Below, one piece after another: positions 1 through 64,000 of a DNA stretch of 64,000 bases (position 1 is its first letter; each line of letters starts with the position of its first letter). The notes under the pieces were generated by a model. That model did no database searches. It saw only the letters and a program-made list of their open reading frames with translations, and had not been told where the DNA came from. The stretch comes from Erwinia pyrifoliae DSM 12163. Its GTDB lineage: Bacteria > Pseudomonadota > Gammaproteobacteria > Enterobacterales > Enterobacteriaceae. The DNA lies in contig NC_017390.1 of NCBI RefSeq assembly GCF_000026985.1, positions 3,765,448-3,829,447 of the forward strand. Direction: 5' to 3'. A program made the position numbers and the translations under genes.

Positions 1-1823
1 ACATCATTAATCAGATGGATAATGTGTTTCGCCATCTGGTAAGCCGATGCCGCCTTACCGGCGAAGATGCTCACCCTCGGCACCCAGTCTGCATCCGGGT
101 CCGCCTTAATGCGGTTGTAGCGGGTGATAATATGCAGCACGTTCAGCAACTGGCGTTTGTATTCGTGAATACGTTTGATCTGCACATCAAACATCGCCTG
201 TGGGTCGATAACAATATCCAGCTTTTGACTGACAAATTCCGCCAGGCGCTTTTTATTTTGCAGCTTGGCATGGGCAATCTGCTCAATAAAGTTGGGAAAG
301 TCGATATGCTGCTTCAGCTCGTCCAGCTGGCTGAGTTCAGTTCGCCAGGTGCGGCCAATCGTCTTATCCAGTACGGCGGAAAGCGGGGGATTCGCCAGCG
401 CCAGCCAGCGGCGCGGGGTGATGCCGTTAGTTTTGTTGCAGAAGCGGCCTGGAAACAGTTTGGCAAAGTCAGCAAACAGCGATTGTACCATCAGGTTGGA
501 GTGCAGCTCGGAGACGCCGTTGACCATATGGCTGGCCACCACGGCCAGCCACGCCATACGAATGCGGCGGCCGTTGTTTTCATCGATAATCGAAATACGT
601 GCCAGCAGTTCCCAGTCATCCGGGTATTGCTCCTGAATGGTCTTCAGAAAATAATCATTAATGTCAAAGATGATTTGCAGATGGCGCGGCAGGATCTTGC
701 CAATCATATCCACCGGCCAGGTTTCCAGCGCTTCCTGCATCAGGGTATGATTGGTGTAGGAGAACACCTGGCAGACCACTTCAAATGCATCATCCCAGCT
801 AAATTTATGTTCATCGATCAGCACACACATCAGCTCGGGGATGGCCAACACCGGGTGCGTATCATTCAGATGCAGCGCTATCTTATCGGCGAGGTTATCA
901 AAGGTCTGGTGCATGACCCAGTGGCGATGAAGAATATCCTGCACCGTGGCCGAGACAAGAAAATATTCTTGCCGCAGCCGCAGCTCGCGCCCTGAATAGG
1001 TGGAGTCATCCGGATAGAGCACGCGTGATACGTTTTCAGAATGGTTTTTATCCTCTACGGCGGCAAAGTAATCTCCCTGGTTAAATTTTCCCAGATTGAT
1101 CTCATTACTCGCCTGCGCGCCCCACAGCCGCAAAGTATTGGTGGTATCCGTATCATAGCCGGGGATTATCTGGTCATACGCCGTGGCCAGCACTTCTTCC
1201 GTTTCTACCCAGCGCGCACGGCTTCCCTCATGCTGAATACGCCCGCCAAAGCGCACCTTGTAGCGGGTATTGAAGCGCTGAAACTCCCACGGATTACCAT
1301 ATTCCAGCCAGTAGTCCGGCGACTCCGCCTGGCGGCCTTCGACTATATTCTGTTTAAACATGCCGTATTCATAGCGGATGCCGTAGCCACGTCCGGGCAG
1401 GCCCAGGGTGGCCAGTGAGTCAAGAAAACAGGCCGCCAGCCGCCCCAGTCCACCGTTACCCAGGCCCGGATCGCTCTCTTCCTCGATCAGCTCTTCCAGG
1501 TCGAAGCCCATATCCTCCAGCGCCGCTCGGGTATCGTCATAAATACCCATCGCCAACAGCGCATTAGATAGCGTGCGCCCGACCAGAAACTCCATCGACA
1601 GGTAGTAGACCTGACGCACGTCCTGTGAAAGCTGGGCGCGGTTCGAACGTAGCCAGCGTTCGACCATGCGATCGCGCACCGCCAGCAGCGTGGCGTTCAG
1701 CCACTCATGTTTATTGGCAAGGGCAGGATCTTTACCCAAGGTAAACATCAGTTTATAGGCGATGGAATGCTTGAGTGCGTCGACGCTGAGCGTGGGTGCG
1801 GCATAGGAGAAAGGAGCGTTCAT
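1..1823 (-). CDS. glgP: Glycogen/maltodextrin phosphorylase GlgP, C-terminus cut by window edge
   Basis: Translating the minus strand from ATG at 1823 gives an uninterrupted frame of about 607 residues that runs off the window. It aligns with GlgP throughout ([10 protein letters not shown] start, [33 protein letters not shown], and [11 protein letters not shown] at the edge). The E. coli enzyme has 815 residues, so about 200 C-terminal residues, including the rest of the pyridoxal-phosphate domain, lie outside. The enzyme phosphorolyses alpha-1,4 chain ends to glucose-1-phosphate in the cytoplasm. It starts 19 bp after glgA and is the last glg gene seen. No lesion is visible. Confidence 0.96.
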
Positions 1824-1842
1824 AGCAATATCCCACTTTTGT

Positions 1843-3276
1843 TTAAAACAAGCGTTGATAGAGATCGCGGTAGGCTACCGCTGCCACCTGCCAGCTAAAA
1901 TCCATCCCCATTGCCTGGCGCTGAACATAGCGCCATAGCGAGGGACGGGACCAGAGAACGAAAGAACGCCGGATAGCACGCAGTAACGACCAGGCATTGC
2001 TGTCCTCGAAGGAAAAACCACTGGCGATCCCATCGGCCAGGTTTTCCAGTGAACAGTCGTTAACCGTGTCGGCCAGCCCCCCGGTGCGCCGCACCAGCGG
2101 CAGCGTGCCGTACTTCAGGGCATACAGCTGCGTCAGTCCGCAAGGTTCGAAGCGGCTGGGCACCAGAATGACGTCGGCACCGCCCATAATGCGGTGCGAG
2201 AACGCTTCGTGATAGCCAATCTGCACCCCGACCTGACCCGGATTTTCCGCCGCTGTGGCCAGAAATCCCTGCTGTAGCTCCGCGTCACCCGCGCCCAGTA
2301 CCACCAGCTGGCCGCCCTGTTCCAGCAGGCCGGGCAGCGCCTCCAGCACCAGGTCAAGTCCTTTCTGTTTGGTTAAGCGGCTGACTACCGCGAAGATCGG
2401 CGCTTTTTCGTCAATCTTCAACCCCATCGCAATTTGTAACTGCCGCTTGTTTTCCAGCTTGGCATCCAGCACATCGCGGTTATAGCGCGCCGATAGCAGC
2501 AGGTCGTGCGCCGGGTTCCAGATTGCCGGGTCGACGCCGTTGAGAATGCCGCTGAGCCGGCCCTCCAGCATGCGCTGTTTCAGCAGCCCTTCCATGCCGT
2601 AGCCAAACTCTGGCTGGGTGATTTCCCGGGCATAGGTCGGGCTGACCGCAGTCACATGATCGGCATAAAATAGCCCGGCCTTGAGATAGGAAATCTGGCC
2701 GTGGAATTCCAGGCCAAACACACTGAAAAAGGCGTTTGGCAGCTGGATTTGCTCCATATGGCGGGCGTTAAACAGGCCCTGATAGGCCAGGTTGTGTACG
2801 GTGAACACCGATTTGGCCGGCCGGCCGCGTGCCGCAAGATAGGCACAGGCCAGCCCCGCATGCCAGTCATGCGCGTGCACCACGTCCGGTCGCCACCAGT
2901 GATCCAGCCCACAGGCCAGCTCACAGCTCATCCATCCCAGCAGCGCAAAGCGCAGATAGTTGTCGCTATAAGCATATTGTGATTCATCGTGATAGGGGCT
3001 GCCGGGTCGATCGAACAGCCCCGGTGCGTCAATCAAATAAATACCCACGCCGTTAAAGTGACCAAAATGTAGCTCGACATAGCCTGCAAACGTTTGCAGC
3101 TTCGCCACCACCTGAGTTTGCGTGATGCCTTTTTTCAAATCCGGGAATGCCGGCAGTAACACCCGCGTATCGTCTCCCGCCGCTATTTGCGCCGCAGGTA
3201 ATGCCCCAACAACATCAGCAAGCCCGCCGGTTTTCAGCAGCGGGAAAAGTTCTGAACAGACATGTAACACCTGCAT
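1843..3276 (-). CDS. glgA: Glycogen synthase GlgA (ADP-glucose type)
   Basis: A 477-residue GT5 glycogen synthase, the same length as in E. coli. It has the N-terminal ADP-glucose loop [13 protein letters not shown] (residues about 15-27) and the C-terminal [18 protein letters not shown] segment with the catalytic Glu region. It transfers glucose from ADP-glucose (made by GlgC) to the non-reducing end of glycogen. A GGAG Shine-Dalgarno sequence lies just before the ATG. It sits 56 bp after glgC and 19 bp before glgP, in a glgB-X-C-A-P transcription unit. Confidence 0.98.
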
Positions 3277-3332
3277 TATTGGCTCCTGTAATGTGCCGAA
3301 CCTGACCTTGTACCCAGGTCATGCCCTTCCGG

Positions 3333-4619
3333 TTAACGCCAGCCCAGCTTTGCCAGCATGGTGGTTGTGACCAGCACAATCCCCTCTTCCGATCGATGGA
3401 AACGCCGGGCATCATCGTCCGGATTTTCACCAATCACCGTTCCCTCAGGCAGCACGCAGGCGCGGTCAATCACACAGCGACGCAGACGGCAGGAACGCCC
3501 CACTACCACATCCGGCAGCAGTACCGACGACTCAATATTGCAGAAGGAGTTAATCCGCACCCGCGAGAACAGCACCGAGTTCACCACCACTGAACCCGAA
3601 ATGATGCAGCCGCCTGACACCAGTGAATTCATCGTCATCCCGTGGCTGCCGGAGCGATCCTGGACAAACTTAGCGGGCGGCAGCGGTTCCATATGCGTGT
3701 GGATCGGCCAGTCAGCGTCATACATATCCAGTTCCGGCGTCACCGAGGCCAGGTCAAGATTGGCTTTCCAGTAAGCCTCCAGCGTGCCGACGTCGCGCCA
3801 GTAAGGTTCGGCAGTCTCATCCTGATGTACACAGGAAAGGCTGAATGAATGCGCCAGTGCCTCACCGCTGGCGACGATTTTTGGCAGCAGATCCTGACCA
3901 AAATCGTGCGTCGACTGCGGCAGCTGCTGGTCATGCTCCAGCAGATCGAAGAGATATTCAGCATCAAACACATAGACGCCCATACTGGCTAACGCACGAC
4001 TGGCATCACCGGGCATCGATGGCGGGTTGTCTGGTTTCTCCAGAAATTCCACCACCCTGTTATCGTCATCGACCTTCATTACGCCAAAGGCGCTGGCTTC
4101 CTCCAGCGGCACCGGCAGGCAGGCAATGGTGCAGCGTGCGCCGTGTTCAACGTGGTCGATCAGCATGCGCGCGTAGTCCATCTTGTAGATGTGGTCACCG
4201 GCAAGAATAACGATGTACTTCGCACGATAGCGGCGGATGATGTCCAGATTCTGCGTCACCGCATCGGCCGTACCGCGATACCAGTGGTCGGTCGCCAGAC
4301 GCTGCTGCGCGGGGAGCAGGTCGACAAACTCGTTCATCTCTTCGTTAAGAAACGACCAGCCGCGCTGGATATGCTGCACCAGCGTATGCGACTGGTACTG
4401 GGTACAGACCGCAATACGCCGGATACCCGAGTTAAGGCAGTTAGAGAGCGCAAAATCGATGATGCGGTATTTTCCGCCGAAATGGACCGCCGGTTTTGCG
4501 CGTTTGGCGGTCAGGTCCTTCAGACGCGTACCGCGTCCACCCGCGAGGATCAGGGCTACAGTGTGTGTTGGCAATTGTCTTGCCAGCATCACAGGGTCGT
4601 GCTTCTCTAATTTCACCAT
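3333..4619 (-). CDS. glgC: Glucose-1-phosphate adenylyltransferase GlgC
   Basis: 428 residues (E. coli 431). The nucleotidyltransferase signature [17 protein letters not shown] is at residues about 28-44, WYRGTADAV and [10 protein letters not shown] follow, and the C-terminal left-handed beta-helix ends with RSEEGIVLV. It makes ADP-glucose from ATP and glucose-1-phosphate, the allosterically controlled committed step of glycogen synthesis. The basic residues near the N-terminus that bind fructose-1,6-bisphosphate in E. coli (K in [13 protein letters not shown]) are kept. It lies 12 bp after glgX in the glg operon. Confidence 0.98.
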
Positions 4620-4631
4620 GTCTGACTCCAG

Positions 4632-6608
4632 TTATATTTTTTCCTGGAACACGCACACTCCCTGAGCGGCTCCATGCCAGACGGTTAACAGGATTGGGTT
4701 ATCTTCCCCGGCAAAGGGCGGAATGGCATGCCATTGCCCAGGAGGTAACACCAGATCGCACACTTCTTCGGTGGCGTTAAGCGTGATAAGCCATTGTTTT
4801 GAAATCCTGATTTGCATACGGTGCACGCCCTGTTCCCACTCAAGCCTGTTCAACGGCCGCCCCTGACCGTTCAGCCATTCCACGTTGCCATCTCCTTCCT
4901 GCCACCAGCAGTCCTGCTGCAGCGCGGGAATACGGCGGCGCAGATGAATTAACGCAGCGGTGAAAGAGAACAACCCGCGATCGCCGTGCTTCCAGTCAAG
5001 CCACGTCAGCAGATTGTCCTGACAATAAGCGTTGTTGTTGCCGTGCTGGCTGTGACCATGTTCATCGCCGGCCAGCAACATCGGCGTACCCTGGGCCAGC
5101 AGCAGAGTGGTTAACAGCGCATGCACGCTACGCCGGCGGTGTTCCGTCACCAGTAACGGCGCATGCAGCCCTTCCACGCCGTGGTTGTAGCTGAAATTGT
5201 TATTGCTGCCGTCACGGTTATCCTCGCCGTTAGCCTCGTTGTGTTTATGTTCAAAGCTGACCACATCGCGCAGGGTGAAGCCGTCATGGCCGGTAATGTA
5301 GTTGAGGCTGCGGGAAGGCAAACGCCCCTCGCGTTGGAACAGATCGCTGGAAGCCGCAAAGCGCCGGGCGAAATCGCCGTTTGAGAGATCGCCATGCAGC
5401 CAGTAGCGCCGGGCCGTGTCGCGGAAGTGGTCGTTCCATTCGGCAAACGGCAGCGGGAAGTTTCCCACCTGATAACCGCACGGCCCGATATCCCACGGCT
5501 CGGCGATGATCTTGCATTGTGACAATAGCGGATCGGCGGCTATCGCCCGGAACAGCGGCGCATCGCGCCGGTATTCCGGCGTGCGCCCCAGGGTGGTCGC
5601 CAGGTCGAAACGAAACCCATCTATATGGCACTCTTCCACCCAGTAGTGCAGGCAGTCGATGGTTGATGCCACCAATTCAGGGTGACTAAGATTTTGCGTA
5701 TTGCCGCAGCCGGTCCAGTTGGCATAGTTGCCCTGCTCGTCCAGCCAGTAGTAGCTCGGGTTATCGATACCGCGCATCGACAGCGTGGGGCCGCTCTCAT
5801 CCAGCTCGGCGCTGTGGTTAAACACCACATCGAGGATCACTTCGATCCCCGCCTGGTGCAGCGTTTTGACCGCCTGCTGAAACTCTTCGCGTGGGTTCTG
5901 GCCACAGGCATAGCGAGATTCCAGCGCATAACAGGCCAGCGGGTTATAGCCCCAGTAATTACTCAGCCCCAGCCGCAGCAGCCGGGGTTCGCTGGCAAAA
6001 CTGGCTACCGGCAGCAGCTGCAGGCTGGTGATGCCCAGACGTTGGAAATAGTCAATCATCACCGGGTGGCCGAGCGCGGCATAGGTGCCGCGCATCTCGG
6101 CCGGAATGGCGGAATGCAGCTGGGTCAGACCGCGCACATGGGCTTCATAAATCACCGTACTGCCCCAGGGCGTACGCGGGCAGCTATCGCCTTCCCAGTC
6201 GAAATCATCTGCCAGCACCACGCTTTTCGGTGCCATCGGGCCGCTGTCCAGCGTGTCCGGCTGTTCCTCTCCGCATTGAAAACAGGGGTTATCGCTGACA
6301 TCGCCTTCGATCCCGCGTGCGCAGGGGTCCAGCAGCAGCTTCGCCGGGTTGAAACGCAGCCCTTGCTGTGGCTGCCACGGGCCGTGCACCCGATAGCCAT
6401 AACGCTGACCGGGACGAACGGCAGGCAGATACCCGTGCCAGGTATCGCCGCTACGCGCTGGCAGATCGAGGCGCGTCTCAACGTCATCGTCATCAAACAG
6501 GCACAGCTCGACCCGCCCGGCATGCTGCGAAAACAGGCTGAAGTTAACCCCTTTGCCATCATAGCTGGCACCACGCGGCGTGGGTTCTCCATCCCGTATC
6601 GGCATCAT
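4632..6608 (-). CDS. glgX: Glycogen debranching enzyme GlgX
   Basis: A GH13 debranching enzyme with an N-terminal CBM48-like domain. [11 protein letters not shown] carries the nucleophile Asp, AEPWDIG the acid/base Glu and ITGHDGF the third acidic residue. I place the start at 6608 rather than the longest-frame 6629: this ATG overlaps the glgB stop as ATGA, has GGGAGG upstream, and gives 658 residues (E. coli 657). It hydrolyses alpha-1,6 branches of phosphorylase-limit glycogen, so it works with GlgP. It is translationally coupled to glgB. Confidence 0.97.
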
Positions 6609-8791
6609 TGTGCCTCCCGCACCAGCCATAGCGTTGCCAGCGGCGGCAGCGTCAGGCTCAGGGAGTGGCTGCGGTTATGGCTGCCCCAGTCATCGGTACT
6701 GACCGCACCGAGATTGCCCATGTTGCTGCCGTGATAATGGCCGGAGTCGGTATTCAGCACTTCGCGCCAGCGCCCTGCCTGTGACACGCCAAAGCGATAG
6801 CCGTGGCGCGGTACCGGCGTGAAGTTACTGGCAACAATCAGTTCATTACCGTCGCAATCGCGGCGCACAAAGACAAATACCGAATTATCGACATCATCCA
6901 CCACCAGCCATTCAAATCCCGCCGGGTCAAAATCCTGCTGATACAACGGTGGATGTGCACGGTAGGTGTGATTGAGGTCGCGCACCAGGCGTTGTACACC
7001 GTGATGCCAGCCGTCTTTCCCTTCCAGTAAATGCCAGTCCAGGCTGGTGTCATGGTTCCACTCTTTGCCCTGGGCGAATTCATTGCCCATAAACAGCAGC
7101 TTTTTACCGGGAAAACCGAACATCCAGCCGTAGTAGGCGCGCAGATTGGCAAATTTCTGCCAGTCATCCCCCGGCATGCGGTCGAGGATTGAACCCTTGC
7201 CATGAACCACTTCATCGTGCGACAGCGGCAGCACAAAGTTTTCGGTGTTGTTGTACAACATGCCAAAGGTCATCAGATTATGATGATGGCGGCGATAGAG
7301 CGGGTCGAGCTTCATATAGTCCAGCGTGTCGTGCATCCAGCCGAGATCCCATTTAAACCAGAATCCCAGCCCGCCCGTTTCCGGCGGGCGCGATACGCCG
7401 TTAAAGTCCGTCGACTCTTCGGCGATGGTAATCGCCCCCGGCGCGGCATGGCCGAGCGTGCGGTTGGTATAACGCAGAAAGGCGATGGCTTCGAGGTTTT
7501 CCCGACCGCCGAAATGATTCGGGACCCATTCCCCGTTGGCACGGCTGTAGTCGCGGTAGATCATCGAAGCCACCGCATCCACGCGCAGGCCATCAATGCC
7601 AAAGCGTTCGATCCAGTACAGCGCATTGCCCGCCAGATAGTTACTGACCTCGCGGCGGCCAAAATTGTAAATCAGCGTATTCCAGTCCTGGTGGAATCCC
7701 TCACGCGGGTCGCCGTGTTCGTACAGCTCGCTGCCGTCAAATTTCGCCAGTCCGAAATCATCCGCAGGAAAATGGCCCGGCACCCAGTCAAGCAGGACGT
7801 TTAACCCGGCCTGATGAGCTGCAGTAATAAATGCGCGGAAATCATCGCGCGTACCAAAACGGCGGGTAGGTGCGTACATGCCCAGAGGCTGATAGCCCCA
7901 ACTGCCGTCAAAAGGATGCTCATTGACCGGCATCAGTTCCAGATGGGTAAAGCCCATCTCTTTGGCGTACGGCACCAGCTGCTGCGCCAGCTCCTGATAA
8001 CTGAGCCAGAAATGATTGTCGGTATGCCGCCGCCAGGAGCCGAGATGCACTTCATAGATGGAGATAGGTGCATCGAAACCGTTAGCGCGTTGGCGCTGCG
8101 GTGACAGCCTGGTTTTTTCAGGAATACCGCAGATCATGGAAGCGCTTTGCGGGCGCATCTGCGCTTCAAACGCATAGGGATCGGCCTTTAGCCGCAGCTG
8201 GCCGTGATTATCGATAATTTCGAATTTATATAACTGGCCATCACGCGCTGCGGGAATAAACAGCTCCCAGACCCCCATTTCGCGCCGCAGGCGCATCGGG
8301 TGGCGGCGTCCATCCCAGTAGTTGAACTCACCGACCACGGAAACACGCTGAGCATTAGGTGCCCATACCGCAAAGCGCGTACCGGCCACACCATCAATCA
8401 TCGTCCCATGAGCGCCCAGGGTTTCATAGGGACGCAGATGCGTCCCCTCCGCCAGCAGCCAGCTGTCCATCTCTGGCAGCAGCGGGCCAAAGCGCCAGGC
8501 ATCATCGATCAGGTTTTGCTGGCCGTGCCAGGTGACGGCCAGCTGATAACGAAACGGCTTTTTACGCCTGGGTATCACCGCCTGAAAAAAACCACGCGCG
8601 TCCAGGCACTCAAGCTGCACGCATTGATTACCGGTACGGGTATCGATCACCCAGACTTCGCTGGCATCAGGCAACAGGGCGCGCACTTCCAGACCGAGGC
8701 GGGTTTGGTGCATCCCCAAAACGGAAAAGGGGTCAGCAAAGTGACCGGAGACAACGGCATTAATCACACGACTATCCACTAGCTCTGACAT
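6605..8791 (-). CDS. glgB: 1,4-alpha-glucan branching enzyme GlgB
   Basis: A GH13/CBM48 branching enzyme. Starting at MSELVDSR (8791) gives 728 residues, exactly the E. coli length; the frame extends ten codons further but without homology. [13 protein letters not shown] is near the N-terminus, [10 protein letters not shown] carries the nucleophile, TIAEEST the acid/base Glu and [12 protein letters not shown] the third catalytic Asp. It cuts alpha-1,4 chains and re-attaches them as alpha-1,6 branches. It is the first gene of the glg unit, and its stop overlaps the glgX start. Confidence 0.97.
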
Positions 8792-9203
8792 GACATTCTT
8801 CCCGTGACGGTCGGCAGGCAACGGGCGATGCCCGATAGCGGGGAATCGCCAATGCGCTGTTATTTATTAAGCCTTAAACACGCTGACAGGGCGGGTAAAC
8901 CTCCGTGAGAAAAACCGCCGCAGCGCGCGACAAACTAGCGTTACAAAAAAATAACATTCGGGACGATGGCTTTTTAAGCATAGCCCTACGGATAGCAATA
9001 TTCAGGCTAAAATGAGACAAATATCTCTCTTTCAGATTAAGGCGATCGAAGCAGAGGCTACGGCAGATGAAATAGCCGGTTTTCCCTGTGGCTGAAACGA
9101 AAATGGCGCGTTGACATGGCGTGATGGCAGGAAGTGAAAGCAGGAATAACGTATCTATACCAGGAAAATTCCCCCGCACGATGCAGGGGAACAGATAGCA
9201 GGA
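8792..9203. other. Intergenic region between asd and glgB
   Basis: About 410 bp without a supportable gene. It must hold the promoter of the glg operon (minus strand). Next to asd it carries that gene's terminator hairpin. Minus-strand frames of 65-101 residues cross this region but resemble no family and overlap each other, so I treat them as chance. Confidence 0.6.
9165..9190 (-). terminator. Probable terminator of asd
   Basis: Just after the asd stop the minus strand reads CCCCTGC-ATCGT-GCGGGGG followed by AATTTT. This is a 7-bp G/C stem (one G-U pair) with a short U-rich tail. Confidence 0.6.
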
Positions 9204-10313
9204 TTAATCCACCAGCAGGCGCAGCATGCGGCGCAGCGGCTCGGCGGCACCCCATAGCAGCTGGTCACCCACGGTGAAGGCCGAGAGATATTCCGGCCCC
9301 ATATTCAGTTTACGCAAACGGCCAACCGGCGTATTCAGCGTGCCGGTTACCGCCGCTGGCGTCAGCTCACGCAGGGTGATGTCACGATCGTTTGGCACCA
9401 CTTTTACCCACGGGTTATGATCGCCCAGCAGCCGTTCGATTTCCGCCAGCGGCAGATCTTTTTTCAGCTTCAGGGTAAATGCCTGGCTGTGGCAGCGTAA
9501 CGCACCCACGCGTACGCATAAACCATCAACCGGGATAGCGTGGCTGGTGCGCAAAATTTTGTTGGTTTCGGCCTGGCCCTTCCACTCTTCGCGCGTCTGG
9601 CCGTTGTCCAGCTGTTTGTCAATCCACGGGATCAGGCTGCCCGCCAGCGGCACGCCAAAATTGTCGGTTGGCAATACGCCGCTGCGGCCCATCTCGGTCA
9701 CTTTGCGCTCGATATCGAGGATGGCAGAAGCCGGATTTTGCAGCTCTTTTGCCACATTGTCATGCAGCATCCCCATCTGGGTCAGCAGTTCGCGCATATG
9801 ACGCGCCCCGCCCCCGGACGCCGCCTGATAGGTGGCAACAGAGACCCACTCCACCAGGTTATTGGCAAACAGGCCGCCCAGAGACATCAGCATCAGGCTG
9901 ACGGTGCAGTTACCGCCAACAAAGGTTTTGATCCCGCGTTCCAGGCCATCGCGGATCACCTGGTGGTTAACCGGGTCGAGGATAATAATCGCGTCGTCTG
10001 CCATGCGCAGAGTGGACGCGGCATCAATCCAGTAACCCTGCCAGCCCGCAGCCCGCAGCTCAGGATAGATGTCGCTGGTGTAATCGCCGCCCTGACAGGT
10101 GATAATGATATCCAGCGCTTTCAGCGCTTCAATATCGCTGGCATCCTGCAAAATACCTGCTGACTGCCCGCCAAACGCGGGTGCCGCCTGGCCATGCTGG
10201 GAGGTGGAGAAAAACACCGGGCGAATCACATCAAAATCACGTTCTTCGCTCATGCGCTGCATCAGTACGGAACCCACCATGCCGCGCCAGCCAATCAATC
10301 CTACTGTTTTCAT
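9204..10313 (-). CDS. asd: Aspartate-semialdehyde dehydrogenase
   Basis: 369 residues (E. coli 367). The N-terminal NADP-binding motif [17 protein letters not shown] and the active-site Cys in [15 protein letters not shown] (about residue 136) are intact. It reduces aspartyl phosphate to aspartate semialdehyde, the branch point to lysine/diaminopimelate, threonine, methionine and isoleucine. It lies between the gluconate genes and glg, as in E. coli, with its own terminator after it. Confidence 0.98.
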
Positions 10314-10498
10314 GTTAAACCTGCTTCAGGCGGCCTGAACTGCCAGTCACGCCTGACCTGTTAGAGTTAAAAATCAGGCTTAAACCTTACAAGTTGCAGA
10401 AAAAGTGGCAAGTGAATTAAATCGATAAGCCCGTTTTTTTTAGCAGCGCTGCTTATAATCGGCGATACGCTGCCTGATAAAGCAGCGCTCGCCAGACT

Positions 10499-11839
10499 TT
10501 ATGACAGCAGTTCGAAAGCGATCATGCCAATGATTGCCCCCACGGTGCCGAGAAGGGTTTCCATCAGCGTCCAGGTTTTCAGCGTCTGCCCTTCGCTAGC
10601 GCCGGTGAAGCGGCCAAACAGCCAGAAACCTGCGTCATTGACGTGGCTGAAGATAACAGAACCCCCGGCAATGCAGATTGACAGGGCGGCCATCTGCGCA
10701 CCAGAATAGTGCAGCGGCTCAATCACCGGCATAATCAGACCCACTGCGGTCAGACAGGCCACGGTGGCCGAACCCTGGATGATACGCACCGCTCCCGCCA
10801 GCACAAAGCACGCCAGCGCCACCGGTAAACCGGCCCCGGTCAGCGCATTGCCCAGCGCCGGGCCAACGCCCGAATCCACCAGCACCTGCTTAAATACGCC
10901 GCCAGCACCGATAACCAGCAGAATAATGCCCGCCGGCTGCAGCGCCGCGCCGCAAATCTGCATCACGCGCTCTTTGCCCATGCCCTGACGGTAAGCAAGG
11001 CCATAAATGGCCACCAGACAGGCCAGCAGAATGGCGGTAAACGGATGGCCAATAAACTCCAGCCACTGGTACAGGCTGCTGCCCGGCGTGGTGAAACGCG
11101 CGCCGATGGTTTTTAGTCCCACCAGAATCAGCGGAAACAGGATCAGCGACAGGCTGAAGCCAAACGACGGCAGCTTGCTTTCATCAAACTCCGGGTGGCT
11201 TCCTTCTGCAGGCAGGCCAAACTGGACGTGCTGGCTAATAAAGCGGCCAAACAGCGGCCCGGCAATCAGCATCCCCGGAATAGCGGCACACAGCCCCAGC
11301 AGGATCATCCAGCCAAAGTCGGCATGCATCTGCGACGCCAGCAGCATCGGTGCCGGGCCGGGCAGCAGGAACGCAGCGGCGGCGGCAACCCCGGCAAACA
11401 GCGGGATAACCAGCTTCACCAGGTTATCGCCGGTGCGGCGCGCCACGGCGAAAGCAATACTGATCAACAGCACCACAGCCACCTCAAAAAACAGCGGCAG
11501 GGCGCAAATCAACCCGGCAATCCCCATCGCATAATGAGCGCGACTTTCACCAAAGGTTTTCAGCATGCGGATAGCGATTTGATCGACCGCGCCGGTTTCA
11601 TGCAGGATTTTGCCGAACATCGCCCCAAGCGCGACGACGATAGCCAGAAAACCGAGGGTGCCACCCATGCCTTTTTGCATGGTTTCGGCGATTTTATCCA
11701 GCGGCATACCGGAAAACAGCCCGGCACCGATGGACACTAACATCAGCGCCACGAAAGCGTGCATACGCGCCTTCATCACCAAAAACAGCAGCAGCAGCAC
11801 CGAACCCGCTGCGGTTAATACCAGCGTTGCCGTACTCAT
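10499..11839 (-). CDS. gntU: Gluconate permease GntU
   Basis: A 446-residue, highly hydrophobic protein of the GntP gluconate:H+ symporter family with a dozen or so membrane segments (LVLTAAGSVLLLLFLV at the N-terminus, HVNDAGFWLFGRFTG near the C-terminus). Its ATG overlaps the stop of gntK by four bases (ATGA), so the two are one operon. By position and E. coli order it is the low-affinity transporter GntU; other GntP paralogues cannot be fully excluded by sequence alone. Confidence 0.92.
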   Translation of the reverse strand: MSTATLVLTAAGSVLLLLFLVMKARMHAFVALMLVSIGAGLFSGMPLDKIAETMQKGMGGTLGFLAIVVALGAMFGKILHETGAVDQIAIRMLKTFGESRAHYAMGIAGLICALPLFFEVAVVLLISIAFAVARRTGDNLVKLVIPLFAGVAAAAAFLLPGPAPMLLASQMHADFGWMILLGLCAAIPGMLIAGPLFGRFISQHVQFGLPAEGSHPEFDESKLPSFGFSLSLILFPLILVGLKTIGARFTTPGSSLYQWLEFIGHPFTAILLACLVAIYGLAYRQGMGKERVMQICGAALQPAGIILLVIGAGGVFKQVLVDSGVGPALGNALTGAGLPVALACFVLAGAVRIIQGSATVACLTAVGLIMPVIEPLHYSGAQMAALSICIAGGSVIFSHVNDAGFWLFGRFTGASEGQTLKTWTLMETLLGTVGAIIGMIAFELLS

Positions 11840-12384
11840 GGCGCTGTGCTTATTTGTGTGATGGCTGCGTCAATGGTTTTCAGGGTTGTGGCAACAACCG
11901 CATCCAGCGGCTGATGAATATCGACCACCCGCACATCGTTTTCATCGTCACCCGGCTGCTCCAGCGTGGCAAACTGCGTGACCAGCATCTGGGGTTTGAA
12001 GAAATGCCCTTTGCGCGCACGCAGTCGCGATTCGATCGTATCGGCGTCTCCTTTCAGATAAACGAAGGAGAGGTTCGGATTACCCTTGCGCAGAATATCG
12101 CGATAGCTCTTTTTCAGTGCCGAACAGACTATCAGTGAGATTGCGTTTGTGCGCTGCATGGCAAATGCCGCATCGTTGATCGCCTGCAACCACGGGCGAC
12201 GGTCGTCGTCATCGAGCGGGTGGCCAGCGGACATTTTTTCGATGTTGACGCGTGGATGCAGGAAGTCACCGTCGAGAAAGGCGGCCTTCAGCCGGTAAGC
12301 CACCGCGTTGGCAACGGCGGATTTGCCGCTACCGGAAACGCCCATCAGCACAAACACATGATTGGACGGAGAAAATGTCGTCAT
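11836..12384 (-). CDS. gntK: Gluconokinase GntK
   Basis: The start at 12384 (MTTFSPSNHVFVLMG, with GGAG upstream) gives 182 residues, close to the 175 of E. coli GntK. The longer frame upstream would overlap the operator and shows no homology. The P-loop GVSGSGKSAV is at the N-terminus; LDGDFLHPR, DDDRRPWL and CSALKKSYRD follow. It phosphorylates gluconate to 6-phosphogluconate, feeding the Entner-Doudoroff and pentose-phosphate pathways. It is overlapped by gntU and controlled by the GntR site just upstream. Confidence 0.97.
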   Translation of the reverse strand: MTTFSPSNHVFVLMGVSGSGKSAVANAVAYRLKAAFLDGDFLHPRVNIEKMSAGHPLDDDDRRPWLQAINDAAFAMQRTNAISLIVCSALKKSYRDILRKGNPNLSFVYLKGDADTIESRLRARKGHFFKPQMLVTQFATLEQPGDDENDVRVVDIHQPLDAVVATTLKTIDAAITQISTAP

Positions 12385-12424
12385 TATTGTTGCTCCGGCA
12401 GAAATGAGCAGCCATGTCAGCCGC

Positions 12425-12441
12425 ATTGTTATCGGTAACAT
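12425..12441 (-). promoter_or_regulatory. GntR operator upstream of gntKU
   Basis: On the minus strand the 17 bases read ATGTTACCGATAACAAT, a near-palindrome matching the known GntR consensus ATGTTACCSGTAWCAT at about 13 of 16 positions. It lies some 40 bp before the gntK start, and gntR itself is the next gene upstream. Gluconate would relieve repression. Confidence 0.8.
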
Positions 12442-12620
12442 TGTTAGGGCGTGAAGGGGTGATGGCAACAGCCTTATTGGAAAAAACTGGTAAATGTGAG
12501 GGTTGTCAAAAAAAACGCAGAATCAGACTAAGAGAGGCACAAAGAGGTAAGGCGCACGCGCAGCACGGTTATTTCACCACGCGCTCCGCCCCGCAGCCCC
12601 ACGGCCGGGCTGCGCCTTGA

Positions 12621-13616
12621 TCAGATACTTTCGCCGGGCGAAATGGTAAATCCGACATCCACCGGTTGATGAGTGACGTGCTCCCCACGGATGCGTGCCA
12701 ACAACAGCCGGGCCGCCTGACAGCCAATACGTTCACGCGGCGTTTGCACCGTGGCCAGCCGTGGCGTCACCACCTGAGCAATATCATGGCCGTGAAATCC
12801 GGCGATGGCCATCTGCTGCGGCACGCGCAGCCCCTGGCGCTGGCATTCAAACATCGCGCCTACCGCCAGATCGTCATTGGTGCAAAAAAGGCTGTCGGTT
12901 TGCGGATAGCGCTTCTGCGCTTCACATAACAGCATCGCCCCTGCGGAAAACGACGACGCCGCTTCCATCATCACGCTCTTTGGCTCCAGCCCGGCATCCA
13001 GCATAGCGAGGCGATAGCCCTGCTCTTTTTGCAAGGTACGTTCATCAAGGCGCGCTCCCAGGTACACCGTGTGCCGATGGCCTTTTTGCAGGATGGCCTG
13101 GGTCATCTGCCGCGCCGCCTCTACGTTATCGATCCCCACCGCCATATCAAGACAGGGTGAGATACAGTCCATCGTCTCTACCACCGGAATGCCGGCGGTT
13201 TCGATCATGCGCAGACTGGCTGCGGTGTGGTTACGTTCGGTGAGGATCAGCCCGTCAATATTCCATGCCAGTAACGATCGCAGCTGTAACTCTTCTTTTT
13301 CAGCGCTGTAGCCAAAATGACCCAGCAGCGTCTGGTAGCCTGCGGCGTCGGTTACGGCTTCAATACCGCGCAGCACGTCGGCAAACACCTGGTTGGTCAG
13401 AGAGGGCAGCAGCACGCCAATAGCCCGGCTGGTGGCGTTGGAGAGCATATCCGGGGCGCGATTGGGAATATAACCCAGTGCATCCAGCGCGGCGGCGATC
13501 TTGCTCTGCAACGCGGCAGAGACCCGTTCAGGATTACGCAGATAACGGCTAACGGTCATTTTTGTGATGCCGACGCGATCGGCAACATCCTGTAATCCTG
13601 GTCTTTTTTTCTTCAT
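12621..13616 (-). CDS. gntR: Gluconate operon repressor GntR (LacI family)
   Basis: Starting at MKKKRPGLQDVADRV (13616) the protein has 331 residues, exactly the length of E. coli GntR. The longer frame has a non-homologous extension. The N-terminal LacI-type helix-turn-helix (LQDVADRVGITKMTVSRYL) is followed by the hinge and a periplasmic-binding-protein-like effector domain. It represses gntKU and related gluconate genes. A TGTTA-N9-TAACA dyad at 13638-13656, just upstream of the start, could serve autoregulation, but this is weak. Confidence 0.97.
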   Translation of the reverse strand: MKKKRPGLQDVADRVGITKMTVSRYLRNPERVSAALQSKIAAALDALGYIPNRAPDMLSNATSRAIGVLLPSLTNQVFADVLRGIEAVTDAAGYQTLLGHFGYSAEKEELQLRSLLAWNIDGLILTERNHTAASLRMIETAGIPVVETMDCISPCLDMAVGIDNVEAARQMTQAILQKGHRHTVYLGARLDERTLQKEQGYRLAMLDAGLEPKSVMMEAASSFSAGAMLLCEAQKRYPQTDSLFCTNDDLAVGAMFECQRQGLRVPQQMAIAGFHGHDIAQVVTPRLATVQTPRERIGCQAARLLLARIRGEHVTHQPVDVGFTISPGESI

Positions 13617-13771
13617 TTTCTTCAGCTGGCAGGAATGTGTTAAGCGGAGTGTAACAAAAAGCGGGGAGTTGACGTTAACCTGAAGCAAACCCGTGAATCA
13701 ATCTCACAGATCTGCTTTTCTGACGCCGGGCTGGCAGTACGGCCACCCGTCGGCCAGGCGGCGCAAACAGC

Positions 13772-13799
13772 AAAAAAGGGGTGCGGCTTAGCGCACCCG
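13772..13799 (-). terminator. Rho-independent terminator of yhhW
   Basis: The minus strand reads GGGTGCG-CTAAGC-CGCACCC followed by CTTTTTT, a perfect 7-bp stem with a U tract, 18 bp after the yhhW stop. Confidence 0.85.
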
Positions 13800-13816
13800 A
13801 TAAGAAATGACGGTAT

Positions 13817-14512
13817 TTACACTGCTGGCAGATCAAACACCAGGATCTCGGCAGCGCTGCCGGCGGTTATCGCCAGCGATTGCTCATCCCAGATTGCCAG
13901 GGCATCGCTGGTACTTGCCTGCTCTCCGTTGACGGTCACTTCACCTTTCACCACCTGGATCCAGATGCGGCGACCGTCAGCAACATCAATACTGCCCTGC
14001 TCGCCCGCCTGCAACGCCCAGCGCGACAGCGTCATATCCTGGTACACCTTTAGCGATCCCTCACGCGCATCCGGCGAGAGCACCAGCTGGCGACCCTGAG
14101 CATCATCAAAACGGCGCTGCTCATAACGCGGCTCAATCCCGCTACGTTCCGGGATAATCCAAATCTGATACAGATGCAGCGCCACGGTTTTGCTGGCGTT
14201 GTACTCCGAGTGACGCACGCCGCTACCAGCGCTCATAATCTGAAACTCGCCTGCCGGGATCTGCTCTTTATTCCCCATACTGTCCTGATGCTCAACGGTA
14301 CCGGACAGCACATAGGTGAGGATTTCCATGTCCTTATGCGGATGCGTACCAAATCCCTGCCCGGCGTCGATCACATCTTCGTTAATCACCCGCAGCGCCG
14401 AAAAGCCCATAAACCTGGCATCGTGGTAATCCGCGAAGGAGAAGGTGTGATAGCTGTCCAGCCAGCCATGATTAGCATGCCCGCGATCTTGTGCTTTGCG
14501 TAGGTAAATCAT
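13817..14512 (-). CDS. yhhW: Pirin-family quercetin dioxygenase YhhW
   Basis: 231 residues, the same length as E. coli YhhW and very similar along the whole chain. It is a bicupin with metal ligands in the N-terminal cupin: GTHPHKDMEI (two His), then SGVRHSEYN (His and Glu). E. coli YhhW has quercetin 2,3-dioxygenase activity in vitro; its physiological substrate is unclear. It has its own terminator. The oxidoreductase gene yhhX that follows in E. coli is absent, so yhhW directly neighbours ryhB. Confidence 0.96.
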   Translation of the reverse strand: MIYLRKAQDRGHANHGWLDSYHTFSFADYHDARFMGFSALRVINEDVIDAGQGFGTHPHKDMEILTYVLSGTVEHQDSMGNKEQIPAGEFQIMSAGSGVRHSEYNASKTVALHLYQIWIIPERSGIEPRYEQRRFDDAQGRQLVLSPDAREGSLKVYQDMTLSRWALQAGEQGSIDVADGRRIWIQVVKGEVTVNGEQASTSDALAIWDEQSLAITAGSAAEILVFDLPAV

Positions 14513-14660
14513 ATTCCGTTCTCCTCAAGGTTTTCACCCAGTCTGAACCTGGAGAACCTGTGATGATAGCGGAGAAAATTGTCTTCTCTGTTCAAATTAT
14601 TCGACGTAGCTGGCGGCAGGACATCAGCAGGTTTGATACGGCGGGGAGCGGCCAAATGGC

Positions 14661-14757
14661 AAAAAAAAGCCAGCACCCGTGCTGGCTAAAATTATTGGAA
14701 GCAATGTGAGCAATGTCGTGCTTTTTCAGCTGGCACCGTGAGCCGTGCTGAAAAAGC
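14661..14757 (-). ncRNA. ryhB: Small RNA RyhB (iron-sparing regulator)
   Basis: The minus strand contains the RyhB core AGCACGACATTGCTCACATT, then GCTTCCA, which pairs with target mRNAs. It ends in a perfect terminator AGCCAGCAC-GG-GTGCTGGCT followed by eight T. A 5' stem CTTTTTCAGC/GCTGAAAAAG precedes the core. The location next to yhhY matches E. coli. RyhB, with Hfq, represses non-essential iron-using proteins when iron is scarce. The 5' end (about 14757) is inferred from the promoter. The small frames crossing it on both strands are not genes. Confidence 0.93.
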
Positions 14758-14759
14758 AT

Positions 14760-14793
14760 AGCAATAATAATCATTATCATTCGTATTTGTAAA
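14760..14793 (-). promoter_or_regulatory. ryhB promoter with overlapping Fur box
   Basis: On the minus strand TTTACA (14788-14793) and TATTAT (14764-14769) are spaced by 18 bp, as expected for a sigma-70 promoter. The 19 bases at 14760-14778, read on the plus strand, match the Fur consensus GATAATGATAATCATTATC at 15 of 19 positions and cover the -10 element. Fur-Fe2+ would therefore block ryhB when iron is plentiful. Confidence 0.82.
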
Positions 14794-14878
14794 GTCGTTT
14801 TATGATTAATTTTTTTCTTGCTTAGATGTGGAAAAACCCTGATTTTAAAGAGGATTTCAATAAACGAGGAGTAGCGAG

Positions 14879-15364
14879 ATGAGTGAGATCGTGATTCGAC
14901 ATGTGGTTGCCGAAGATGCCGGTGCGCTGCTTTAGCTATACAGCCAGCCGGACACCATGGCCGATACGCTACAGCTCCCTCACTCTTCGCTCAAAATGTG
15001 GCAGGAACGTATCAGTTCTGTCGCAGAAGGCGTGCAGATGCTTGTCGCCTGTATTGACGTGGGTCAGATCACGCTGATAGTAAACAGCCGGGCGCGCCGC
15101 CGCCATACGGCCAGTTTCGGCCTCGGCGTTGATAGCAATCATCGCGGTAAAGGCGTGGCAAAAGCCATGATGTGCGCCATTCTCGACCTGTGTGATAACT
15201 GGCTGGGGGTTGAGCGCGTTGAGCTGACGGTATTTGCCGATAATCAGGCGGCAATCGGGCTGTACGAGCATTTCGGTTTTGAAACCGAAGGCCGCGCCCG
15301 GCGTTTTGCGTTGCGCAACGGCCAGCAGGTCGATGCGCTGTATATGGCGCGTTTCCGCCAATGA
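14879..15364 (+). pseudogene. yhhY: yhhY acetyltransferase with a premature stop
   Basis: The reading frame begins at 14879 with MSEIVIRH, like E. coli YhhY (162 residues), after a GAGG Shine-Dalgarno sequence. Codon 19 (14933-14935) is TAG, and the same frame then continues intact to 15364 with the GNAT motifs (GLGVDSNHRGKGVAKAM, acetyl-CoA loop; VFADNQAAIGLYEHFGFE). CAG to TAG is the simplest cause. The 135-residue frame from 14957 would lack beta-1/alpha-1 of the fold, so it is probably non-functional. YhhY is an N-acetyltransferase acting on free amino acids in E. coli. Confidence 0.85.
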
Positions 15365-15426
15365 TGGTCATAGCGGGGAGGAATTTATCCTCCCCGCCAC
15401 CGCTAATCGATAAAAGACCTGTCGAT

Positions 15427-15815
15427 TTAATATCCTGCGGTTAAATCATCAATGCTGCGCGGATCGGACGCACCATAACGCATACCGTCCGGTGCCAGCA
15501 TAATGCTCTGGCTGCTGCCCATCGTCGACATCACCTTCACATTCTGACCCTTTTCCGTCAGCAGTTTCAGCGTATCCGGGCTAAAGCCCTTTTCTACCCG
15601 CAGCTGGTCCGGCAGCCACTGGTGGTGGAAACGCGGCGCGTTGGTGGCTTCAGCTACGTTCATACCAAAGTCGATGCTGTTAACCACCAGCTGCAACACG
15701 GTGGTGATAATACGGCTCCCGCCAGGGCTGCCGGTCACCAGCCAGGTCTTGCCGTCTTTGACCACAATGGTCGGCGACATCGAGGAGAGCGGGCGTTTAT
15801 ACGGCTGTCGCCTCC
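15427..15815 (-). pseudogene. ggt: ggt 3' fragment (gamma-glutamyltransferase small-subunit end)
   Basis: The minus-strand frame encodes the C-terminal third of gamma-glutamyltransferase: KRPLSSMSPTIVVKDGK, TGSPGGSRIITTVLQ, NAPRFHHQWLPD, and ASDPRSIDDLTAGY at the end. Homology stops near 15815, at an insertion. The matching 5' part lies at 17674-19006. About a dozen codons at the junction (the GLVGGDANAV region) are lost or altered. The 136-residue frame has no signal peptide or catalytic Thr, so it cannot work alone. Confidence 0.93.
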
Positions 15816-15830
15816 ATGCGCCAGGCGCAT
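15816..15830. repeat. Palindrome at the left edge of the ggt insertion
   Basis: ATGCGCC-A-GGCGCAT is a perfect 7-1-7 inverted repeat exactly where ggt homology ends. It may mark the end of the inserted element. I see no matching copy at the right edge (about 17673). Confidence 0.4.
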
Positions 15831-15850
15831 AAAACACCTTACGGACTGTA

Positions 15851-15864
15851 TTTATAGCTATAAA
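15851..15864 (+). promoter_or_regulatory. Palindromic operator candidate of the antitoxin-like gene
   Basis: TTTATAGCTATAAA is a 14-base perfect palindrome 36 bp before the antitoxin start, and it contains a -10-like TATAAA. Ribbon-helix-helix antitoxins commonly repress their own promoter through such sites; the assignment is inference. Confidence 0.5.
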
Positions 15865-15900
15865 TTAGCGAAAATAAGAAAAAAAATGAGAGCGGTGTTT

Positions 15901-16128
15901 ATGATTGATACTGTGGTAAGCGCGAGGGTATCGCCAGCTTTAAAAGCTGCCGCGATGGTCAATGCGAAAGCGCCTGGCCTGGATTTATCGACCGTTATTC
16001 GTATGGTCGTGAACCGTTTAGCTGTAAATGCGGAGCTGCCAAAGGATTTGCTTCAGCCTAACCAGCAAACCTTAGAAGCTATCCGAAACTTAGAAAACGG
16101 TGTCGATATTTTCAAAGGAAACTTATAA
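15901..16128 (+). CDS. RelB/DinJ-like ribbon-helix-helix antitoxin
   Basis: A 75-residue protein (80 if translation starts at the upstream ATG at 15886). The N-terminal strand TVVSARVSPALKAAA and helix LDLSTVIRMVVNRLAV are typical of DinJ/RelB. The tail PNQQTLEAIRNLENGVD matches the DinJ segment that wraps the toxin, but the chain is slightly shorter than DinJ (86). No YafQ/RelE gene follows; instead an unrecognised gene starts 4 bp after the stop. It lies inside the ggt insertion. It could be a solitary antitoxin or the regulator of a new partner. Confidence 0.75.
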   Translation: MIDTVVSARVSPALKAAAMVNAKAPGLDLSTVIRMVVNRLAVNAELPKDLLQPNQQTLEAIRNLENGVDIFKGNL

Positions 16129-16132
16129 CCAC

Positions 16133-16738
16133 ATGATCAGTAATTCAGACCTTATTACCGGAATGCAAGCTGACAGTCTGTTAGCAGTGCGTCTTGAGAA
16201 GGCTATGGGCGGCGTGAAAGACGCAATGGTAGACCAGGCCAAACGCATACAGCTTGGTGCCACGCGCCTGGCTTACTACACATCCTGTTTTACCGACAAT
16301 TATCAGGATGTATGCACCGGGCAGAAAAACGAAGACGTACGTTTTCTGGAAGCACTCGTGCAGCTGATAAAACAGGGATACGTAGTCACCAGAATGTTAA
16401 GGATATACGTGGATCTGCTATTGCACGGACTTACGGCAGACCGCATAAGCCGCATTAAAACGCTGCTGATTGGTAAAGGTGCCAGAATTGCGTCAGGCTC
16501 GATGACAAACCAGGCGCAGGCGTATTCGGTCGTACTGGCTGCCAGCTACAGCTTCGGGACAAAGGTAGGAATAAATACAAAGCTGGCAAAAGTAAGCGCT
16601 GCAGCAGTAACCATCGTCAGCTACTACGGGTACGTCCAGGAAGCCGCTGAGGCTGCAAACAGACTTAAACAGCGGAATCAAACCTATTACTACGCGCTGT
16701 ACTCTGAAAAAACTGGAAATGCTCTATTTCATTATTGA
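16133..16738 (+). CDS. Unrecognised 201-residue protein, probably frameshifted near its end
   Basis: It starts at ATG 16133, with AAGGAAAC upstream, 4 bp after the antitoxin-like gene. I recognise no family. Visible features are a helical N-terminal half with Cys-containing YYTSCFTDNYQDVC, then an Ala/Gly/Val-rich stretch (AYSVVLAASYSFG, KVSAAAVTIVSYYGYV, residues about 125-170) that could insert in or bind membranes. There is no signal peptide. The frame ends soon after an A6 run (about 16707-16712). Reading one base on gives a further sensible chain (see 16719-16826), suggesting an original product of about 230 residues. Confidence 0.6.
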   Translation: MISNSDLITGMQADSLLAVRLEKAMGGVKDAMVDQAKRIQLGATRLAYYTSCFTDNYQDVCTGQKNEDVRFLEALVQLIKQGYVVTRMLRIYVDLLLHGLTADRISRIKTLLIGKGARIASGSMTNQAQAYSVVLAASYSFGTKVGINTKLAKVSAAAVTIVSYYGYVQEAAEAANRLKQRNQTYYYALYSEKTGNALFHY

Positions 16739-16826
16739 GCCAGTCATCAGAAGAAACGATCACCTGTTTTCCCTCCCCACATCAGACAACGACATTGCTG
16801 ACGCCATTGTGAGAATTATCAAATGA
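16719..16826 (+). CDS. Small frame, probably the displaced C-terminus of the preceding gene
   Basis: Frame +1 relative to 16133-16738 encodes EMLYFIIEPVIRRNDHLF and DNDIADAIVRIIK. Its stop overlaps the next gene's start as ATGA (16823-16826), the sort of coupling expected for a real gene end. It could be translated separately from ATG 16719 (35 residues, weak Shine-Dalgarno), but it reads best as the end of the 201-residue gene after loss of frame in the A6 run. Confidence 0.45.
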   Translation: MLYFIIEPVIRRNDHLFSLPTSDNDIADAIVRIIK

Positions 16827-17005
16827 GTGATTTCTTTAAAAAATGGTTGCGCAGCCAGCTGCGATACTTTGCCAGCACCCTGATCCCAGTACTGCTCATT
16901 ATCGGATTCGGGATGCTCGCGGTAACGTTCTGGCCATCTTTTGCATGGAGTTCGACAGCTGTCTTCGCGGCCGTAGTTATAGCCATTACCTTCTGGGTCA
17001 TTTAA
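16823..17005 (+). CDS. 60-residue two-helix membrane protein
   Basis: The basic amphipathic start MSDFFKKWLRSQLRYFAS is followed by two hydrophobic segments (LIPVLLIIGFGMLAVTFW, residues about 20-37; TAVFAAVVIAITFWVI, 45-60). The start overlaps the upstream stop. A clear paralogue sits at 21543-21722 on the other strand (FFK-W-QLRY-AS, LLII, FWP-AW-TA). I recognise no named family. Coupling to the unknown upstream gene, and a second stand-alone copy, would suit an immunity or accessory protein; this is inference. Confidence 0.65.
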   Translation: MSDFFKKWLRSQLRYFASTLIPVLLIIGFGMLAVTFWPSFAWSSTAVFAAVVIAITFWVI

Positions 17006-17169
17006 ACGGCTTTGGGGTTATTTGCCGTAACCCTGAATTTCTCCGCGACCAGTATTGTAAGGGCTGTCACTCAAACGACCGGTTGAGTGATAATCATGAA
17101 ATCGACGGTTTTGACGCTGAGATGTTTGACTGCTGCCCGCCTGAAGGACGGAGATTCCCACATAAATGA
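17002..17169 (+). other. Possible Cys-rich gene remnant
   Basis: A frame without a convincing start reads NGFGVICRNPEFLRDQYC, KGCHSNDRLSDNHEI and GFDAEMFDCCPPEGRRF before its stop. The composition (five Cys, acidic and polar residues) looks protein-like, and no other gene occupies the stretch. The longer frame from 16843 overlaps the membrane-protein gene and is not convincing. It may be the end of a decayed gene. Confidence 0.3.
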
Positions 17170-17217
17170 GCCGAACCTAAGTTGCGTGCTACGATTCAGG
17201 ATTACCGGGTGTCAGCT

Positions 17218-17355
17218 TCAGTTCGCGTTCCATATGTCCAGGAGCCGGTCTTTTATACTGGAAAGAACCGATGAATAAGGGAGTTTATCGAGCGCCTTTT
17301 CGAAACGGCGGCTCTGGTAAACATCGATATCACTTGCCAGTGGTCCTTCGAACAT
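17218..17355 (-). pseudogene. Truncated RelE/ParE-type toxin gene
   Basis: The minus-strand frame from ATG 17355 overlaps the end of the ParD-like gene and encodes 45 residues. DIDVYQSRRFEKALDKLP is the characteristic N-terminus of a RelE/StbE toxin family usually about 100 residues long. After that, similarity disappears and a stop follows, so the catalytic C-terminal half is missing. The pair is thus a toxin-antitoxin module with an inactivated toxin. Confidence 0.65.
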
Positions 17356-17560
17356 AACGCGTTACCTTATTTTTGCCGACTTCACTTTGAGCCAGCAAGG
17401 TTTCGCTGATAAAACTGTATGGCAGATCGGGATTATCTTCCGCAATCCTGCCAATTTTTGCCCAGTGCTCAATCTGCCTGGGAACACTGCGACTTTCAGC
17501 ATCAGCATGAATCCTTACATTCTCAACGAAATCATCGTCTAAGCGAATGCTAATGGCCAT
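17330..17560 (-). CDS. ParD-like antitoxin (PF11903-type)
   Basis: 76 residues. MAISIRLDDDFVENVRIHAD and SRSVPRQIEHWAKIGRIAED match the short ParD-like antitoxin family with a ribbon-helix-helix fold. A palindrome lies about 70 bp upstream as a likely autoregulatory operator. The overlapping downstream toxin gene is truncated, so this antitoxin is probably a leftover. It is transcribed opposite to the other genes of the insertion. Confidence 0.8.
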   Translation of the reverse strand: MAISIRLDDDFVENVRIHADAESRSVPRQIEHWAKIGRIAEDNPDLPYSFISETLLAQSEVGKNKVTRYVRRTTGK

Positions 17561-17626
17561 GATGTTATCTCCAGGGGTGGCTTTAATATATGCGATTGCA
17601 GCGCATAAACTGCGAACAGCGCCAGT

Positions 17627-17655
17627 GTATTGTGCGACATTATGTCGCGCAATAC
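17627..17655 (-). promoter_or_regulatory. Operator-like inverted repeat upstream of the ParD-like gene
   Basis: A 29-base inverted repeat: arms GTATTGTGCGACAT and ATGTCGCGCAATAC, one mismatch, one-base centre. It lies 67-95 bp upstream of the antitoxin start on the minus strand and about 18 bp inside the right edge of the insertion. It could be the toxin-antitoxin autoregulatory site, or an element end. Confidence 0.55.
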
Positions 17656-17673
17656 TGGACTGCCCCTATGCCA

Positions 17674-19006
17674 GTAGACGTTCGGCGTTCCCGGCTTGGC
17701 AGAGAAATCATCCATTTCGTTGTTCAGCAGAATACCGCTGTTACCAGCAACAATGCCGCTGCCGGAATTGGTGTTCAGCGTATAGGTCACCACACCGCGT
17801 TGCTGTCTTTATCCACCACCGAGAAATGCGTGGTCTGATCGCTTTCATACGGAGCCAGCGTACCCGGTTTGATCCCGGCGGAAGGGCGCGCTTTGGCCAC
17901 GTCGATTTGCTGTGCCAGCGATTTAGCATAAGCTTTGCTGGTCAGCGCCTGCATGGGAACCTTGACGAAATCCGGTCCACCGAGGTACTGCGAACGGTCG
18001 GCGTAGGCGTATTTTTCCGCCTCGGCCATTACCTGCATCGCATCGGCGCTACCAAAGCCCATTTTGGCCAGGTCAAAGTTTTCCAGGATATTGAGGATCT
18101 GCACAATATGCACGCCGCCAGAGGACGGCGGCGGCATGGAGAACACCTGATAACCGCGATAGGTTCCGCCGACCGGCTTACGCTCTATCGCCCGATAGTT
18201 CGCCAGATCGGATTTGGCGATCGGCCCGCCGAGCTGTTCCATTTCACCGGCGATCTCATCGGCAATTTTGCCTTTGTAGAAAGCGTCCGGCCCCTGGCGG
18301 GAAATCAGTTCCAGGCTGCGGGCCAGATTGCGCTGCACCAGCTTTTCGCCCTGACGATACGGCGTGCCGTCGGCCTTGAAGAAGATGGCTTTACTGTTGG
18401 CGTGATTCAACAGCACCTCTTTGCCATAGACCTTGAGATCGTCGGCCAGTGAATCATTAACCACTATACCGTTACGCGCCAGATCCAGCGCCGGTTTGAT
18501 CAGCTGGCTGAGCGGCAGCGTACCGTACTCTTTATTCGCCAGGGCAAACCCGGCCACGGTGCCGGGCACGCCGGAGGCCAGCGGTGACGTCAGTGATTTT
18601 TTGCTGTCGGCGTTACCCGCCGCATCCAGGAACATATTACGGCTGGCGCGTACCGGAGCCATCTCACGAAAATCTATTGAAGTGGTATGACCGGACGCGG
18701 TGCGCAGCAGCATAAAGCCGCCGCCCAGGTTACCGGCTTGGGGATGGGTCACGGCCAGCGCATAGCCAACGGCCACGGCGGCATCAACCGCGTTCCCGCC
18801 CTGCTGAAGAATTTTTACGCCAACGGCAGTGGCGGTGGCATCCACCGAGGCCACCATGCCGTGCTGCGCCCTGACCGGATGGAAGGTGTCCGTACCTGTG
18901 CCATAGGAAACCGGCGCGGCGGCAGGCGCTGCCAGCGCCCCTGGCTTACCAGCAGACTGATTTACAGCCCCCCTGAAAGGCGCTTTAATGAACTTTGTAT
19001 CGTCAT
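17674..19006 (-). pseudogene. ggt: ggt 5' part with several inactivating lesions
   Basis: Gamma-glutamyltransferase, normally a periplasmic autoprocessed enzyme that cleaves glutathione. The start is ATG 19006 after AAGGATAC. Lesions: (1) codon 15 (18962-18964) is TAA inside the signal peptide; (2) a one-base indel near 18930 separates the hydrophobic segment (ISLLVSQG) from the ALAAP cleavage region; (3) a one-base loss near 17787 (NAVW-stop against VVTYTLNTN); (4) homology stops after NVY at about 17674, at the insertion. The catalytic Thr motif QTTHFSVVD is still present. The 356-residue frame inside it lacks signal peptide and small subunit. Confidence 0.93.
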
Positions 19007-19159
19007 TTTGTATCCTTTATATTTATTTACAATGTGTTTGCCATTGATAAATAAGCATAAAATAGGACAAAAAGCGAACAGTAATGCGAATTGAGAGCGC
19101 TCCTGGAGCCAGAAAGTAACGGGGGCATTAAACTCAACAGGTAACGCGGAGGAGTGAAA

Positions 19160-19447
19160 ATGAAAACGCAATGGCTCATCGTTTTTGCCGCCATGCTGCC
19201 ACTGAGCGGAATGGCCAACATGTTGAATAACGCTAATAATTCGCAGCAGCCGGGCTACAATCCCAGCACGCAGCGGCTACAGCAACAGATGCAGAACCAG
19301 CAATCGCAGGAGAAGCTGAAACTGCAACAGGATCAGCAGCGCCAGCAGCAGGATCTGCAGCGTAAACTTCAGGAACAGCGTGACAGCGCCACACAGCGTA
19401 CGCTGAACCCGCAGCCTGGTCAGCAGCCGAACACGCCTGCAAATTAA
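19160..19447 (+). CDS. yhhA: YhhA-like exported Gln-rich protein (DUF2756)
   Basis: 95 residues from ATG 19160, chosen over GTG 19154 because GGAGGA lies six bases upstream. A signal peptide (MKTQWLIVFAAMLPLSGMA) precedes a very Gln-rich helical stretch (about 35-80) and a Pro/Asn-rich tail. Composition and position between ggt and ugpQ match E. coli YhhA (146 residues); this form is shorter. Function unknown. Confidence 0.8.
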   Translation: MKTQWLIVFAAMLPLSGMANMLNNANNSQQPGYNPSTQRLQQQMQNQQSQEKLKLQQDQQRQQQDLQRKLQEQRDSATQRTLNPQPGQQPNTPAN

Positions 19448-19486
19448 TCAACGACAGCGGCGGGTCGGCAGTTCCGATCCGCCCAC

Positions 19487-20227
19487 TTAGTGAAAGTCCG
19501 GCCCAATCACATCAATACGATCGGTGCAGATCGCATCAACGCCCCAGTGCAGCAGCTCACGCGCGCGCTCGGGCTTGTTCACCGTATACGCCAGAATGCG
19601 CAAACCTGCCCGTTTCAACAGGGAAACGCGTTCTGCATTCAGCAGCCGGTGATTAAGATGGATAGAAGTACAGTCCAACGCCGAGGTCATCTCCTGCCAG
19701 TGCTCTTCCCATTGATCCAGCAGCAGTCCGCGCGGCAGTTCGGGTGCTGCCTGGCGTGCGGCTTCCAGCGCCTGAAAAGAGAATGATGACAGCAGCGGAG
19801 CCACCTGCCCCTGCCACATCACCCGCGCTGCCAGCGCCACCGCACGCCCGGTTTCGCTGTCCAGGCCGCTGGTCGGTTTAATTTCGATATTGGCCATCAG
19901 CCGGTGCTGACGACAGCGGGCGGCAACCCCGGCCAGCAGCGGCAAACGCTCTTCGCTGAACGCCTCGCCAAACCAGCTCCCGGCATCCAGCTGTATCAGC
20001 TTGTTCCACGGCAGTTGCCCCGCTATGCCCCAGCCATTGCTGGTACGATCGAGGGTATCATCGTGCAGCAGGAAGATTTCACCGTCCTGCGACAGCCTGG
20101 CATCAAACTCAATCATCCTGTGCCCCATCTGTGCACCAACGTCAATGGCGGCCAGCGTATTTTCCGGTGCCAGTTTGCCGCCGCCGCGATGAGCGACAAT
20201 CGGTGGGTATGGCCAGCTCACAGTCAT
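19487..20227 (-). CDS. ugpQ: Cytosolic glycerophosphodiester phosphodiesterase UgpQ
   Basis: 246 residues (E. coli 247) of the GDPD family. The signature begins [18 protein letters not shown], with catalytic His in AHRGG and FLLHDD, and metal ligands in NIEIKP. It hydrolyses glycerophosphodiesters to glycerol-3-phosphate and alcohol. In E. coli it works on substrates imported by UgpBAEC; here the transporter genes are wrecked. Its ATG overlaps the stop of the ugpC remnant (TAATG). It may now serve internally generated substrates. Confidence 0.96.
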
Positions 20228-20481
20228 TATTCTATCCGTTGTTGGTTTTCATCAAAAAAGTGCAGCGATCGCGGCGGCAGATACAGCCACAGGTTGCTGC
20301 CCATCGGCGGGCGCAGCGAGTGCGGCAGGCGTACCACCAGCGGGATGCCGCCCAGCCGGCCGTGGACGAGGTTATCCGCCCCCAGCATTTCCAGCGTCTC
20401 TACCACCAGCCTGCCGCCGTCCTGCTTTGAGGGTAGTTCAATATGCTCCGGGCGGATCCCTTCAGTATAAGGGAGCGGATC
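20227..20481 (-). pseudogene. ugpC: ugpC remnant (C-terminal end only)
   Basis: About 80 codons encode the C-terminal regulatory domain of the glycerol-3-phosphate ABC transporter ATPase: [61 protein letters not shown]. The Walker A, signature and Walker B motifs are all missing. It abuts the end of the ugpB remnant, so one deletion removed the rest of ugpB, ugpA, ugpE and most of ugpC. Confidence 0.9.
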
Positions 20482-20795
20482 TTAGTTTAACATCTGGCGG
20501 GTGGCAATATCCGCGCCCGGATGCTGCTGACAGAACCCCTGCCGTTTGGCCAGATCGTAAGCGGCGGTGATGATCGGCAGATAGCCGGTTTTCTGGTGCC
20601 ATTCGGCTGCCCTATCCGGCTGGGCGAGGAACTGCATAAACTCGGCGACGCCTTTACAGGTGGGGACGATGCGGTAGTCAGGGTGCGTTTCATTAAAGCG
20701 GGTCGCCAGCGCATTTACCTCTACCCCCAGTTCACCCTCCATTGAGTGCCAGAAAGGAATGTCGGTGGCGGCCAGCGCACTGGTACTGAAAGGCC
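20482..20795 (-). pseudogene. ugpB: ugpB remnant with internal and 3' deletions
   Basis: The frame holds the mature N-terminus of the glycerol-3-phosphate binding protein ([35 protein letters not shown]). It is joined directly to a segment near the C-terminus ([46 protein letters not shown]), so roughly 270 residues are gone. A stop after MLN meets ugpC sequence. Upstream, a signal-peptide-like [12 protein letters not shown] sits in a different frame, a further frameshift. Confidence 0.9.
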
Positions 20796-21242
20796 AGTCC
20801 AGGTATCAGGCTAAGTGCATGGTGACGGAATGATAAAGATGGATTGTCGGTTTCCTGTACCCGCTGTTCTAAGGCGCGAAGACGCACATTGCTGTCATTT
20901 GCAGGTAACATGACACGGGGAAATGAAAGAAACATAACGTTTGTATGAACGGGGGGTGACGGTGAGTCCTGACCTGGCTCAGTATTTTCGCCCGATGGTT
21001 AGAACTTCGTAGAGCAACGAGCGCCTCTCTTTACAAAGCTCGTAGCCCTTTTGTTCCCTGCTAAAAGAGACGACAGGAGATACGCTGAAAGCGGCGCGTT
21101 GCAGACACAAAAAAACCGCCCTGGAAGGCGGTTCTTTTGTGCGGCGATAAGGCCTGGAAACTTCAGCCGCGTACCATATAGACTGGTAACTTGACTCGGG
21201 TATTTTAGCCGAATAACGTGTTAAACAGCTGCTTTTTTTGAA
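20796..21242. other. Region upstream of the ugpB remnant
   Basis: No gene I can support. Near the ugp side is a TGTCAT-N11-ATGACA dyad (20893-20915), possibly the relic of a PhoB-type ugp control site, though the spacing does not fit a canonical Pho box. A minus-strand frame at 20979-21257 crosses a strong terminator and is doubtful as a whole. Its last part (EQKGYELCKERRSLLYEVL, then TIGRKY) looks protein-like and may be the end of a decayed gene. Confidence 0.4.
21108..21134 (-). terminator. Strong terminator hairpin in the small island
   Basis: On the minus strand AACCGCC-TTCCAG-GGCGGTT is followed by TTTTT. On the plus strand the same stem is followed by CTTTT, so it could work in both directions. 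No intact gene ends right before it, so it may end an unannotated RNA (see findings). Confidence 0.8.
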
Positions 21243-21250
21243 TAGAAAAT

Positions 21251-21439
21251 CTAACAATTCTGCGAAGTCAGGCCAGTGATAACAGCCTTAATCAAAACAA
21301 CAAGTTCTTCCTCGGCTATTTCGTTAATCTCCTTTCCAGGATACAAAGCTGGGAGCATGCCTTTAGCGAAGCTCTCCAATTCCATGTTATAACCAAGAAC
21401 CAAAGCGTCCTGGTAAAGGTCAATTAGCTGATTTTTCAT
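21251..21439 (-). CDS. Small acidic protein of unknown function
   Basis: 62 residues, beginning MKNQLIDLYQDALVLGYN, with an acidic helical middle (GKEINEIAEEELVVLIKAV). AAGGAT lies seven bases before the ATG, which supports translation. I recognise no family. It follows the membrane-protein gene at 21543-21722 on the same strand after about 100 bp, in the same small non-conserved island between ugpB and livF. Confidence 0.5.
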   Translation of the reverse strand: MKNQLIDLYQDALVLGYNMELESFAKGMLPALYPGKEINEIAEEELVVLIKAVITGLTSQNC

Positions 21440-21542
21440 TTAGATCCTTCCATATTTAGTACATAAATCTTTTTATTAAACCGATTTACCTTACGCATCA
21501 GGTGTTATTCCTTTGCAATAAGGCGTACTTCCAGTAAACCAG

Positions 21543-21722
21543 CTATTTCCAGCGAGAAACAACCCATATGATTACCAGCGTAAAGAGTGCCGTAGTGCCC
21601 CATGCATAGTCGGGCCAGAACATACCGCCTGACGCAGCGAAAGCAATAATAAGCAGGGCACAAATGACAATGCTGGCAAGGTATCGTAGCTGCCAAGCCA
21701 GCCATCTTTTAAAAAAATTCAT
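21543..21722 (-). CDS. 59-residue two-helix membrane protein, paralogue of 16823-17005
   Basis: Start MNFFKRWLAWQLRYLASIVI at 21722, then two hydrophobic segments (ICALLIIAFAASGGMFW and TTALFTLVIIWVV) with a conserved FWPDYAWG link, ending SRWK. Aligned with the 60-residue protein in the ggt insertion it shares FFK-WL--QLRY-ASI/T, ALLII-F, FWP--AW-TA. No unknown large gene precedes it here. Longer overlapping frames on this strand are out of phase. Confidence 0.6.
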   Translation of the reverse strand: MNFFKRWLAWQLRYLASIVICALLIIAFAASGGMFWPDYAWGTTALFTLVIIWVVSRWK

Positions 21723-21822
21723 TGAATCATCCGAATCACGAAAGCGACACTGCAGGTCAGGGGGTCAGATAAACCCTTCCCCCTTCCCTGACAGACATCA
21801 CCAGCGCAAACTGCCCGCCCGA

Positions 21823-22536
21823 TCATCCCCCCAAATAGGCGCTTCTTACCGCTTCATTGGCTAACAGCGCCGCGCCGCTGTCTTCCAGCACCACACGACC
21901 GTTTTCCAGCACGTAGCCCCGGTCGGCCAGCTTCAGCGCCTGGTTAGCATTCTGCTCGACAAGGAAAATGGTCATGCCCTCCTGACGTAACTGTTCGATG
22001 GTGTCAAAAATCTGCTGAATGATGATCGGTGCCAGCCCCAGCGATGGCTCATCCAGCAGCAGCAGGCGCGGCTGGCTCATCAGCGCCCGGCCAATCGCCA
22101 GCATCTGCTGCTCGCCGCCGGACATGGTTCCGGCACGCTGGACACGGCGCTCATACAGCCGGGGAAACAGCTCATAGACGCGCCGGATACGCTGCTGATA
22201 CTGCTGGCGTTCGGCAAAGAAACCGCCCATCGCCAGGTTCTCTTCCACCGTCATGCGGGCAAAGACGCGGCGGCCCTCCGGGACAATAGCAATCGCCTCG
22301 CGCATAATGCGCGCCGTCTGCCAGTCGGTGATATCCTTACCATCAAAGGTAATCGCCCCCTGCGAGGCGCGCGGTTCACCACACAGGGTGCCGAGGATGG
22401 TGGTTTTACCCGCCCCGTTAGCGCCTATCAGCGTGACAATTTCGCCCTGACGGATATGCAGGTTAACGTTATGTAGCGCCTGGATTTTACCGTAGTGCGC
22501 GCTGACGTCCTTCAGCGATAACATTGCATCACTCAT
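21823..22536 (-). CDS. livF: Branched-chain amino-acid ABC transporter ATPase LivF
   Basis: 237 residues, the E. coli length. Walker A GANGAGKTTILG, signature MSGGEQQMLAIGRALM, Walker B LLLLDEPSLGLA. With LivG it forms the ATPase pair of the high-affinity Leu/Ile/Val importer on the inner face of the membrane. It starts one base after the livG stop. Confidence 0.97.
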   Translation of the reverse strand: MSDAMLSLKDVSAHYGKIQALHNVNLHIRQGEIVTLIGANGAGKTTILGTLCGEPRASQGAITFDGKDITDWQTARIMREAIAIVPEGRRVFARMTVEENLAMGGFFAERQQYQQRIRRVYELFPRLYERRVQRAGTMSGGEQQMLAIGRALMSQPRLLLLDEPSLGLAPIIIQQIFDTIEQLRQEGMTIFLVEQNANQALKLADRGYVLENGRVVLEDSGAALLANEAVRSAYLGG

Positions 22537-22537
22537 G

Positions 22538-23305
22538 TTATGCCTCCCCCAGATAAGCGCGGATCACATCCGGGTTTTCGCGGATCTCTTCCGGCGTACC
22601 GTTGGCCAGCGGCGTGCCCTGATTCACCACGTAGATGCGGTCTGAAATACCCATTACCAGTTTCATATCGTGTTCAATTAACAGTATCGAGACCTTGTGT
22701 TGCTCGCGCAGCTCGGCGATCAGCTCGTCCAGCTCGTGGGTCTCTTTCGGGTTAAGCCCCGCCGCCGGTTCATCCAGCATCAGGATTTGTGGGCGGGTCA
22801 CCATGCAGCGGGCAATCTCCAGACGGCGCTGCTGCCCGTAGGCAAGATTACCGGCCTGGCGGTTGGCCAGCGCCAGCAGCCCGACGCGATCCAGCCAGCT
22901 TGCCGCGCGCTCCAGCGCATCGTTTTCCGCATGGCGGAAGGCCGGGGTTTTCAGCAGGCCGGAAAACACGCCGCTTTTCAGGTGCTGATGCTGGGCTACC
23001 AGCAGGTTTTCAATCACCGTCATTTCACGGAACAGGCGCACATGCTGGAAGGTACGCACAATACCCATCCGCGCAATCTTCTGCCCCGGCAGGCCCGCCA
23101 GCTGCTGGTCACCCAGCCGGATCGAGCCGCCCGTCGGGCGATAGAACCCGGTAAGGCAGTTAAACACCGTGGTTTTTCCGGCACCGTTCGGGCCAATCAG
23201 CGAGACGATCTCCTGCGGGTGCAGCGCCAGTTCGACGTTATTCACCGCCAGCAGACCACCAAAGCGCATCTTCAGACCCTCAACGGCTAACAAAGGCTGG
23301 CTCAT
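22538..23305 (-). CDS. livG: Branched-chain amino-acid ABC transporter ATPase LivG
   Basis: 255 residues. Walker [13 protein letters not shown], signature [16 protein letters not shown] (the Tyr variant typical of LivG), Walker [15 protein letters not shown]. Its ATG overlaps the livM stop. Partner of LivF in the liv operon. Confidence 0.97.
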
Positions 23306-24576
23306 GGCTGTTCTCCCTGCTGCGCCTGCTTCAACTTCAGGTGTGGACGTTTCATCGGCAGCAGCCCCTGCGGACGCCAGATCATCATCAACACCATCAG
23401 GCCACCGAGTACCAGCATGCTGTATTCGTTAAGGTCACGCATCAGCTCGCGCGATACCACCAGCAGCACGGCAGCAAGGATCACCGCAAACTGCGACCCC
23501 ATCCCGCCCAGCACCACGATCGCCAGCACAAAAGCGGACTCGGCAAAGGTGAAGGACTCCGGGCTGACAAAGCCCTGGCGCGCGGCAAACAGGCTACCGG
23601 CGAAACCAGCAAAGGCGGCGCTGATGGTAAAGGCGGTCAGTTTAATCCGCGTCGGGCTGAGGCCCAGCGAGCGACAGGCGATCTCATCTTCGCGCAGCGC
23701 TTCCCAGGCGCGGCCCAGCGGCATACGCAGCAGGCGGTTGATCACAAACAGGGTTAGCACCACCAGCAGCAGCGCCACCAGATACAGGAAGATAATTCTG
23801 TCGCCCGGATCGTACTCCAGACCAAAGAAGTGGTGGAAGGTGTCCCAGCCGCCGTCGCGCACGCTGCGGTTGAATTCCAGCCCAAAGAAGGTCGGTTTAG
23901 GGATCTGGCTGATGCCGTTTGGCCCACCGGTTATTTCGGTATTGTTGAGCAGCAAAATGCGCACGATTTCACCAAAGCCAAGCGTCACAATCGCCAGGTA
24001 GTCACCGCGCAGACGCAGCACCGGGAAACCGAGCAGCAGGCCAAAAGCCGCCGCGACCAGCCCCGCCAGCGGCAGGCACTGCCAGAAACCCAGACCGTAA
24101 TAATGATTTAACAGCGCAAAGGTATAAGCGCCGATAGCATAGAAGCCGCCGTAGCCAAGCACCAGCAGCCCGGAGAGGCCTACCACCACATTCAGCCCCA
24201 GCCCCAGCATGACGTAAATCAGCGTCAGGGTGGCAATATCCACCGTGCCGCGTGAGACCAGAAACGGCCACAGTACAGCGGCAACGACCAGCGCCAGCAG
24301 CAGCAGTTTTTGCTTCACGGTTGAACCATCAATACCCGGCAGCATCAGCGCCGGGGCGGACACTTTTTTCAGGCCGCTTTGCAATAATGGGCGCAGCAGC
24401 TGGAACAGGAACACCACGCCGCAGCCGAGGGCGATCCAGTTCCAGCGCACCTCTCCGGCGTTATTCACCACCAGATGCGTGCCGTCAAGGTTCAGGCGCA
24501 GCCCCATAAAGAACGCCGCCAGCACCAGCAGCATCAGTGCCGATGCTACGGCATTAAGCAGATGGAGCTTTTTCAT
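23302..24576 (-). CDS. livM: Branched-chain amino-acid permease LivM
   Basis: 424 residues (E. coli 425), very hydrophobic, with about ten membrane segments and the permease-ATPase coupling region [19 protein letters not shown] near residue 320. Its N-terminal extension of about 90 residues is normal for LivM. It overlaps livH by four bases and livG by four bases. It forms the membrane channel with LivH. Confidence 0.96.
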
Positions 24577-25499
24577 ACTTTCTCAACCTCCGGACGCCCG
24601 AGGATGCCGGTTGGCATCACCAGCAACACCACAATCAGCAGCGCAAATGACACCACGTCTTTGTATTCAGTACTGAGATAGGCGGAGGTGAGCGCTTCGG
24701 CAATGCCGAGGATCAGCCCGCCCAGCATAGCGCCGGGAATACTGCCAATGCCGCCAAGCACCGCGGCGGTAAAGGCTTTCATCCCGGCCAAAAAGCCGAT
24801 ATAGGGGTTGATCACCCCGTAGAACTGACCCAGCAGCACCCCGGCCACCGCCGCCATTGCCGCGCCGATAACAAAAGTGAGCGAGATCACGCGGTCGGTG
24901 TTAATCCCCAGCAGGCTGGCCATTTTCAGGTCTTCCGCACAGGCGCGACAGGCGCGACCCATACGCGAATAGCGGATAAACACCGTCAGCGCCAGCATGG
25001 CAAGGAAAGTGACTCCCCAAATCACCAGCTGCATGGTGGAGATAGTGGCGGCGAAGCCGTTACTGACGCCCAGCGTCCACTGTCCGGCCACCAGGCTTGG
25101 CAGCGCCAAATCGCGCGATCCCTGCGTCAGGCTGACGTAATTTTGCAGGAAGATCGACATGCCGATCGCCGAGATCAGGGCGATCAGGCGCTTAGAGGAT
25201 CGTACCGGCTTATACGCCACGCGCTCAATGCTCCAGCCGTAGCAGGAAGCAATGACCACCGCGACCACGAAGCCGCAGCCAATCAGCAGCCAGCTGGTAT
25301 CAATGCCCATCATCATCAGCGCTGCAATGACGATAAACGAGACGTAACTGCCGATCATATACACTTCGCCGTGGGCGAAATTGATCATGCCGATGATGCC
25401 GTACACCATCGTGTAACCAATGGCGATCAGCGCATAGGTGCTGCCCAACGTGACGCCGTTGAACATTTGCTGCAGGAAGTAGAGAAACTGCTCGGACAT
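24573..25499 (-). CDS. livH: Branched-chain amino-acid permease LivH
   Basis: 308 residues, identical in length to E. coli LivH. It begins [20 protein letters not shown] and has many membrane helices and the coupling segment [18 protein letters not shown]. It lies 87 bp after livK, separated by a terminator/attenuator hairpin, so it is probably expressed at a lower level than the binding protein. Confidence 0.97.
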
Positions 25500-25533
25500 A
25501 CTTTAAACCCTTTACCTGTCCCCTTTGGGGGTA

Positions 25534-25565
25534 ACAAAAACGCCCGGCGCAGTTCACCGGGCGTT
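25534..25565 (-). terminator. Hairpin between livK and livH (partial terminator)
   Basis: The minus strand reads AACGCCCGG-TGAACTGCG-CCGGGCGTT then TTTGTT: a perfect 9-bp stem with a U tract, 22 bp after the livK stop and before livH. Read-through would set the excess of binding protein over membrane subunits. Confidence 0.82.
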
Positions 25566-25586
25566 ATTGCCAGAAATAACCCGGCT

Positions 25587-26702
25587 TTACTTAACGGCGT
25601 CTGAAGAGCCGTCCGCGTGCCATTTGAAGACGCCAAACTCGAAGCCTTTCAGATCGCCCTTCTCGTTCCAGCTCAGGTCGCCCATGACGGTCGGCACCGT
25701 TGCGCCTTCTTTAAGGTTCTTCACAATGTCTGCTGGCTCTTCGCTTTTGCTACGCTCCATGCCAGCCGTCAGGGACTGCAATGCGGCATAGGTGGTCCAG
25801 ACAAACGGCCCGGTTGGGTTTTGCTTTTTCGCTTTCAGCGCATCGACGATGGCCTGGTTCGCCGGAACCTGGTCATAGCGTTTTGGCAGCGTCACCAGCA
25901 TGCCTTCCGAAGCCGCTCCGGCAATGTTGGACAGGGAAGAGTTACCCACACCTTCCGGGCCCATAAACTGGGTTTTCAGGCCAGCGGCGCGCGCCTGGCG
26001 CAGGATCTGCCCCATTTCCGGGTAGTAACCGCCAAAATAGACAAAATCGACGTTCTCTTTCTTCAGGCGTGCCACCAGCGTTGAGAAGTCTTTATCACCG
26101 GCGGTGATACCCTCAAACATCACCACGTTGCCGCCCGCTTTCTTCAGGCTGTCCTGCACCGAACGCGCCAGGCCTTCGCCGTACTGCTGCTTGTCGTGAA
26201 CCACGGCAATGCGCTGTGGCTTCACTGCGCTAAGAATGTATCTGGCAGCGGTTGGCCCCTGGTCAGAATCGAGACCGGTGGTGCGCATAATCAGTTTATA
26301 ACTACGGGTAGTGAGATCCGGCGCGGTGGCGGCCGGCGTGATCATCAGCACGCCTTCATCTTCATAGATGTCTGATGCGGGCTGCGTGGAAGAGGAACAC
26401 AAATGGCCAATCACATAACGGATGCCGTCATTGATCACCTTGTTAGCTATCGCGACCGCCTGTTTTGGATCGCAGGCATCGTCGTATTCCACGCCAACCA
26501 GCTTATTGCCGTTTACGCCGCCTTTGGCGTTAATATCCGCAATCGCCTGTTTGGCACCGGTGAACTCCATATCACCATACTGCGCCACCGGGCCGGACAT
26601 CGCGCCAACAATCGCCACCTTAACGTCCTTAGCCAACGCCGCCTGGCTGATGATCAGTGCCATACAGCCTGCCAGTAACGCATGACCTTTAGAGATTTTC
26701 AT
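25587..26702 (-). CDS. livK: Branched-chain amino-acid/leucine binding protein LivK/LivJ type
   Basis: The start at 26702 ([13 protein letters not shown]) gives 371 residues with a signal peptide ending [13 protein letters not shown]; the longer frame upstream is not supported. [21 protein letters not shown] and [18 protein letters not shown] segments are typical, with the conserved disulfide Cys pair (DACDP and GHLCSS). It is the only binding protein here, where E. coli has livK and livJ around panM. By adjacency to livH it is LivK, but its specificity could be broader. Confidence 0.93.
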
Positions 26703-27195
26703 CCTTACTACCCCACCTGTTGTGTTTGCGCCCTTGGAGCCTGAAACCGCAGCAGCAATGACAGCATGTATCACCCCGGAAATTGACGTTCAATGCTGCC
26801 GGAGATGCCGCCTTGCTGCGGAGCGAAGCTGTAGGGTCATTTATTATTTGCCGTTAAATCCGCGATAACGCTTTGTGTTTTAGAGGGTTAACGTGAATTA
26901 CCGGATTTTTTGTCAATATACCTTTGATTTCAGGTTATTAAACAGGAATTTTCTGCTGTAAATCAACCTTCCATTTGAGTATGCAGTGGGGATAACAGGA
27001 TAATCTACTGATATAAACGGTGGTATTTTAGCCATCTCTACAGCTAATTATGCTGGCGAAATAGCAACCAATATGGGTTTACTCGGTAAATCTTCTTACC
27101 TCCCGCAGATCGCCTTGTTTTGGTACGGAAAACAAAAGCGCTAAAGTTCGATCAACTTCGTTACAATATGCCTTTCCTCAGCACCGGATTATTCG
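26703..27195. other. Intergenic region between livK and panM
   Basis: About 490 bp that hold the divergent promoters of the liv operon and panM. The stretch is relatively AT-rich around 26870-27110. E. coli has livJ near panM; no trace of a second binding-protein gene is visible here. I could not pick a promoter with confidence. Confidence 0.6.
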
Positions 27196-27600
27196 ATGAA
27201 ACTGACTATCATCCGCCTGCAACAGTTGTCCGAGCAGGATCGCAGCGACTTAAAGAAAATCTGGCCGCAGGCCGATATGGATACGCTGGCCGCACGGCTG
27301 GATGAACAGCATCAGCTGTACGCGGCACGTTTTAATGACCGCCTGCTGGCGGCTGTTAAGGTGCTGATATCAGGTACACAGGCAAGCATGTCGCGGCTGG
27401 AAGTCCGTGAGGTGACGCGCAGACGTGGCGTCGGCTTATATCTGCTAGAGGAAACGCTGACGCAGAATCCGCGCATTCAGCACTGGTCGATTTGCGCAGA
27501 CGGCACATCAGATCTTGTTGTTATCGCCAGCTTTATGAAGAGCGCCGGGTTCGTTCGCCAGGCAGATGAATGGGTTTATGGCTGGCAGAAGAGAGGATAG
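27196..27600 (+). CDS. panM: PanD maturation factor PanM (PanZ, GNAT fold)
   Basis: 134 residues (E. coli 127) starting MKLTIIRLQQLSEQD. It has the GNAT core with the acetyl-CoA loop VREVTRRRGVGLYLLEE. PanM binds the aspartate decarboxylase precursor PanD with acetyl-CoA, triggers its self-cleavage and so controls beta-alanine and coenzyme A synthesis. It sits between liv and rpoH as in E. coli. There is no strong Shine-Dalgarno sequence before the ATG. Confidence 0.92.
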   Translation: MKLTIIRLQQLSEQDRSDLKKIWPQADMDTLAARLDEQHQLYAARFNDRLLAAVKVLISGTQASMSRLEVREVTRRRGVGLYLLEETLTQNPRIQHWSICADGTSDLVVIASFMKSAGFVRQADEWVYGWQKRG

Positions 27601-27760
27601 CTAATTTGAGAGGGAAGAAGGCTGACGCAAGGCTTTTCCGCACGACCAGAGAAATCTATGGCTCCGTCATTTTTACCACGCTGATTTTTGATTAATGCTG
27701 GCTTTCCTGCATCTGTCCGACGTCACTATGGAGGAGCGCCCGCGCCTTGCTGAGCCTTAG

Positions 27761-27800
27761 AAAAAGAACCACCCTGCCAGCTTACCGCTCTCAGGGTGGT
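27761..27800 (-). terminator. Terminator of rpoH
   Basis: The minus strand reads ACCACCCTG, a 15-base loop, CAGGGTGGT, then TCTTTTTC, about 65 bp after the rpoH stop. Confidence 0.8.
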
Positions 27801-27862
27801 GGGTAGCATCTCATTAACCGCCCTTGCAGGCGATTTTTCATGCTCAGACAGCAGCGGCGTCG

Positions 27863-28717
27863 TTACGCTTCGATAGCCACGCGCAGTTTTTTCATTGCGT
27901 TCTTTTCCAGCTGGCGCACACGCTCGGCAGAAACACCGTACTGGTCGGCCAGCTCCTGCAGCGTGGTTTTGTTGTCATCGTCCAGCCAGCGGGCGCGGAT
28001 AATATGCTGGCTGCGTTCGTCCAGCCCCTGCATCGCATCGTTCAGCTTATCGGCGGCGTGATCTTCCCAGTTATCTTCCTCAATGCCGTTGGCAAAGTCA
28101 GAGGACTTATCCTGCAGATAGAGCATCGGTGCCATTGAACGGCCTTCGCCCTCGTCATCAGGCGTTGGGTCAAAAGTCATATCCTGGGCGGCCATGCGCG
28201 ATTCCATTTCACGCACGTCTTTACTGCTGACACCCAGCTCGCGTGCCACCATTTCCACCTCATCCTGGTTAAACCAGCCTAAACGCTGCTTGGCTTTACG
28301 CAGATTGAAGAACAGCTTGCGCTGTGCTTTGGTAGTGGCGACCTTCACGATGCGCCAGTTGCGCAGTACGTACTCGTGGATTTCGGCTTTGATCCAGTGC
28401 ACGGCAAAGGAAACCAGGCGCACGCCCACTTCCGGGTTAAAACGGCGCACGGCTTTCATCAGGCCGATGTTGCCTTCCTGAATCAGGTCTGCCTGTGGCA
28501 ACCCGTATCCGGAGTAATTACGAGCGACATGAACAACAAAGCGCAGGTGAGACAGGATCAGCGTTTTAGCTGCTTCCAGACAGCCCTGGTAATGCAGCCG
28601 TTCAGCCAACGCTTTTTCCTCTTCTGCCGTCAGCATAGGCCAGGCATTAGCCGCCCGGATGTAGGAATCCAGGTTGCCTAAAGGAGCAATAGCTAAAGTT
28701 TGCATTTCTTTGGTCAT
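27863..28717 (-). CDS. rpoH: Heat-shock sigma factor RpoH (sigma-32)
   Basis: 284 residues, the E. coli length. Region 2 holds [16 protein letters not shown], the RpoH box is [13 protein letters not shown] (residues about 130-142), and region 4 ends with the helix-turn-helix [21 protein letters not shown]. It directs RNA polymerase to chaperone and protease promoters. In E. coli its mRNA is a thermosensor and its promoters are DnaA-controlled; perfect and near DnaA boxes lie upstream here. It follows ftsX as a separate unit. Confidence 0.98.
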
Positions 28718-28852
28718 TCAAACCCTCTCTTTGTTATGCATGATTGCGGTGTCGATCCCTGAACCGCCCATAAGATTACGTGAACAGACAGCAAAATTAA
28801 ACACAATCTGTGCTAACGGCTTAACCATTTACTTTCCATTAAGACGTCGAAG

Positions 28853-28884
28853 TTATCCACAAGTTCAATCTTACCGGTGGATAT
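28853..28884. promoter_or_regulatory. DnaA boxes in the rpoH promoter region
   Basis: TTATCCACA at 28853-28861 is a perfect DnaA box. GGTGGATAT at 28876-28884 is an opposite-strand box matching 7 of 9. They lie about 135-170 bp upstream of rpoH, comparable to the DnaA-controlled rpoH promoters of E. coli. Confidence 0.65.
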
Positions 28885-29004
28885 TTTATAAACTGCATGG
28901 AGGCGTGCGGGAATAACCGGGAGAAGTAACAGGCTGGCGACCTTCCTCTGCGGCACGTCTTCACGCAGCAGAGGAAGATTATAGCAAAAAATGATGTGAA
29001 AGAA

Positions 29005-29997
29005 TTACTGCGGCGTAAATCGGCGTAAATGTTGCACCGTCGCCAGCCATGCGGCCACCCAACCAATCATGGCGGAAATCAGCAGTAAAAGCAGGCTTTC
29101 ATCCCACGCCAGACCATGCAGCACAAAGGAGGTGCCAAACACCGATGCCACCTGTGTCACCACCGACTCCAGCCTGAACAACAGCGCCGCCGACAGCACC
29201 AGTGACAGCAATGCCCCGCTAAAACCGAGTAGCGCTCCGCCATACAAGAACGGCCGCAGGATAAAACCGTCTGTTGCCCCGATCAACTTCTGCACGTTAA
29301 TGGTGTCGCGGCGGGCAAAAATGCTCAGGCGCACGCTGTTACCAATCACCAGGAATACCGCCACAATCATCAGAATGCCGATCATTGCCGCCACCTGGCC
29401 AACCAGCCCGGTCAGCGCCGCCAGCCGGGCAAACCAGCTGTCATCCATCTTCACTTCATCAATGCCCTGCACCTTAGACACGCGGTCACGCAGATTATCC
29501 ATAGTGCCTGAATTCTGGAAATTCAGCTTCGGCGTAATAATCGCTACCGCCGGCAGCGGGTTCTGCTCCAGCATATCCATCGCGCCGCCGAAGCCGGACC
29601 AGTTGCGAAACTCGCCCAGCGCTTCTTCACGCGACAGATAGTTGACCTTGTCGACGCCGTCTTCTTTTTTAAGCTGCGCCACCACGTTTTCGGCCGCATC
29701 GTCATCCAGCGTTTTACTCAGGTAAACGGTGAGCTGCGGGGCCGGATACCACTGTTCCGCCGCCTGACTGACGTTTTTCCACACCATATAGCAGACGCTG
29801 GGCAGCGTCAGAGAGATGGCAATCACCATTACCGTCAGCAGCGTTGCCAGCGGCTGCCGCCACATATCCGACAGCGAACCGTGCATCGCGTAGCGCCACT
29901 GTTCATGCCAGCCGCCCTTGAGCGCTTTGCTTTTAGAGGGCTGCCTGTGCTTCACCGCTTTTGGCGCTGAGGGGCGAGGATTGCGTTTATTCACCAC
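29005..29997 (-). CDS. ftsX: Cell-division protein FtsX
   Basis: 330 residues (E. coli 352). A basic cytoplasmic N-terminus, a first membrane helix ([18 protein letters not shown]), a large periplasmic domain that contacts EnvC, then three more helices and a short tail. With FtsE it couples ATP hydrolysis to activation of amidases at the septum. Its start overlaps the ftsE stop by 11 bases. Confidence 0.97.
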
Positions 29998-30655
29998 GAT
30001 GACCTCCGTACAAACGTCCCTGATTAAGCGTCATCTGCCGATAGTTACGGCTGGCGATCAGCCCCATATCATGGCTGGCCATCAGTACCGTAACGCCGAC
30101 GCGGTTAAACTCCTCAAACAGGCGCAAAATATCTTCAGACAGCGCCTCGTCGAGGTTACCCGTCGGTTCATCCGCCAGCAGCACCGCCGGCTTGTTCACC
30201 ACCGCACGGGCAATCCCCACGCGCTGCTGCTCACCGCCGGAAAGCTGGATGGGGAAACTTTTCGCTTTGTCGAGCAGGCCGACTTTGTCCAGCGCCGCAG
30301 AAACGCGGCGGCGGATATCTTCACCACTGGCTCCGGCGATAATCAGCGGGATGGCCACATTGTCATACACCGAGCGATCCATCAGCAGATGGTGATCTTG
30401 AAAAATCATGCCGATCTGACGGCGTAAAAACGGGACTTCACGGCTTTTCAGACGGCTAATATCGTGACCGCTAAACCAGATATGCCCGGCACTCGGGCGC
30501 TCAATGCCGCAGATCAGCTTCAGCAAGGTACTTTTCCCTGCCCCGGAGTGTCCGGTCAGAAACGCCATTTCGCCTGGGCGCAGATGAAAATCCACCCCCT
30601 GCAACGCTTGCCGACCACCGAGATAAGCCTTACTGACTTCTTCAAAGCGAATCAT
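29987..30655 (-). CDS. ftsE: Cell-division ATPase FtsE
   Basis: 222 residues, the E. coli length. Walker [14 protein letters not shown], signature [16 protein letters not shown], Walker [13 protein letters not shown]. It starts 5 bp after the ftsY stop and overlaps ftsX, forming ftsYEX. It binds FtsZ/FtsA-side components and energises FtsX. Confidence 0.98.
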
Positions 30656-30660
30656 CCTAA

Positions 30661-32127
<1,467 letters not shown>

Positions 32128-32289
32128 GGTGCAACCACACTCCTCGCGGGAAAAACCGTTCTGGTAGGAAAAATAAGCTAAGTTTTATAGTCTACCACTT
32201 TCTGCAAAGCGCATTACAGCACCCTTTTACGTTTCCTCAACGCGGTTAGCCCGTTAAACTGTGCAACAAATTATTAAGAGTTCAGCAAG

Positions 32290-32895
32290 ATGAATAAGAA
32301 ACCCCGCAGCGGCGCAGCCGGGCAAATAAGAATTATTGGTGGGCAGTGGCGTGGCCGTAAGTTACCGGTTCCCGATAGCGCCGGCCTGCGCCCCACTACC
32401 GATCGGGTACGTGAAACGCTTTTTAACTGGCTGGCTGCGGATATCCAGCAGGCAAACTGCCTTGACTGTTTTGCCGGGAGCGGCGCTCTGGGCCTGGAAG
32501 CGCTGTCGCGCCATGCCGCCAGCGCCACCCTGCTGGAGCTGGAACGACCGGTGGCGCAACAGCTGGAAAAAAACCTTGCTACCCTCGGGGCGAAAAATGG
32601 ACGCGTCGTTAATAGCAATACGTTGCAGTTCCTTGCCCAGAAGGGCGAGCCGCACCATCTGGTATTTGTTGACCCACCGTTTCGTAAAGGGCTGCTTGAA
32701 CAGACCCTCACGTTGTTGGAGAGCAACGGCTGGTTAGCCGATGAATCCCTGATCTATATCGAAAGTGAAGTCGAAAACGGCCTTCCGCTGGTGCCGGTAA
32801 ACTGGCAGCTGCACCGTGAAAAGATCGCCGGTCAGGTGGCTTATCGCCTGTATATTCGTCATACAGAAAACGAGGATAACGCAGATGTTAATTAA
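32290..32895 (+). CDS. rsmD: 16S rRNA m2G966 methyltransferase RsmD
   Basis: 201 residues (E. coli 198). SAM-binding motif LDCFAGSGALGLEALSR (residues about 58-74), catalytic VFVDPPFRKG (the NPPY-like motif). It methylates G966 of 16S rRNA in the 30S subunit. It is divergent from ftsY and overlaps yhhL by 11 bp. Confidence 0.97.
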   Translation: MNKKPRSGAAGQIRIIGGQWRGRKLPVPDSAGLRPTTDRVRETLFNWLAADIQQANCLDCFAGSGALGLEALSRHAASATLLELERPVAQQLEKNLATLGAKNGRVVNSNTLQFLAQKGEPHHLVFVDPPFRKGLLEQTLTLLESNGWLADESLIYIESEVENGLPLVPVNWQLHREKIAGQVAYRLYIRHTENEDNADVN

Positions 32896-33154
32896 CGCAG
32901 GCCGTCTGTTGATGGTGTTCGTCTGGGCTTTTTTGTTGCTTAACGTGGTACAACCCTTCCCGAAACCGCTGACGTATTTTGTTAACGTTGCACTGTTCTT
33001 TATGGTGATTATGCACGGCCTGCAGCTGGTGCTGATGCGCACCACTCAGCCACAGGGGGCGGCTAAACTCAGCGGCGTGATGCAGGCCAAAATCTTTTTC
33101 TTTGGCGTATTTGAGCTACTCGCGTGGCAAAAAAAGAACTTACCCAAACGCTAA
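32885..33154 (+). CDS. yhhL: YhhL, DUF1145 membrane protein
   Basis: The start at 32885 (MLINAGRLLMVFVWAFLLLN) gives 89 residues, exactly the E. coli length; the longer frame from 32816 overlaps rsmD without homology. Two hydrophobic helices and the conserved end FFFGVFELLAWQKKN are seen. Function unknown. It is translationally coupled to rsmD and convergent with yhhM. Confidence 0.93.
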   Translation: MLINAGRLLMVFVWAFLLLNVVQPFPKPLTYFVNVALFFMVIMHGLQLVLMRTTQPQGAAKLSGVMQAKIFFFGVFELLAWQKKNLPKR

Positions 33155-33523
33155 TCAGTTTCGCCGGGCTTCAGCACCCGGCTTAAAACTCACAAAGCGT
33201 GTTCCTTTAAACTGCAGCTCGCCCCGGGTGCCCTTATCCATTTGATGATAATCCCCGGCATTCAGTTCCAGTTTAAAATCACCTGCCTCGTTCAACGGAT
33301 GAAACCAGGCCTCATAACGCATGTCCTCCACCGGAATATGCTCACGCTGGCGTGAGAGACGATTTGAGGCCGGATATTCTCGTTTGCTCTTTACTTCTAC
33401 TATCAGGCTACGCAGCGGCGTGACATCGTTGACCGCCACCTCACGCCGCTGTTTGATAAACTGACGGGTCGCTAAGATGGCGATAATGACCAGTATGATT
33501 AAAAAGAAAATCGGCGGCTTCAT
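33155..33523 (-). CDS. yhhM: YhhM, DUF2500 membrane-anchored protein
   Basis: 122 residues from ATG 33523 (AGGA eight bases upstream); E. coli 119. One N-terminal helix (MKPPIFFLIILVIIAILA), then a soluble domain ending ELQFKGTRFVSFKPG as in E. coli. The longer frame begins with chance sequence. Function unknown. Its stop directly adjoins the end of yhhL on the other strand. Confidence 0.9.
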   Translation of the reverse strand: MKPPIFFLIILVIIAILATRQFIKQRREVAVNDVTPLRSLIVEVKSKREYPASNRLSRQREHIPVEDMRYEAWFHPLNEAGDFKLELNAGDYHQMDKGTRGELQFKGTRFVSFKPGAEARRN

Positions 33524-33669
33524 GGCGTTCATCCTGCTGAATATCAAAGTTGTCGGGTTGCAGAGCGCGCTTATCAGCATACAAGCGGATCCATCCCATT
33601 GTCACATTGTTGGTCATTAACCTACACTGGGACGGAATTTGTCGAGTTCTTCATCTACAAGGACAACAT

Positions 33670-34296
33670 ATGATCTGGTCTTTCCTCGCCGTTCTCTTTT
33701 CCGGCTGGCTGTATGTGGATGCATCCTATCGTGGACCGCAATGGCAACGCTGGGTATTTAAACCGGTCACCCTGCTGTTAATGCTGGCCTGGGCCTGGCA
33801 AGCGCCGGTGCTGAAAACTACCGATTATCTTATCCTCGCCGGACTGATAGCCACGCTGGCGGGTGATGCGCTGATATTGCTGCCGAACAAACGTATGCTG
33901 TATGCCATCGGAGCATTTTTCCTGTCGCACCTGCTGTACACGCTGTGTTTTGCCAGCCAGATGACGCTTACCCTGTTCTGGCCAATACCGCTAACGCTAC
34001 TGATTATCGGCGCGCTGGTACTGGCTACCGTCTGGACCCGGCTTGAAGAGTTGCGCTGGCCGATTAGTACCTTGATCGGTATGGCGCTGCTGATGGTCTG
34101 GCTGAGTACCGAGCACTATTTTTTCCGCCCGAGCGATTACAGTTTCACCTTAATGGCTGGGGCCGACCTGCTGCTGCTGGGAAATATTGTCTGGATAATC
34201 AGCCATTTCCGCTGCCGTTTCAACGCAGACAGCGCGATTATCGCCGCCTGCTACTTCGCCGGTCACTTTATGATCGTGCGCTCCCTGTGGCTGTAA
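33670..34296 (+). CDS. yhhN: YhhN, TMEM86-like membrane protein
   Basis: 208 residues from ATG 33670 (AAGGAC upstream), the E. coli length. It has about eight membrane helices, with [20 protein letters not shown] and the C-terminal [16 protein letters not shown] conserved. It belongs to the YhhN/TMEM86 family, whose animal members are lysoplasmalogenases; the bacterial role is not established. Confidence 0.93.
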
Positions 34297-34309
34297 TCGC
34301 TAAACGCGC

Positions 34310-34341
34310 TTGACTCTGGAGTGAACTCCAGAGTGTAAGAT
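34310..34341 (+). promoter_or_regulatory. ZntR-dependent zntA promoter
   Basis: TTGACT (-35) and TAAGAT (-10) are separated by 20 bp, the overlong spacing of MerR-type promoters. The spacer holds a perfect dyad ACTCTGGAGT-GA-ACTCCAGAGT (34313-34334), nearly identical to the E. coli zntA operator. Zn-, Cd- or Pb-bound ZntR would untwist it to activate zntA. Confidence 0.93.
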
Positions 34342-34388
34342 GGTTATCGACGGGTACTGATGCCCGCCGTTACCGATCGGGAGGCGTT

Positions 34389-36644
34389 ATGCAGCAGCAC
34401 TCTTCTTGTGGTTGTGGTCACCACCACGCCAACAAACAGCCCGGGTGCGCGACCCGCTCGCGCCCCGTTATCAAAAAAGTCACCGCCGTTAGTGCAGAAA
34501 CGCCCTGCTGTGGCGATGCCGACTGCGGTTTGGCGGATTCACCAGATGAAGAGGCCGACAGGCTGGCGCAAACCGCCCGTTTTAGCTGGCGGGTGCAGGG
34601 CATGGACTGTCCGAGCTGCGCGCAAAAAGTCGAAACCGCCGTCAAACAACTTGCCAACGTTAGTGCGGCCCGCGTGGTTTTTGCCAGCGAAAAACTGCTG
34701 GTCGATGCCAGCGACGATGTGCGTAGCCAGGTTGAACAGGCTGTCGCACGCGTTGGCTTCCGGCTTCAGCGCAGCGATGCGGCAGCACCTGCCGTTGAAG
34801 CCCGTTTCTGGCAGGAAAACCGCAGCGCGCTGGTGCTGGCATTGCTGATGGCGGCCAGCTGGCTGCTCGGTATTATCCATCCTGGCGCGGGGACTTTCGC
34901 CTTTACCCTAACCACGCTGGTTGGCGTCTGCCCGGTTGCGCATCGCGCTCTGCGGCTGATACGCAGCGGCTCACCGTTCAGCATCGAAACCCTGATGAGC
35001 GTTGCCGCCATTGGCGCACTGTTTATCGGTGCGACGGCCGAAGCGGCGATGGTGCTGCTGCTGTTTACGCTTGGTGAACGGCTGGAGTCATTTGCCGCCG
35101 GTCGGGCGCGCAAAGGGGTGACGGCGCTGATGGCCCTGAAACCTGACCAGGCGCTACGAATTCGCTGCGGACAGCGTGAAAGCGTTGCGGTAAGCGACCT
35201 GCGTCCGGGTGACGTGATTGAAGTCGCCGCCGGCGGGCGTCTGCCTGCCGATGCAAAGTTGCTGAGCCCGTTTGCCAGCTTTGATGAAAGCGCTCTGACA
35301 GGGGAATCGGTGCCGGTCGATCGCCAGCAGGATGAAGCTATCGCCGCAGGCAGCATGAGCGTTGACCGCCCGGTACAGCTGGAGGTTATTTCGGAACCGG
35401 GCCGCAGCGCCATTGACCGCATCCTGCATCTGATTGAGGAAGCCGGGGAGCGGCGTGCGCCAATCGAGCGTTTCCTCACCCGGTTTAGCCGCATTTATAC
35501 CCCGATCGTCATGGTGCTGGCGCTGGCCGTGGCGCTGCTGCCTCCGCTGCTGATGGCGACGGCATGGCAGCCGTGGATCTACAAGGGATTAACGCTGCTG
35601 CTGATCGGCTGTCCGTGTGCGCTGGTTATCTCCACTCCGGCGGCGGTAACCTCGGCACTGGCCGCCGCAGCTCGTCGTGGCGCGCTGATCAAGGGCGGTG
35701 CGGCGCTGGAAAACCTCGGCAACGTGCGTACTATTGCTTTCGACAAAACCGGCACCCTGACTGAGGGGAAACCCCAGCTTACCGCCATCATCGCGCTGGA
35801 CGGCAGCGATGAAAACCGGCTTTTGGCTATTGCAGCCGCTGTTGAACAAGGTTCATCACATCCTTTAGCACGGGCAATCGTCGCAGCGGCCGATGCTCGT
35901 CAACTGGCGGTTCCTGCGGCCAGCGATCGGCGTGTGCTGGCAGGCAGTGGCATACAGGCAGTTGTAAGTAATCGCTTACTATCTGTAAGTTCACCGCACA
36001 GATTACCCGAAAATTTATTGGCCCAGCGGCATAAAGAGATAGAAGCACTGGAAAATGGCGGCAATACCGTGGTGATACTGCACGACGAACGACAGCTACT
36101 GGCAATCGTCGTCCTGCGCGACACGCTGCGCGCCGATGCCCGTGGTGCGCTGGCAGAACTGCAGGCGCTGAATATTCAGGCCGTGATGCTGACCGGAGAC
36201 AACCCGCGCGCTGCGGCAGCCATTGCCGCCGAGCTGGGCATTGACTACCGCGCCAGCCTGTTGCCGGAAGATAAGGTCAACGCCATCACCAGGCTGCAGC
36301 AGCAGCAGGCGGTAGCGATGGTAGGTGACGGCATCAACGATGCGCCAGCGATGAAAGCCGCCACCATCGGTATTGCGATGGGCAGCGGCAGCGATGTTGC
36401 GCTGGAAACCGCCGATGCGGCCCTGCCGCATAACCGCCTTGCCGGACTGGCAACGATGATCCGCCTGTCGCGTGCCGCCCACGCCAATATTCGTCAGAAC
36501 ATTGCACTGGCGCTGGGCCTGAAAGTCCTGTTCCTGATCACCACGCTGCTGGGTATTACCGGGTTGTGGCTGGCCGTACTGGCCGATTCTGGCGCTACGG
36601 CGTTAGTGACTGCTAACGCACTGCGCTTGCTCGGTAAGAGATAA
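34389..36644 (+). CDS. zntA: Zn/Cd/Pb-exporting P-type ATPase ZntA
   Basis: 751 residues (E. coli 732). A Cys/His-rich N-terminus (SSCGCGHHHA, PCCGDADCG), heavy-metal domain GMDCPSC (Cys 74 and 77), transmembrane GCPCALVIS, phosphorylation site DKTGTLTEG, and hinge GDGINDAPAMKAA. It pumps Zn2+, Cd2+ and Pb2+ out across the inner membrane. It is controlled by the MerR-type promoter directly upstream and ended by a terminator that overlaps the end of tusA. Confidence 0.97.
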   Translation: MQQHSSCGCGHHHANKQPGCATRSRPVIKKVTAVSAETPCCGDADCGLADSPDEEADRLAQTARFSWRVQGMDCPSCAQKVETAVKQLANVSAARVVFASEKLLVDASDDVRSQVEQAVARVGFRLQRSDAAAPAVEARFWQENRSALVLALLMAASWLLGIIHPGAGTFAFTLTTLVGVCPVAHRALRLIRSGSPFSIETLMSVAAIGALFIGATAEAAMVLLLFTLGERLESFAAGRARKGVTALMALKPDQALRIRCGQRESVAVSDLRPGDVIEVAAGGRLPADAKLLSPFASFDESALTGESVPVDRQQDEAIAAGSMSVDRPVQLEVISEPGRSAIDRILHLIEEAGERRAPIERFLTRFSRIYTPIVMVLALAVALLPPLLMATAWQPWIYKGLTLLLIGCPCALVISTPAAVTSALAAAARRGALIKGGAALENLGNVRTIAFDKTGTLTEGKPQLTAIIALDGSDENRLLAIAAAVEQGSSHPLARAIVAAADARQLAVPAASDRRVLAGSGIQAVVSNRLLSVSSPHRLPENLLAQRHKEIEALENGGNTVVILHDERQLLAIVVLRDTLRADARGALAELQALNIQAVMLTGDNPRAAAAIAAELGIDYRASLLPEDKVNAITRLQQQQAVAMVGDGINDAPAMKAATIGIAMGSGSDVALETADAALPHNRLAGLATMIRLSRAAHANIRQNIALALGLKVLFLITTLLGITGLWLAVLADSGATALVTANALRLLGKR

Positions 36645-36645
36645 C

Positions 36646-36680
36646 GGGCTAAGCGCAGCGTCAGGCTATAGCCCTTTTTT
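36646..36680 (+). terminator. Terminator of zntA, overlapping tusA
   Basis: GGGCTA (36646-36651) pairs with TAGCCC (36669-36674), followed by six T. The right arm and U tract lie in the last codons and stop of convergent tusA. Confidence 0.7.
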
Positions 36681-36911
36681 CAGCAGATATTGATAGGGCA
36701 GCGCGTCGACGGCCTGTGCCACCAGCGTATGTTCCATAAAACGGCAAAAACCGGGAATGTCACGGGTGGTGGCCGGGTCATCGGCGATAATCAGCAGGGT
36801 TTCGCCCTCCTGCATATGGCGCACGGTTTTACGCACCATCATAACCGGTTCCGGGCAACGCAGCCCCTGGGTATCAAGGGTTTGGTCAGGATTGGCAAAT
36901 GGGTCGCTCAT
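36666..36911 (-). CDS. tusA: Sulfurtransferase TusA
   Basis: 81 residues, the E. coli length. Active-site Cys in [17 protein letters not shown] (residue about 19). It accepts persulfide sulfur from IscS and passes it to TusBCD for 2-thiouridine in tRNA, and to molybdopterin synthesis. It is convergent with zntA and divergent from yhhQ. Confidence 0.97.
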
Positions 36912-37118
36912 AGTTCTCTCAATAAGGGAAAAGCAAACTTTGCACTATTTTACCCTGGGTCAAAGCAGGTGCAACCATTCAGCCCCACGATAACGTTTGC
37001 GCTCAAATCAACCGTTGCATTGGCAGGCTAAATCGGTAATATGCCGCAAAATCGTACATATCCACTCGATTTCGCGTTGCGGTAAGGCATGGCTCAGCGT
37101 GAAAGATGAAGGACAGGA

Positions 37119-37151
37119 CTGGGTTCCCTCACCCCATAACAGATAAAAAGG
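37119..37151 (+). promoter_or_regulatory. Candidate preQ1-I riboswitch upstream of yhhQ
   Basis: A compact motif: stem TGGG / CCCCA around a TTCCCTCA loop, then an A-rich tail ending AAAAAGG. The tail's AGG can pair with loop CCU to form the H-type pseudoknot of the preQ1-I class. AAGG is also the Shine-Dalgarno sequence, six bases before the yhhQ ATG, so ligand binding would hide it. YhhQ imports queuosine precursors, which fits. Assigned by eye, not by a covariance model. Confidence 0.7.
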
Positions 37152-37157
37152 CTCAAT

Positions 37158-37823
37158 ATGCTCGCATTCAGTTCTCGTCAGCGCCTGCACGCGCTGGTCT
37201 GGCTCTCTTTGTTTCATCTGCTGATCATCCTTTCCAGTAACTACCTGGTGCAGCTGCCAGTCACTATTTTCGGTCTGCATACCACCTGGGGTGCTTTCAG
37301 CTTCCCGTTTATTTTTCTGGCGACCGACCTGACGGTGCGTATTTTCGGCGCACCGCTGGCGCGGCGCATTATTCTGGCGGTGATGGTGCCTGCGCTGTTT
37401 GTCTCATATGTCATTTCAGCGCTGTTTTATCAGGGTGAATGGCAGGGCTTTGCGGCACTCGGGCAGATGAACCTGTTTGTGGCGCGTATCGCCTGCGCCA
37501 GCTTTATGGCCTATGCGCTCGGCCAGGTGCTGGATATCCAGGTCTTTAACCGCCTGCGCCAGAAAGCGGCATGGTGGATAGCACCCGCTGCGGCGATGTT
37601 CCTCGGCAATATCAGCGATACGCTGGCCTTCTTCTTTATCGCCTTCTATAAAAGCAGCGATCCGTTTATGGCTACGCACTGGGTTGAGATTGCGCTGGTG
37701 GATTACAGCTTTAAGGTCCTCATCTGTATGCTGTTCTTCCTGCCGGCTTACGGCCTGCTGCTGAATGCGATGCTGAAGCAATTAACAGAGAAATCTAATC
37801 CCCCCCGGGTGAATTTCGGCTAG
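37158..37823 (+). CDS. yhhQ: Queuosine precursor (preQ0/preQ1) transporter YhhQ
   Basis: 221 residues, the E. coli length, VUT/COG1738 family with six membrane helices. SSNYLVQLPVTIFGLHTTWG, FLATDLTVRIFGAPLARR and GNISDTLAFFFIAFY are conserved. In E. coli it takes up preQ0 and preQ1 for queuosine tRNA modification. It is probably regulated by the preceding preQ1 motif. Confidence 0.95.
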   Translation: MLAFSSRQRLHALVWLSLFHLLIILSSNYLVQLPVTIFGLHTTWGAFSFPFIFLATDLTVRIFGAPLARRIILAVMVPALFVSYVISALFYQGEWQGFAALGQMNLFVARIACASFMAYALGQVLDIQVFNRLRQKAAWWIAPAAAMFLGNISDTLAFFFIAFYKSSDPFMATHWVEIALVDYSFKVLICMLFFLPAYGLLLNAMLKQLTEKSNPPRVNFG

Positions 37824-37963
37824 TCTGATACTCTGCCTACCTGAAACACCCACACAGATGGCTTCAGGTAGTGATATTGTCACTACCAGCGGGTTGCTTT
37901 TATGCAGTGAATACGCTTGTATCCATGCTTAGCGACACGCGACCAATTTTAAAAGGGACTCTG

Positions 37964-38518
37964 ATGCGTAACTTACTGAAGTATGCCGGAATTGCAGTGC
38001 TGGTCACGGGCCTCGCAGCCTGTGATGGCAACAATGATAAAGCCGCTGATAATCAGGGCGTCAGCAGCAGCCAGTCAGCGCAGAACGTCACGCTGATGGA
38101 TGGCAAACTGAGCTTTGCATTACCGCCGGGGATGAGTGATAAGAGCGGCAAGCTCGGAACCCAGGCCAACAACATGCACGTTTATGCCGATGAGTCTGGC
38201 CAGAAGGCGATCATTGTTATCGAAGGCGACAGCAGCAATGAAGGGCTGGATACCCTGACGGAGCGCCTGGAAGCGCAGCAGCGCAGCCGCGATCCGCAGC
38301 TTCAGGTGGTGACCAATAAAACTATCAGCGTGAAGGACCATGAGCTACAGCAGCTGGACAGCGTGATCTCTGCCAACAATCAGTCCTCATGGTCTTCCGT
38401 GGTATTGGGCAAAATCGACGGCAAGCTGCTGACCCTGCAAATTACCCTGCCCGCTGATAATCAGCAGCAGGCACAGACTGAAGCAGAAAGCATTATTAAC
38501 TCCATCACGCTGAAATAA
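37964..38518 (+). CDS. dcrB: Lipoprotein DcrB
   Basis: The start at 37964 ([24 protein letters not shown] upstream) gives 184 residues (E. coli 185). The lipobox is LAAC with Cys 20 followed by Asp, suggesting retention in the inner membrane. Conserved segments are [15 protein letters not shown] and [13 protein letters not shown]. DcrB is needed for phage C1 and C6 DNA entry in E. coli and supports lipoprotein maturation. The longer frame has no homology. Confidence 0.95.
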
Positions 38519-38531
38519 TTGCCAGCGTATA

Positions 38532-38566
38532 AAAGCCGCCTTCACAAAGGGGTAAAGGCGGCTTTC
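38532..38566. terminator. Bidirectional terminator between dcrB and iolE
   Basis: AAAGCCGCCTT and AAGGCGGCTTT form an 11-bp stem with a 12-base loop between two converging genes. Either strand gives GGCGGCTTT plus further T. Confidence 0.8.
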
Positions 38567-38575
38567 TGCAGGTGA

Positions 38576-39472
38576 TTATAAACCGGCGTGTTGACGAATG
38601 TACTGGCGTGCTTTTAGCGCATATGCAAACGGGTTCGCCAGCGCCGGGTCCTGTTCCGCTTCCACCACCATCCAGCCCCGGTAGCCGGCATCGTCGAGGA
38701 TTTTGAATACCGGGTCGAAATTAATCACGCCGTCGCCCGGCACGGTGAAGGTTCCTCTCTTTACACCATCCAGGAATGACAGCCGTTGCGCCTTCACCTC
38801 TGCCACTATCTCGTCACGCACGTCCTTCAGATGCACATGATTAATACGCGCCAGGTGTTGTTCCAGCATGGCCAGCATGGCTTGCTGCGAGCCTTCCGAG
38901 TAGTAAGCATGGCCGGTATCAAATAGCAGGTACACGTCATCATTGGTCTGCGCCATAAAGCGATCCACCTCATCACGGGTTTGGATCGCAGTGCCCATAT
39001 GATGATGCAGACCAACGGTCATACCCTTCTCGGCCGCCAGTTTTGCCAGCTCGTTGTAGCCTTCCACCGTCAGCCGCCACTGTTCATCGCTAAAGTGCGG
39101 CTTCTCTTCCAGTACCGCTTTTGACGTTCCCTGAATACTGAAACTCTGCTCAGAACAGCCGATGACTTTCGCCCCCATCGCATGCAGAAAATCCCGATGA
39201 TTGATAAACTCATCAAGCGTTTTTTCCCTGTCGCCTTTAGCAAAAAAGGTACTGAACCAGGCATTGACGATCTCAAGCCCACGGATATCCAGCATCGGCT
39301 TCAGAACCACCGGGTCACGCGGATATTTGCTGCCCACCTCACTGCCGGTAAAGCCCGCCAGCGCCATCTCACTGATAATCTGCTGGAAGCTGTTCTCTTT
39401 GCCTAGCTCCGGCATGTCATCGTTAGTCCAGCCGATCGGCGCAATAGCCAGTTTGACCTTATTTTTGTCCAT
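38576..39472 (-). CDS. iolE: Myo-inosose-2 dehydratase IolE
   Basis: 298 residues from ATG 39472 (GGGGA upstream; [19 protein letters not shown]), matching the B. subtilis length of 297. It is a TIM-barrel xylose-isomerase-like enzyme with metal-ligand segments [18 protein letters not shown] and [11 protein letters not shown]. It dehydrates 2-keto-myo-inositol to the diketone used by IolD. It is the last gene of the iolD-G-H-E run. Confidence 0.95.
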
Positions 39473-39516
39473 ACGTGTTCCCCAGGATTGAGCGTGCGGC
39501 ACAGGCTGCCGCGCAG

Positions 39517-40401
39517 TTATTTGCACAGCAGCTCGCGTTCGATCAATTCGCGCGTTTCCACCGCCTGATATTTCATTTTTTCCGGATAACCGAACAGCGA
39601 AGAGGCGATAATCGATTCGCCACCGACCGGATAAGTGCGGTTGGCAAAATCCATCTCACGCAGCGTCTGGAACAGCGTCGGGAAGTCGACTTCCCCTTCG
39701 CCCACCCCGACATGCTGGTGAACCACGGCGTCAACGCCCGGCGGATTAACAATATAGCGGCAGTGTTTGGTGTGGTTCATGGTGTCAGCGATCAGCACAT
39801 GCGACAGATCTGCACCGGCATACTCCAGCATGCTCTTCACATCCCCTTTGCCTTTGTCGTAGAAAAAGGTATGCGGCACGCTGTAAAGATATTTGACGTT
39901 ATCACTGCGAAACGATTTCACCAGATCGGCGGTCTCATTGTTCTCTTCACAGAAGTCCCACGGGTGAGACTGGATTTCAATGCGGATCCCTTCACGCTCG
40001 ACAATCGGCAGCAGCTCCTCCATTGAGCGATAGAACATCTCTTCACAGATTTCTGGCTCATTCGGGTTACCGGAAAGTTCGGTATTGATCACCTGCACCC
40101 CAGTTTCCACCGCAATCTCAATCATCCGTTTCCAGTTACGCGCCGCGGCCTGGCGGCGCGCTTCGTCCGGACCAGACCAGCGGTACACCACGATATAAGA
40201 GGAGATTTCCAGCCCGGTCGCGCGCAGCGCGTTCTTGTACTCGGTAATAATTTCACGGCTGGCTTTCGGATGTTTATAGAACGGGTTGATCTGCGGATGG
40301 GGCGACTGCTCAATATATTTATAGCCCCAGTCAGCCACCTGGTGAACCATTTTGGTGATGCCCAAATCTTTAATGACATCAACGTCAAAGGCAATTTTCA
40401 T
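39517..40401 (-). CDS. iolH: IolH-like sugar-phosphate isomerase/epimerase
   Basis: 294 residues from ATG 40401 (GGAG six bases upstream), starting [18 protein letters not shown]-barrel AP-endonuclease-2 fold: [29 protein letters not shown] (metal/substrate residues), [11 protein letters not shown]. It resembles IolH of inositol clusters (B. subtilis 289 residues), whose step is not well defined. It lies between iolG and iolE. Confidence 0.85.
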
Positions 40402-40436
40402 CAGAATCTCCGTCATAAAAGCAGTACGGTGTTTAG

Positions 40437-40467
40437 CCGCTATCCCACCCGCAAGCGGGTTTAGCGG
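40437..40467. promoter_or_regulatory. Intercistronic hairpin between iolG and iolH
   Basis: CCGCTA (40437-40442) and TAGCGG (40462-40467) enclose a second perfect stem ACCCGC-AA-GCGGGT. It includes the iolG stop codon and has no U tract, so mRNA stabilisation or processing is likelier than termination. Confidence 0.5.
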
Positions 40468-41471
40468 TAGAATGCCGGGCGCTGCGGTAATTCAATCGGC
40501 TCTACGCTACCGCTGTCCTGCGCTTTCAGGCAGGCGTCCGCAGCTACCGAGGCGGCATAACCGTCCCAGGCGGATGGCCCGTTCAGCTTTCCGGCGCTGG
40601 CGTCATTAATAAATGCCTGCAGCTCAACGTCATAGGCCGCGATGAAACGATCTTTCCAGTCGGTAAGGATCGCCGTCGACAGCCGGGCATCCTTGCGCAT
40701 TTGTACCGCAGACGGCTCCGGTAGCCTGGCGATGCCGTTTTCACCGACCACTTCACACTGGATGTCGTAGCCGTATGCGCAGTTGACAAAGATCTCCACG
40801 TCAATGCGAATACCTTTGCGGGTTTCGAACAACACCACCTGCGGATCGCGCAGCTTGCCATGTGTTTTACTGGTTGAGCGCGGGAACACCACCTGCACCG
40901 ACTTGTACTCGTCTTCGGTCAACCAGCGCAGCACGTCCAGCTCGTGGATCAGGGTGTTGGTGATGGCCATATCGGTGGTGTAACTCTCCGGTACGGTAGG
41001 ATTGCGGTGCGCGCAGTGCAGCATCAGAGGTTCACCAATTTCTCCCTGGGCAATAACGTTTTTCAGCGCCCGATAGCCACTGTCGTAAGGGCGCATAAAA
41101 CCCACCTGCACCAGGCGTTTACCAAACTTGATTTCAGCATCAACAATGCGGCGGCAGCCTTCAGCACTCATTGCCAACGGTTTTTCGCAGAATACCGGTT
41201 TACCCGCCGCGATCGCCGCCAGAGTGAACTCTTCGTGAGTGGGATCCCAGGAGGTCACCAGCAATGCATCCACATCAGGTGATTTCACCACATGGTAACC
41301 ATCGGCAAAGACCTGCGCTTCAATACCGATACGGGCCAGCGCCGCTTTAGCCCCTTCCACGTTGATATCAGAGACGGCAACCACCTGCGCGCCCTGCAAC
41401 ACTTTGCTGCAGCGGCGGATATGTTCCTGGCCGATAGCGCCCGTTCCGATTACACCAAGTCTTAATGTCAT
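40461..41471 (-). CDS. iolG: Inositol 2-dehydrogenase IolG
   Basis: 336 residues, Gfo/Idh/MocA family. N-terminal NAD motif [16 protein letters not shown], catalytic-region [13 protein letters not shown] (Lys), and [17 protein letters not shown] with His in the C-terminal sheet domain. It oxidises myo-inositol to 2-keto-myo-inositol with NAD+, the first step. Located 98 bp after iolD. Confidence 0.96.
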
Positions 41472-41569
41472 GGCCTTTCCTTACTGAGTAGGGGAAACCG
41501 GGCTAACCGACCGCACTCCGGTGACAAGGTTAACGCCCGTTCGATCTGAAACACAAAACGCATCAATGA

Positions 41570-43510
41570 TTAATATTCACGCGCCTGGTCGATATGTTGG
41601 TTCAGCACCTGCGCTACCGCATCGATGCGCGGCGAGTTGGACACCTGAGCCCCGCCTACACGCCACCAGCTTAAGTACTTGTGGATCATGGTTTTTGGCA
41701 GGACTTTAATATCAATCAGCGTCGATACCGTTTCTTTCTGCGCAGCAATCAGCGCCGTATGCAGCTGCTCAAGCGTGGTCACACGCCAGGTTTTACAGCC
41801 GTAACCCGCCGCAATTGCCGCGAAGTCCACCGGGATCAGGCCACCGTTCAGCCTGCCGCCTTCAGCATCGCGGAAACGGAATTCGGTGGTGAAACTGTCC
41901 ATACCGTGTTCCATTTGCAGGTTGTTGATACAGCCGTTGGCCATGTTATCCAGCAGGATCACGTTGATTTTTGCGCCCTCCTGAATCGAGGTCACCAGCT
42001 CGGAGTGCAGCATCATAAAGGAGCCATCCCCCACCAGGGCATACACCTCACGCTGCGGCTCAGCCAGCTTGACGCCCAGTGCGGCATTCACCTCGTAGCC
42101 CATGCAGGAATAGCCATATTCGACGTGATAGCTGTTGTCATCTTTGGTGCGCCACATACGTTGCAGATCGCCCGGCAGGCTGCCCGCAGCCGCCACGATC
42201 ACCGCATTGCCTGGCAGATGCTCATTGAGCGTCCCCAAGACGCTGCTCTGTGTCAGAAAGGAGTTGGTGAGATGGTTAAATTCGGCGTATAGCGCTGAAC
42301 GGTCGATATTATCGTCAATTTCCGGAATAAAATCGTCGCCGCTGTAGACTGCCGAATAAACACGTTGCGTCTCTTTCAGCAGCCTGCTTTGTGCCTGGGA
42401 GACTTTTTCGCCCCAGCCATGCTGAAAACCCGTCGCCGCCAGACGGCTGTTAATCGCGTTCAGCGCTTCCCGTGCATCCGCCACCATCTGCACGCCATCC
42501 AGTTTACAGGCATCAAAGTGGCTGACGTTGATGTTGAGGTAGCTGGCATCCGGGTGCTGGAAAATCCATTTCGACGCGGTGGTGAAGTCGGTGTAGCGCG
42601 TGCCGATGCCGATCACCAGATCGGCCTCTTTTGCCAGCAGGTTCGCCGCCAGACAGCCGGTTTCCCCGACGCCGCCGACGTTTAACGGATGATCGGACAG
42701 GATCGTGCCTTTACCGGCCTGGGTTTCGGCAAACGGGATCTGATAGCGTTCCACAAAAGCGCGTAAGGCATCGCCTGCGCCGGAGTATTTCACCCCGCCA
42801 CCGCAGATAATCATTGGTTTTTTCTTTGCGGCAATCAGCGCCAGCGCGTCAGACAGCGATCCTCCAGTCGGCAGGCGGCGATCCAGCCGGTGCACGCGCT
42901 TCTGGAAGAAATAGTCCGGGTAGTCATACGCTTCGCCCTGCACGTCCTGCGGCAGGGAAAGGGTTACCGCACCGGTCTCCGCCGGATCGGTCAACACGCG
43001 CATGGCATTAATACAGGCCGTCATCAGCTGCTCCGGTCGACTAACGCGATCCCAATATTTGCTGACGGCGCGAAAAGCATCGTTGGTACTGATGCTTAAA
43101 TCGTGGCTCTGTTCAATCTGCTGCAACACCGGATCCGGCTGGCGGCTGGCGAACACATCTCCCGGCAGCAGCAGCAAAGGAATGCGGTTAGCACTGGCGG
43201 TGGCGGCGGCAGTAATCATATTTGCCGCTCCCGGCCCGACGGACGAACTACAGGCGATAATCTCGCGGCGCAGCTTTTGTTTAGCAAAACCTGTCGCCGC
43301 GTGTGCCATACCCTGCTCGTTACGCCCCTGATACACCACCAGATCGCCACTGTCCTGCTCCAGCGCCTGGCCTAAACCCAGCACGTTTCCGTGGCCGAAA
43401 ATAGCGAAAATGCCTTTAACAAACTTACTTTCCACGCCATCCACCGACAGATACTGGTTGTCGAGGAATCTGACCAGCGCCTGTGCGGTGGTTAATCTGA
43501 TCTTGCCCAT
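41570..43510 (-). CDS. iolD: THcHDO hydrolase IolD (thiamine-diphosphate enzyme)
   Basis: 646 residues (B. subtilis 637). Thiamine-diphosphate-enzyme layout: N-terminal pyrimidine domain ([19 protein letters not shown]), central domain ([14 protein letters not shown]) and C-terminal cofactor domain with [13 protein letters not shown] to MANGCINN. It hydrolyses 3D-(3,5/4)-trihydroxycyclohexane-1,2-dione to 5-deoxy-glucuronate. It is the first gene of the leftward iol run and divergent from iolC. Confidence 0.97.
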
Positions 43511-43993
43511 ATGCTGTTCCTTTCTCTTTGCCAGCCTTGCACCGGATGCCTGGCGGTGAGAGCGTTAAGTGAAACGTGAGTCAATTATAAACAAATATTT
43601 TTTTCACTAAATACCATTGCAGAAGAAACATTTCATTTTGCGAGTGAGATCAAATTATGCGCTGAAACCGGGAAAATTTGCTTGTCCAGCAAGGGGAAAA
43701 TGAAACGATAATGCCCCCGCATCGATAACAGGAAAAATTGTTTCATTTCAATAGGTTTTCAAGCATGAGCTTAATCTGAAAAGTGGGCCGGACACGCCTC
43801 TGAAATAGCGTGAAATAACTGACTTACGGTGCGCAATGTCGCCAGCAATCTCAGAGTTTTAACCATTTCACATTTTCGGTTTGATAGTTTCATTTAAAAT
43901 TTAATTTGGAATTTTTATTTCCTATAGTATCTTATATTACCGCAGGCGCTTGGCCGCCGGAATGCTGGGTGCATAACAGAGGAAACAACAGGT
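43511..43993. promoter_or_regulatory. Divergent iolD-iolC control region
   Basis: A 483-bp AT-rich region with no gene. TTTCA and its complement TGAAA recur many times. Two copies have the geometry GGAA/AGAA-N6-TTTC (43621-43634 and 43731-43744), and GGAA-N7-TTCC lies at about 43912. RpiR-type IolR of Sinorhizobium meliloti is reported to use GGAA-N6-TTCC, so these are plausible operators for the RpiR regulator encoded here. Not verified. Confidence 0.5.
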
Positions 43994-45916
43994 ATGGGTA
44001 CACAACAAAAACCACTTGATGTGATTTGTATCGGGCGTATCGCCGTCGACCTTTATGGTCAGCAAATCGGTGCTCGTCTTGAGGACGAGACCACCTTTGC
44101 CAAGTATCTGGGTGGCTCTTCCGGTAATGTTGCCTACGGTACGGCGATTCAGGGGCTGAAATCGGCGATGCTGGCTCGGGTCGGTGACGAACATATGGGC
44201 CGCTTCCTGCGCGAAGAGCTACAGCGCGCTGGCTGCGATACTCAGAGCCTGATTACCGATAAAAAACGCCTGACCGGTCTGGTGATCCTCGGAATAAAAG
44301 ATCGGGAGACCTTTCCGCTGGTGTTCTACCGCGATAACTGTGCCGACATGGGGCTGGTGCCGGATGACATTCGGGAAGAGTATATCGCTTCTGCACGCGC
44401 CGTTGCCGTGACCGGTACTCACCTGTCGCATGCGGATACCCGCGCCGCCGTGCTGAAAGCGTTGGACATCGCGCGCCGCCACGGTCTGCGCAGCGCGCTG
44501 GATATCGATTACCGTCCGGTGCTGTGGGGGCTAACCTCTTTGGGCGATGGTGAGACGCGCTTTGTCGAGTCGGCACGCGTCACCCAGCAGCTACAGGACG
44601 TGTTGCACTATTTCGACCTGGTGGTGGGAACAGAAGAGGAGTTTCACATTGCCGGTGGCAGTACCGACAGTCTGACCGCCCTGAAAAATGTCCGCCAGGC
44701 GACGAAAGCCACCCTAGTATGCAAACGTGGGGCGCTGGGCTGTGTGGTGTTCGAAGGCGAGATCCCGGACACCTGGCAGCAAACAAAACTGCACCCTGGG
44801 GTTCGTGTTGAAGTTCTGAACGTGCTGGGCGCGGGTGATGCCTTTATGTCCGGCCTGCTGCGCGGCTGGCTTAACGATGAAAGCTGGGAACAGGCCTGCC
44901 GTTACGCTAACGCCTGCGGGGCGCTGGTGGTATCACGTCACGGCTGTGCTCCGGCGATGCCGACCAAAGAGGAGCTTGACGACTTCCTCGGCCGCGAACA
45001 GGCGGTGAAGCGCCCGGATCTCGACGGTCGTTTGAATCACCTGCATCGCGTCACCACCCGTAAGCAGCATTGGCACGAACTCAACATCTTCGCCTTCGAT
45101 CATCGTAAACAGCTGATCGATATGGCAGCAGAAGCGGGCGCGGATGAGACGCGCATTCCCCAACTGAAAAATCTGCTGTTACGGGCGGCGCGTGAGGCGG
45201 CAAAAGAGGCGGGCCTTGATAATGGCCGCTGTGGCATTCTGGCCGATACCACCTATGGTCAGGCCGCCCTGAATGAGATCACCGGCACAGGCTGGTGGAT
45301 CGCTCGCCCGATTGAATTACCCGGATCGCGTCCGCTGCGCCTGGAACATGGCAATATCGGTTCCCAACTGATCGACTGGCCGCAGGAGCACGTCGTCAAA
45401 TGCCTGACCTTCTACCATCCGCATGACAGCGCAGAGATGCGCCAGGCACAGGATGAACTGCTGCTGGATGTGTGGAAAAGCTGTAATAAGTCCGGACATG
45501 AGCTGCTTTTGGAGGTGATCCTGCCGGAAAGCAACCCGGATAAAAACGAGCAATACTATGCGCAGATCCTGAACCACTTCTACCAAATGGGCATTAAGCC
45601 AGACTGGTGGAAGCTGCCACCGTTGTCACGGGACAGCTGGGCAGCCATCGGCCGCCTGATCGAAGACCATGACCAACACTGCCGGGGCATACTACTGCTG
45701 GGGCTGGATGCGCCGGAAGCCGAGCTGAAAACCGGCTTCGCCGCCGCTGCCAGCTCTCCGTGGGTCAAAGGCTTTGCGGTAGGGCGTACCATATTTGGCC
45801 AACCGTCACGTCAGTGGTTGCAGAACGAGCTGGATGATAAAACGCTGATTTCCAAGGTTAAAACCAACTACCTGACGCTTATCGGCTACTGGCGTGAGAC
45901 ACGCCCTGCACAATAA
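43994..45916 (+). CDS. iolC: IolC: 5-dehydro-2-deoxygluconokinase fused to DUF2090 aldolase-like domain
   Basis: 640 residues in two parts. Residues 1-325 are a PfkB/ribokinase-type kinase (LDVICIGRIAVDLYG, GGSSGNVAYG, and the catalytic NVLGAGDAFMSGLLRGW). Residues about 330-640 are DUF2090, aldolase-like, with HELNIFAFDHRKQLIDMA and AVGRTIFGQP. Enterobacterial fusions of this type are annotated as kinase plus 2-deoxy-5-keto-gluconate-6-phosphate aldolase, which would explain the absence of a separate iolJ here. Start MGTQQKPLDV follows AGAGGAAAC. Confidence 0.94.
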   Translation: MGTQQKPLDVICIGRIAVDLYGQQIGARLEDETTFAKYLGGSSGNVAYGTAIQGLKSAMLARVGDEHMGRFLREELQRAGCDTQSLITDKKRLTGLVILGIKDRETFPLVFYRDNCADMGLVPDDIREEYIASARAVAVTGTHLSHADTRAAVLKALDIARRHGLRSALDIDYRPVLWGLTSLGDGETRFVESARVTQQLQDVLHYFDLVVGTEEEFHIAGGSTDSLTALKNVRQATKATLVCKRGALGCVVFEGEIPDTWQQTKLHPGVRVEVLNVLGAGDAFMSGLLRGWLNDESWEQACRYANACGALVVSRHGCAPAMPTKEELDDFLGREQAVKRPDLDGRLNHLHRVTTRKQHWHELNIFAFDHRKQLIDMAAEAGADETRIPQLKNLLLRAAREAAKEAGLDNGRCGILADTTYGQAALNEITGTGWWIARPIELPGSRPLRLEHGNIGSQLIDWPQEHVVKCLTFYHPHDSAEMRQAQDELLLDVWKSCNKSGHELLLEVILPESNPDKNEQYYAQILNHFYQMGIKPDWWKLPPLSRDSWAAIGRLIEDHDQHCRGILLLGLDAPEAELKTGFAAAASSPWVKGFAVGRTIFGQPSRQWLQNELDDKTLISKVKTNYLTLIGYWRETRPAQ

Positions 45917-46133
45917 TGTCACCCGCGCCCCGGCATGTAAGGCAGCAAAAAGGGATGGCTCATGCGCAGAGTCACCCTTATTGAAGCATTTTTGCGCCAC
46001 GGTCGACGATTTTGTGAACTGTTTCCCATACCTGATGAAATAAAAGCTGCTGATTTCTTCACCAAGTGAAATTTATCGTTCATCTGATAGAATGGCTTAC
46101 AGCAAATCTTCTTTTCTTTTAGCGAGTCGCTTA

Positions 46134-46985
46134 ATGGCCAATAATCCTACTCAGCTTTCTCTGTTACAGGACGATATCCGTCATCGCTACGATACCCTGA
46201 GCAAACGCCTGAAGCAGGTGGCACGCTATATTCTGGATAACAGCAACAACATTGCCTTCGATACCGTAGCCTCCATCGCCCAGCAGGCAGACGTGCCTCC
46301 TTCCACCCTTATCCGCTTTTCCAACGCCTTTGGCTTTAGTGGCTTCAATGAAATGAAGCAGGTGTTTCGTCAGCACCTGATGGAAGAGACGGTCAGCTAT
46401 ACCGAACGTGCACGCCTGTTTCGCCAGACCGCAACGGATGAAGCGCCTGCCACGCCGGAAAGCCCGTCGGAAATCCTCAACGTATTTAGCATGGTTAATG
46501 CTCAGGCGCTGCAACAGTTGGCTATGCAGGCCAATCCGGAACAGCTGGAAAAAGCGGTGAAGCTGCTTGATGAGGCAGACAATATCTACGTCATTGGTCT
46601 GCGCCGCTCGTTTAGCGTGGCGTCCTATCTGACCTACGCCCTGCGTCATCTCGAACGCCGTGCATTCCTGATCGACGGGCTGGGCGGCATGTTCACCGAG
46701 CAGCTGAGTATGGTGAACCCGAAAGACGTGGTGATCGCCATCAGCTACTCGCCTTATGCACGTGAAGCGGTAGAGCTGGTGGAGCTGGGGGCGAAGCGCG
46801 GTGCGCAGCAGATAGCGATTACCGATAGCCAGGTCAGTCCGCTGGCCGCTTTCAGCGATGTCTGTTTTGTGGTGCGTGAAGCGCAGGTCGACGGCTTCCG
46901 TTCCCAGGTGGCCTCGCTGTGTCTGGCACAGACGCTGGCCGTATCACTGGCGCTGAACAATGCAGGCCGGGAGCCAGAGGCATAA
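46134..46985 (+). CDS. iolR: RpiR-family regulator of inositol genes (IolR-like)
   Basis: 283 residues from ATG 46134 (297 if ATG 46092 is used; neither has a strong Shine-Dalgarno sequence). N-terminal HTH_6 domain (TVASIAQQADVPPSTLIRF), then a SIS sugar-phosphate-binding domain (VIGLRRSFSVASYLTYAL, VIAISYSPYAREAVEL). Its position inside the iol cluster, and the known RpiR-type IolR of Salmonella and rhizobia, make it the pathway repressor. Confidence 0.85.
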   Translation: MANNPTQLSLLQDDIRHRYDTLSKRLKQVARYILDNSNNIAFDTVASIAQQADVPPSTLIRFSNAFGFSGFNEMKQVFRQHLMEETVSYTERARLFRQTATDEAPATPESPSEILNVFSMVNAQALQQLAMQANPEQLEKAVKLLDEADNIYVIGLRRSFSVASYLTYALRHLERRAFLIDGLGGMFTEQLSMVNPKDVVIAISYSPYAREAVELVELGAKRGAQQIAITDSQVSPLAAFSDVCFVVREAQVDGFRSQVASLCLAQTLAVSLALNNAGREPEA

Positions 46986-47013
46986 AAAACGGGTGAGCCT
47001 GTCCGGTCACCCG
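46984..47013 (-). terminator. Terminator of iolB
   Basis: The minus strand reads CGGGTGA, a 10-base loop, TCACCCG, then TTTTTTAT, about 25 bp after the iolB stop. It partly overlaps the end of the convergent iolR transcript. Confidence 0.8.
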
Positions 47014-47038
47014 CCATATCACGCCGTTCACATCAATT

Positions 47039-47872
47039 TTAGCCGCTGGATGACCGTTTACGCGGATAATCTGCACTGTTTACCCAGGCGTGATCCTCAT
47101 CCCAGCTGAATTTCCACAGGCGCACCGGCCCGGCCATCACGTTGAGATAATAGTTATCATACCCGGCAATGGTCGCTATCGGATGATAGCCACGCGGCAC
47201 GGTGACCACATCGCGATTACAGGGTGCCATACACTCATCCAGTGAACGGTCGTCAGTGTAAACGCGCTGCATGGCAAAACCACGTTCCGGGTTGAAACGG
47301 TGGTAATAAGTCTCTTCAAGATAGGTTTCCTGGTCTGAATCTTCACGATCGTGCTTATGGCTCGGGTAAGAACTGGTGTTACCTTCATCGGTATACACTT
47401 CCACCACCAGCAGACTGTCCGCCGGCTTGTCATCAGGCAAAATATTGTGCACCAGCCGCTGATTGTTCCCCTTCCCGCGCCGCTCAACGCCGACATTCTG
47501 CGGCGCAATAAGGCGTACAGGGAGTTTGCCGGAAATGCCAGGCGCACTGCACACCGCCAGCTCGAGATCGGATTCTGCCAGTACTTCTACCTGTTCATCA
47601 GGCGGAACATAAACCGAGTAAGGCGGCGTACGTTCGAACGGTGACAGGCGTTTACCAATATTCGGGAATTCGGCCTGGCGAGTTTTCACCGAGGCAAGGC
47701 CCGCGATCAGTACCAGACACAGCTCTTTATCACCGCTTGCCAGCGACAGCGACTGCCCTTTTTTCAACTGGTAAGCTGAAAAACCGACATAGCGCCAACC
47801 GGCAATTTCCGGGGTAATATACTGGATACGCCCCTGCGTATCCGGCGGGTTAACTTTGTACAGTAATGACAT
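47039..47872 (-). CDS. iolB: 5-deoxy-glucuronate isomerase IolB
   Basis: 277 residues (B. subtilis 271), bicupin fold. Metal-binding segment SSYPSHKHDRED (His residues), LEETYYHRFNPERGFAMQRV, and VTVPRGYHPIATIAGYD. It converts 5-deoxy-glucuronate to 2-deoxy-5-keto-gluconate, the IolC substrate. It follows iolA by 48 bp in a two-gene unit ended by the hairpin above. Confidence 0.95.
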   Translation of the reverse strand: MSLLYKVNPPDTQGRIQYITPEIAGWRYVGFSAYQLKKGQSLSLASGDKELCLVLIAGLASVKTRQAEFPNIGKRLSPFERTPPYSVYVPPDEQVEVLAESDLELAVCSAPGISGKLPVRLIAPQNVGVERRGKGNNQRLVHNILPDDKPADSLLVVEVYTDEGNTSSYPSHKHDREDSDQETYLEETYYHRFNPERGFAMQRVYTDDRSLDECMAPCNRDVVTVPRGYHPIATIAGYDNYYLNVMAGPVRLWKFSWDEDHAWVNSADYPRKRSSSG

Positions 47873-47920
47873 AGAAATCAGCTCCTTATCTCACCAGAGA
47901 CGGCCGCATGAAAGCGGCGA

Positions 47921-49426
47921 TTAGCCCAGCGTTGGCATGCTGAACTCAGAGACGGTTTTCTGACCGCTCGGCCAGCGCACCGTGGCGGTCTTCATCCTGG
48001 TGTAGAAACGCACGCCGTCCGGGCCATGTACGTTGAGCGCACCAAAGACCGAGCGTTTCCAGCCGCCAAAGCTGTGGAAAGCCATCGGCACCGGAACCGG
48101 AACGTTAACCCCCACCATTCCCGCCTGCACCTCACGCACAAAATCACGCCCGGTATGGCCATTGCTGGTAAAAATGGCGCTGCCGTTACCGAACTCGTGG
48201 CTGTTTACCCGTGCCAGCGCGCTTTGATAGTCGGGCGCACGCACGATACTCAGTACCGGCCCGAAGATCTCCTCACGCCAGATAGTCATATCAGTGGTCA
48301 CGTTGTCGAACAGCGTGCCGCCAACGTAGTAACCATCAGGATGGCCTGCCACGCGGATCTCTCGCCCGTCGACCACCAGTTTCGCCCCCTCGCTTACCCC
48401 TTTGTCGATGTAACCCAAGACTTTCTTCTGGTGTGCGGCGGAAATCACCGGCCCCATTTCATTCTCGTCACTTCCCTTGTGCATACCCGGCCCCACGCGC
48501 AGCGCTTGCACCAGCGGTGTCAGTGCAGCAATCAGATTGTTCGCGGTATCATCGCCCACCGCGACCACCACCGGCAACGCCATGCATCGCTCACCGGCCG
48601 AACCAAACGCACCGCCCATAATGGCGTTGACGGTGGCATCCAGATCGGCATCCGGCATGACGATGGCATGATTTTTTGCTGCGCCGAATGCCTGCACGCG
48701 TTTGCCGTGTGCACTGGCAGTGGTGTAGATATGCTCAGCCACGGTGGATGAACCAACAAAACTGACCGCCTGAACGCGCGCATCTTTATACAGCCGTTCC
48801 GCGTTTTCATTTGAGCTGTGAATAACGTTGAAAACGCCATCCGGCAGACCCGCTTCGCTCAATAGCTCCGCCATACGCACCGAGGCAGAGGGGGCGAGCG
48901 CCGGCGGTTTCAACACAAAGGTGTTCCCACAGGCCAGCGCGATGGGGAACATCCACAATGGCACCATCGCCGGGAAGTTAAACGGTGTGATGCCAACCAC
49001 TACGCCCAGCGGCTGCATCAGCGAATAGCTGTCAACGCCCGTCCCCACGTCAGCCGAATTTTCCCCTTTAATCAGGTGCGGAATACCACAGGCAAACTCC
49101 ACCACTTCCAGACCACGGGTCAGTTCACCCTGCGCATCTGACCAGACTTTACCGTGTTCACTGACAATCAGTTCAGCCAGCTCATCACGATGCTGTTCCA
49201 TCAGCGTTTTAAAGTTAAACAGAATGCGCGCACGGCGCAGCGGAGAGGTGCGCGACCAGCTATCAAAGGCATCATGAGCCACCGTAACAGCATGCGCCAC
49301 TTCGTCAATGGTGCTTTGCGTCAGTTCACGCACCTGCTTGCCGCTTGCCGGATCGTAAATCGGGATGGTTTCGTTGCTGGCGCTCAGAGACGTTTTACCG
49401 CCAATAAAATTTCCTGTGATAGTCAT
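47921..49426 (-). CDS. iolA: CoA-acylating (methyl)malonate-semialdehyde dehydrogenase IolA
   Basis: 501 residues, ALDH family of the MmsA type. Catalytic Cys in GSAGERCMALPVVVAVG (about residue 282), NAD region GITPFNFPAMVPLWMFPIAL, and EIFGPVLSIVRAPD. It oxidises malonate semialdehyde from inositol breakdown to acetyl-CoA. Also called mmsA in valine catabolism; here the iol context decides the name. Confidence 0.95.
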   Translation of the reverse strand: MTITGNFIGGKTSLSASNETIPIYDPASGKQVRELTQSTIDEVAHAVTVAHDAFDSWSRTSPLRRARILFNFKTLMEQHRDELAELIVSEHGKVWSDAQGELTRGLEVVEFACGIPHLIKGENSADVGTGVDSYSLMQPLGVVVGITPFNFPAMVPLWMFPIALACGNTFVLKPPALAPSASVRMAELLSEAGLPDGVFNVIHSSNENAERLYKDARVQAVSFVGSSTVAEHIYTTASAHGKRVQAFGAAKNHAIVMPDADLDATVNAIMGGAFGSAGERCMALPVVVAVGDDTANNLIAALTPLVQALRVGPGMHKGSDENEMGPVISAAHQKKVLGYIDKGVSEGAKLVVDGREIRVAGHPDGYYVGGTLFDNVTTDMTIWREEIFGPVLSIVRAPDYQSALARVNSHEFGNGSAIFTSNGHTGRDFVREVQAGMVGVNVPVPVPMAFHSFGGWKRSVFGALNVHGPDGVRFYTRMKTATVRWPSGQKTVSEFSMPTLG

Positions 49427-50103
49427 GTTCTGGCCTCTTGGATGTGATGTCGGCTATGCGTTGCCGGTCAGGAAGTGTTACGTCAGTACGCTACCTTTAC
49501 CTGGCAACCCCTGATGCGTACTAAAACAGTATTACACTGAAATAAAATTTTCAAACACTGCGTATTGGAAAGTTATTTTTTAGCGTGACGGCTCGCATTT
49601 TTATCGCATTTGTCTCAGCGGATGGCGCTGCCCTCTGCGCATCAGAAAAAATGACAGCTGCCGTAATAACGTTTATTTATCGTGACGGTACGCCTTGGTC
49701 AAGTGGATTTTTACGCTGTAAAATACCGGCATCAGGCGCTATTTTGCCCTGGATTGAGGGTGGGTATAGTAAAATTTGCGTGACGCCTCTGAAAATTTAA
49801 ATATCCATATTCACTTTTAATGAAATGAATGTTCTTATTTGTGTTGTGGATAACAGCCAACTCGTCCGGGCATCAATCAGGGTGGTTGCCCGGTCCGCAT
49901 GATGGCTGGCACGTTGCGGTGCGGTAGCCCTGACGGCTGCGCTTCCCGTCGGTTCTGGATGATCCTGCGGCGACGCCGCCGGGGCAGCTGCGCCCCTCTC
50001 CCCTGACAAATCAGCCCTGCCTTATCGCGACGATTCCTAAAGTCACGGAGCCTGTTTTCACAGCCGCTACACTTGCTGCGCATGCGTTGAAAACGGAGGA
50101 GCA
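49427..50103. other. Intergenic region between iolA and yhhT
   Basis: 677 bp without a supportable gene. A dyad TGAAA-TAAAAT-TTTCA (49538-49553), about 115 bp upstream of iolA, has the same geometry as motifs in the iolD-iolC region and is a candidate IolR operator. The 71-codon plus-strand frame at 49585-49800 has no visible Shine-Dalgarno sequence or family likeness. Confidence 0.5.
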
Positions 50104-51141
50104 ATGAATCCATTACTACAGGAGAAGGTTGGGCAGAATATTTTGCTGAAGCTGGCCACCCTGGTGGTGATCCTTGCCGGCATCAAGCTGTCAGCAGAAA
50201 TTGTGGTGCCTTTTTTACTGGCGCTGTTTTTTGCCATCGTCATCAATCCACTGGTCAGCGTGCTGATCCGCCGTGGAGTACGGCGCGGAATGGCCATTAC
50301 CCTGGTCATGGTGGTGATGCTGCTGGTACTGACACTGTTGGTCATCATGGTGGCCGGTTCGCTGCAGGCGTTCAGCGAAGTCTACCCACAGCTGCAGGCA
50401 CAATCAGCACAGAAGCTCAGCATGTTGCAGCATCTCGCCGCCCGTTTTCACCTGAACATCTCCAGCTCATCCCTGGCACAGCGGCTGGATCCCGGCGCGA
50501 TAATGGATGTTGCCACCACCATGCTGCGCCAGTTTTCCGGGGCCATGACGCAGCTGGTACTGGTGATCATGACGGTGATTTTTATGCTGTTTGAAGTCCA
50601 CCATCTGCCTTATAAACTGCGGTACGCGCTGGTCAACCCGCAAATTCATATCGCCGGACTGCATAAAGCGCTGAAAGGCGTAACGCACTACCTGGCGCTG
50701 AAAGCATTAATCAGTCTGGTCACCGGGGTACTGGTATGGCTGGCTCTGCTGGCGCTGGGCATCAAGTTTGCCCTGCTGTGGGGCATCGTGGCTTTTGTAC
50801 TCAACTTTATTCCTAATATCGGCCCGGTGATCGCCGGTATTCCCCCGGTATTACAGGCGTTACTGCTGAACACTCCGCTGGAGGCAGGATTGGTGGCAGC
50901 GCTGTTTGTCAGCATCCATATGCTGCTGGGTAATCTTCTGGAGCCACGGTTATTGGGGCGCGGGCTGGGGCTGTCGAGCCTCGTGGTGTTTTTGTCACTC
51001 ATCTTCTGGGGTTGGCTGCTTGGCCCGGTCGGCATGCTGCTGTCGGTGCCATTGACCAGCGTGTGCAAAATCCTGATGGAATCGACACCGGGCGGTGGCA
51101 AGCTGGCCATTTTATTAGGCAACGGGCGCAAGCGGGCTTAA
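50104..51141 (+). CDS. yhhT: AI-2E family transporter YhhT
   Basis: 345 residues with about eight membrane helices in the PF01594 pattern: N-terminal helices to residue about 95, a soluble/amphipathic linker, then helices ending GRGLGLSSLVVFLSLIFWG and the conserved PVGMLLSVPLT. It has a GGAGGAGC Shine-Dalgarno sequence. The E. coli neighbour yhhS is missing. Substrate unknown; some relatives export autoinducer-2 or ions. Confidence 0.9.
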   Translation: MNPLLQEKVGQNILLKLATLVVILAGIKLSAEIVVPFLLALFFAIVINPLVSVLIRRGVRRGMAITLVMVVMLLVLTLLVIMVAGSLQAFSEVYPQLQAQSAQKLSMLQHLAARFHLNISSSSLAQRLDPGAIMDVATTMLRQFSGAMTQLVLVIMTVIFMLFEVHHLPYKLRYALVNPQIHIAGLHKALKGVTHYLALKALISLVTGVLVWLALLALGIKFALLWGIVAFVLNFIPNIGPVIAGIPPVLQALLLNTPLEAGLVAALFVSIHMLLGNLLEPRLLGRGLGLSSLVVFLSLIFWGWLLGPVGMLLSVPLTSVCKILMESTPGGGKLAILLGNGRKRA

Positions 51142-51339
51142 GGGCGGGCATTATGCGGCACAAGGTGCCAGAAGTTGTGGGAGCCATGTTGTTGACCTTC
51201 ACACACAGCGCGGCAGCGCCCTGCTAAAAAGGACCATGCTTACAGGGTTCCCGGGCCTGATGCAGCTCGGTTATATCAACCGGAACCGGTCGATAAGAAA
51301 TAATGTGGCTCTCCACGGGAAAGCTCAATGCGGGCTGTT
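51142..51339. other. Short spacer after yhhT
   Basis: No gene seen. A minus-strand frame (51224-51562) covers it but is out of phase with the cupin remnant and matches nothing. Confidence 0.5.
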
Positions 51340-51584
51340 GTGCATCACAATAAGAGCCGCCGATCATCAAGTTCCATATGCAGCCGGGCGGAAAGGCACA
51401 GCAGAATATGCCCTTTATGGCATCATGGGTCGGCAAGATAACCGCTGCTGTCATCCACTCTTCTCGTCCGCGCATCACCCCACTGCAGGGTGCGCCAAAA
51501 AGCCATGCCGGTTTCGCCCGGATGTTCTGCCACCGCCATTTCAGGCCAGCCCGTGGTAGCAAAGGGGATATCGCTCGATCTCAT
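51340..51584 (-). pseudogene. DHCW-motif cupin protein, decayed
   Basis: The minus-strand frame from ATG 51584 encodes SDIPFATTGWPEMAV, HPGETGMAFWRTLQWGD and SGYLAD, then Pro and a TGA (51423-51425) where the family has the HW of its DHCW motif. The same frame goes on with CHKGHILLCLSARLHMELDD before another TGA (51345-51347), and the C-terminal part is unrecognisable. So this is a small cupin gene killed by point mutations. Function of the family unknown. Confidence 0.65.
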
Positions 51585-51877
51585 CGTCGGCTTTTCATTA
51601 GTTGTTAAGAATGCCATCTGAGTCTCATGGTGATACCAGCAACCGCTCGTCGACTTCAGCGCCAAAATGGCCGTTACCTGCTATATACTGAGGCCGCAGC
51701 AGGCGGTAACTATACTATTGTGTCGCGAAGATCTTCTCTGCAATGGCCTGAACAGGGCGTTTTTCTTAGCTGCGCTGCGGCGTGACGATAATTATTGGAT
51801 AATAAGCGCTGGTACAATGAACGTTTGCCGCTGCGGCGGTCTATTCGTGCGCACTTAAGCACCCACAGGGGATCTGC
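51585..51877. other. Spacer before the EAL gene
   Basis: About 290 bp. I see no gene; short frames on both strands match no family. The promoter of the EAL gene must lie here. Confidence 0.5.
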
Positions 51878-53431
51878 TTGCAACCATTTGTAAAGCCTAA
51901 GCATGAACGTATCTGGCTGGTGGCATCCGGCCTGCTGCCGCTGTTACTTTGCCTGTTTTTTTCCTTTATTGCTGCCCGTCAGGCGGTGGAGCGGCAGCAG
52001 GAAATCACCGCCGCCACGCTGTTAAGCCAGGCCGAACACATCAGCGATCTCGCCTGGGATATGACCGGGCATCTGCGCGCATTCAGCAACCAGCCTTGCG
52101 CGGATATCAGCTCTCAACTACAGAAACTGGGAACGCTCAATCCCTATTTTCGCTCGGTGGGTTTAACCCGGTATAACACGGTCTATTGTTCATCGGCCTT
52201 TGGTTCTGCCCAAGGGACGGTGGCCGGTATGATTCGCCATCCCCTCCCCCCGTCCAGTCTATCGTGGTGGACGCTCTCCCTTGCCGGCACCTATGGTGTT
52301 CAGGATCGCCCTGCGGTGATATTTATGCGCCAGACATCCAGCAAAGCAGGAAGCTACGCGGTGGTTGACGGCCAGTATCTGATTGATCTTATGCGGGCGA
52401 CGGGGCTGAAACTTGGCTATCACATCACTATGCAGTTTGGCGGTGGCTACCAAATTGCCAGCGCTGAGCCATCAAGCCATCAGCAAGAAAGCTGGAAAAC
52501 CCGCACTTTTAATAGTAGTTCCAGCAATTATCCGGTTTCTATCCGCATTTCCGCACCGTGTACTGAAACACTGCAAAACGGGTGCCAGATACTGCTCACC
52601 TTTATGCCAATGGCGGTGATCCTCTCGGTGCTGTTTGTCGCACTTACCAATAGCTGGCTGCGGCGCAGAAGCTCGTACCGGGATGAGATCCGCCGGGGGA
52701 TGGCGCTTGGAGAATTCTCGGTTCATTATCAGCCAGTCTGTAACCTGGAGAGCGGGCAGTTAGCCGGGGTCGAATGTCTGATGCGCTGGCAGCGCTCCGA
52801 CGGCAGCTGGGTGCGCCCGGATATCTTTGTTAGCGCTGCCGAAAACGAAGGGATGATCGTTTCACTGACCCGGCACCTACTGCAACTGATCGAGAAGGAT
52901 TGCGCCAGCTGGCAGGTTCCTGTCGGCTTCCATATTGGCGTTAACGTGGCGGCGGACCATCTCCAGCACGATGATTTTGTTAACGATATCCGCAAGTTCT
53001 CACAGGGCATTGCCCATCTGCAGCCCACATTTACCCTTGAATTGACGGAACGCAGTCTGATTAGCGAAGGTGAGCAGGTAGCGCATAAGCTGGCTGAGCT
53101 GCGCAGTGAGGGCATCCGCGTGGCAATTGATGATTTCGGTACCGGTCACTGTTCCCTGAGCTATCTGCAAACCTTCCCGTTGGACTATCTGAAGATTGAT
53201 AAAGGTTTTGTCAAAGCCATTGAGTCAGCGGACGGTGAAACACCGGTGCTGGATATCATTATTCAGTTAGCGCACAAGCTGGCGCTGCAGGTGGTGGCAG
53301 AAGGTGTGGAAACCCCGCTGCAGCTGGAGTATTTGAGAAATCACGGCGTGGTGTTTATGCAGGGTTATTACTATGCGCGCCCCATGTCGAGCGCTGCACT
53401 GATGCAGTGGATAGAACAGCAGAATGCTTAG
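51878..53431 (+). CDS. Membrane c-di-GMP phosphodiesterase with CSS and EAL domains
   Basis: 517 residues. Helix 1 (residues 12-33), a periplasmic CSS-motif domain with Cys 74 and Cys 104 (PCADISS, VYCSSAFG), helix 2 (about 236-258), then an EAL domain. Catalytic residues are all kept: ECLMRW (Glu), GVNVAA (Asn), ELTE, DDFGTG, LKID, VAEGVET, QGYYYARP. It should cleave c-di-GMP, with activity probably set by redox state of the periplasmic Cys pair as in E. coli PdeC-type enzymes. It starts with TTG, supported by AGGGGA five bases upstream. Confidence 0.9.
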   Translation: MQPFVKPKHERIWLVASGLLPLLLCLFFSFIAARQAVERQQEITAATLLSQAEHISDLAWDMTGHLRAFSNQPCADISSQLQKLGTLNPYFRSVGLTRYNTVYCSSAFGSAQGTVAGMIRHPLPPSSLSWWTLSLAGTYGVQDRPAVIFMRQTSSKAGSYAVVDGQYLIDLMRATGLKLGYHITMQFGGGYQIASAEPSSHQQESWKTRTFNSSSSNYPVSIRISAPCTETLQNGCQILLTFMPMAVILSVLFVALTNSWLRRRSSYRDEIRRGMALGEFSVHYQPVCNLESGQLAGVECLMRWQRSDGSWVRPDIFVSAAENEGMIVSLTRHLLQLIEKDCASWQVPVGFHIGVNVAADHLQHDDFVNDIRKFSQGIAHLQPTFTLELTERSLISEGEQVAHKLAELRSEGIRVAIDDFGTGHCSLSYLQTFPLDYLKIDKGFVKAIESADGETPVLDIIIQLAHKLALQVVAEGVETPLQLEYLRNHGVVFMQGYYYARPMSSAALMQWIEQQNA

Positions 53432-53677
53432 CCACCAGCCCGGCTTATTGAAGCCGTAATGGGATGTTTCTTAGTGAAATTATGTCAGTGCACAAAGAAA
53501 CGATATACTGATACCTGGCAGAGTGTGCTGCCGTGCTGTATTGGCGCGCGGCCAATGCCTGACGATGGCGCATTTTGCCGTTGGTTTTACTCGCGTGCAC
53601 AGTCAGGTTAAAACACGGTGCCTGACCGATACGACGGGTTTTTAAACGGTAACACAGATAATGACAGGGTATTCTAT

Positions 53678-55183
53678 ATGAAATTACGTAGGAAGCGTGT
53701 TAAGCCTATCGGATTAAAGGACGTCACCATTATTGACGATGCCAGATTACGTAAGGCGATTACAGCTGCCTCATTGGGCAATGCCATGGAGTGGTTCGAC
53801 TTTGGCGTTTATGGTTTTGTTGCCTACGCACTGGGGCAAGTTTTCTTCCCCGGCGCCGATCCAGGGACGCAGATGATTGCCGCCCTGGCAACCTTCTCCG
53901 TGCCCTTCCTGATCCGCCCGTTAGGCGGCCTGTTCTTTGGGTCGCTGGGGGATAAATACGGCCGCCAGAAAATACTGTCGATAACCATTATTATCATGTC
54001 GGTCAGTACGTTCTGTATTGGTTTAATCCCGTCTTATGCCTCGATTGGTATCTGGGCACCGATCCTGCTATTGCTGTGTAAAATGGCGCAGGGCTTCTCG
54101 GTGGGTGGTGAATATACCGGGGCTTCCATCTTCGTTGCTGAATACTCACCGGATCGCAAACGTGGCTTTATGGGCAGCTGGCTGGACTTCGGTTCCATCG
54201 CCGGATTTGTGCTGGGTGCCGGACTGGTGGTGCTGATTTCAGCGGTTATCGGTGAAGCGAGTTTCCTTGAATGGGGCTGGCGTATTCCGTTCTTCGTGGC
54301 GCTACCGCTGGGTATCATCGGGCTTTATCTGCGCCACGCGCTTGAAGAGACTCCGGCGTTCCAGCAGCATGTCGACAAGCTGGAAAAGGGCGATCGGGAA
54401 GGATTGGCCGATGGGCCGCAAGTCTCATTTAAAGAGATTGCCACTAAGCACTGGAAAAGCCTGCTGGCCTGCATCGGTCTGGTGATTGCCACCAACGTGA
54501 CCTATTACATGCTGCTGACCTACATGCCGAGCTACCTGTCGCATAACCTCCATTATTCGGAAGATCATGGCGTGATGATCATTATCGCCATTATGTTGGG
54601 GATGCTGTTTGTGCAGCCGGTGATGGGCCTGATGAGCGACAAATTCGGTCGTCGCCCGTTTGTTATTATCGGCAGTATCGCGCTGCTGACGCTGTCAGTA
54701 CCGTGCTTTATGCTGATCAACAGCGGCGTGATGGGTCTGATTTTTGCCGGGCTGCTGACGCTGGCGGTGATCCTTAACAGCTTCACCGGGGTCATGGCAT
54801 CAAGCCTGCCGGCGATGTTCCCCACTCATATCCGCTACAGTGCGCTGGCCAGTGCCTTTAACATCTCGGTGCTGGTTGCCGGCCTGACGCCGACCGCTGC
54901 CGCCTGGCTGGTAGAAACGACCAGCAATTTGTATATGCCAGCTTATTATCTGATGGTCGTCGCGGTGATTGGTCTGGTAACCGGGATTATGATGAAGGAA
55001 ACGGCCAATCTGCCGCTGCGTGGCGCTGCGCCTGCGGCTTCGGATATGGCTGAAGCGAAAGAGATCCTGCAGGAACATCACGATAATATCGAACATAAGA
55101 TCGCAGATATTAACGAGCAGATCGCTGAGCTTGAAGCAAAACGCTCGCATCTTATTTATCAACATCCGCGTATCAACGAGTAA
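53678..55183 (+). CDS. proP: Osmoprotectant/proton symporter ProP
   Basis: 501 residues from ATG 53678 (AGGG upstream; E. coli 500). MFS metabolite:H+ symporter: AMEWFDFGVYGFVAYALG, LGDKYGRQK, MAQGFSVGGEYTGASI. The C-terminal extension (EAKEILQEHHDNIEHKIADI onward) is the antiparallel coiled coil that tunes the osmotic set point in E. coli. It imports proline and glycine betaine. The extra 20 codons upstream in the frame have no homology. Confidence 0.96.
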   Translation: MKLRRKRVKPIGLKDVTIIDDARLRKAITAASLGNAMEWFDFGVYGFVAYALGQVFFPGADPGTQMIAALATFSVPFLIRPLGGLFFGSLGDKYGRQKILSITIIIMSVSTFCIGLIPSYASIGIWAPILLLLCKMAQGFSVGGEYTGASIFVAEYSPDRKRGFMGSWLDFGSIAGFVLGAGLVVLISAVIGEASFLEWGWRIPFFVALPLGIIGLYLRHALEETPAFQQHVDKLEKGDREGLADGPQVSFKEIATKHWKSLLACIGLVIATNVTYYMLLTYMPSYLSHNLHYSEDHGVMIIIAIMLGMLFVQPVMGLMSDKFGRRPFVIIGSIALLTLSVPCFMLINSGVMGLIFAGLLTLAVILNSFTGVMASSLPAMFPTHIRYSALASAFNISVLVAGLTPTAAAWLVETTSNLYMPAYYLMVVAVIGLVTGIMMKETANLPLRGAAPAASDMAEAKEILQEHHDNIEHKIADINEQIAELEAKRSHLIYQHPRINE

Positions 55184-55446
55184 CATTTCACCGAGGGGTA
55201 CGGCGCGCTGTGCCCCCGTTCACAATGGGTACTGGTTCATGCAGCAGGCTATTTCGTGAACATGACCCTTGCTGCCTGTCCGCCGGAAACGACGACGAGT
55301 GATAGCAATTCAGTCTAACCGGATTGATTGGCTCACTTTTTCCACGGTTAATTGAGCAGTTATGGCTCTGCCTTCGCGAAAAAACCTTTTTATTTGCCTG
55401 AGCGACTACAATCTCCGCTGAAATCAAACCAGACATGAGGTATCAA

Positions 55447-56463
55447 ATGAAAATCAAAAGCTATGCGGCAATGAAAGCCGGACAGGCGCTGGAATGGTAC
55501 GAATTCGAAGCAGCGCCGCTGGCCGCAGAAGAAGTGGAAGTCGAAGTGGAATACTGCGGCGTCTGTTACTCCGATCTGTCGATGATCGATAATTCATGGG
55601 GTATTTCTCAGTATCCAACCATTGCCGGCCATGAAGTGATTGGGCGCGTTTCCGCTCTCGGTGCTGCGGCTAAAGATAAGGGTCTGTCGCTGGGCCAGCG
55701 CGTGGGTATTGGCTGGACGGCCAAAAGCTGCCAGCACTGTGATGCCTGTATTAACGGTGAGCAGGTTAACTGCGAACAGGGCAGTACGCCGACCGTACTG
55801 AACAACGGCGGCTTTGCCAACAAAACGCGTGCCGACTGGCAATGGGTCATTCCCCTGCCGGAAAGCCTTGACGCCGCCACTGCCGGCCCGCTGCTGTGCG
55901 GCGGCATTACGGTATTTAAACCGTTGCTGATGAGCAATATCACCGCCACCAGCCGCGTTGGCGTGATTGGCATTGGCGGCCTTGGCCATATTGCCATCAA
56001 GATCCTGCGTGCAATGGGTGCTGAAGTGGTCGCGTTCAGTTCCAACCCGGATAAAAAACAGTCAATCCTCAATATGGGTGCCGACGAGGTGGTCAACAGC
56101 CGCGACCCGGAAGCCCTTAAGGCGCTGGCCGGCCGCTTCGATCTGATCCTTAGCACCGTATCGGTCGATCTCAACTGGAAGCCGTATTTCGACGCGCTGG
56201 CACCAAAGGGCAAATTCCACACGGTGGGTGCGGTGATGAAGCCATTCCAGGTCGGCGCGTTTGATTTGATAGCGGGTGATAAAGCGGTGACGGGTTCCTC
56301 AACAGGTTCCCCTGGCCAACTGCGATCCCTGCTGAAGCTGGCATCGCGCCGTGATATCGCGCCGCAGGTTGAATTCTTCCCGATGTCGAAAATTAACGAG
56401 GCGCTGGACCATGTGCGCGCGGGTAAAGCCAACTTTCGCGTCGTGCTGAAAGCGGATTTCTGA
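55447..56463 (+). CDS. ahr: Zn-dependent aldehyde reductase, Ahr/YjgB-like
   Basis: 338 residues from ATG 55447 (GAGG six bases upstream); E. coli Ahr has 339. Medium-chain alcohol dehydrogenase: catalytic-Zn ligands CGVCYSD and GHEVIGR, structural-Zn cysteines CQHCDACI to NCEQG, NADP-binding [14 protein letters not shown]. It reduces broad aldehydes with NADPH. E. coli ahr lies elsewhere on the chromosome, so the location next to proP is lineage-specific. Confidence 0.9.
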
Positions 56464-56632
56464 CCTTGCCTGGATGGCACAGGGCAAACAGTTAACTCAG
56501 GCTACCTGTGAAGCTGAATTAACGCCCGATGCCGGGCGACCTGCCAAGCCCAGGTCGTCCTGGCATATTTCGCCCGCCCGGCGCTGCCACCGCGATCCTC
56601 CTGCCGCGCCGTTTGAGAAGGACAAAGTGGCT

Positions 56633-57235
56633 TTATCCGGCGTGATTTAACTCATGCTGTTCTCTGCTGCATTGTGGCGACTCGCCATTTTGAATTTTGA
56701 GATAAAGAAAATTCAAAGAATGAGCCTTGTACTTATTTTTCATATTGTTGAGATGGGAATAAATCGTTTTATTACTGAGCATGAGCCGTGAAGCCATATT
56801 CGCAACGGATAAATTCTTAAACACCAACGCCCTGATTTTCTTTTCCATATTCGTCAATGAAATACCCTGTGACTTATCCTTATGGTGGATCAGCCCTGTT
56901 AGCCAGGTAGTACATTGACCTAAGGTGATTTTTCTTAGGGTTAACGTCCGTAACTGATGCACAAAATCAGCCATGCCCAGCCTGGCATCGATTAAAAAAT
57001 TATTTTCATACGATTCGGATGAGACATTTGATAAATCTCCAATCAGGACAAAATAGTGGCCGCCAAATAAGTCTGAGAAAGTCATGACTCGCTTCAGGGC
57101 ATCTTCGGGAGATGACAGATAGCGCATGTCGATAACGACCAGTTTTTCGCACCATTCCTTCATCTTACTTTCGTTTAAAATAGTTTTTTTCACTGCAAGT
57201 TCAAAATAAACACAGTCGCTAATAACGTGCATCAA
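56633..57235 (-). CDS. LuxR-type (HTH) transcriptional regulator
   Basis: 200 residues. The N-terminal domain has no family I recognise (VISDCVYFELAVKKTI, VMTFSDLFGGHYFVLIGD, suggestive of a receiver-like fold without clear phospho-acceptor motifs). The C-terminal LuxR helix-turn-helix is LTNMEKKIRALVFKNLSV, ANMASRLMLSNKTIYSHL, NNMKNKYKAHS. This resembles enterobacterial orphan regulators such as the RcsA/BglJ type. It stands alone before an AT-rich patch, hinting at acquisition and H-NS silencing. Confidence 0.75.
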   Translation of the reverse strand: MMHVISDCVYFELAVKKTILNESKMKEWCEKLVVIDMRYLSSPEDALKRVMTFSDLFGGHYFVLIGDLSNVSSESYENNFLIDARLGMADFVHQLRTLTLRKITLGQCTTWLTGLIHHKDKSQGISLTNMEKKIRALVFKNLSVANMASRLMLSNKTIYSHLNNMKNKYKAHSLNFLYLKIQNGESPQCSREQHELNHAG

Positions 57236-57904
57236 AAAGCCCTTTTGCCATTTTTTAAAACGTCAATTAATCGGCGATTTCATTATGAAATGGAATAATT
57301 CAGAGCATTCTAAATTGCGGTAAAAAAGCAAACAACCACTTGGGAAAAAGATAATAAATTTTAATAAAAAAATAATAAGAAAGAATTAAACGCCTGTTTT
57401 ATAAGTGAACCTTTAATAAAGTTAAAATCTTAAAATTATTAAAAAATAAGCTTAAGGCATTTAATGGAATTAGAATGTTAATTAGCGTAATTTTGGTCTT
57501 TTCCCGTGCTGGCTCCCCTGCTGTATAAAACACATTATCCGCTAAAAGGCTGCCGCAGAATGGTACAAACGTCATCATCGTTATGGATGAAAGGATTAGG
57601 ATATCGCGGCATCCCGCAGAAATAATGCCATCATTTGCGTCCGTGTCGGATTATCCATACAGGTCACGTCACCCGATCCATTTTAAATTAACGTGCTGTT
57701 CTGCTAATGGGCTATATGATATCAGCCTGTTCATTGGGCATGTCAATATCAGCTATCGCTATCGGGGCAGCCGTTTCAATCAGTTAATGAGGATAACGTT
57801 TGAGTATCGCTTTCGCTCCGTCATCGGCCAAGGTTGCCCCTTAGCGCGGCGTGGATTTGCTGCCCGCTGGGCTGGCGTTATCCAGCCGCAGCGCGGTGGC
57901 GGCC
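57236..57904. other. AT-rich non-coding stretch
   Basis: About 670 bp; 57240-57500 is very AT-rich with runs of A and T, unlike the neighbourhood. It probably contains the promoter and silencing region of the LuxR-type gene. The 109-codon plus-strand frame at 57583-57912 resembles nothing and is likely chance. Confidence 0.6.
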
Positions 57905-58024
57905 ATGGCTAACGATGCGCCTTTTGGACTTTCAACCGGTATCTGGACGCAGAATGCAGCGACGGCAGATAAAATAGTGACCAGCGTGGAAGCAGCCTGC
58001 GCGACTGGTCCAGGCTGCGATTAA
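57905..58024 (+). pseudogene. Aldehyde dehydrogenase remnant
   Basis: A 39-codon frame reads ANDAPFGLSTGIWTQNAATA, then DKIVTSVEAA, which fits the conserved C-terminal region of ALDH enzymes (ANDTxYGLxxxVWTxD). Codons immediately upstream in frame may extend it but are not recognisable. Its stop overlaps the stop of the convergent FAD oxidoreductase. A lost aldehyde dehydrogenase would suit the neighbouring amine-oxidase-like cluster. Confidence 0.6.
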
Positions 58025-59313
58025 AACCGCGTAAAACAATAGGGTTTTGGATCGATTATCGGCGTGTACGCGGAAACGATATCTGCCGCCAGCTGTCCGG
58101 CAGCCGGGGAAGTACCGAAACCATGTCCTGAAAAACCGGTCGCCAACGTCAGTCCCGGTATACGCGCTACCGGACCGATCACCGGGTTGGAGTCTGGGGT
58201 CACGTCAATCACTCCGGCCCAGGCATCGGCAATTTCGGCTTTCTCAAACGCCGGCCAGGCGCTGATCAGATTCGCCATCGCCTCGGCGTTCAAGGCTAAA
58301 TTCGCTGGCGGGTTCATCATGCGTAAGCGTTCAAACGGTGAGCGTTGATTGGCGTGCCAGCGGCGCGGCATCGCCAAATCGCGAAGGAAATTTCTGCCAA
58401 GCGAAATGCGTAAAAAACTACGCTGGGCGCGCAGCTGCGCCAGATAACGCATCCCTATCAGCAGATGGTCCAATGTCAAAGAAGCGTCCAACGCGCCGCG
58501 CTGGGTAATAATAAAACCGCCGTCACAATGCTTGCGGAATGAGAAGTCCGGGGCGCCTACCGCTATCTCCGTCGGCCCCTCCATCGGCGTGGTACGCAGC
58601 ACGGAACAGATCAGCGGCAGCGTGGGCAGTGAAATGCCGAGATTGCCGAGGAAACGTCGTGACCACAGCCCCCCGGCCAGCAGCACCTGCTCGCAGCGGA
58701 TTTCACCTTTCTCCGTCACTACGCCACTCACCTTGCCGCCGGAGGTCACCAGCGAACGCACCGCGCAATTTTCTACTATCGTCACGCCCTTGGCGATTGC
58801 CGCTTTGGCAATCGCGCTGGAGGCCAGCGTTGGCTCCGCACGACCATCCGAGGGCGTAAAGATGCCGCCAGCCCAGGCGCCGCGCCCTCCGGGCACCCGT
58901 TGCGCAATTTGTCTTGCGCTCAGCAGGTGCGAATCCAGATTAAGATGTGCCACAGATTGCAGCCAGCCTTCATGCATCGCCATCTGCGCCTGGGTGCGGG
59001 CAATAAACATGATGCCCGCCTGACGATAACCGACATCGTAACCGGTGCGCTGCCGCATAGCTGCCCACAGGCGATCGGATGCCTGCGCCAGTGGAATATC
59101 TTCGGCTACACGACTGGTTTTGCGCACCCATCCGAGATTGCGCGAAGACTGCTCCCCCGCCAGCTGCCCTTTCTCCAACAGCACTACGGGGATATGACGT
59201 TCAGCCAGCGTCAATGCGGCCGTAAGCCCGACGATCCCGCCGCCAATCACCACAACCGTGGTGGCAGAGGAAAAGGTTGATGCCGTCTGAACCGGAGTGA
59301 TTGCAGGAGCCAT
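58021..59313 (-). CDS. FAD-dependent amino-acid/amine oxidoreductase (DadA/PuuB family)
   Basis: 430 residues. FAD motif VVVIGGGIVGLTAALTLAER followed by LLEKGQLAGEQSSRNLGW, and the C-terminal flavin-binding VTPDSNPVIGPVARIPGL and ATGFSGHGFGTSPAAGQL. The DAO family oxidises D-amino acids, glycine derivatives or gamma-glutamyl-putrescine; substrate not decidable here. It is followed upstream by a RidA-like gene and an ornithine-cyclodeaminase-like gene on the same strand, a catabolic cluster producing imines. Confidence 0.87.
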   Translation of the reverse strand: MAPAITPVQTASTFSSATTVVVIGGGIVGLTAALTLAERHIPVVLLEKGQLAGEQSSRNLGWVRKTSRVAEDIPLAQASDRLWAAMRQRTGYDVGYRQAGIMFIARTQAQMAMHEGWLQSVAHLNLDSHLLSARQIAQRVPGGRGAWAGGIFTPSDGRAEPTLASSAIAKAAIAKGVTIVENCAVRSLVTSGGKVSGVVTEKGEIRCEQVLLAGGLWSRRFLGNLGISLPTLPLICSVLRTTPMEGPTEIAVGAPDFSFRKHCDGGFIITQRGALDASLTLDHLLIGMRYLAQLRAQRSFLRISLGRNFLRDLAMPRRWHANQRSPFERLRMMNPPANLALNAEAMANLISAWPAFEKAEIADAWAGVIDVTPDSNPVIGPVARIPGLTLATGFSGHGFGTSPAAGQLAADIVSAYTPIIDPKPYCFTRF

Positions 59314-59333
59314 AGTGACCTTCTTAATCCGTG

Positions 59334-59759
59334 TTAAAGAGCGAGCGCGATTGTTTGCACGTCCGCCGTTGCCGCCCCGCGCCAGGCCGTCACCTCCAGC
59401 TCGACCTTATAGACGGTAGAGCCGAGCGGCGGGCAGGTAACAGTGGTTGCCGGGTCGACGCCGCGAAACTTCTCGCCAATAATCGCCATCACCGTGGGTA
59501 CGTCGCGCGGGTCCTGAATAAACACCCGTGACATCACCACATCAGCAAGCGAAGCATCAACGGCAGCCAGCGCCTGCCCGATATTGGCAAACACCTGATG
59601 GGTCTGCTCGCTGACCTCCTCCGGAATGATTTTGGTCTGGGGATGGCGTCCGGCAGTATTGGAGACAAAAATCCAGTTATCCACTGCGACAAGACGCGAA
59701 TAGCTCGCCTGCTCTTCCAGAACCGATCCTGTTTTTACTTTAGTTATGCGGGTCATCAT
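59334..59759 (-). CDS. RidA/YjgF-family protein lacking the deaminase Arg
   Basis: 141 residues (139 or so if the second ATG is used). VSNTAGRHPQTKIIPEEV, QTHQVFANIGQALA, and the end STVYKVELEVTAWRG are typical. At the position of the catalytic Arg of true RidA (the PARS/PARA motif) it has DPATTVTCPP, so it probably is not an enamine/imine deaminase of the RidA class but one of the other Rid subfamilies often linked to amine catabolism. It is 20 bp from the FAD gene and 14 bp from the next. Confidence 0.85.
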   Translation of the reverse strand: MMTRITKVKTGSVLEEQASYSRLVAVDNWIFVSNTAGRHPQTKIIPEEVSEQTHQVFANIGQALAAVDASLADVVMSRVFIQDPRDVPTVMAIIGEKFRGVDPATTVTCPPLGSTVYKVELEVTAWRGAATADVQTIALAL

Positions 59760-59773
59760 GTTTTCCTGATGGG

Positions 59774-60913
59774 TTAACTTAATACCGGGGATTCCCAGAG
59801 GTTCAGCTTCACGCCGATGCCTTTTTCCAGCGCGTTGCGATACACCACGGTGCCCCAGGCGACGTCCTCAACCGGCATACCGCCGACCGACATGATGATA
59901 ATCTCTTCGTCATTCAGACGACCGGGCGCATCACCGGCGATAATCTTGCCGATGTCTTCCAGCTGCTCATGGGTCATTTTCCCTTCCGCCACCATGTCCA
60001 TAAAGCGCACGCCGATCACCGGGATAGTGTGGTGAGCAGGCTTTGGCACTTCTTCGAACCAGGCATGATAAAGCCCCGTATTGTCCAGCACCTTGCGCAC
60101 ATCAGCCTGTTCCATCCCCTCATCAATGTTGCACGACGCCGGCATGGCGAGGAACGCGCCGGGTTTCACCCATTCACGTTTCACCAGCGGATAAGTTGCC
60201 GGATCGCCTATTTCACCCGAATTGCAGTAGGTAACGATATCGGCGCCGCGCACTACCTCTTCGATACTGTCGACAATCTCGATGGAGGCGATCTGTGGAT
60301 AAGTGACCGTTACCCAGGAGATAAAGGAATCCAGACTCTGTTTGCCGCGCCCTTTGACTTTAATCGTGTCGATCTCAGGACAAACGGCGATAAAAGCGGC
60401 AATCACGGTTTTACCCATAACGCCCGGCCCCAGCAGACCAACCACCTTCGAGTTTTTACGGGCCAGATGACGCGCGCCCACGCCGGGTATCGCGCCGGTA
60501 CGGTACGCCGACAGCAGGTTGGCCGACATATGCGCCAGCGGTGCGCCGGTTTCCACATCATTCAGGGTGAACATCAGGATCGAGCGCGGTAGCCCCTTTT
60601 CGCGGTTAGCAATATTAGAGCCGTACCACTTCACCCCGGCGGTGCAGAAGCTGCCGCCGAGATAGGCCGGCATCGCCATTAAGCGGCGGTCGGCGGTGGG
60701 TTTTGGCATGGTCGGGAACGGGGAGTTTTCCGGGAATGTCACCATCGCGCCGTGCGAGTCATTATTTGAGCCAGCCATCCGGTAGTCCCCCTGCCAGAGC
60801 AGGCCAAACATCTCTTCCATGGTATCCACACAGGCTGGCATATCCGTTACCCCGGCGCGGATCATGTCCTGTTCTGAAAGATAGATAAAATCAATTTTAG
60901 TTGAGTCAGACAT
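59774..60913 (-). CDS. Ornithine cyclodeaminase/mu-crystallin family protein
   Basis: 379 residues from ATG 60913 (MSDSTKIDFIYLSEQDM; GGGG eight bases upstream). NAD-binding GLLGPGVMGKTVIAAFIA, LSAYRTGAIPGVGARHLA and CNSGEIGDP are typical of the OCD family. Close relatives are annotated as tyramine oxidase subunit B in some databases, from memory and unverified. It probably acts on an amino acid or imino acid with NAD(H). It is the first gene of the three-gene cluster. Confidence 0.83.
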   Translation of the reverse strand: MSDSTKIDFIYLSEQDMIRAGVTDMPACVDTMEEMFGLLWQGDYRMAGSNNDSHGAMVTFPENSPFPTMPKPTADRRLMAMPAYLGGSFCTAGVKWYGSNIANREKGLPRSILMFTLNDVETGAPLAHMSANLLSAYRTGAIPGVGARHLARKNSKVVGLLGPGVMGKTVIAAFIAVCPEIDTIKVKGRGKQSLDSFISWVTVTYPQIASIEIVDSIEEVVRGADIVTYCNSGEIGDPATYPLVKREWVKPGAFLAMPASCNIDEGMEQADVRKVLDNTGLYHAWFEEVPKPAHHTIPVIGVRFMDMVAEGKMTHEQLEDIGKIIAGDAPGRLNDEEIIIMSVGGMPVEDVAWGTVVYRNALEKGIGVKLNLWESPVLS

Positions 60914-61090
60914 GCCGATTACCCCGTTAAGTGAGTGAGTTACTCTTATTAAACGCTGCGGTACGGATTGAAAATAACGGCCGGGAAGGCAGGCTGTATT
61001 GAAGATTTGCGACATGCGGCGATATCAGCGCGCTAAAAATGGCACCCGGATTGCATCACCAGTGAGTCATCCCACTTGCAGGACTTGCCT

Positions 61091-61924
61091 ATGTCACACG
61101 CCATGCTCCCACTTTATCGTGCAGATATTCATCCCGAGCAGCCCTGGTTTGTCCTCAGCGCGGCGCAGCATTATTCGTTGATACCCGGTAGCCATCCGGC
61201 CATTTCCCACTTCTACAGTTTTGAAGTGGCCCCGTCAGCCAGCCTGACGCTGGCGGTGCCGGACGGCTGTGTGGATATCATTTTTGATTGTGATGCGGAG
61301 CGGCCCGTGGCAAGAGTCTGCGGCACTACGCTGGAAGCGCGTAGCGCCGAGCTGTTCTGCAACCACCGTTATTTCGGCGTACGCTTTGCACCCGGCGTGA
61401 TGCCGGATTTTCTTGATATCACCGCATGCGAACTGACCGATGACGAATTTGATTTTTTTGATGTGGTGCCGGACGCGCGTCACGCCTGTGAACAAATCCT
61501 TAATACTCCGCTATTTTCGCAGCAGATCGCGTTGTTTAACACCTGGTTTACCCCTCGACTGGCGCGTAAATCTTCGGCGGTCACTCATTCAGTCGTGCGA
61601 ACCATCATGCAGCATAAGGGGAATATCCGGGTTGAACAGCTGGCGGCATTAAGTGGCTATACCTGTCGCACCATCCAGCGCCAGTTTCGCCAGGACACCG
61701 GCATGTCGCCCAAGGCATTTGGCCGCATGATGCGCTGCCAGGCGGCGCTGAATAACCTTCACCTGCCCGGCAATCTGTCCTGCTCCGCCCTCGCGCTGGA
61801 TCTGGGATTCAGCGACCAGTCTCATTTCCTGCGCGAGTTCAAGAAACTGGTCAGCACCACCCCGCTGGACTATCAGCGTCGCACGCTGCTGGCAGCCTGG
61901 AATGACCGTATTCGCTGCCACTGA
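61091..61924 (+). CDS. AraC-family transcriptional regulator
   Basis: 277 residues from ATG 61091 (AGGA seven bases upstream). The N-terminal sensing domain has FYSFEVAPSASLTLAVPDG, CVDIIFDCD and FGVRFAPGVMPDFLDI. The C-terminal AraC DNA-binding domain has RVEQLAALSGYTCRTIQRQF, TGMSPKAFGRMMR and LDLGFSDQSHFLREFKKL. It is divergent from the OCD-RidA-FAD cluster and next to a permease pseudogene, so it likely controls that pathway. Confidence 0.88.
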   Translation: MSHAMLPLYRADIHPEQPWFVLSAAQHYSLIPGSHPAISHFYSFEVAPSASLTLAVPDGCVDIIFDCDAERPVARVCGTTLEARSAELFCNHRYFGVRFAPGVMPDFLDITACELTDDEFDFFDVVPDARHACEQILNTPLFSQQIALFNTWFTPRLARKSSAVTHSVVRTIMQHKGNIRVEQLAALSGYTCRTIQRQFRQDTGMSPKAFGRMMRCQAALNNLHLPGNLSCSALALDLGFSDQSHFLREFKKLVSTTPLDYQRRTLLAAWNDRIRCH

Positions 61925-62092
61925 ACGCGAAAATTTAGCGCGTATCGGCACTAAAAAAGTGCACCTGTTGCCCCCCTGCCCTGTCCGATTTTTTCTATCC
62001 GCGCCTGTCGCTGCTGATAAATGATGCCGGTCTGTCTCGTGGCTCAGAACACCTCTTCCGGGTCTCTTTCACTGACCACTAAGGTGCTGGTC

Positions 62093-62732
62093 ATGAGCAA
62101 CGCGTCCGGTTTAAGAAAAAATACTCTTGGCTTATTTTTTCTGGTGTTCTTTGTTGTGGTTGCCGCTGACCGGCGTGGTCGGCAGGTTGCCGGCGGTCAT
62201 TTTCACCGGTAACGGCGGCGGCATTCCCGTTATCTGTATCATGGCCTGTGCCATTCTGATGATTTTCTCGGTGGGCGATATTGCGATGAGCCGCCACGTC
62301 AGCGACGCGGGCGCTTTCAATACCTATATTTCAAAGGGGCTGGGCGAAAACTGCGGGGCTTCGGCATCCATCGTGGCGCTGATTGCCTGTTTTTCGGTAA
62401 AGACCGCCGTGGTGTCGATGCCTGGCTTCTTCACCCAGCTCTTTTTGCAGCAGCATCCCGGTACGCATGTTCCGTGGTGGATGCTCAGTATGCTGTTTGT
62501 GGTCATTGCCTGGGTGCCGGGCATTAAGCGGGTGGAGGTTGGCGGCAAACTGCCGGGCGTGCTGATTGCACTATCCGCGATGTCTGTCACCTTTATTCTG
62601 GTGGTTAATAATCTGCAGCGGCTTAGCGGTAGTGATTCAAAACGGGTAAGAACGATCCCGTGGTTTATCGCCATCAGCTGCGCAGAAGGCTATATGATGT
62701 CGATAAAGCGCCGGGTGCATAGCGCGGCGTGA
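62093..62732 (+). pseudogene. APC-family amino-acid permease, frameshifted and shortened
   Basis: It starts MSNASGLRKNTLGLFFLVFF at 62093. After VVVAA the sense passes to the next frame (PLTGVVGRLPAVIFTGNGGG onward), a one-base change near 62165. The second frame continues with SDAGAFNTYISKGLGE and VPGIKRVEVGGKLPGVL but ends after about 200 residues; a permease has about 450, so an internal or 3' deletion is also present. It would have been the uptake system for the adjacent catabolic cluster. Confidence 0.78.
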
Positions 62733-62735
62733 GGG

Positions 62736-63920
62736 CTACAGCGCCTGTGCGCACGCCCAGGCCGAACTCCACGCCCACTGGAAGTTATACCCGCCCAGCC
62801 AGCCGGTGACATCGACCACTTCGCCAATAAAGTACAGCCCGGGCACATCGCGTGCTTCCATGGTTTTAGACGACAGCTGGCTGGTGTCCACGCCGCCAAG
62901 TGTGACTTCGGCTGTACGGTAGCCTTCGGTGCCGTTTGGCTGCACGCGCCACTGGTGCAGAGCGCTGGCCAATTCGCCCTGCTGGCGGCTGTTGAGCTGT
63001 TTAAGGGTACATTCCGGTATGATGCCCAGCAGCTGCAGGCACTCAACCAGGCGCTTCGGCAGCCGCTTAGCAAGGGTATTTTTCAGGCTTTGATTAGGAT
63101 GAGCGTGACGCTCGTCATGCAGAAACGCATCAATATCCTGCGCGGGAGACAGGTTTACCGTAATCAATTCGCCCGGCTGCCAGTAGCTGGACAGCTGTAA
63201 TACCGCCGGTCCTGACAGGCCGCGATGGGTAAACAGCAGCGCCTCTTTAAAAACCGTGCCGTCTTCAGCGGCGATGGTCGATGGCACCGACACGCCGGAT
63301 AAGGCCTGCAACTGTTCCAGCAAGGGTTTATGCAGGGTAAACGGCACCAGTCCGGCGCGGGTGGGGAATACCTTCAGGCCAAACTGTTCTGCTACTTTAT
63401 AGCCGAACGGTGATGCGCCCAGGCCCGGCATCGACAAGCCGCCGCTGGCGATCACCAGTTTCCCGGCCCGAACCTCTGCGCCGTTCAGCTGTAGCCTGTA
63501 GCCGCCATCATCGCGTGTGAGTTCAACGACCTCACTACGCAGACGCAACGTCACCTGCCCGTCCGCACACTCTTTCAGCAGCAGATCGACCACCTGCTGC
63601 GCCGAGTCATCACAAAATAGCTGGCCGAGGGTTTTCTCATGCCAGCTAATACCATGGCGATTCATCAGGTCGATGAAGTCCCACTGGGTATAACGCGCCA
63701 GCGCAGATTTGCAAAAATGCGGGTTTTGCGACAAATAGGCCGCCGGTTCGGTGTAGAGGTTGGTAAAGTTGCAGCGCCCGCCGCCTGACATCAAAATCTT
63801 ACGTCCGGCCTTTTTGCCATTATCGATCAGCAGCACGCGCCGCCCCTTTTGCCCGGCCTGAGCCGCGCAGAACAGGCCAGCCGCACCGGCGCCAATTACG
63901 ATAACGTCAAACTTCTCCAC
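62736..63920 (-). CDS. yhiN: YhiN, HI0933-like flavoprotein
   Basis: 394 residues if it starts at GTG 63920 (GGAG six bases upstream, MEKFDVIVIG); an upstream TTG would give 402, and E. coli has 400. FAD-binding VIGAGAAGLFCAAQAGQKG, LLIDNGKKAGRKILMSGGG, GGLSMPGLGASPFGYK, and C-terminal FIGEVVDVTGWLGGYNFQWA. Family function unknown. It ends four bases from the permease pseudogene. Confidence 0.94.
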   Translation of the reverse strand: MEKFDVIVIGAGAAGLFCAAQAGQKGRRVLLIDNGKKAGRKILMSGGGRCNFTNLYTEPAAYLSQNPHFCKSALARYTQWDFIDLMNRHGISWHEKTLGQLFCDDSAQQVVDLLLKECADGQVTLRLRSEVVELTRDDGGYRLQLNGAEVRAGKLVIASGGLSMPGLGASPFGYKVAEQFGLKVFPTRAGLVPFTLHKPLLEQLQALSGVSVPSTIAAEDGTVFKEALLFTHRGLSGPAVLQLSSYWQPGELITVNLSPAQDIDAFLHDERHAHPNQSLKNTLAKRLPKRLVECLQLLGIIPECTLKQLNSRQQGELASALHQWRVQPNGTEGYRTAEVTLGGVDTSQLSSKTMEARDVPGLYFIGEVVDVTGWLGGYNFQWAWSSAWACAQAL

Positions 63921-64000
63921 CACACACTCCGTCCAGGCCGTCAAAACGCTGATTGTAGTGAGTTGAAGGCGTGGTTACCAGCTTCACGCCAAAACAGCGA

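What the first reader, a model, noticed from the sequence alone, without database searches (positions are those of the whole stretch)
15816..17673. Candidate undescribed gene module inserted in ggt: DinJ-like antitoxin, unknown protein, small membrane protein
Three same-strand genes are packed with a 4-bp gap and an ATGA overlap: a RelB/DinJ-type antitoxin without a RelE/YafQ partner, a 201-residue protein of no family I know with an Ala/Gly/Val-rich potentially membrane-active stretch, and a 60-residue two-helix membrane protein. The layout suits an antitoxin/toxin/immunity or membrane-acting toxin system. Function is inference; the packing, the antitoxin family and the insertion into ggt are seen directly.
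Basis: partly seen in the sequence, partly recalled or inferred. Interest (0 to 1): 0.8.

Follow-up and report, generated by a model that had tools for sequence, protein, structure and literature searches.

The report
Decayed Ssp6-like effector and immunity pair
The three packed genes are not a new toxin-antitoxin system but, most likely, a broken copy of a known kind of bacterial weapon gene with its protective partner gene, sitting by chance behind a cut-off antitoxin gene, so the find is mostly ordinary.

Summary
The genes are real but are not one three-gene system. The '201-residue protein' is most of a ~230-residue protein whose conserved tail lies in another frame; its family occurs in 115 of 392 genomes searched. 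The 60-residue membrane protein is its usual partner: 104 of 114 intact non-redundant loci have such a gene directly downstream, and 44 of 106 have a T6SS Hcp gene next. This is the anatomy of the pore-forming T6SS effector Ssp6 and its immunity protein Sip6 (PMC6889166); Ssp6's own sequence could not be compared. The antitoxin is a stray: 16 of 22 loci with its relatives carry a toxin-sized ORF next, but this copy has lost its C-terminus and toxin, and only 1 of 114 effector loci has a RelB-like gene upstream, the one sharing this insertion. A same-genus genome (G406) carries the module with an intact effector beside an intact ggt whose 3' end is duplicated. Verdict: new, decayed member of a known kind. 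Side lead: long direct repeats of host DNA bracket 8 of 99 clusters of such islets (two of the 8 prompted the search) against 0 of 70 control regions.

The parts
15427..15807 (-). 3' part of ggt, left of the insert
   Evidence: Aligned with intact ggt of same-genus relatives; in G406 this stretch is present twice
15850..15865 (.). degenerate remnant of the dinJ-type operator (perfect 16-base palindrome here)
   Evidence: 9 of 10 dinJ-yafQ relatives printed carry TGTAGCTACA/TGTGGCTACA-like boxes upstream (read by eye); here and in G406 the box has decayed; no promoter-like site was found in 15780-17700
15886..16128 (+). truncated RelB/DinJ-like antitoxin (80 aa; alternative start 15901), lacking the conserved C-terminus and the toxin gene
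   Evidence: PF04221 2.3e-9, TIGR02384 positions 2-67 of 85; relatives and their toxins
16107..16132 (.). junction between dinJ-derived and effector-locus DNA
   Evidence: blastn: homology to L094 ends at about 16106 (the other 4 dinJ loci tried gave no DNA match); homology to L078/L014/L003 begins at 16128-16133 (in L015/L089/L154 it begins later, 16233-16262)
16133..16738 (+). Ssp6-like effector gene, main part (201-aa ORF), frame broken near its 3' end
   Evidence: phrog_26461 1e-23; family alignment A1; intact 230-aa orthologue in G406
16704..16826 (+). C-terminal tail of the same gene in another frame; its stop overlaps the next start by 4 nt
16823..17005 (+). Sip6-like immunity gene, 60 aa, two predicted transmembrane helices
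   Evidence: protein identical in G406 with 2 synonymous changes
17218..17355 (-). RelE/ParE-type toxin stub (45 aa)
   Evidence: 52% identity over 33 residues to a 113-aa toxin of a Pantoea dispersa plasmid; no hit in the plasmid collection on its own
17330..17560 (-). ParD-like antitoxin (76 aa)
   Evidence: PF11903 3.7e-22, phrog_16013 1.2e-39
17670..18857 (-). 5' part of ggt, right of the insert; frame also disturbed near 17.79 kb
21543..21722 (-). solitary Sip6-like immunity gene (59 aa) downstream of livF, without its effector
   Evidence: 53% identity over 51 residues to the 60-aa protein; in G399 the homologous site still has an effector-like ORF beside it

Best explanation
[quoted passage not shown] In intact relatives the ~230-residue protein would be carried by the T6SS Hcp tube, injected into a neighbouring bacterium, and form ion-selective pores that depolarise its inner membrane. 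The small two-helix membrane protein would bind and neutralise it in kin cells. In this genome the effector frame is broken near its end, so it probably no longer arms the cell; the immunity gene is intact and may still protect. The RelB-like gene lies in front only because a recombination junction cut a dinJ-yafQ locus inside the antitoxin and joined it just before the effector start. Shown: homology, gene order, junction, frame break, an unchanged immunity protein in G406, presence of T6SS genes (TssC, Hcp) in this genome. Inferred: identity with the Ssp6 family, Hcp delivery, pore formation, surviving immunity.
For: Family in 115 of 392 genomes. Downstream two-helix ORF in 104 of 114 intact non-redundant loci, a 4-nt overlap in 46 of 114, and Hcp within 900 bp downstream in 44 of 106 with enough flank. 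Ssp6/Sip6 has the same layout: immunity ORF of 204 bp, 4-nt overlap, two predicted helices, homologues across Enterobacteriaceae, some beside orphan hcp as in some Klebsiella pneumoniae (PMC6889166). Our K. pneumoniae relative L006 has effector, small ORF and hcp in a row; in K. pneumoniae L186 the effector is split into two ORFs and hcp follows. Own genome has TssC and Hcp. AlphaFold predicts an all-helical protein, though at low confidence; the paper reports a predicted alpha-helical toxin. dinJ junction. Intact orthologue and identical immunity protein in G406.
Against: No sequence of Ssp6 itself could be fetched: no Serratia locus is among the 55 genome-contig loci (a scan with one peptide pattern), so membership rests on anatomy and on the paper's Klebsiella example. 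No Hcp gene lies by the window copy or its three closest plasmid relatives, and 62 of 106 family loci have none within 900 bp. The model has low confidence (mean pLDDT 54). There is no profile match in Pfam or NCBIfam above cut-off. The frame break could be an assembly error.
Confidence: 0.83

Rival explanations
1. A genuine three-gene toxin-antitoxin system: the RelB-like protein neutralises the 201-residue toxin in the cytoplasm and the membrane protein gives immunity.
For: Packing with a 4-bp gap; the arrangement is kept in two species, with an intact effector in G406.
Against: RelB-like upstream in 1 of 114 loci, sharing the same insertion (the profile used finds close DinJ relatives only); antitoxin C-terminus and YafQ toxin missing; operator decayed and no promoter-like site; antitoxin shows 3 nonsynonymous to 3 synonymous changes against G406, the immunity protein 0 to 2 (small numbers).
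Confidence: 0.03
2. A plasmid-borne bacteriocin-like pore former released or acting without a T6SS; the small membrane protein is its immunity.
For: The three closest plasmid relatives lie on conjugative plasmids without an adjacent hcp; a member lies on a 4.4-kb mobilizable plasmid.
Against: Hcp adjacent in 44 of 106 family loci; the protein is only about 230 residues, which leaves little room for receptor-binding or translocation regions; Ssp6 itself is secreted by a T6SS without linked T6SS genes.
Confidence: 0.07
3. A T6SS effector-immunity pair whose effector attacks the membrane in a way other than ion-selective pores, only loosely related to Ssp6.
For: No direct comparison with Ssp6 was possible; no hydrophobic segment by hydropathy; low-confidence model.
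Against: Helix content, two-helix immunity protein, 4-nt overlap, host range and hcp linkage agree with the published family. The other Serratia pore family, Ssp4, differs: a modelled region running to residue 331 and a four-helix immunity protein.
Confidence: 0.07

Closest known systems
Ssp6/Sip6 effector-immunity family of Serratia marcescens (PMC6889166)
   Same: Small effector without recognised domains, immediately followed (often with a 4-nt overlap) by a two-helix membrane protein; widespread in Enterobacteriaceae; variable locations, some beside orphan hcp; several copies in some genomes
   Different: The window copy is frame-broken, has no hcp beside it and lies behind a cut dinJ; no direct sequence comparison with Ssp6 was possible
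DinJ/YafQ type II toxin-antitoxin
   Same: The upstream gene is a RelB/DinJ-family antitoxin; its closest relative (L094, 81% over the match) is followed by a YafQ_toxin protein (PF15738, 1.1e-28)
   Different: C-terminus and toxin lost, operator decayed
ParD_like/RelE toxin-antitoxin
   Same: PF11903 antitoxin overlapping a RelE/ParE-type reading frame, as in a Pantoea dispersa plasmid
   Different: Toxin reduced to a 45-residue stub
Ssp4/Sip4 pore-forming T6SS effector (PMC12669606)
   Same: T6SS pore former with downstream membrane immunity gene, found in a three-gene insertion within a housekeeping cluster (ilv)
   Different: Modelled region runs to residue 331; immunity protein has four predicted helices; described as distinct from Ssp6

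Membership tests
Ssp6/Sip6 effector-immunity family | sequence similarity to Ssp6 (authors' HMM, bit score 20 or more) | not testable with these tools
   Model and sequence not held; no Serratia locus among 55 named loci
Ssp6/Sip6 effector-immunity family | small downstream ORF with two transmembrane helices, overlapping the effector gene by 4 nt | tested here: met
   Window: overlap with the tail frame, two hydrophobic segments; family: 104 of 114 have the ORF and 46 of 114 the 4-nt overlap
Ssp6/Sip6 effector-immunity family | spread in Enterobacteriaceae, some members beside orphan hcp | tested here: met
   115 of 392 genomes; hcp in 44 of 106 loci; K. pneumoniae examples
Ssp6/Sip6 effector-immunity family | host encodes a T6SS | tested here: met
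   TssC/VipB 2.5e-137, Hcp 1.2e-36; the whole cluster was not checked
Ssp6/Sip6 effector-immunity family | intact effector reading frame | tested here: not met
   Window ORF ends early with its conserved tail in another frame; an intact copy exists in G406
Ssp6/Sip6 effector-immunity family | T6SS-dependent secretion, depolarisation, pore formation, neutralisation by the partner | not testable with these tools
   Needs bench work
RelB/DinJ type II antitoxin | RelB-family DNA-binding domain | tested here: met
   PF04221 37.5 bits, cut-off 22.4
RelB/DinJ type II antitoxin | full-length antitoxin with toxin-binding C-terminus | tested here: not met
   Match ends at profile position 67 of 85, below the TIGR02384 cut-off; the C-terminus shared by 15 of 16 relatives, ending in LxxxLxW (motif read by eye), is absent. 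That it binds the toxin is recalled, not tested
RelB/DinJ type II antitoxin | adjacent RelE/YafQ toxin | tested here: not met
   Next gene is the Ssp6-like ORF; a toxin-size ORF follows in 16 of 22 relative loci (counted by eye; one of them tested as YafQ)
New antitoxin/toxin/immunity three-gene system | conserved order RelB-like, unknown, membrane protein in independent loci | tested here: not met
   RelB-like upstream in 1 of 114 loci, the one with the same insertion

The most novel reading that the evidence does not exclude
Ssp6-Sip6(-Hcp) islets may move without an integrase, as DNA carrying a piece of a host housekeeping gene that recombines at that gene and leaves the islet between two copies of it. 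Seen: a 417-bp duplicated 3' end of ggt in G406, a 226-bp duplicated 3' end of livF in G399, a 244-bp duplicated 3' end of a tautomerase gene in K. pneumoniae, a 279-bp duplicated gene end in Xenorhabdus, and others: 8 of 99 clusters of family loci against 0 of 70 control regions. The ggt and livF cases prompted the search; without them it is 6 of 97. In the window's lineage the restoring copy of the ggt end would then have been lost, which is why ggt now looks interrupted.
Probability: 0.2. Interest if true: 0.55.

Novelty: new member of a known kind. Interest (0 to 1): 0.3.

Why it matters
It removes a false lead for a new three-component toxin-antitoxin system and replaces it with a likely case of T6SS effector decay: a broken effector, an immunity protein unchanged between two species, and a second, solitary immunity gene 4.5 kb away. 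The long host-gene duplications around several such islets suggest a testable way in which small effector-immunity islets enter genomes without an integrase.

Tried and rejected
Profile libraries: no Pfam or NCBIfam match above cut-off and no PADLOC match for the effector or membrane ORFs; weak Pfam hits (AFF4_CHD 0.026 and others) are below cut-off and were ignored. PDB sequence search: 0 hits. Phage records: 0 hits for the window protein and for a viral-contig relative, although PHROGs has a family. The AlphaFold model of the 201-residue ORF on 56 rows gave mean pLDDT 54 and pTM 0.39; no fold search was run because such a model gives meaningless matches. The attempt to reach Serratia Ssp6 through genome contigs failed. 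A Klebsiella T6SS survey (PMC12469244, passages only) does not mention Ssp6. Considered and rejected: an operon autoregulated by the truncated antitoxin (operator decayed, no promoter-like site); the Ssp4 family; a programmed frameshift, because the 10 relatives in the first alignment and G406 read through in one frame. A count of synonymous/nonsynonymous changes was made only against G406: 3/3 in the antitoxin, 7/3 in the main effector part, 0/0 in the tail, 2/0 in the immunity gene; too small for a test. The survey began from 146 loci: 23 broken or short ones and, by subtraction, 9 with identical effector C-termini were dropped, leaving 114. It has no random control for the rate of small two-helix ORFs, and its RelB profile finds close DinJ relatives only. 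Of 17 plasmid records with a hit I opened 11. The direct-repeat finding was looked for after two cases had been seen (L139, L207; L207 was added to the set by hand), with thresholds (100 bp, 85%) chosen afterwards; control stretches differ in length from the loci and the window tiles overlap one another. L164, which also passes the thresholds, was set aside because its repeats include a tandem copy of the effector module itself; shorter or weaker repeats in L033, L036, L037, L041-L043, L060, L061, L068 and L163 were not counted.
Full report
What is in the sequence. Between the two halves of ggt (3' part ending at 15807, 5' part beginning at 17670; 27 bp of ggt are missing against intact relatives) lie, on the + strand, an 80-codon RelB-like ORF (15886-16128), a 4-bp gap, a 201-codon ORF (16133-16738) and a 60-codon ORF (16823-17005). 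On the - strand lie a ParD-like antitoxin (17330-17560) and a 45-codon stub (17218-17355). The 201-codon ORF ends 84 bp before the 60-codon one. So the middle gene is a ~230-codon gene whose frame is broken near its end. The 10 relatives of the first alignment and a same-genus orthologue (G406, L139) read through in one frame. Some other family loci are broken too: 23 of 146 gave no ORF of survey length, among them two of the plasmid relatives (L009, L011).

What the middle gene is. It has no Pfam or NCBIfam match above cut-off but matches phrog_26461 (1e-23). tblastn finds 17 plasmid records, 11 of them Pantoea, the best at 65% identity. A profile of the family finds it in 115 of 392 genomes of the bacterial family, in 49 viral-contig loci and in 55 named genome loci. 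I opened 11 of the 17 plasmid records; in 6 of the 9 with an intact effector ORF, tssD/hcp follows. In a survey of 114 intact, non-redundant loci, a 45-110-residue ORF with two hydrophobic segments starts within -30 to +60 bp of its stop in 104. Five of the 10 misses lie at the very end of the stretch held. 46 of 114 show the 4-nt overlap. Hcp follows within 900 bp in 44 of 106 loci with enough flank. The survey includes the own-genome paralogue (L088), which is one of the misses.

What it works like. This is the anatomy of Ssp6/Sip6 of Serratia marcescens (PMC6889166; I read the abstract, sections 6 and 26, part 1 of section 12, and passages). Ssp6 is a small T6SS effector forming cation-selective pores. 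Sip6 is an immunity protein with two predicted helices, encoded by a 204-bp ORF overlapping ssp6 by 4 nt. Homologues occur in 38 species of the authors' set, some beside orphan hcp, as in some K. pneumoniae. Our K. pneumoniae relative L006 shows effector, small ORF and hcp in a row; in L186 the effector is split into two ORFs and hcp follows. The genome of the window has T6SS genes: TssC and Hcp. Ssp4/Sip4, the other Serratia pore family (PMC12669606, passages read), does not fit in size or number of immunity helices. I could not compare with Ssp6 itself, so membership is inferred. The AlphaFold model is all-helical but too weak to search with.

Why the antitoxin does not belong. Of 22 loci holding relatives of the RelB-like protein, 16 have a toxin-sized ORF immediately downstream (counted by eye); of the other 6, one ends at a contig edge (L097), one has an altered reading (L098) and in 4 none was listed. 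The one toxin tested is a YafQ toxin (PF15738, 1.1e-28). Fifteen of 16 antitoxins used for a profile are 85 residues long after trimming and end in the same C-terminal motif. The window's copy stops matching at profile position 67 of 85. By blastn its dinJ homology ends at about 16106 (against L094; the 4 other dinJ loci tried gave no DNA match), while homology to the three closest Ssp6-like loci begins at 16128-16133. Within 600 bp upstream of the effector, a RelB-like ORF occurs in 1 of 114 loci, namely G406, which shares this insertion. The operator boxes seen in 9 of 10 dinJ-yafQ relatives are decayed here (by eye), and no promoter-like site was found where shuffles give a mean of 2.5. The 4-bp gap is therefore best read as a recombination junction, not an operon design.

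History. Of 11 relatives' ggt loci compared, only G406 (L125) has the module; in all 11 ggt itself is uninterrupted at that place. In G406 the module lies between a 3' fragment of ggt and a complete ggt, so the 3' end is present twice (417-bp repeat, 95.9% identical). The coding part of the two copies is 98.9% identical, and the window's copy is 96% identical to each. Effector and immunity DNA are 98-99% identical between the two species, against about 90-92% in the flanking genome, so the block has probably been exchanged between them; which of the two arrangements came first is not settled. At livF, G399 has a second such islet: an effector-like ORF that also ends early, an immunity-like ORF and a DUF2971 gene, with 226 bp of the livF 3' end duplicated. 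The window keeps only a solitary immunity gene there (21543-21722).

Long direct repeats. Because of these two cases I asked whether direct repeats (100 bp or more, 85% or more) span other family loci. They do in 9 loci (8 clusters at 90% DNA identity) of 127 loci (99 clusters) with 1.2 kb on both sides, L164 being set aside, and in 0 of 25 window tiles, 0 of 26 dinJ loci and 0 of 19 housekeeping loci. Without the two prompting loci it is 6 of 97 clusters. In K. pneumoniae the repeat is the 3' end of a tautomerase gene, in Xenorhabdus L177 the 3' end of another gene. Not all are 3' ends: in the own-genome paralogue it is 246 bp at 99% at the start of a gene that I take, from recall, for kdpA; in L084 it holds a whole small gene, and in L151 it overlaps the start of a LysR-like gene (gene names read by eye). 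The thresholds were set after the first cases were seen, flank lengths differ, and the one search for prior reports (listing only) was not exhaustive. I treat this as a lead.

Verdict. Interest 0.3.

Noticed in passing
window 21543-21722 (-): A solitary Sip6-like immunity gene downstream of livF without an effector; in the relative G399 the same site holds an effector-like ORF and a duplicated livF 3' end (L207).
   Followed up: partly
L002 and L088 (own genome, C3 about 3.8935 Mb): An intact paralogue (230 aa) without a downstream two-helix ORF; instead two small hydrophobic ORFs (82 and 65 aa, overlapping by ATGA) are encoded divergently upstream, and 246-bp repeats (99% identical) flank the region. 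Erwinia mallotivora L154 has a similar pair beside a broken copy.
   Followed up: partly
L006 3569-3810 and 5391-5634; L186; L177; L084; L151; L076: Direct repeats of 123-382 bp, several being duplicated ends of neighbouring genes, bracket effector-immunity(-hcp) islets in other loci.
   Followed up: partly
window 17218-17560 (-): ParD-like antitoxin with a toxin reduced to a 45-residue stub; a similar short reading is present in G406 (L139).
   Followed up: partly
window 20453-21077 (-): The region beyond the glycerophosphodiesterase-like ORF looks like remnants of a ugp-type operon (names from recall); relatives G399, G405 and G406 have several kb more here.
   Followed up: no
L163 and L164 (Photorhabdus): Repeated effector-immunity pieces, in L164 two tandem effector-immunity modules: a possible site of local duplication and divergence.
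   Followed up: no
window 21251-21439 (-): A 62-codon ORF beside the solitary immunity gene has no family match above cut-off.
   Followed up: no
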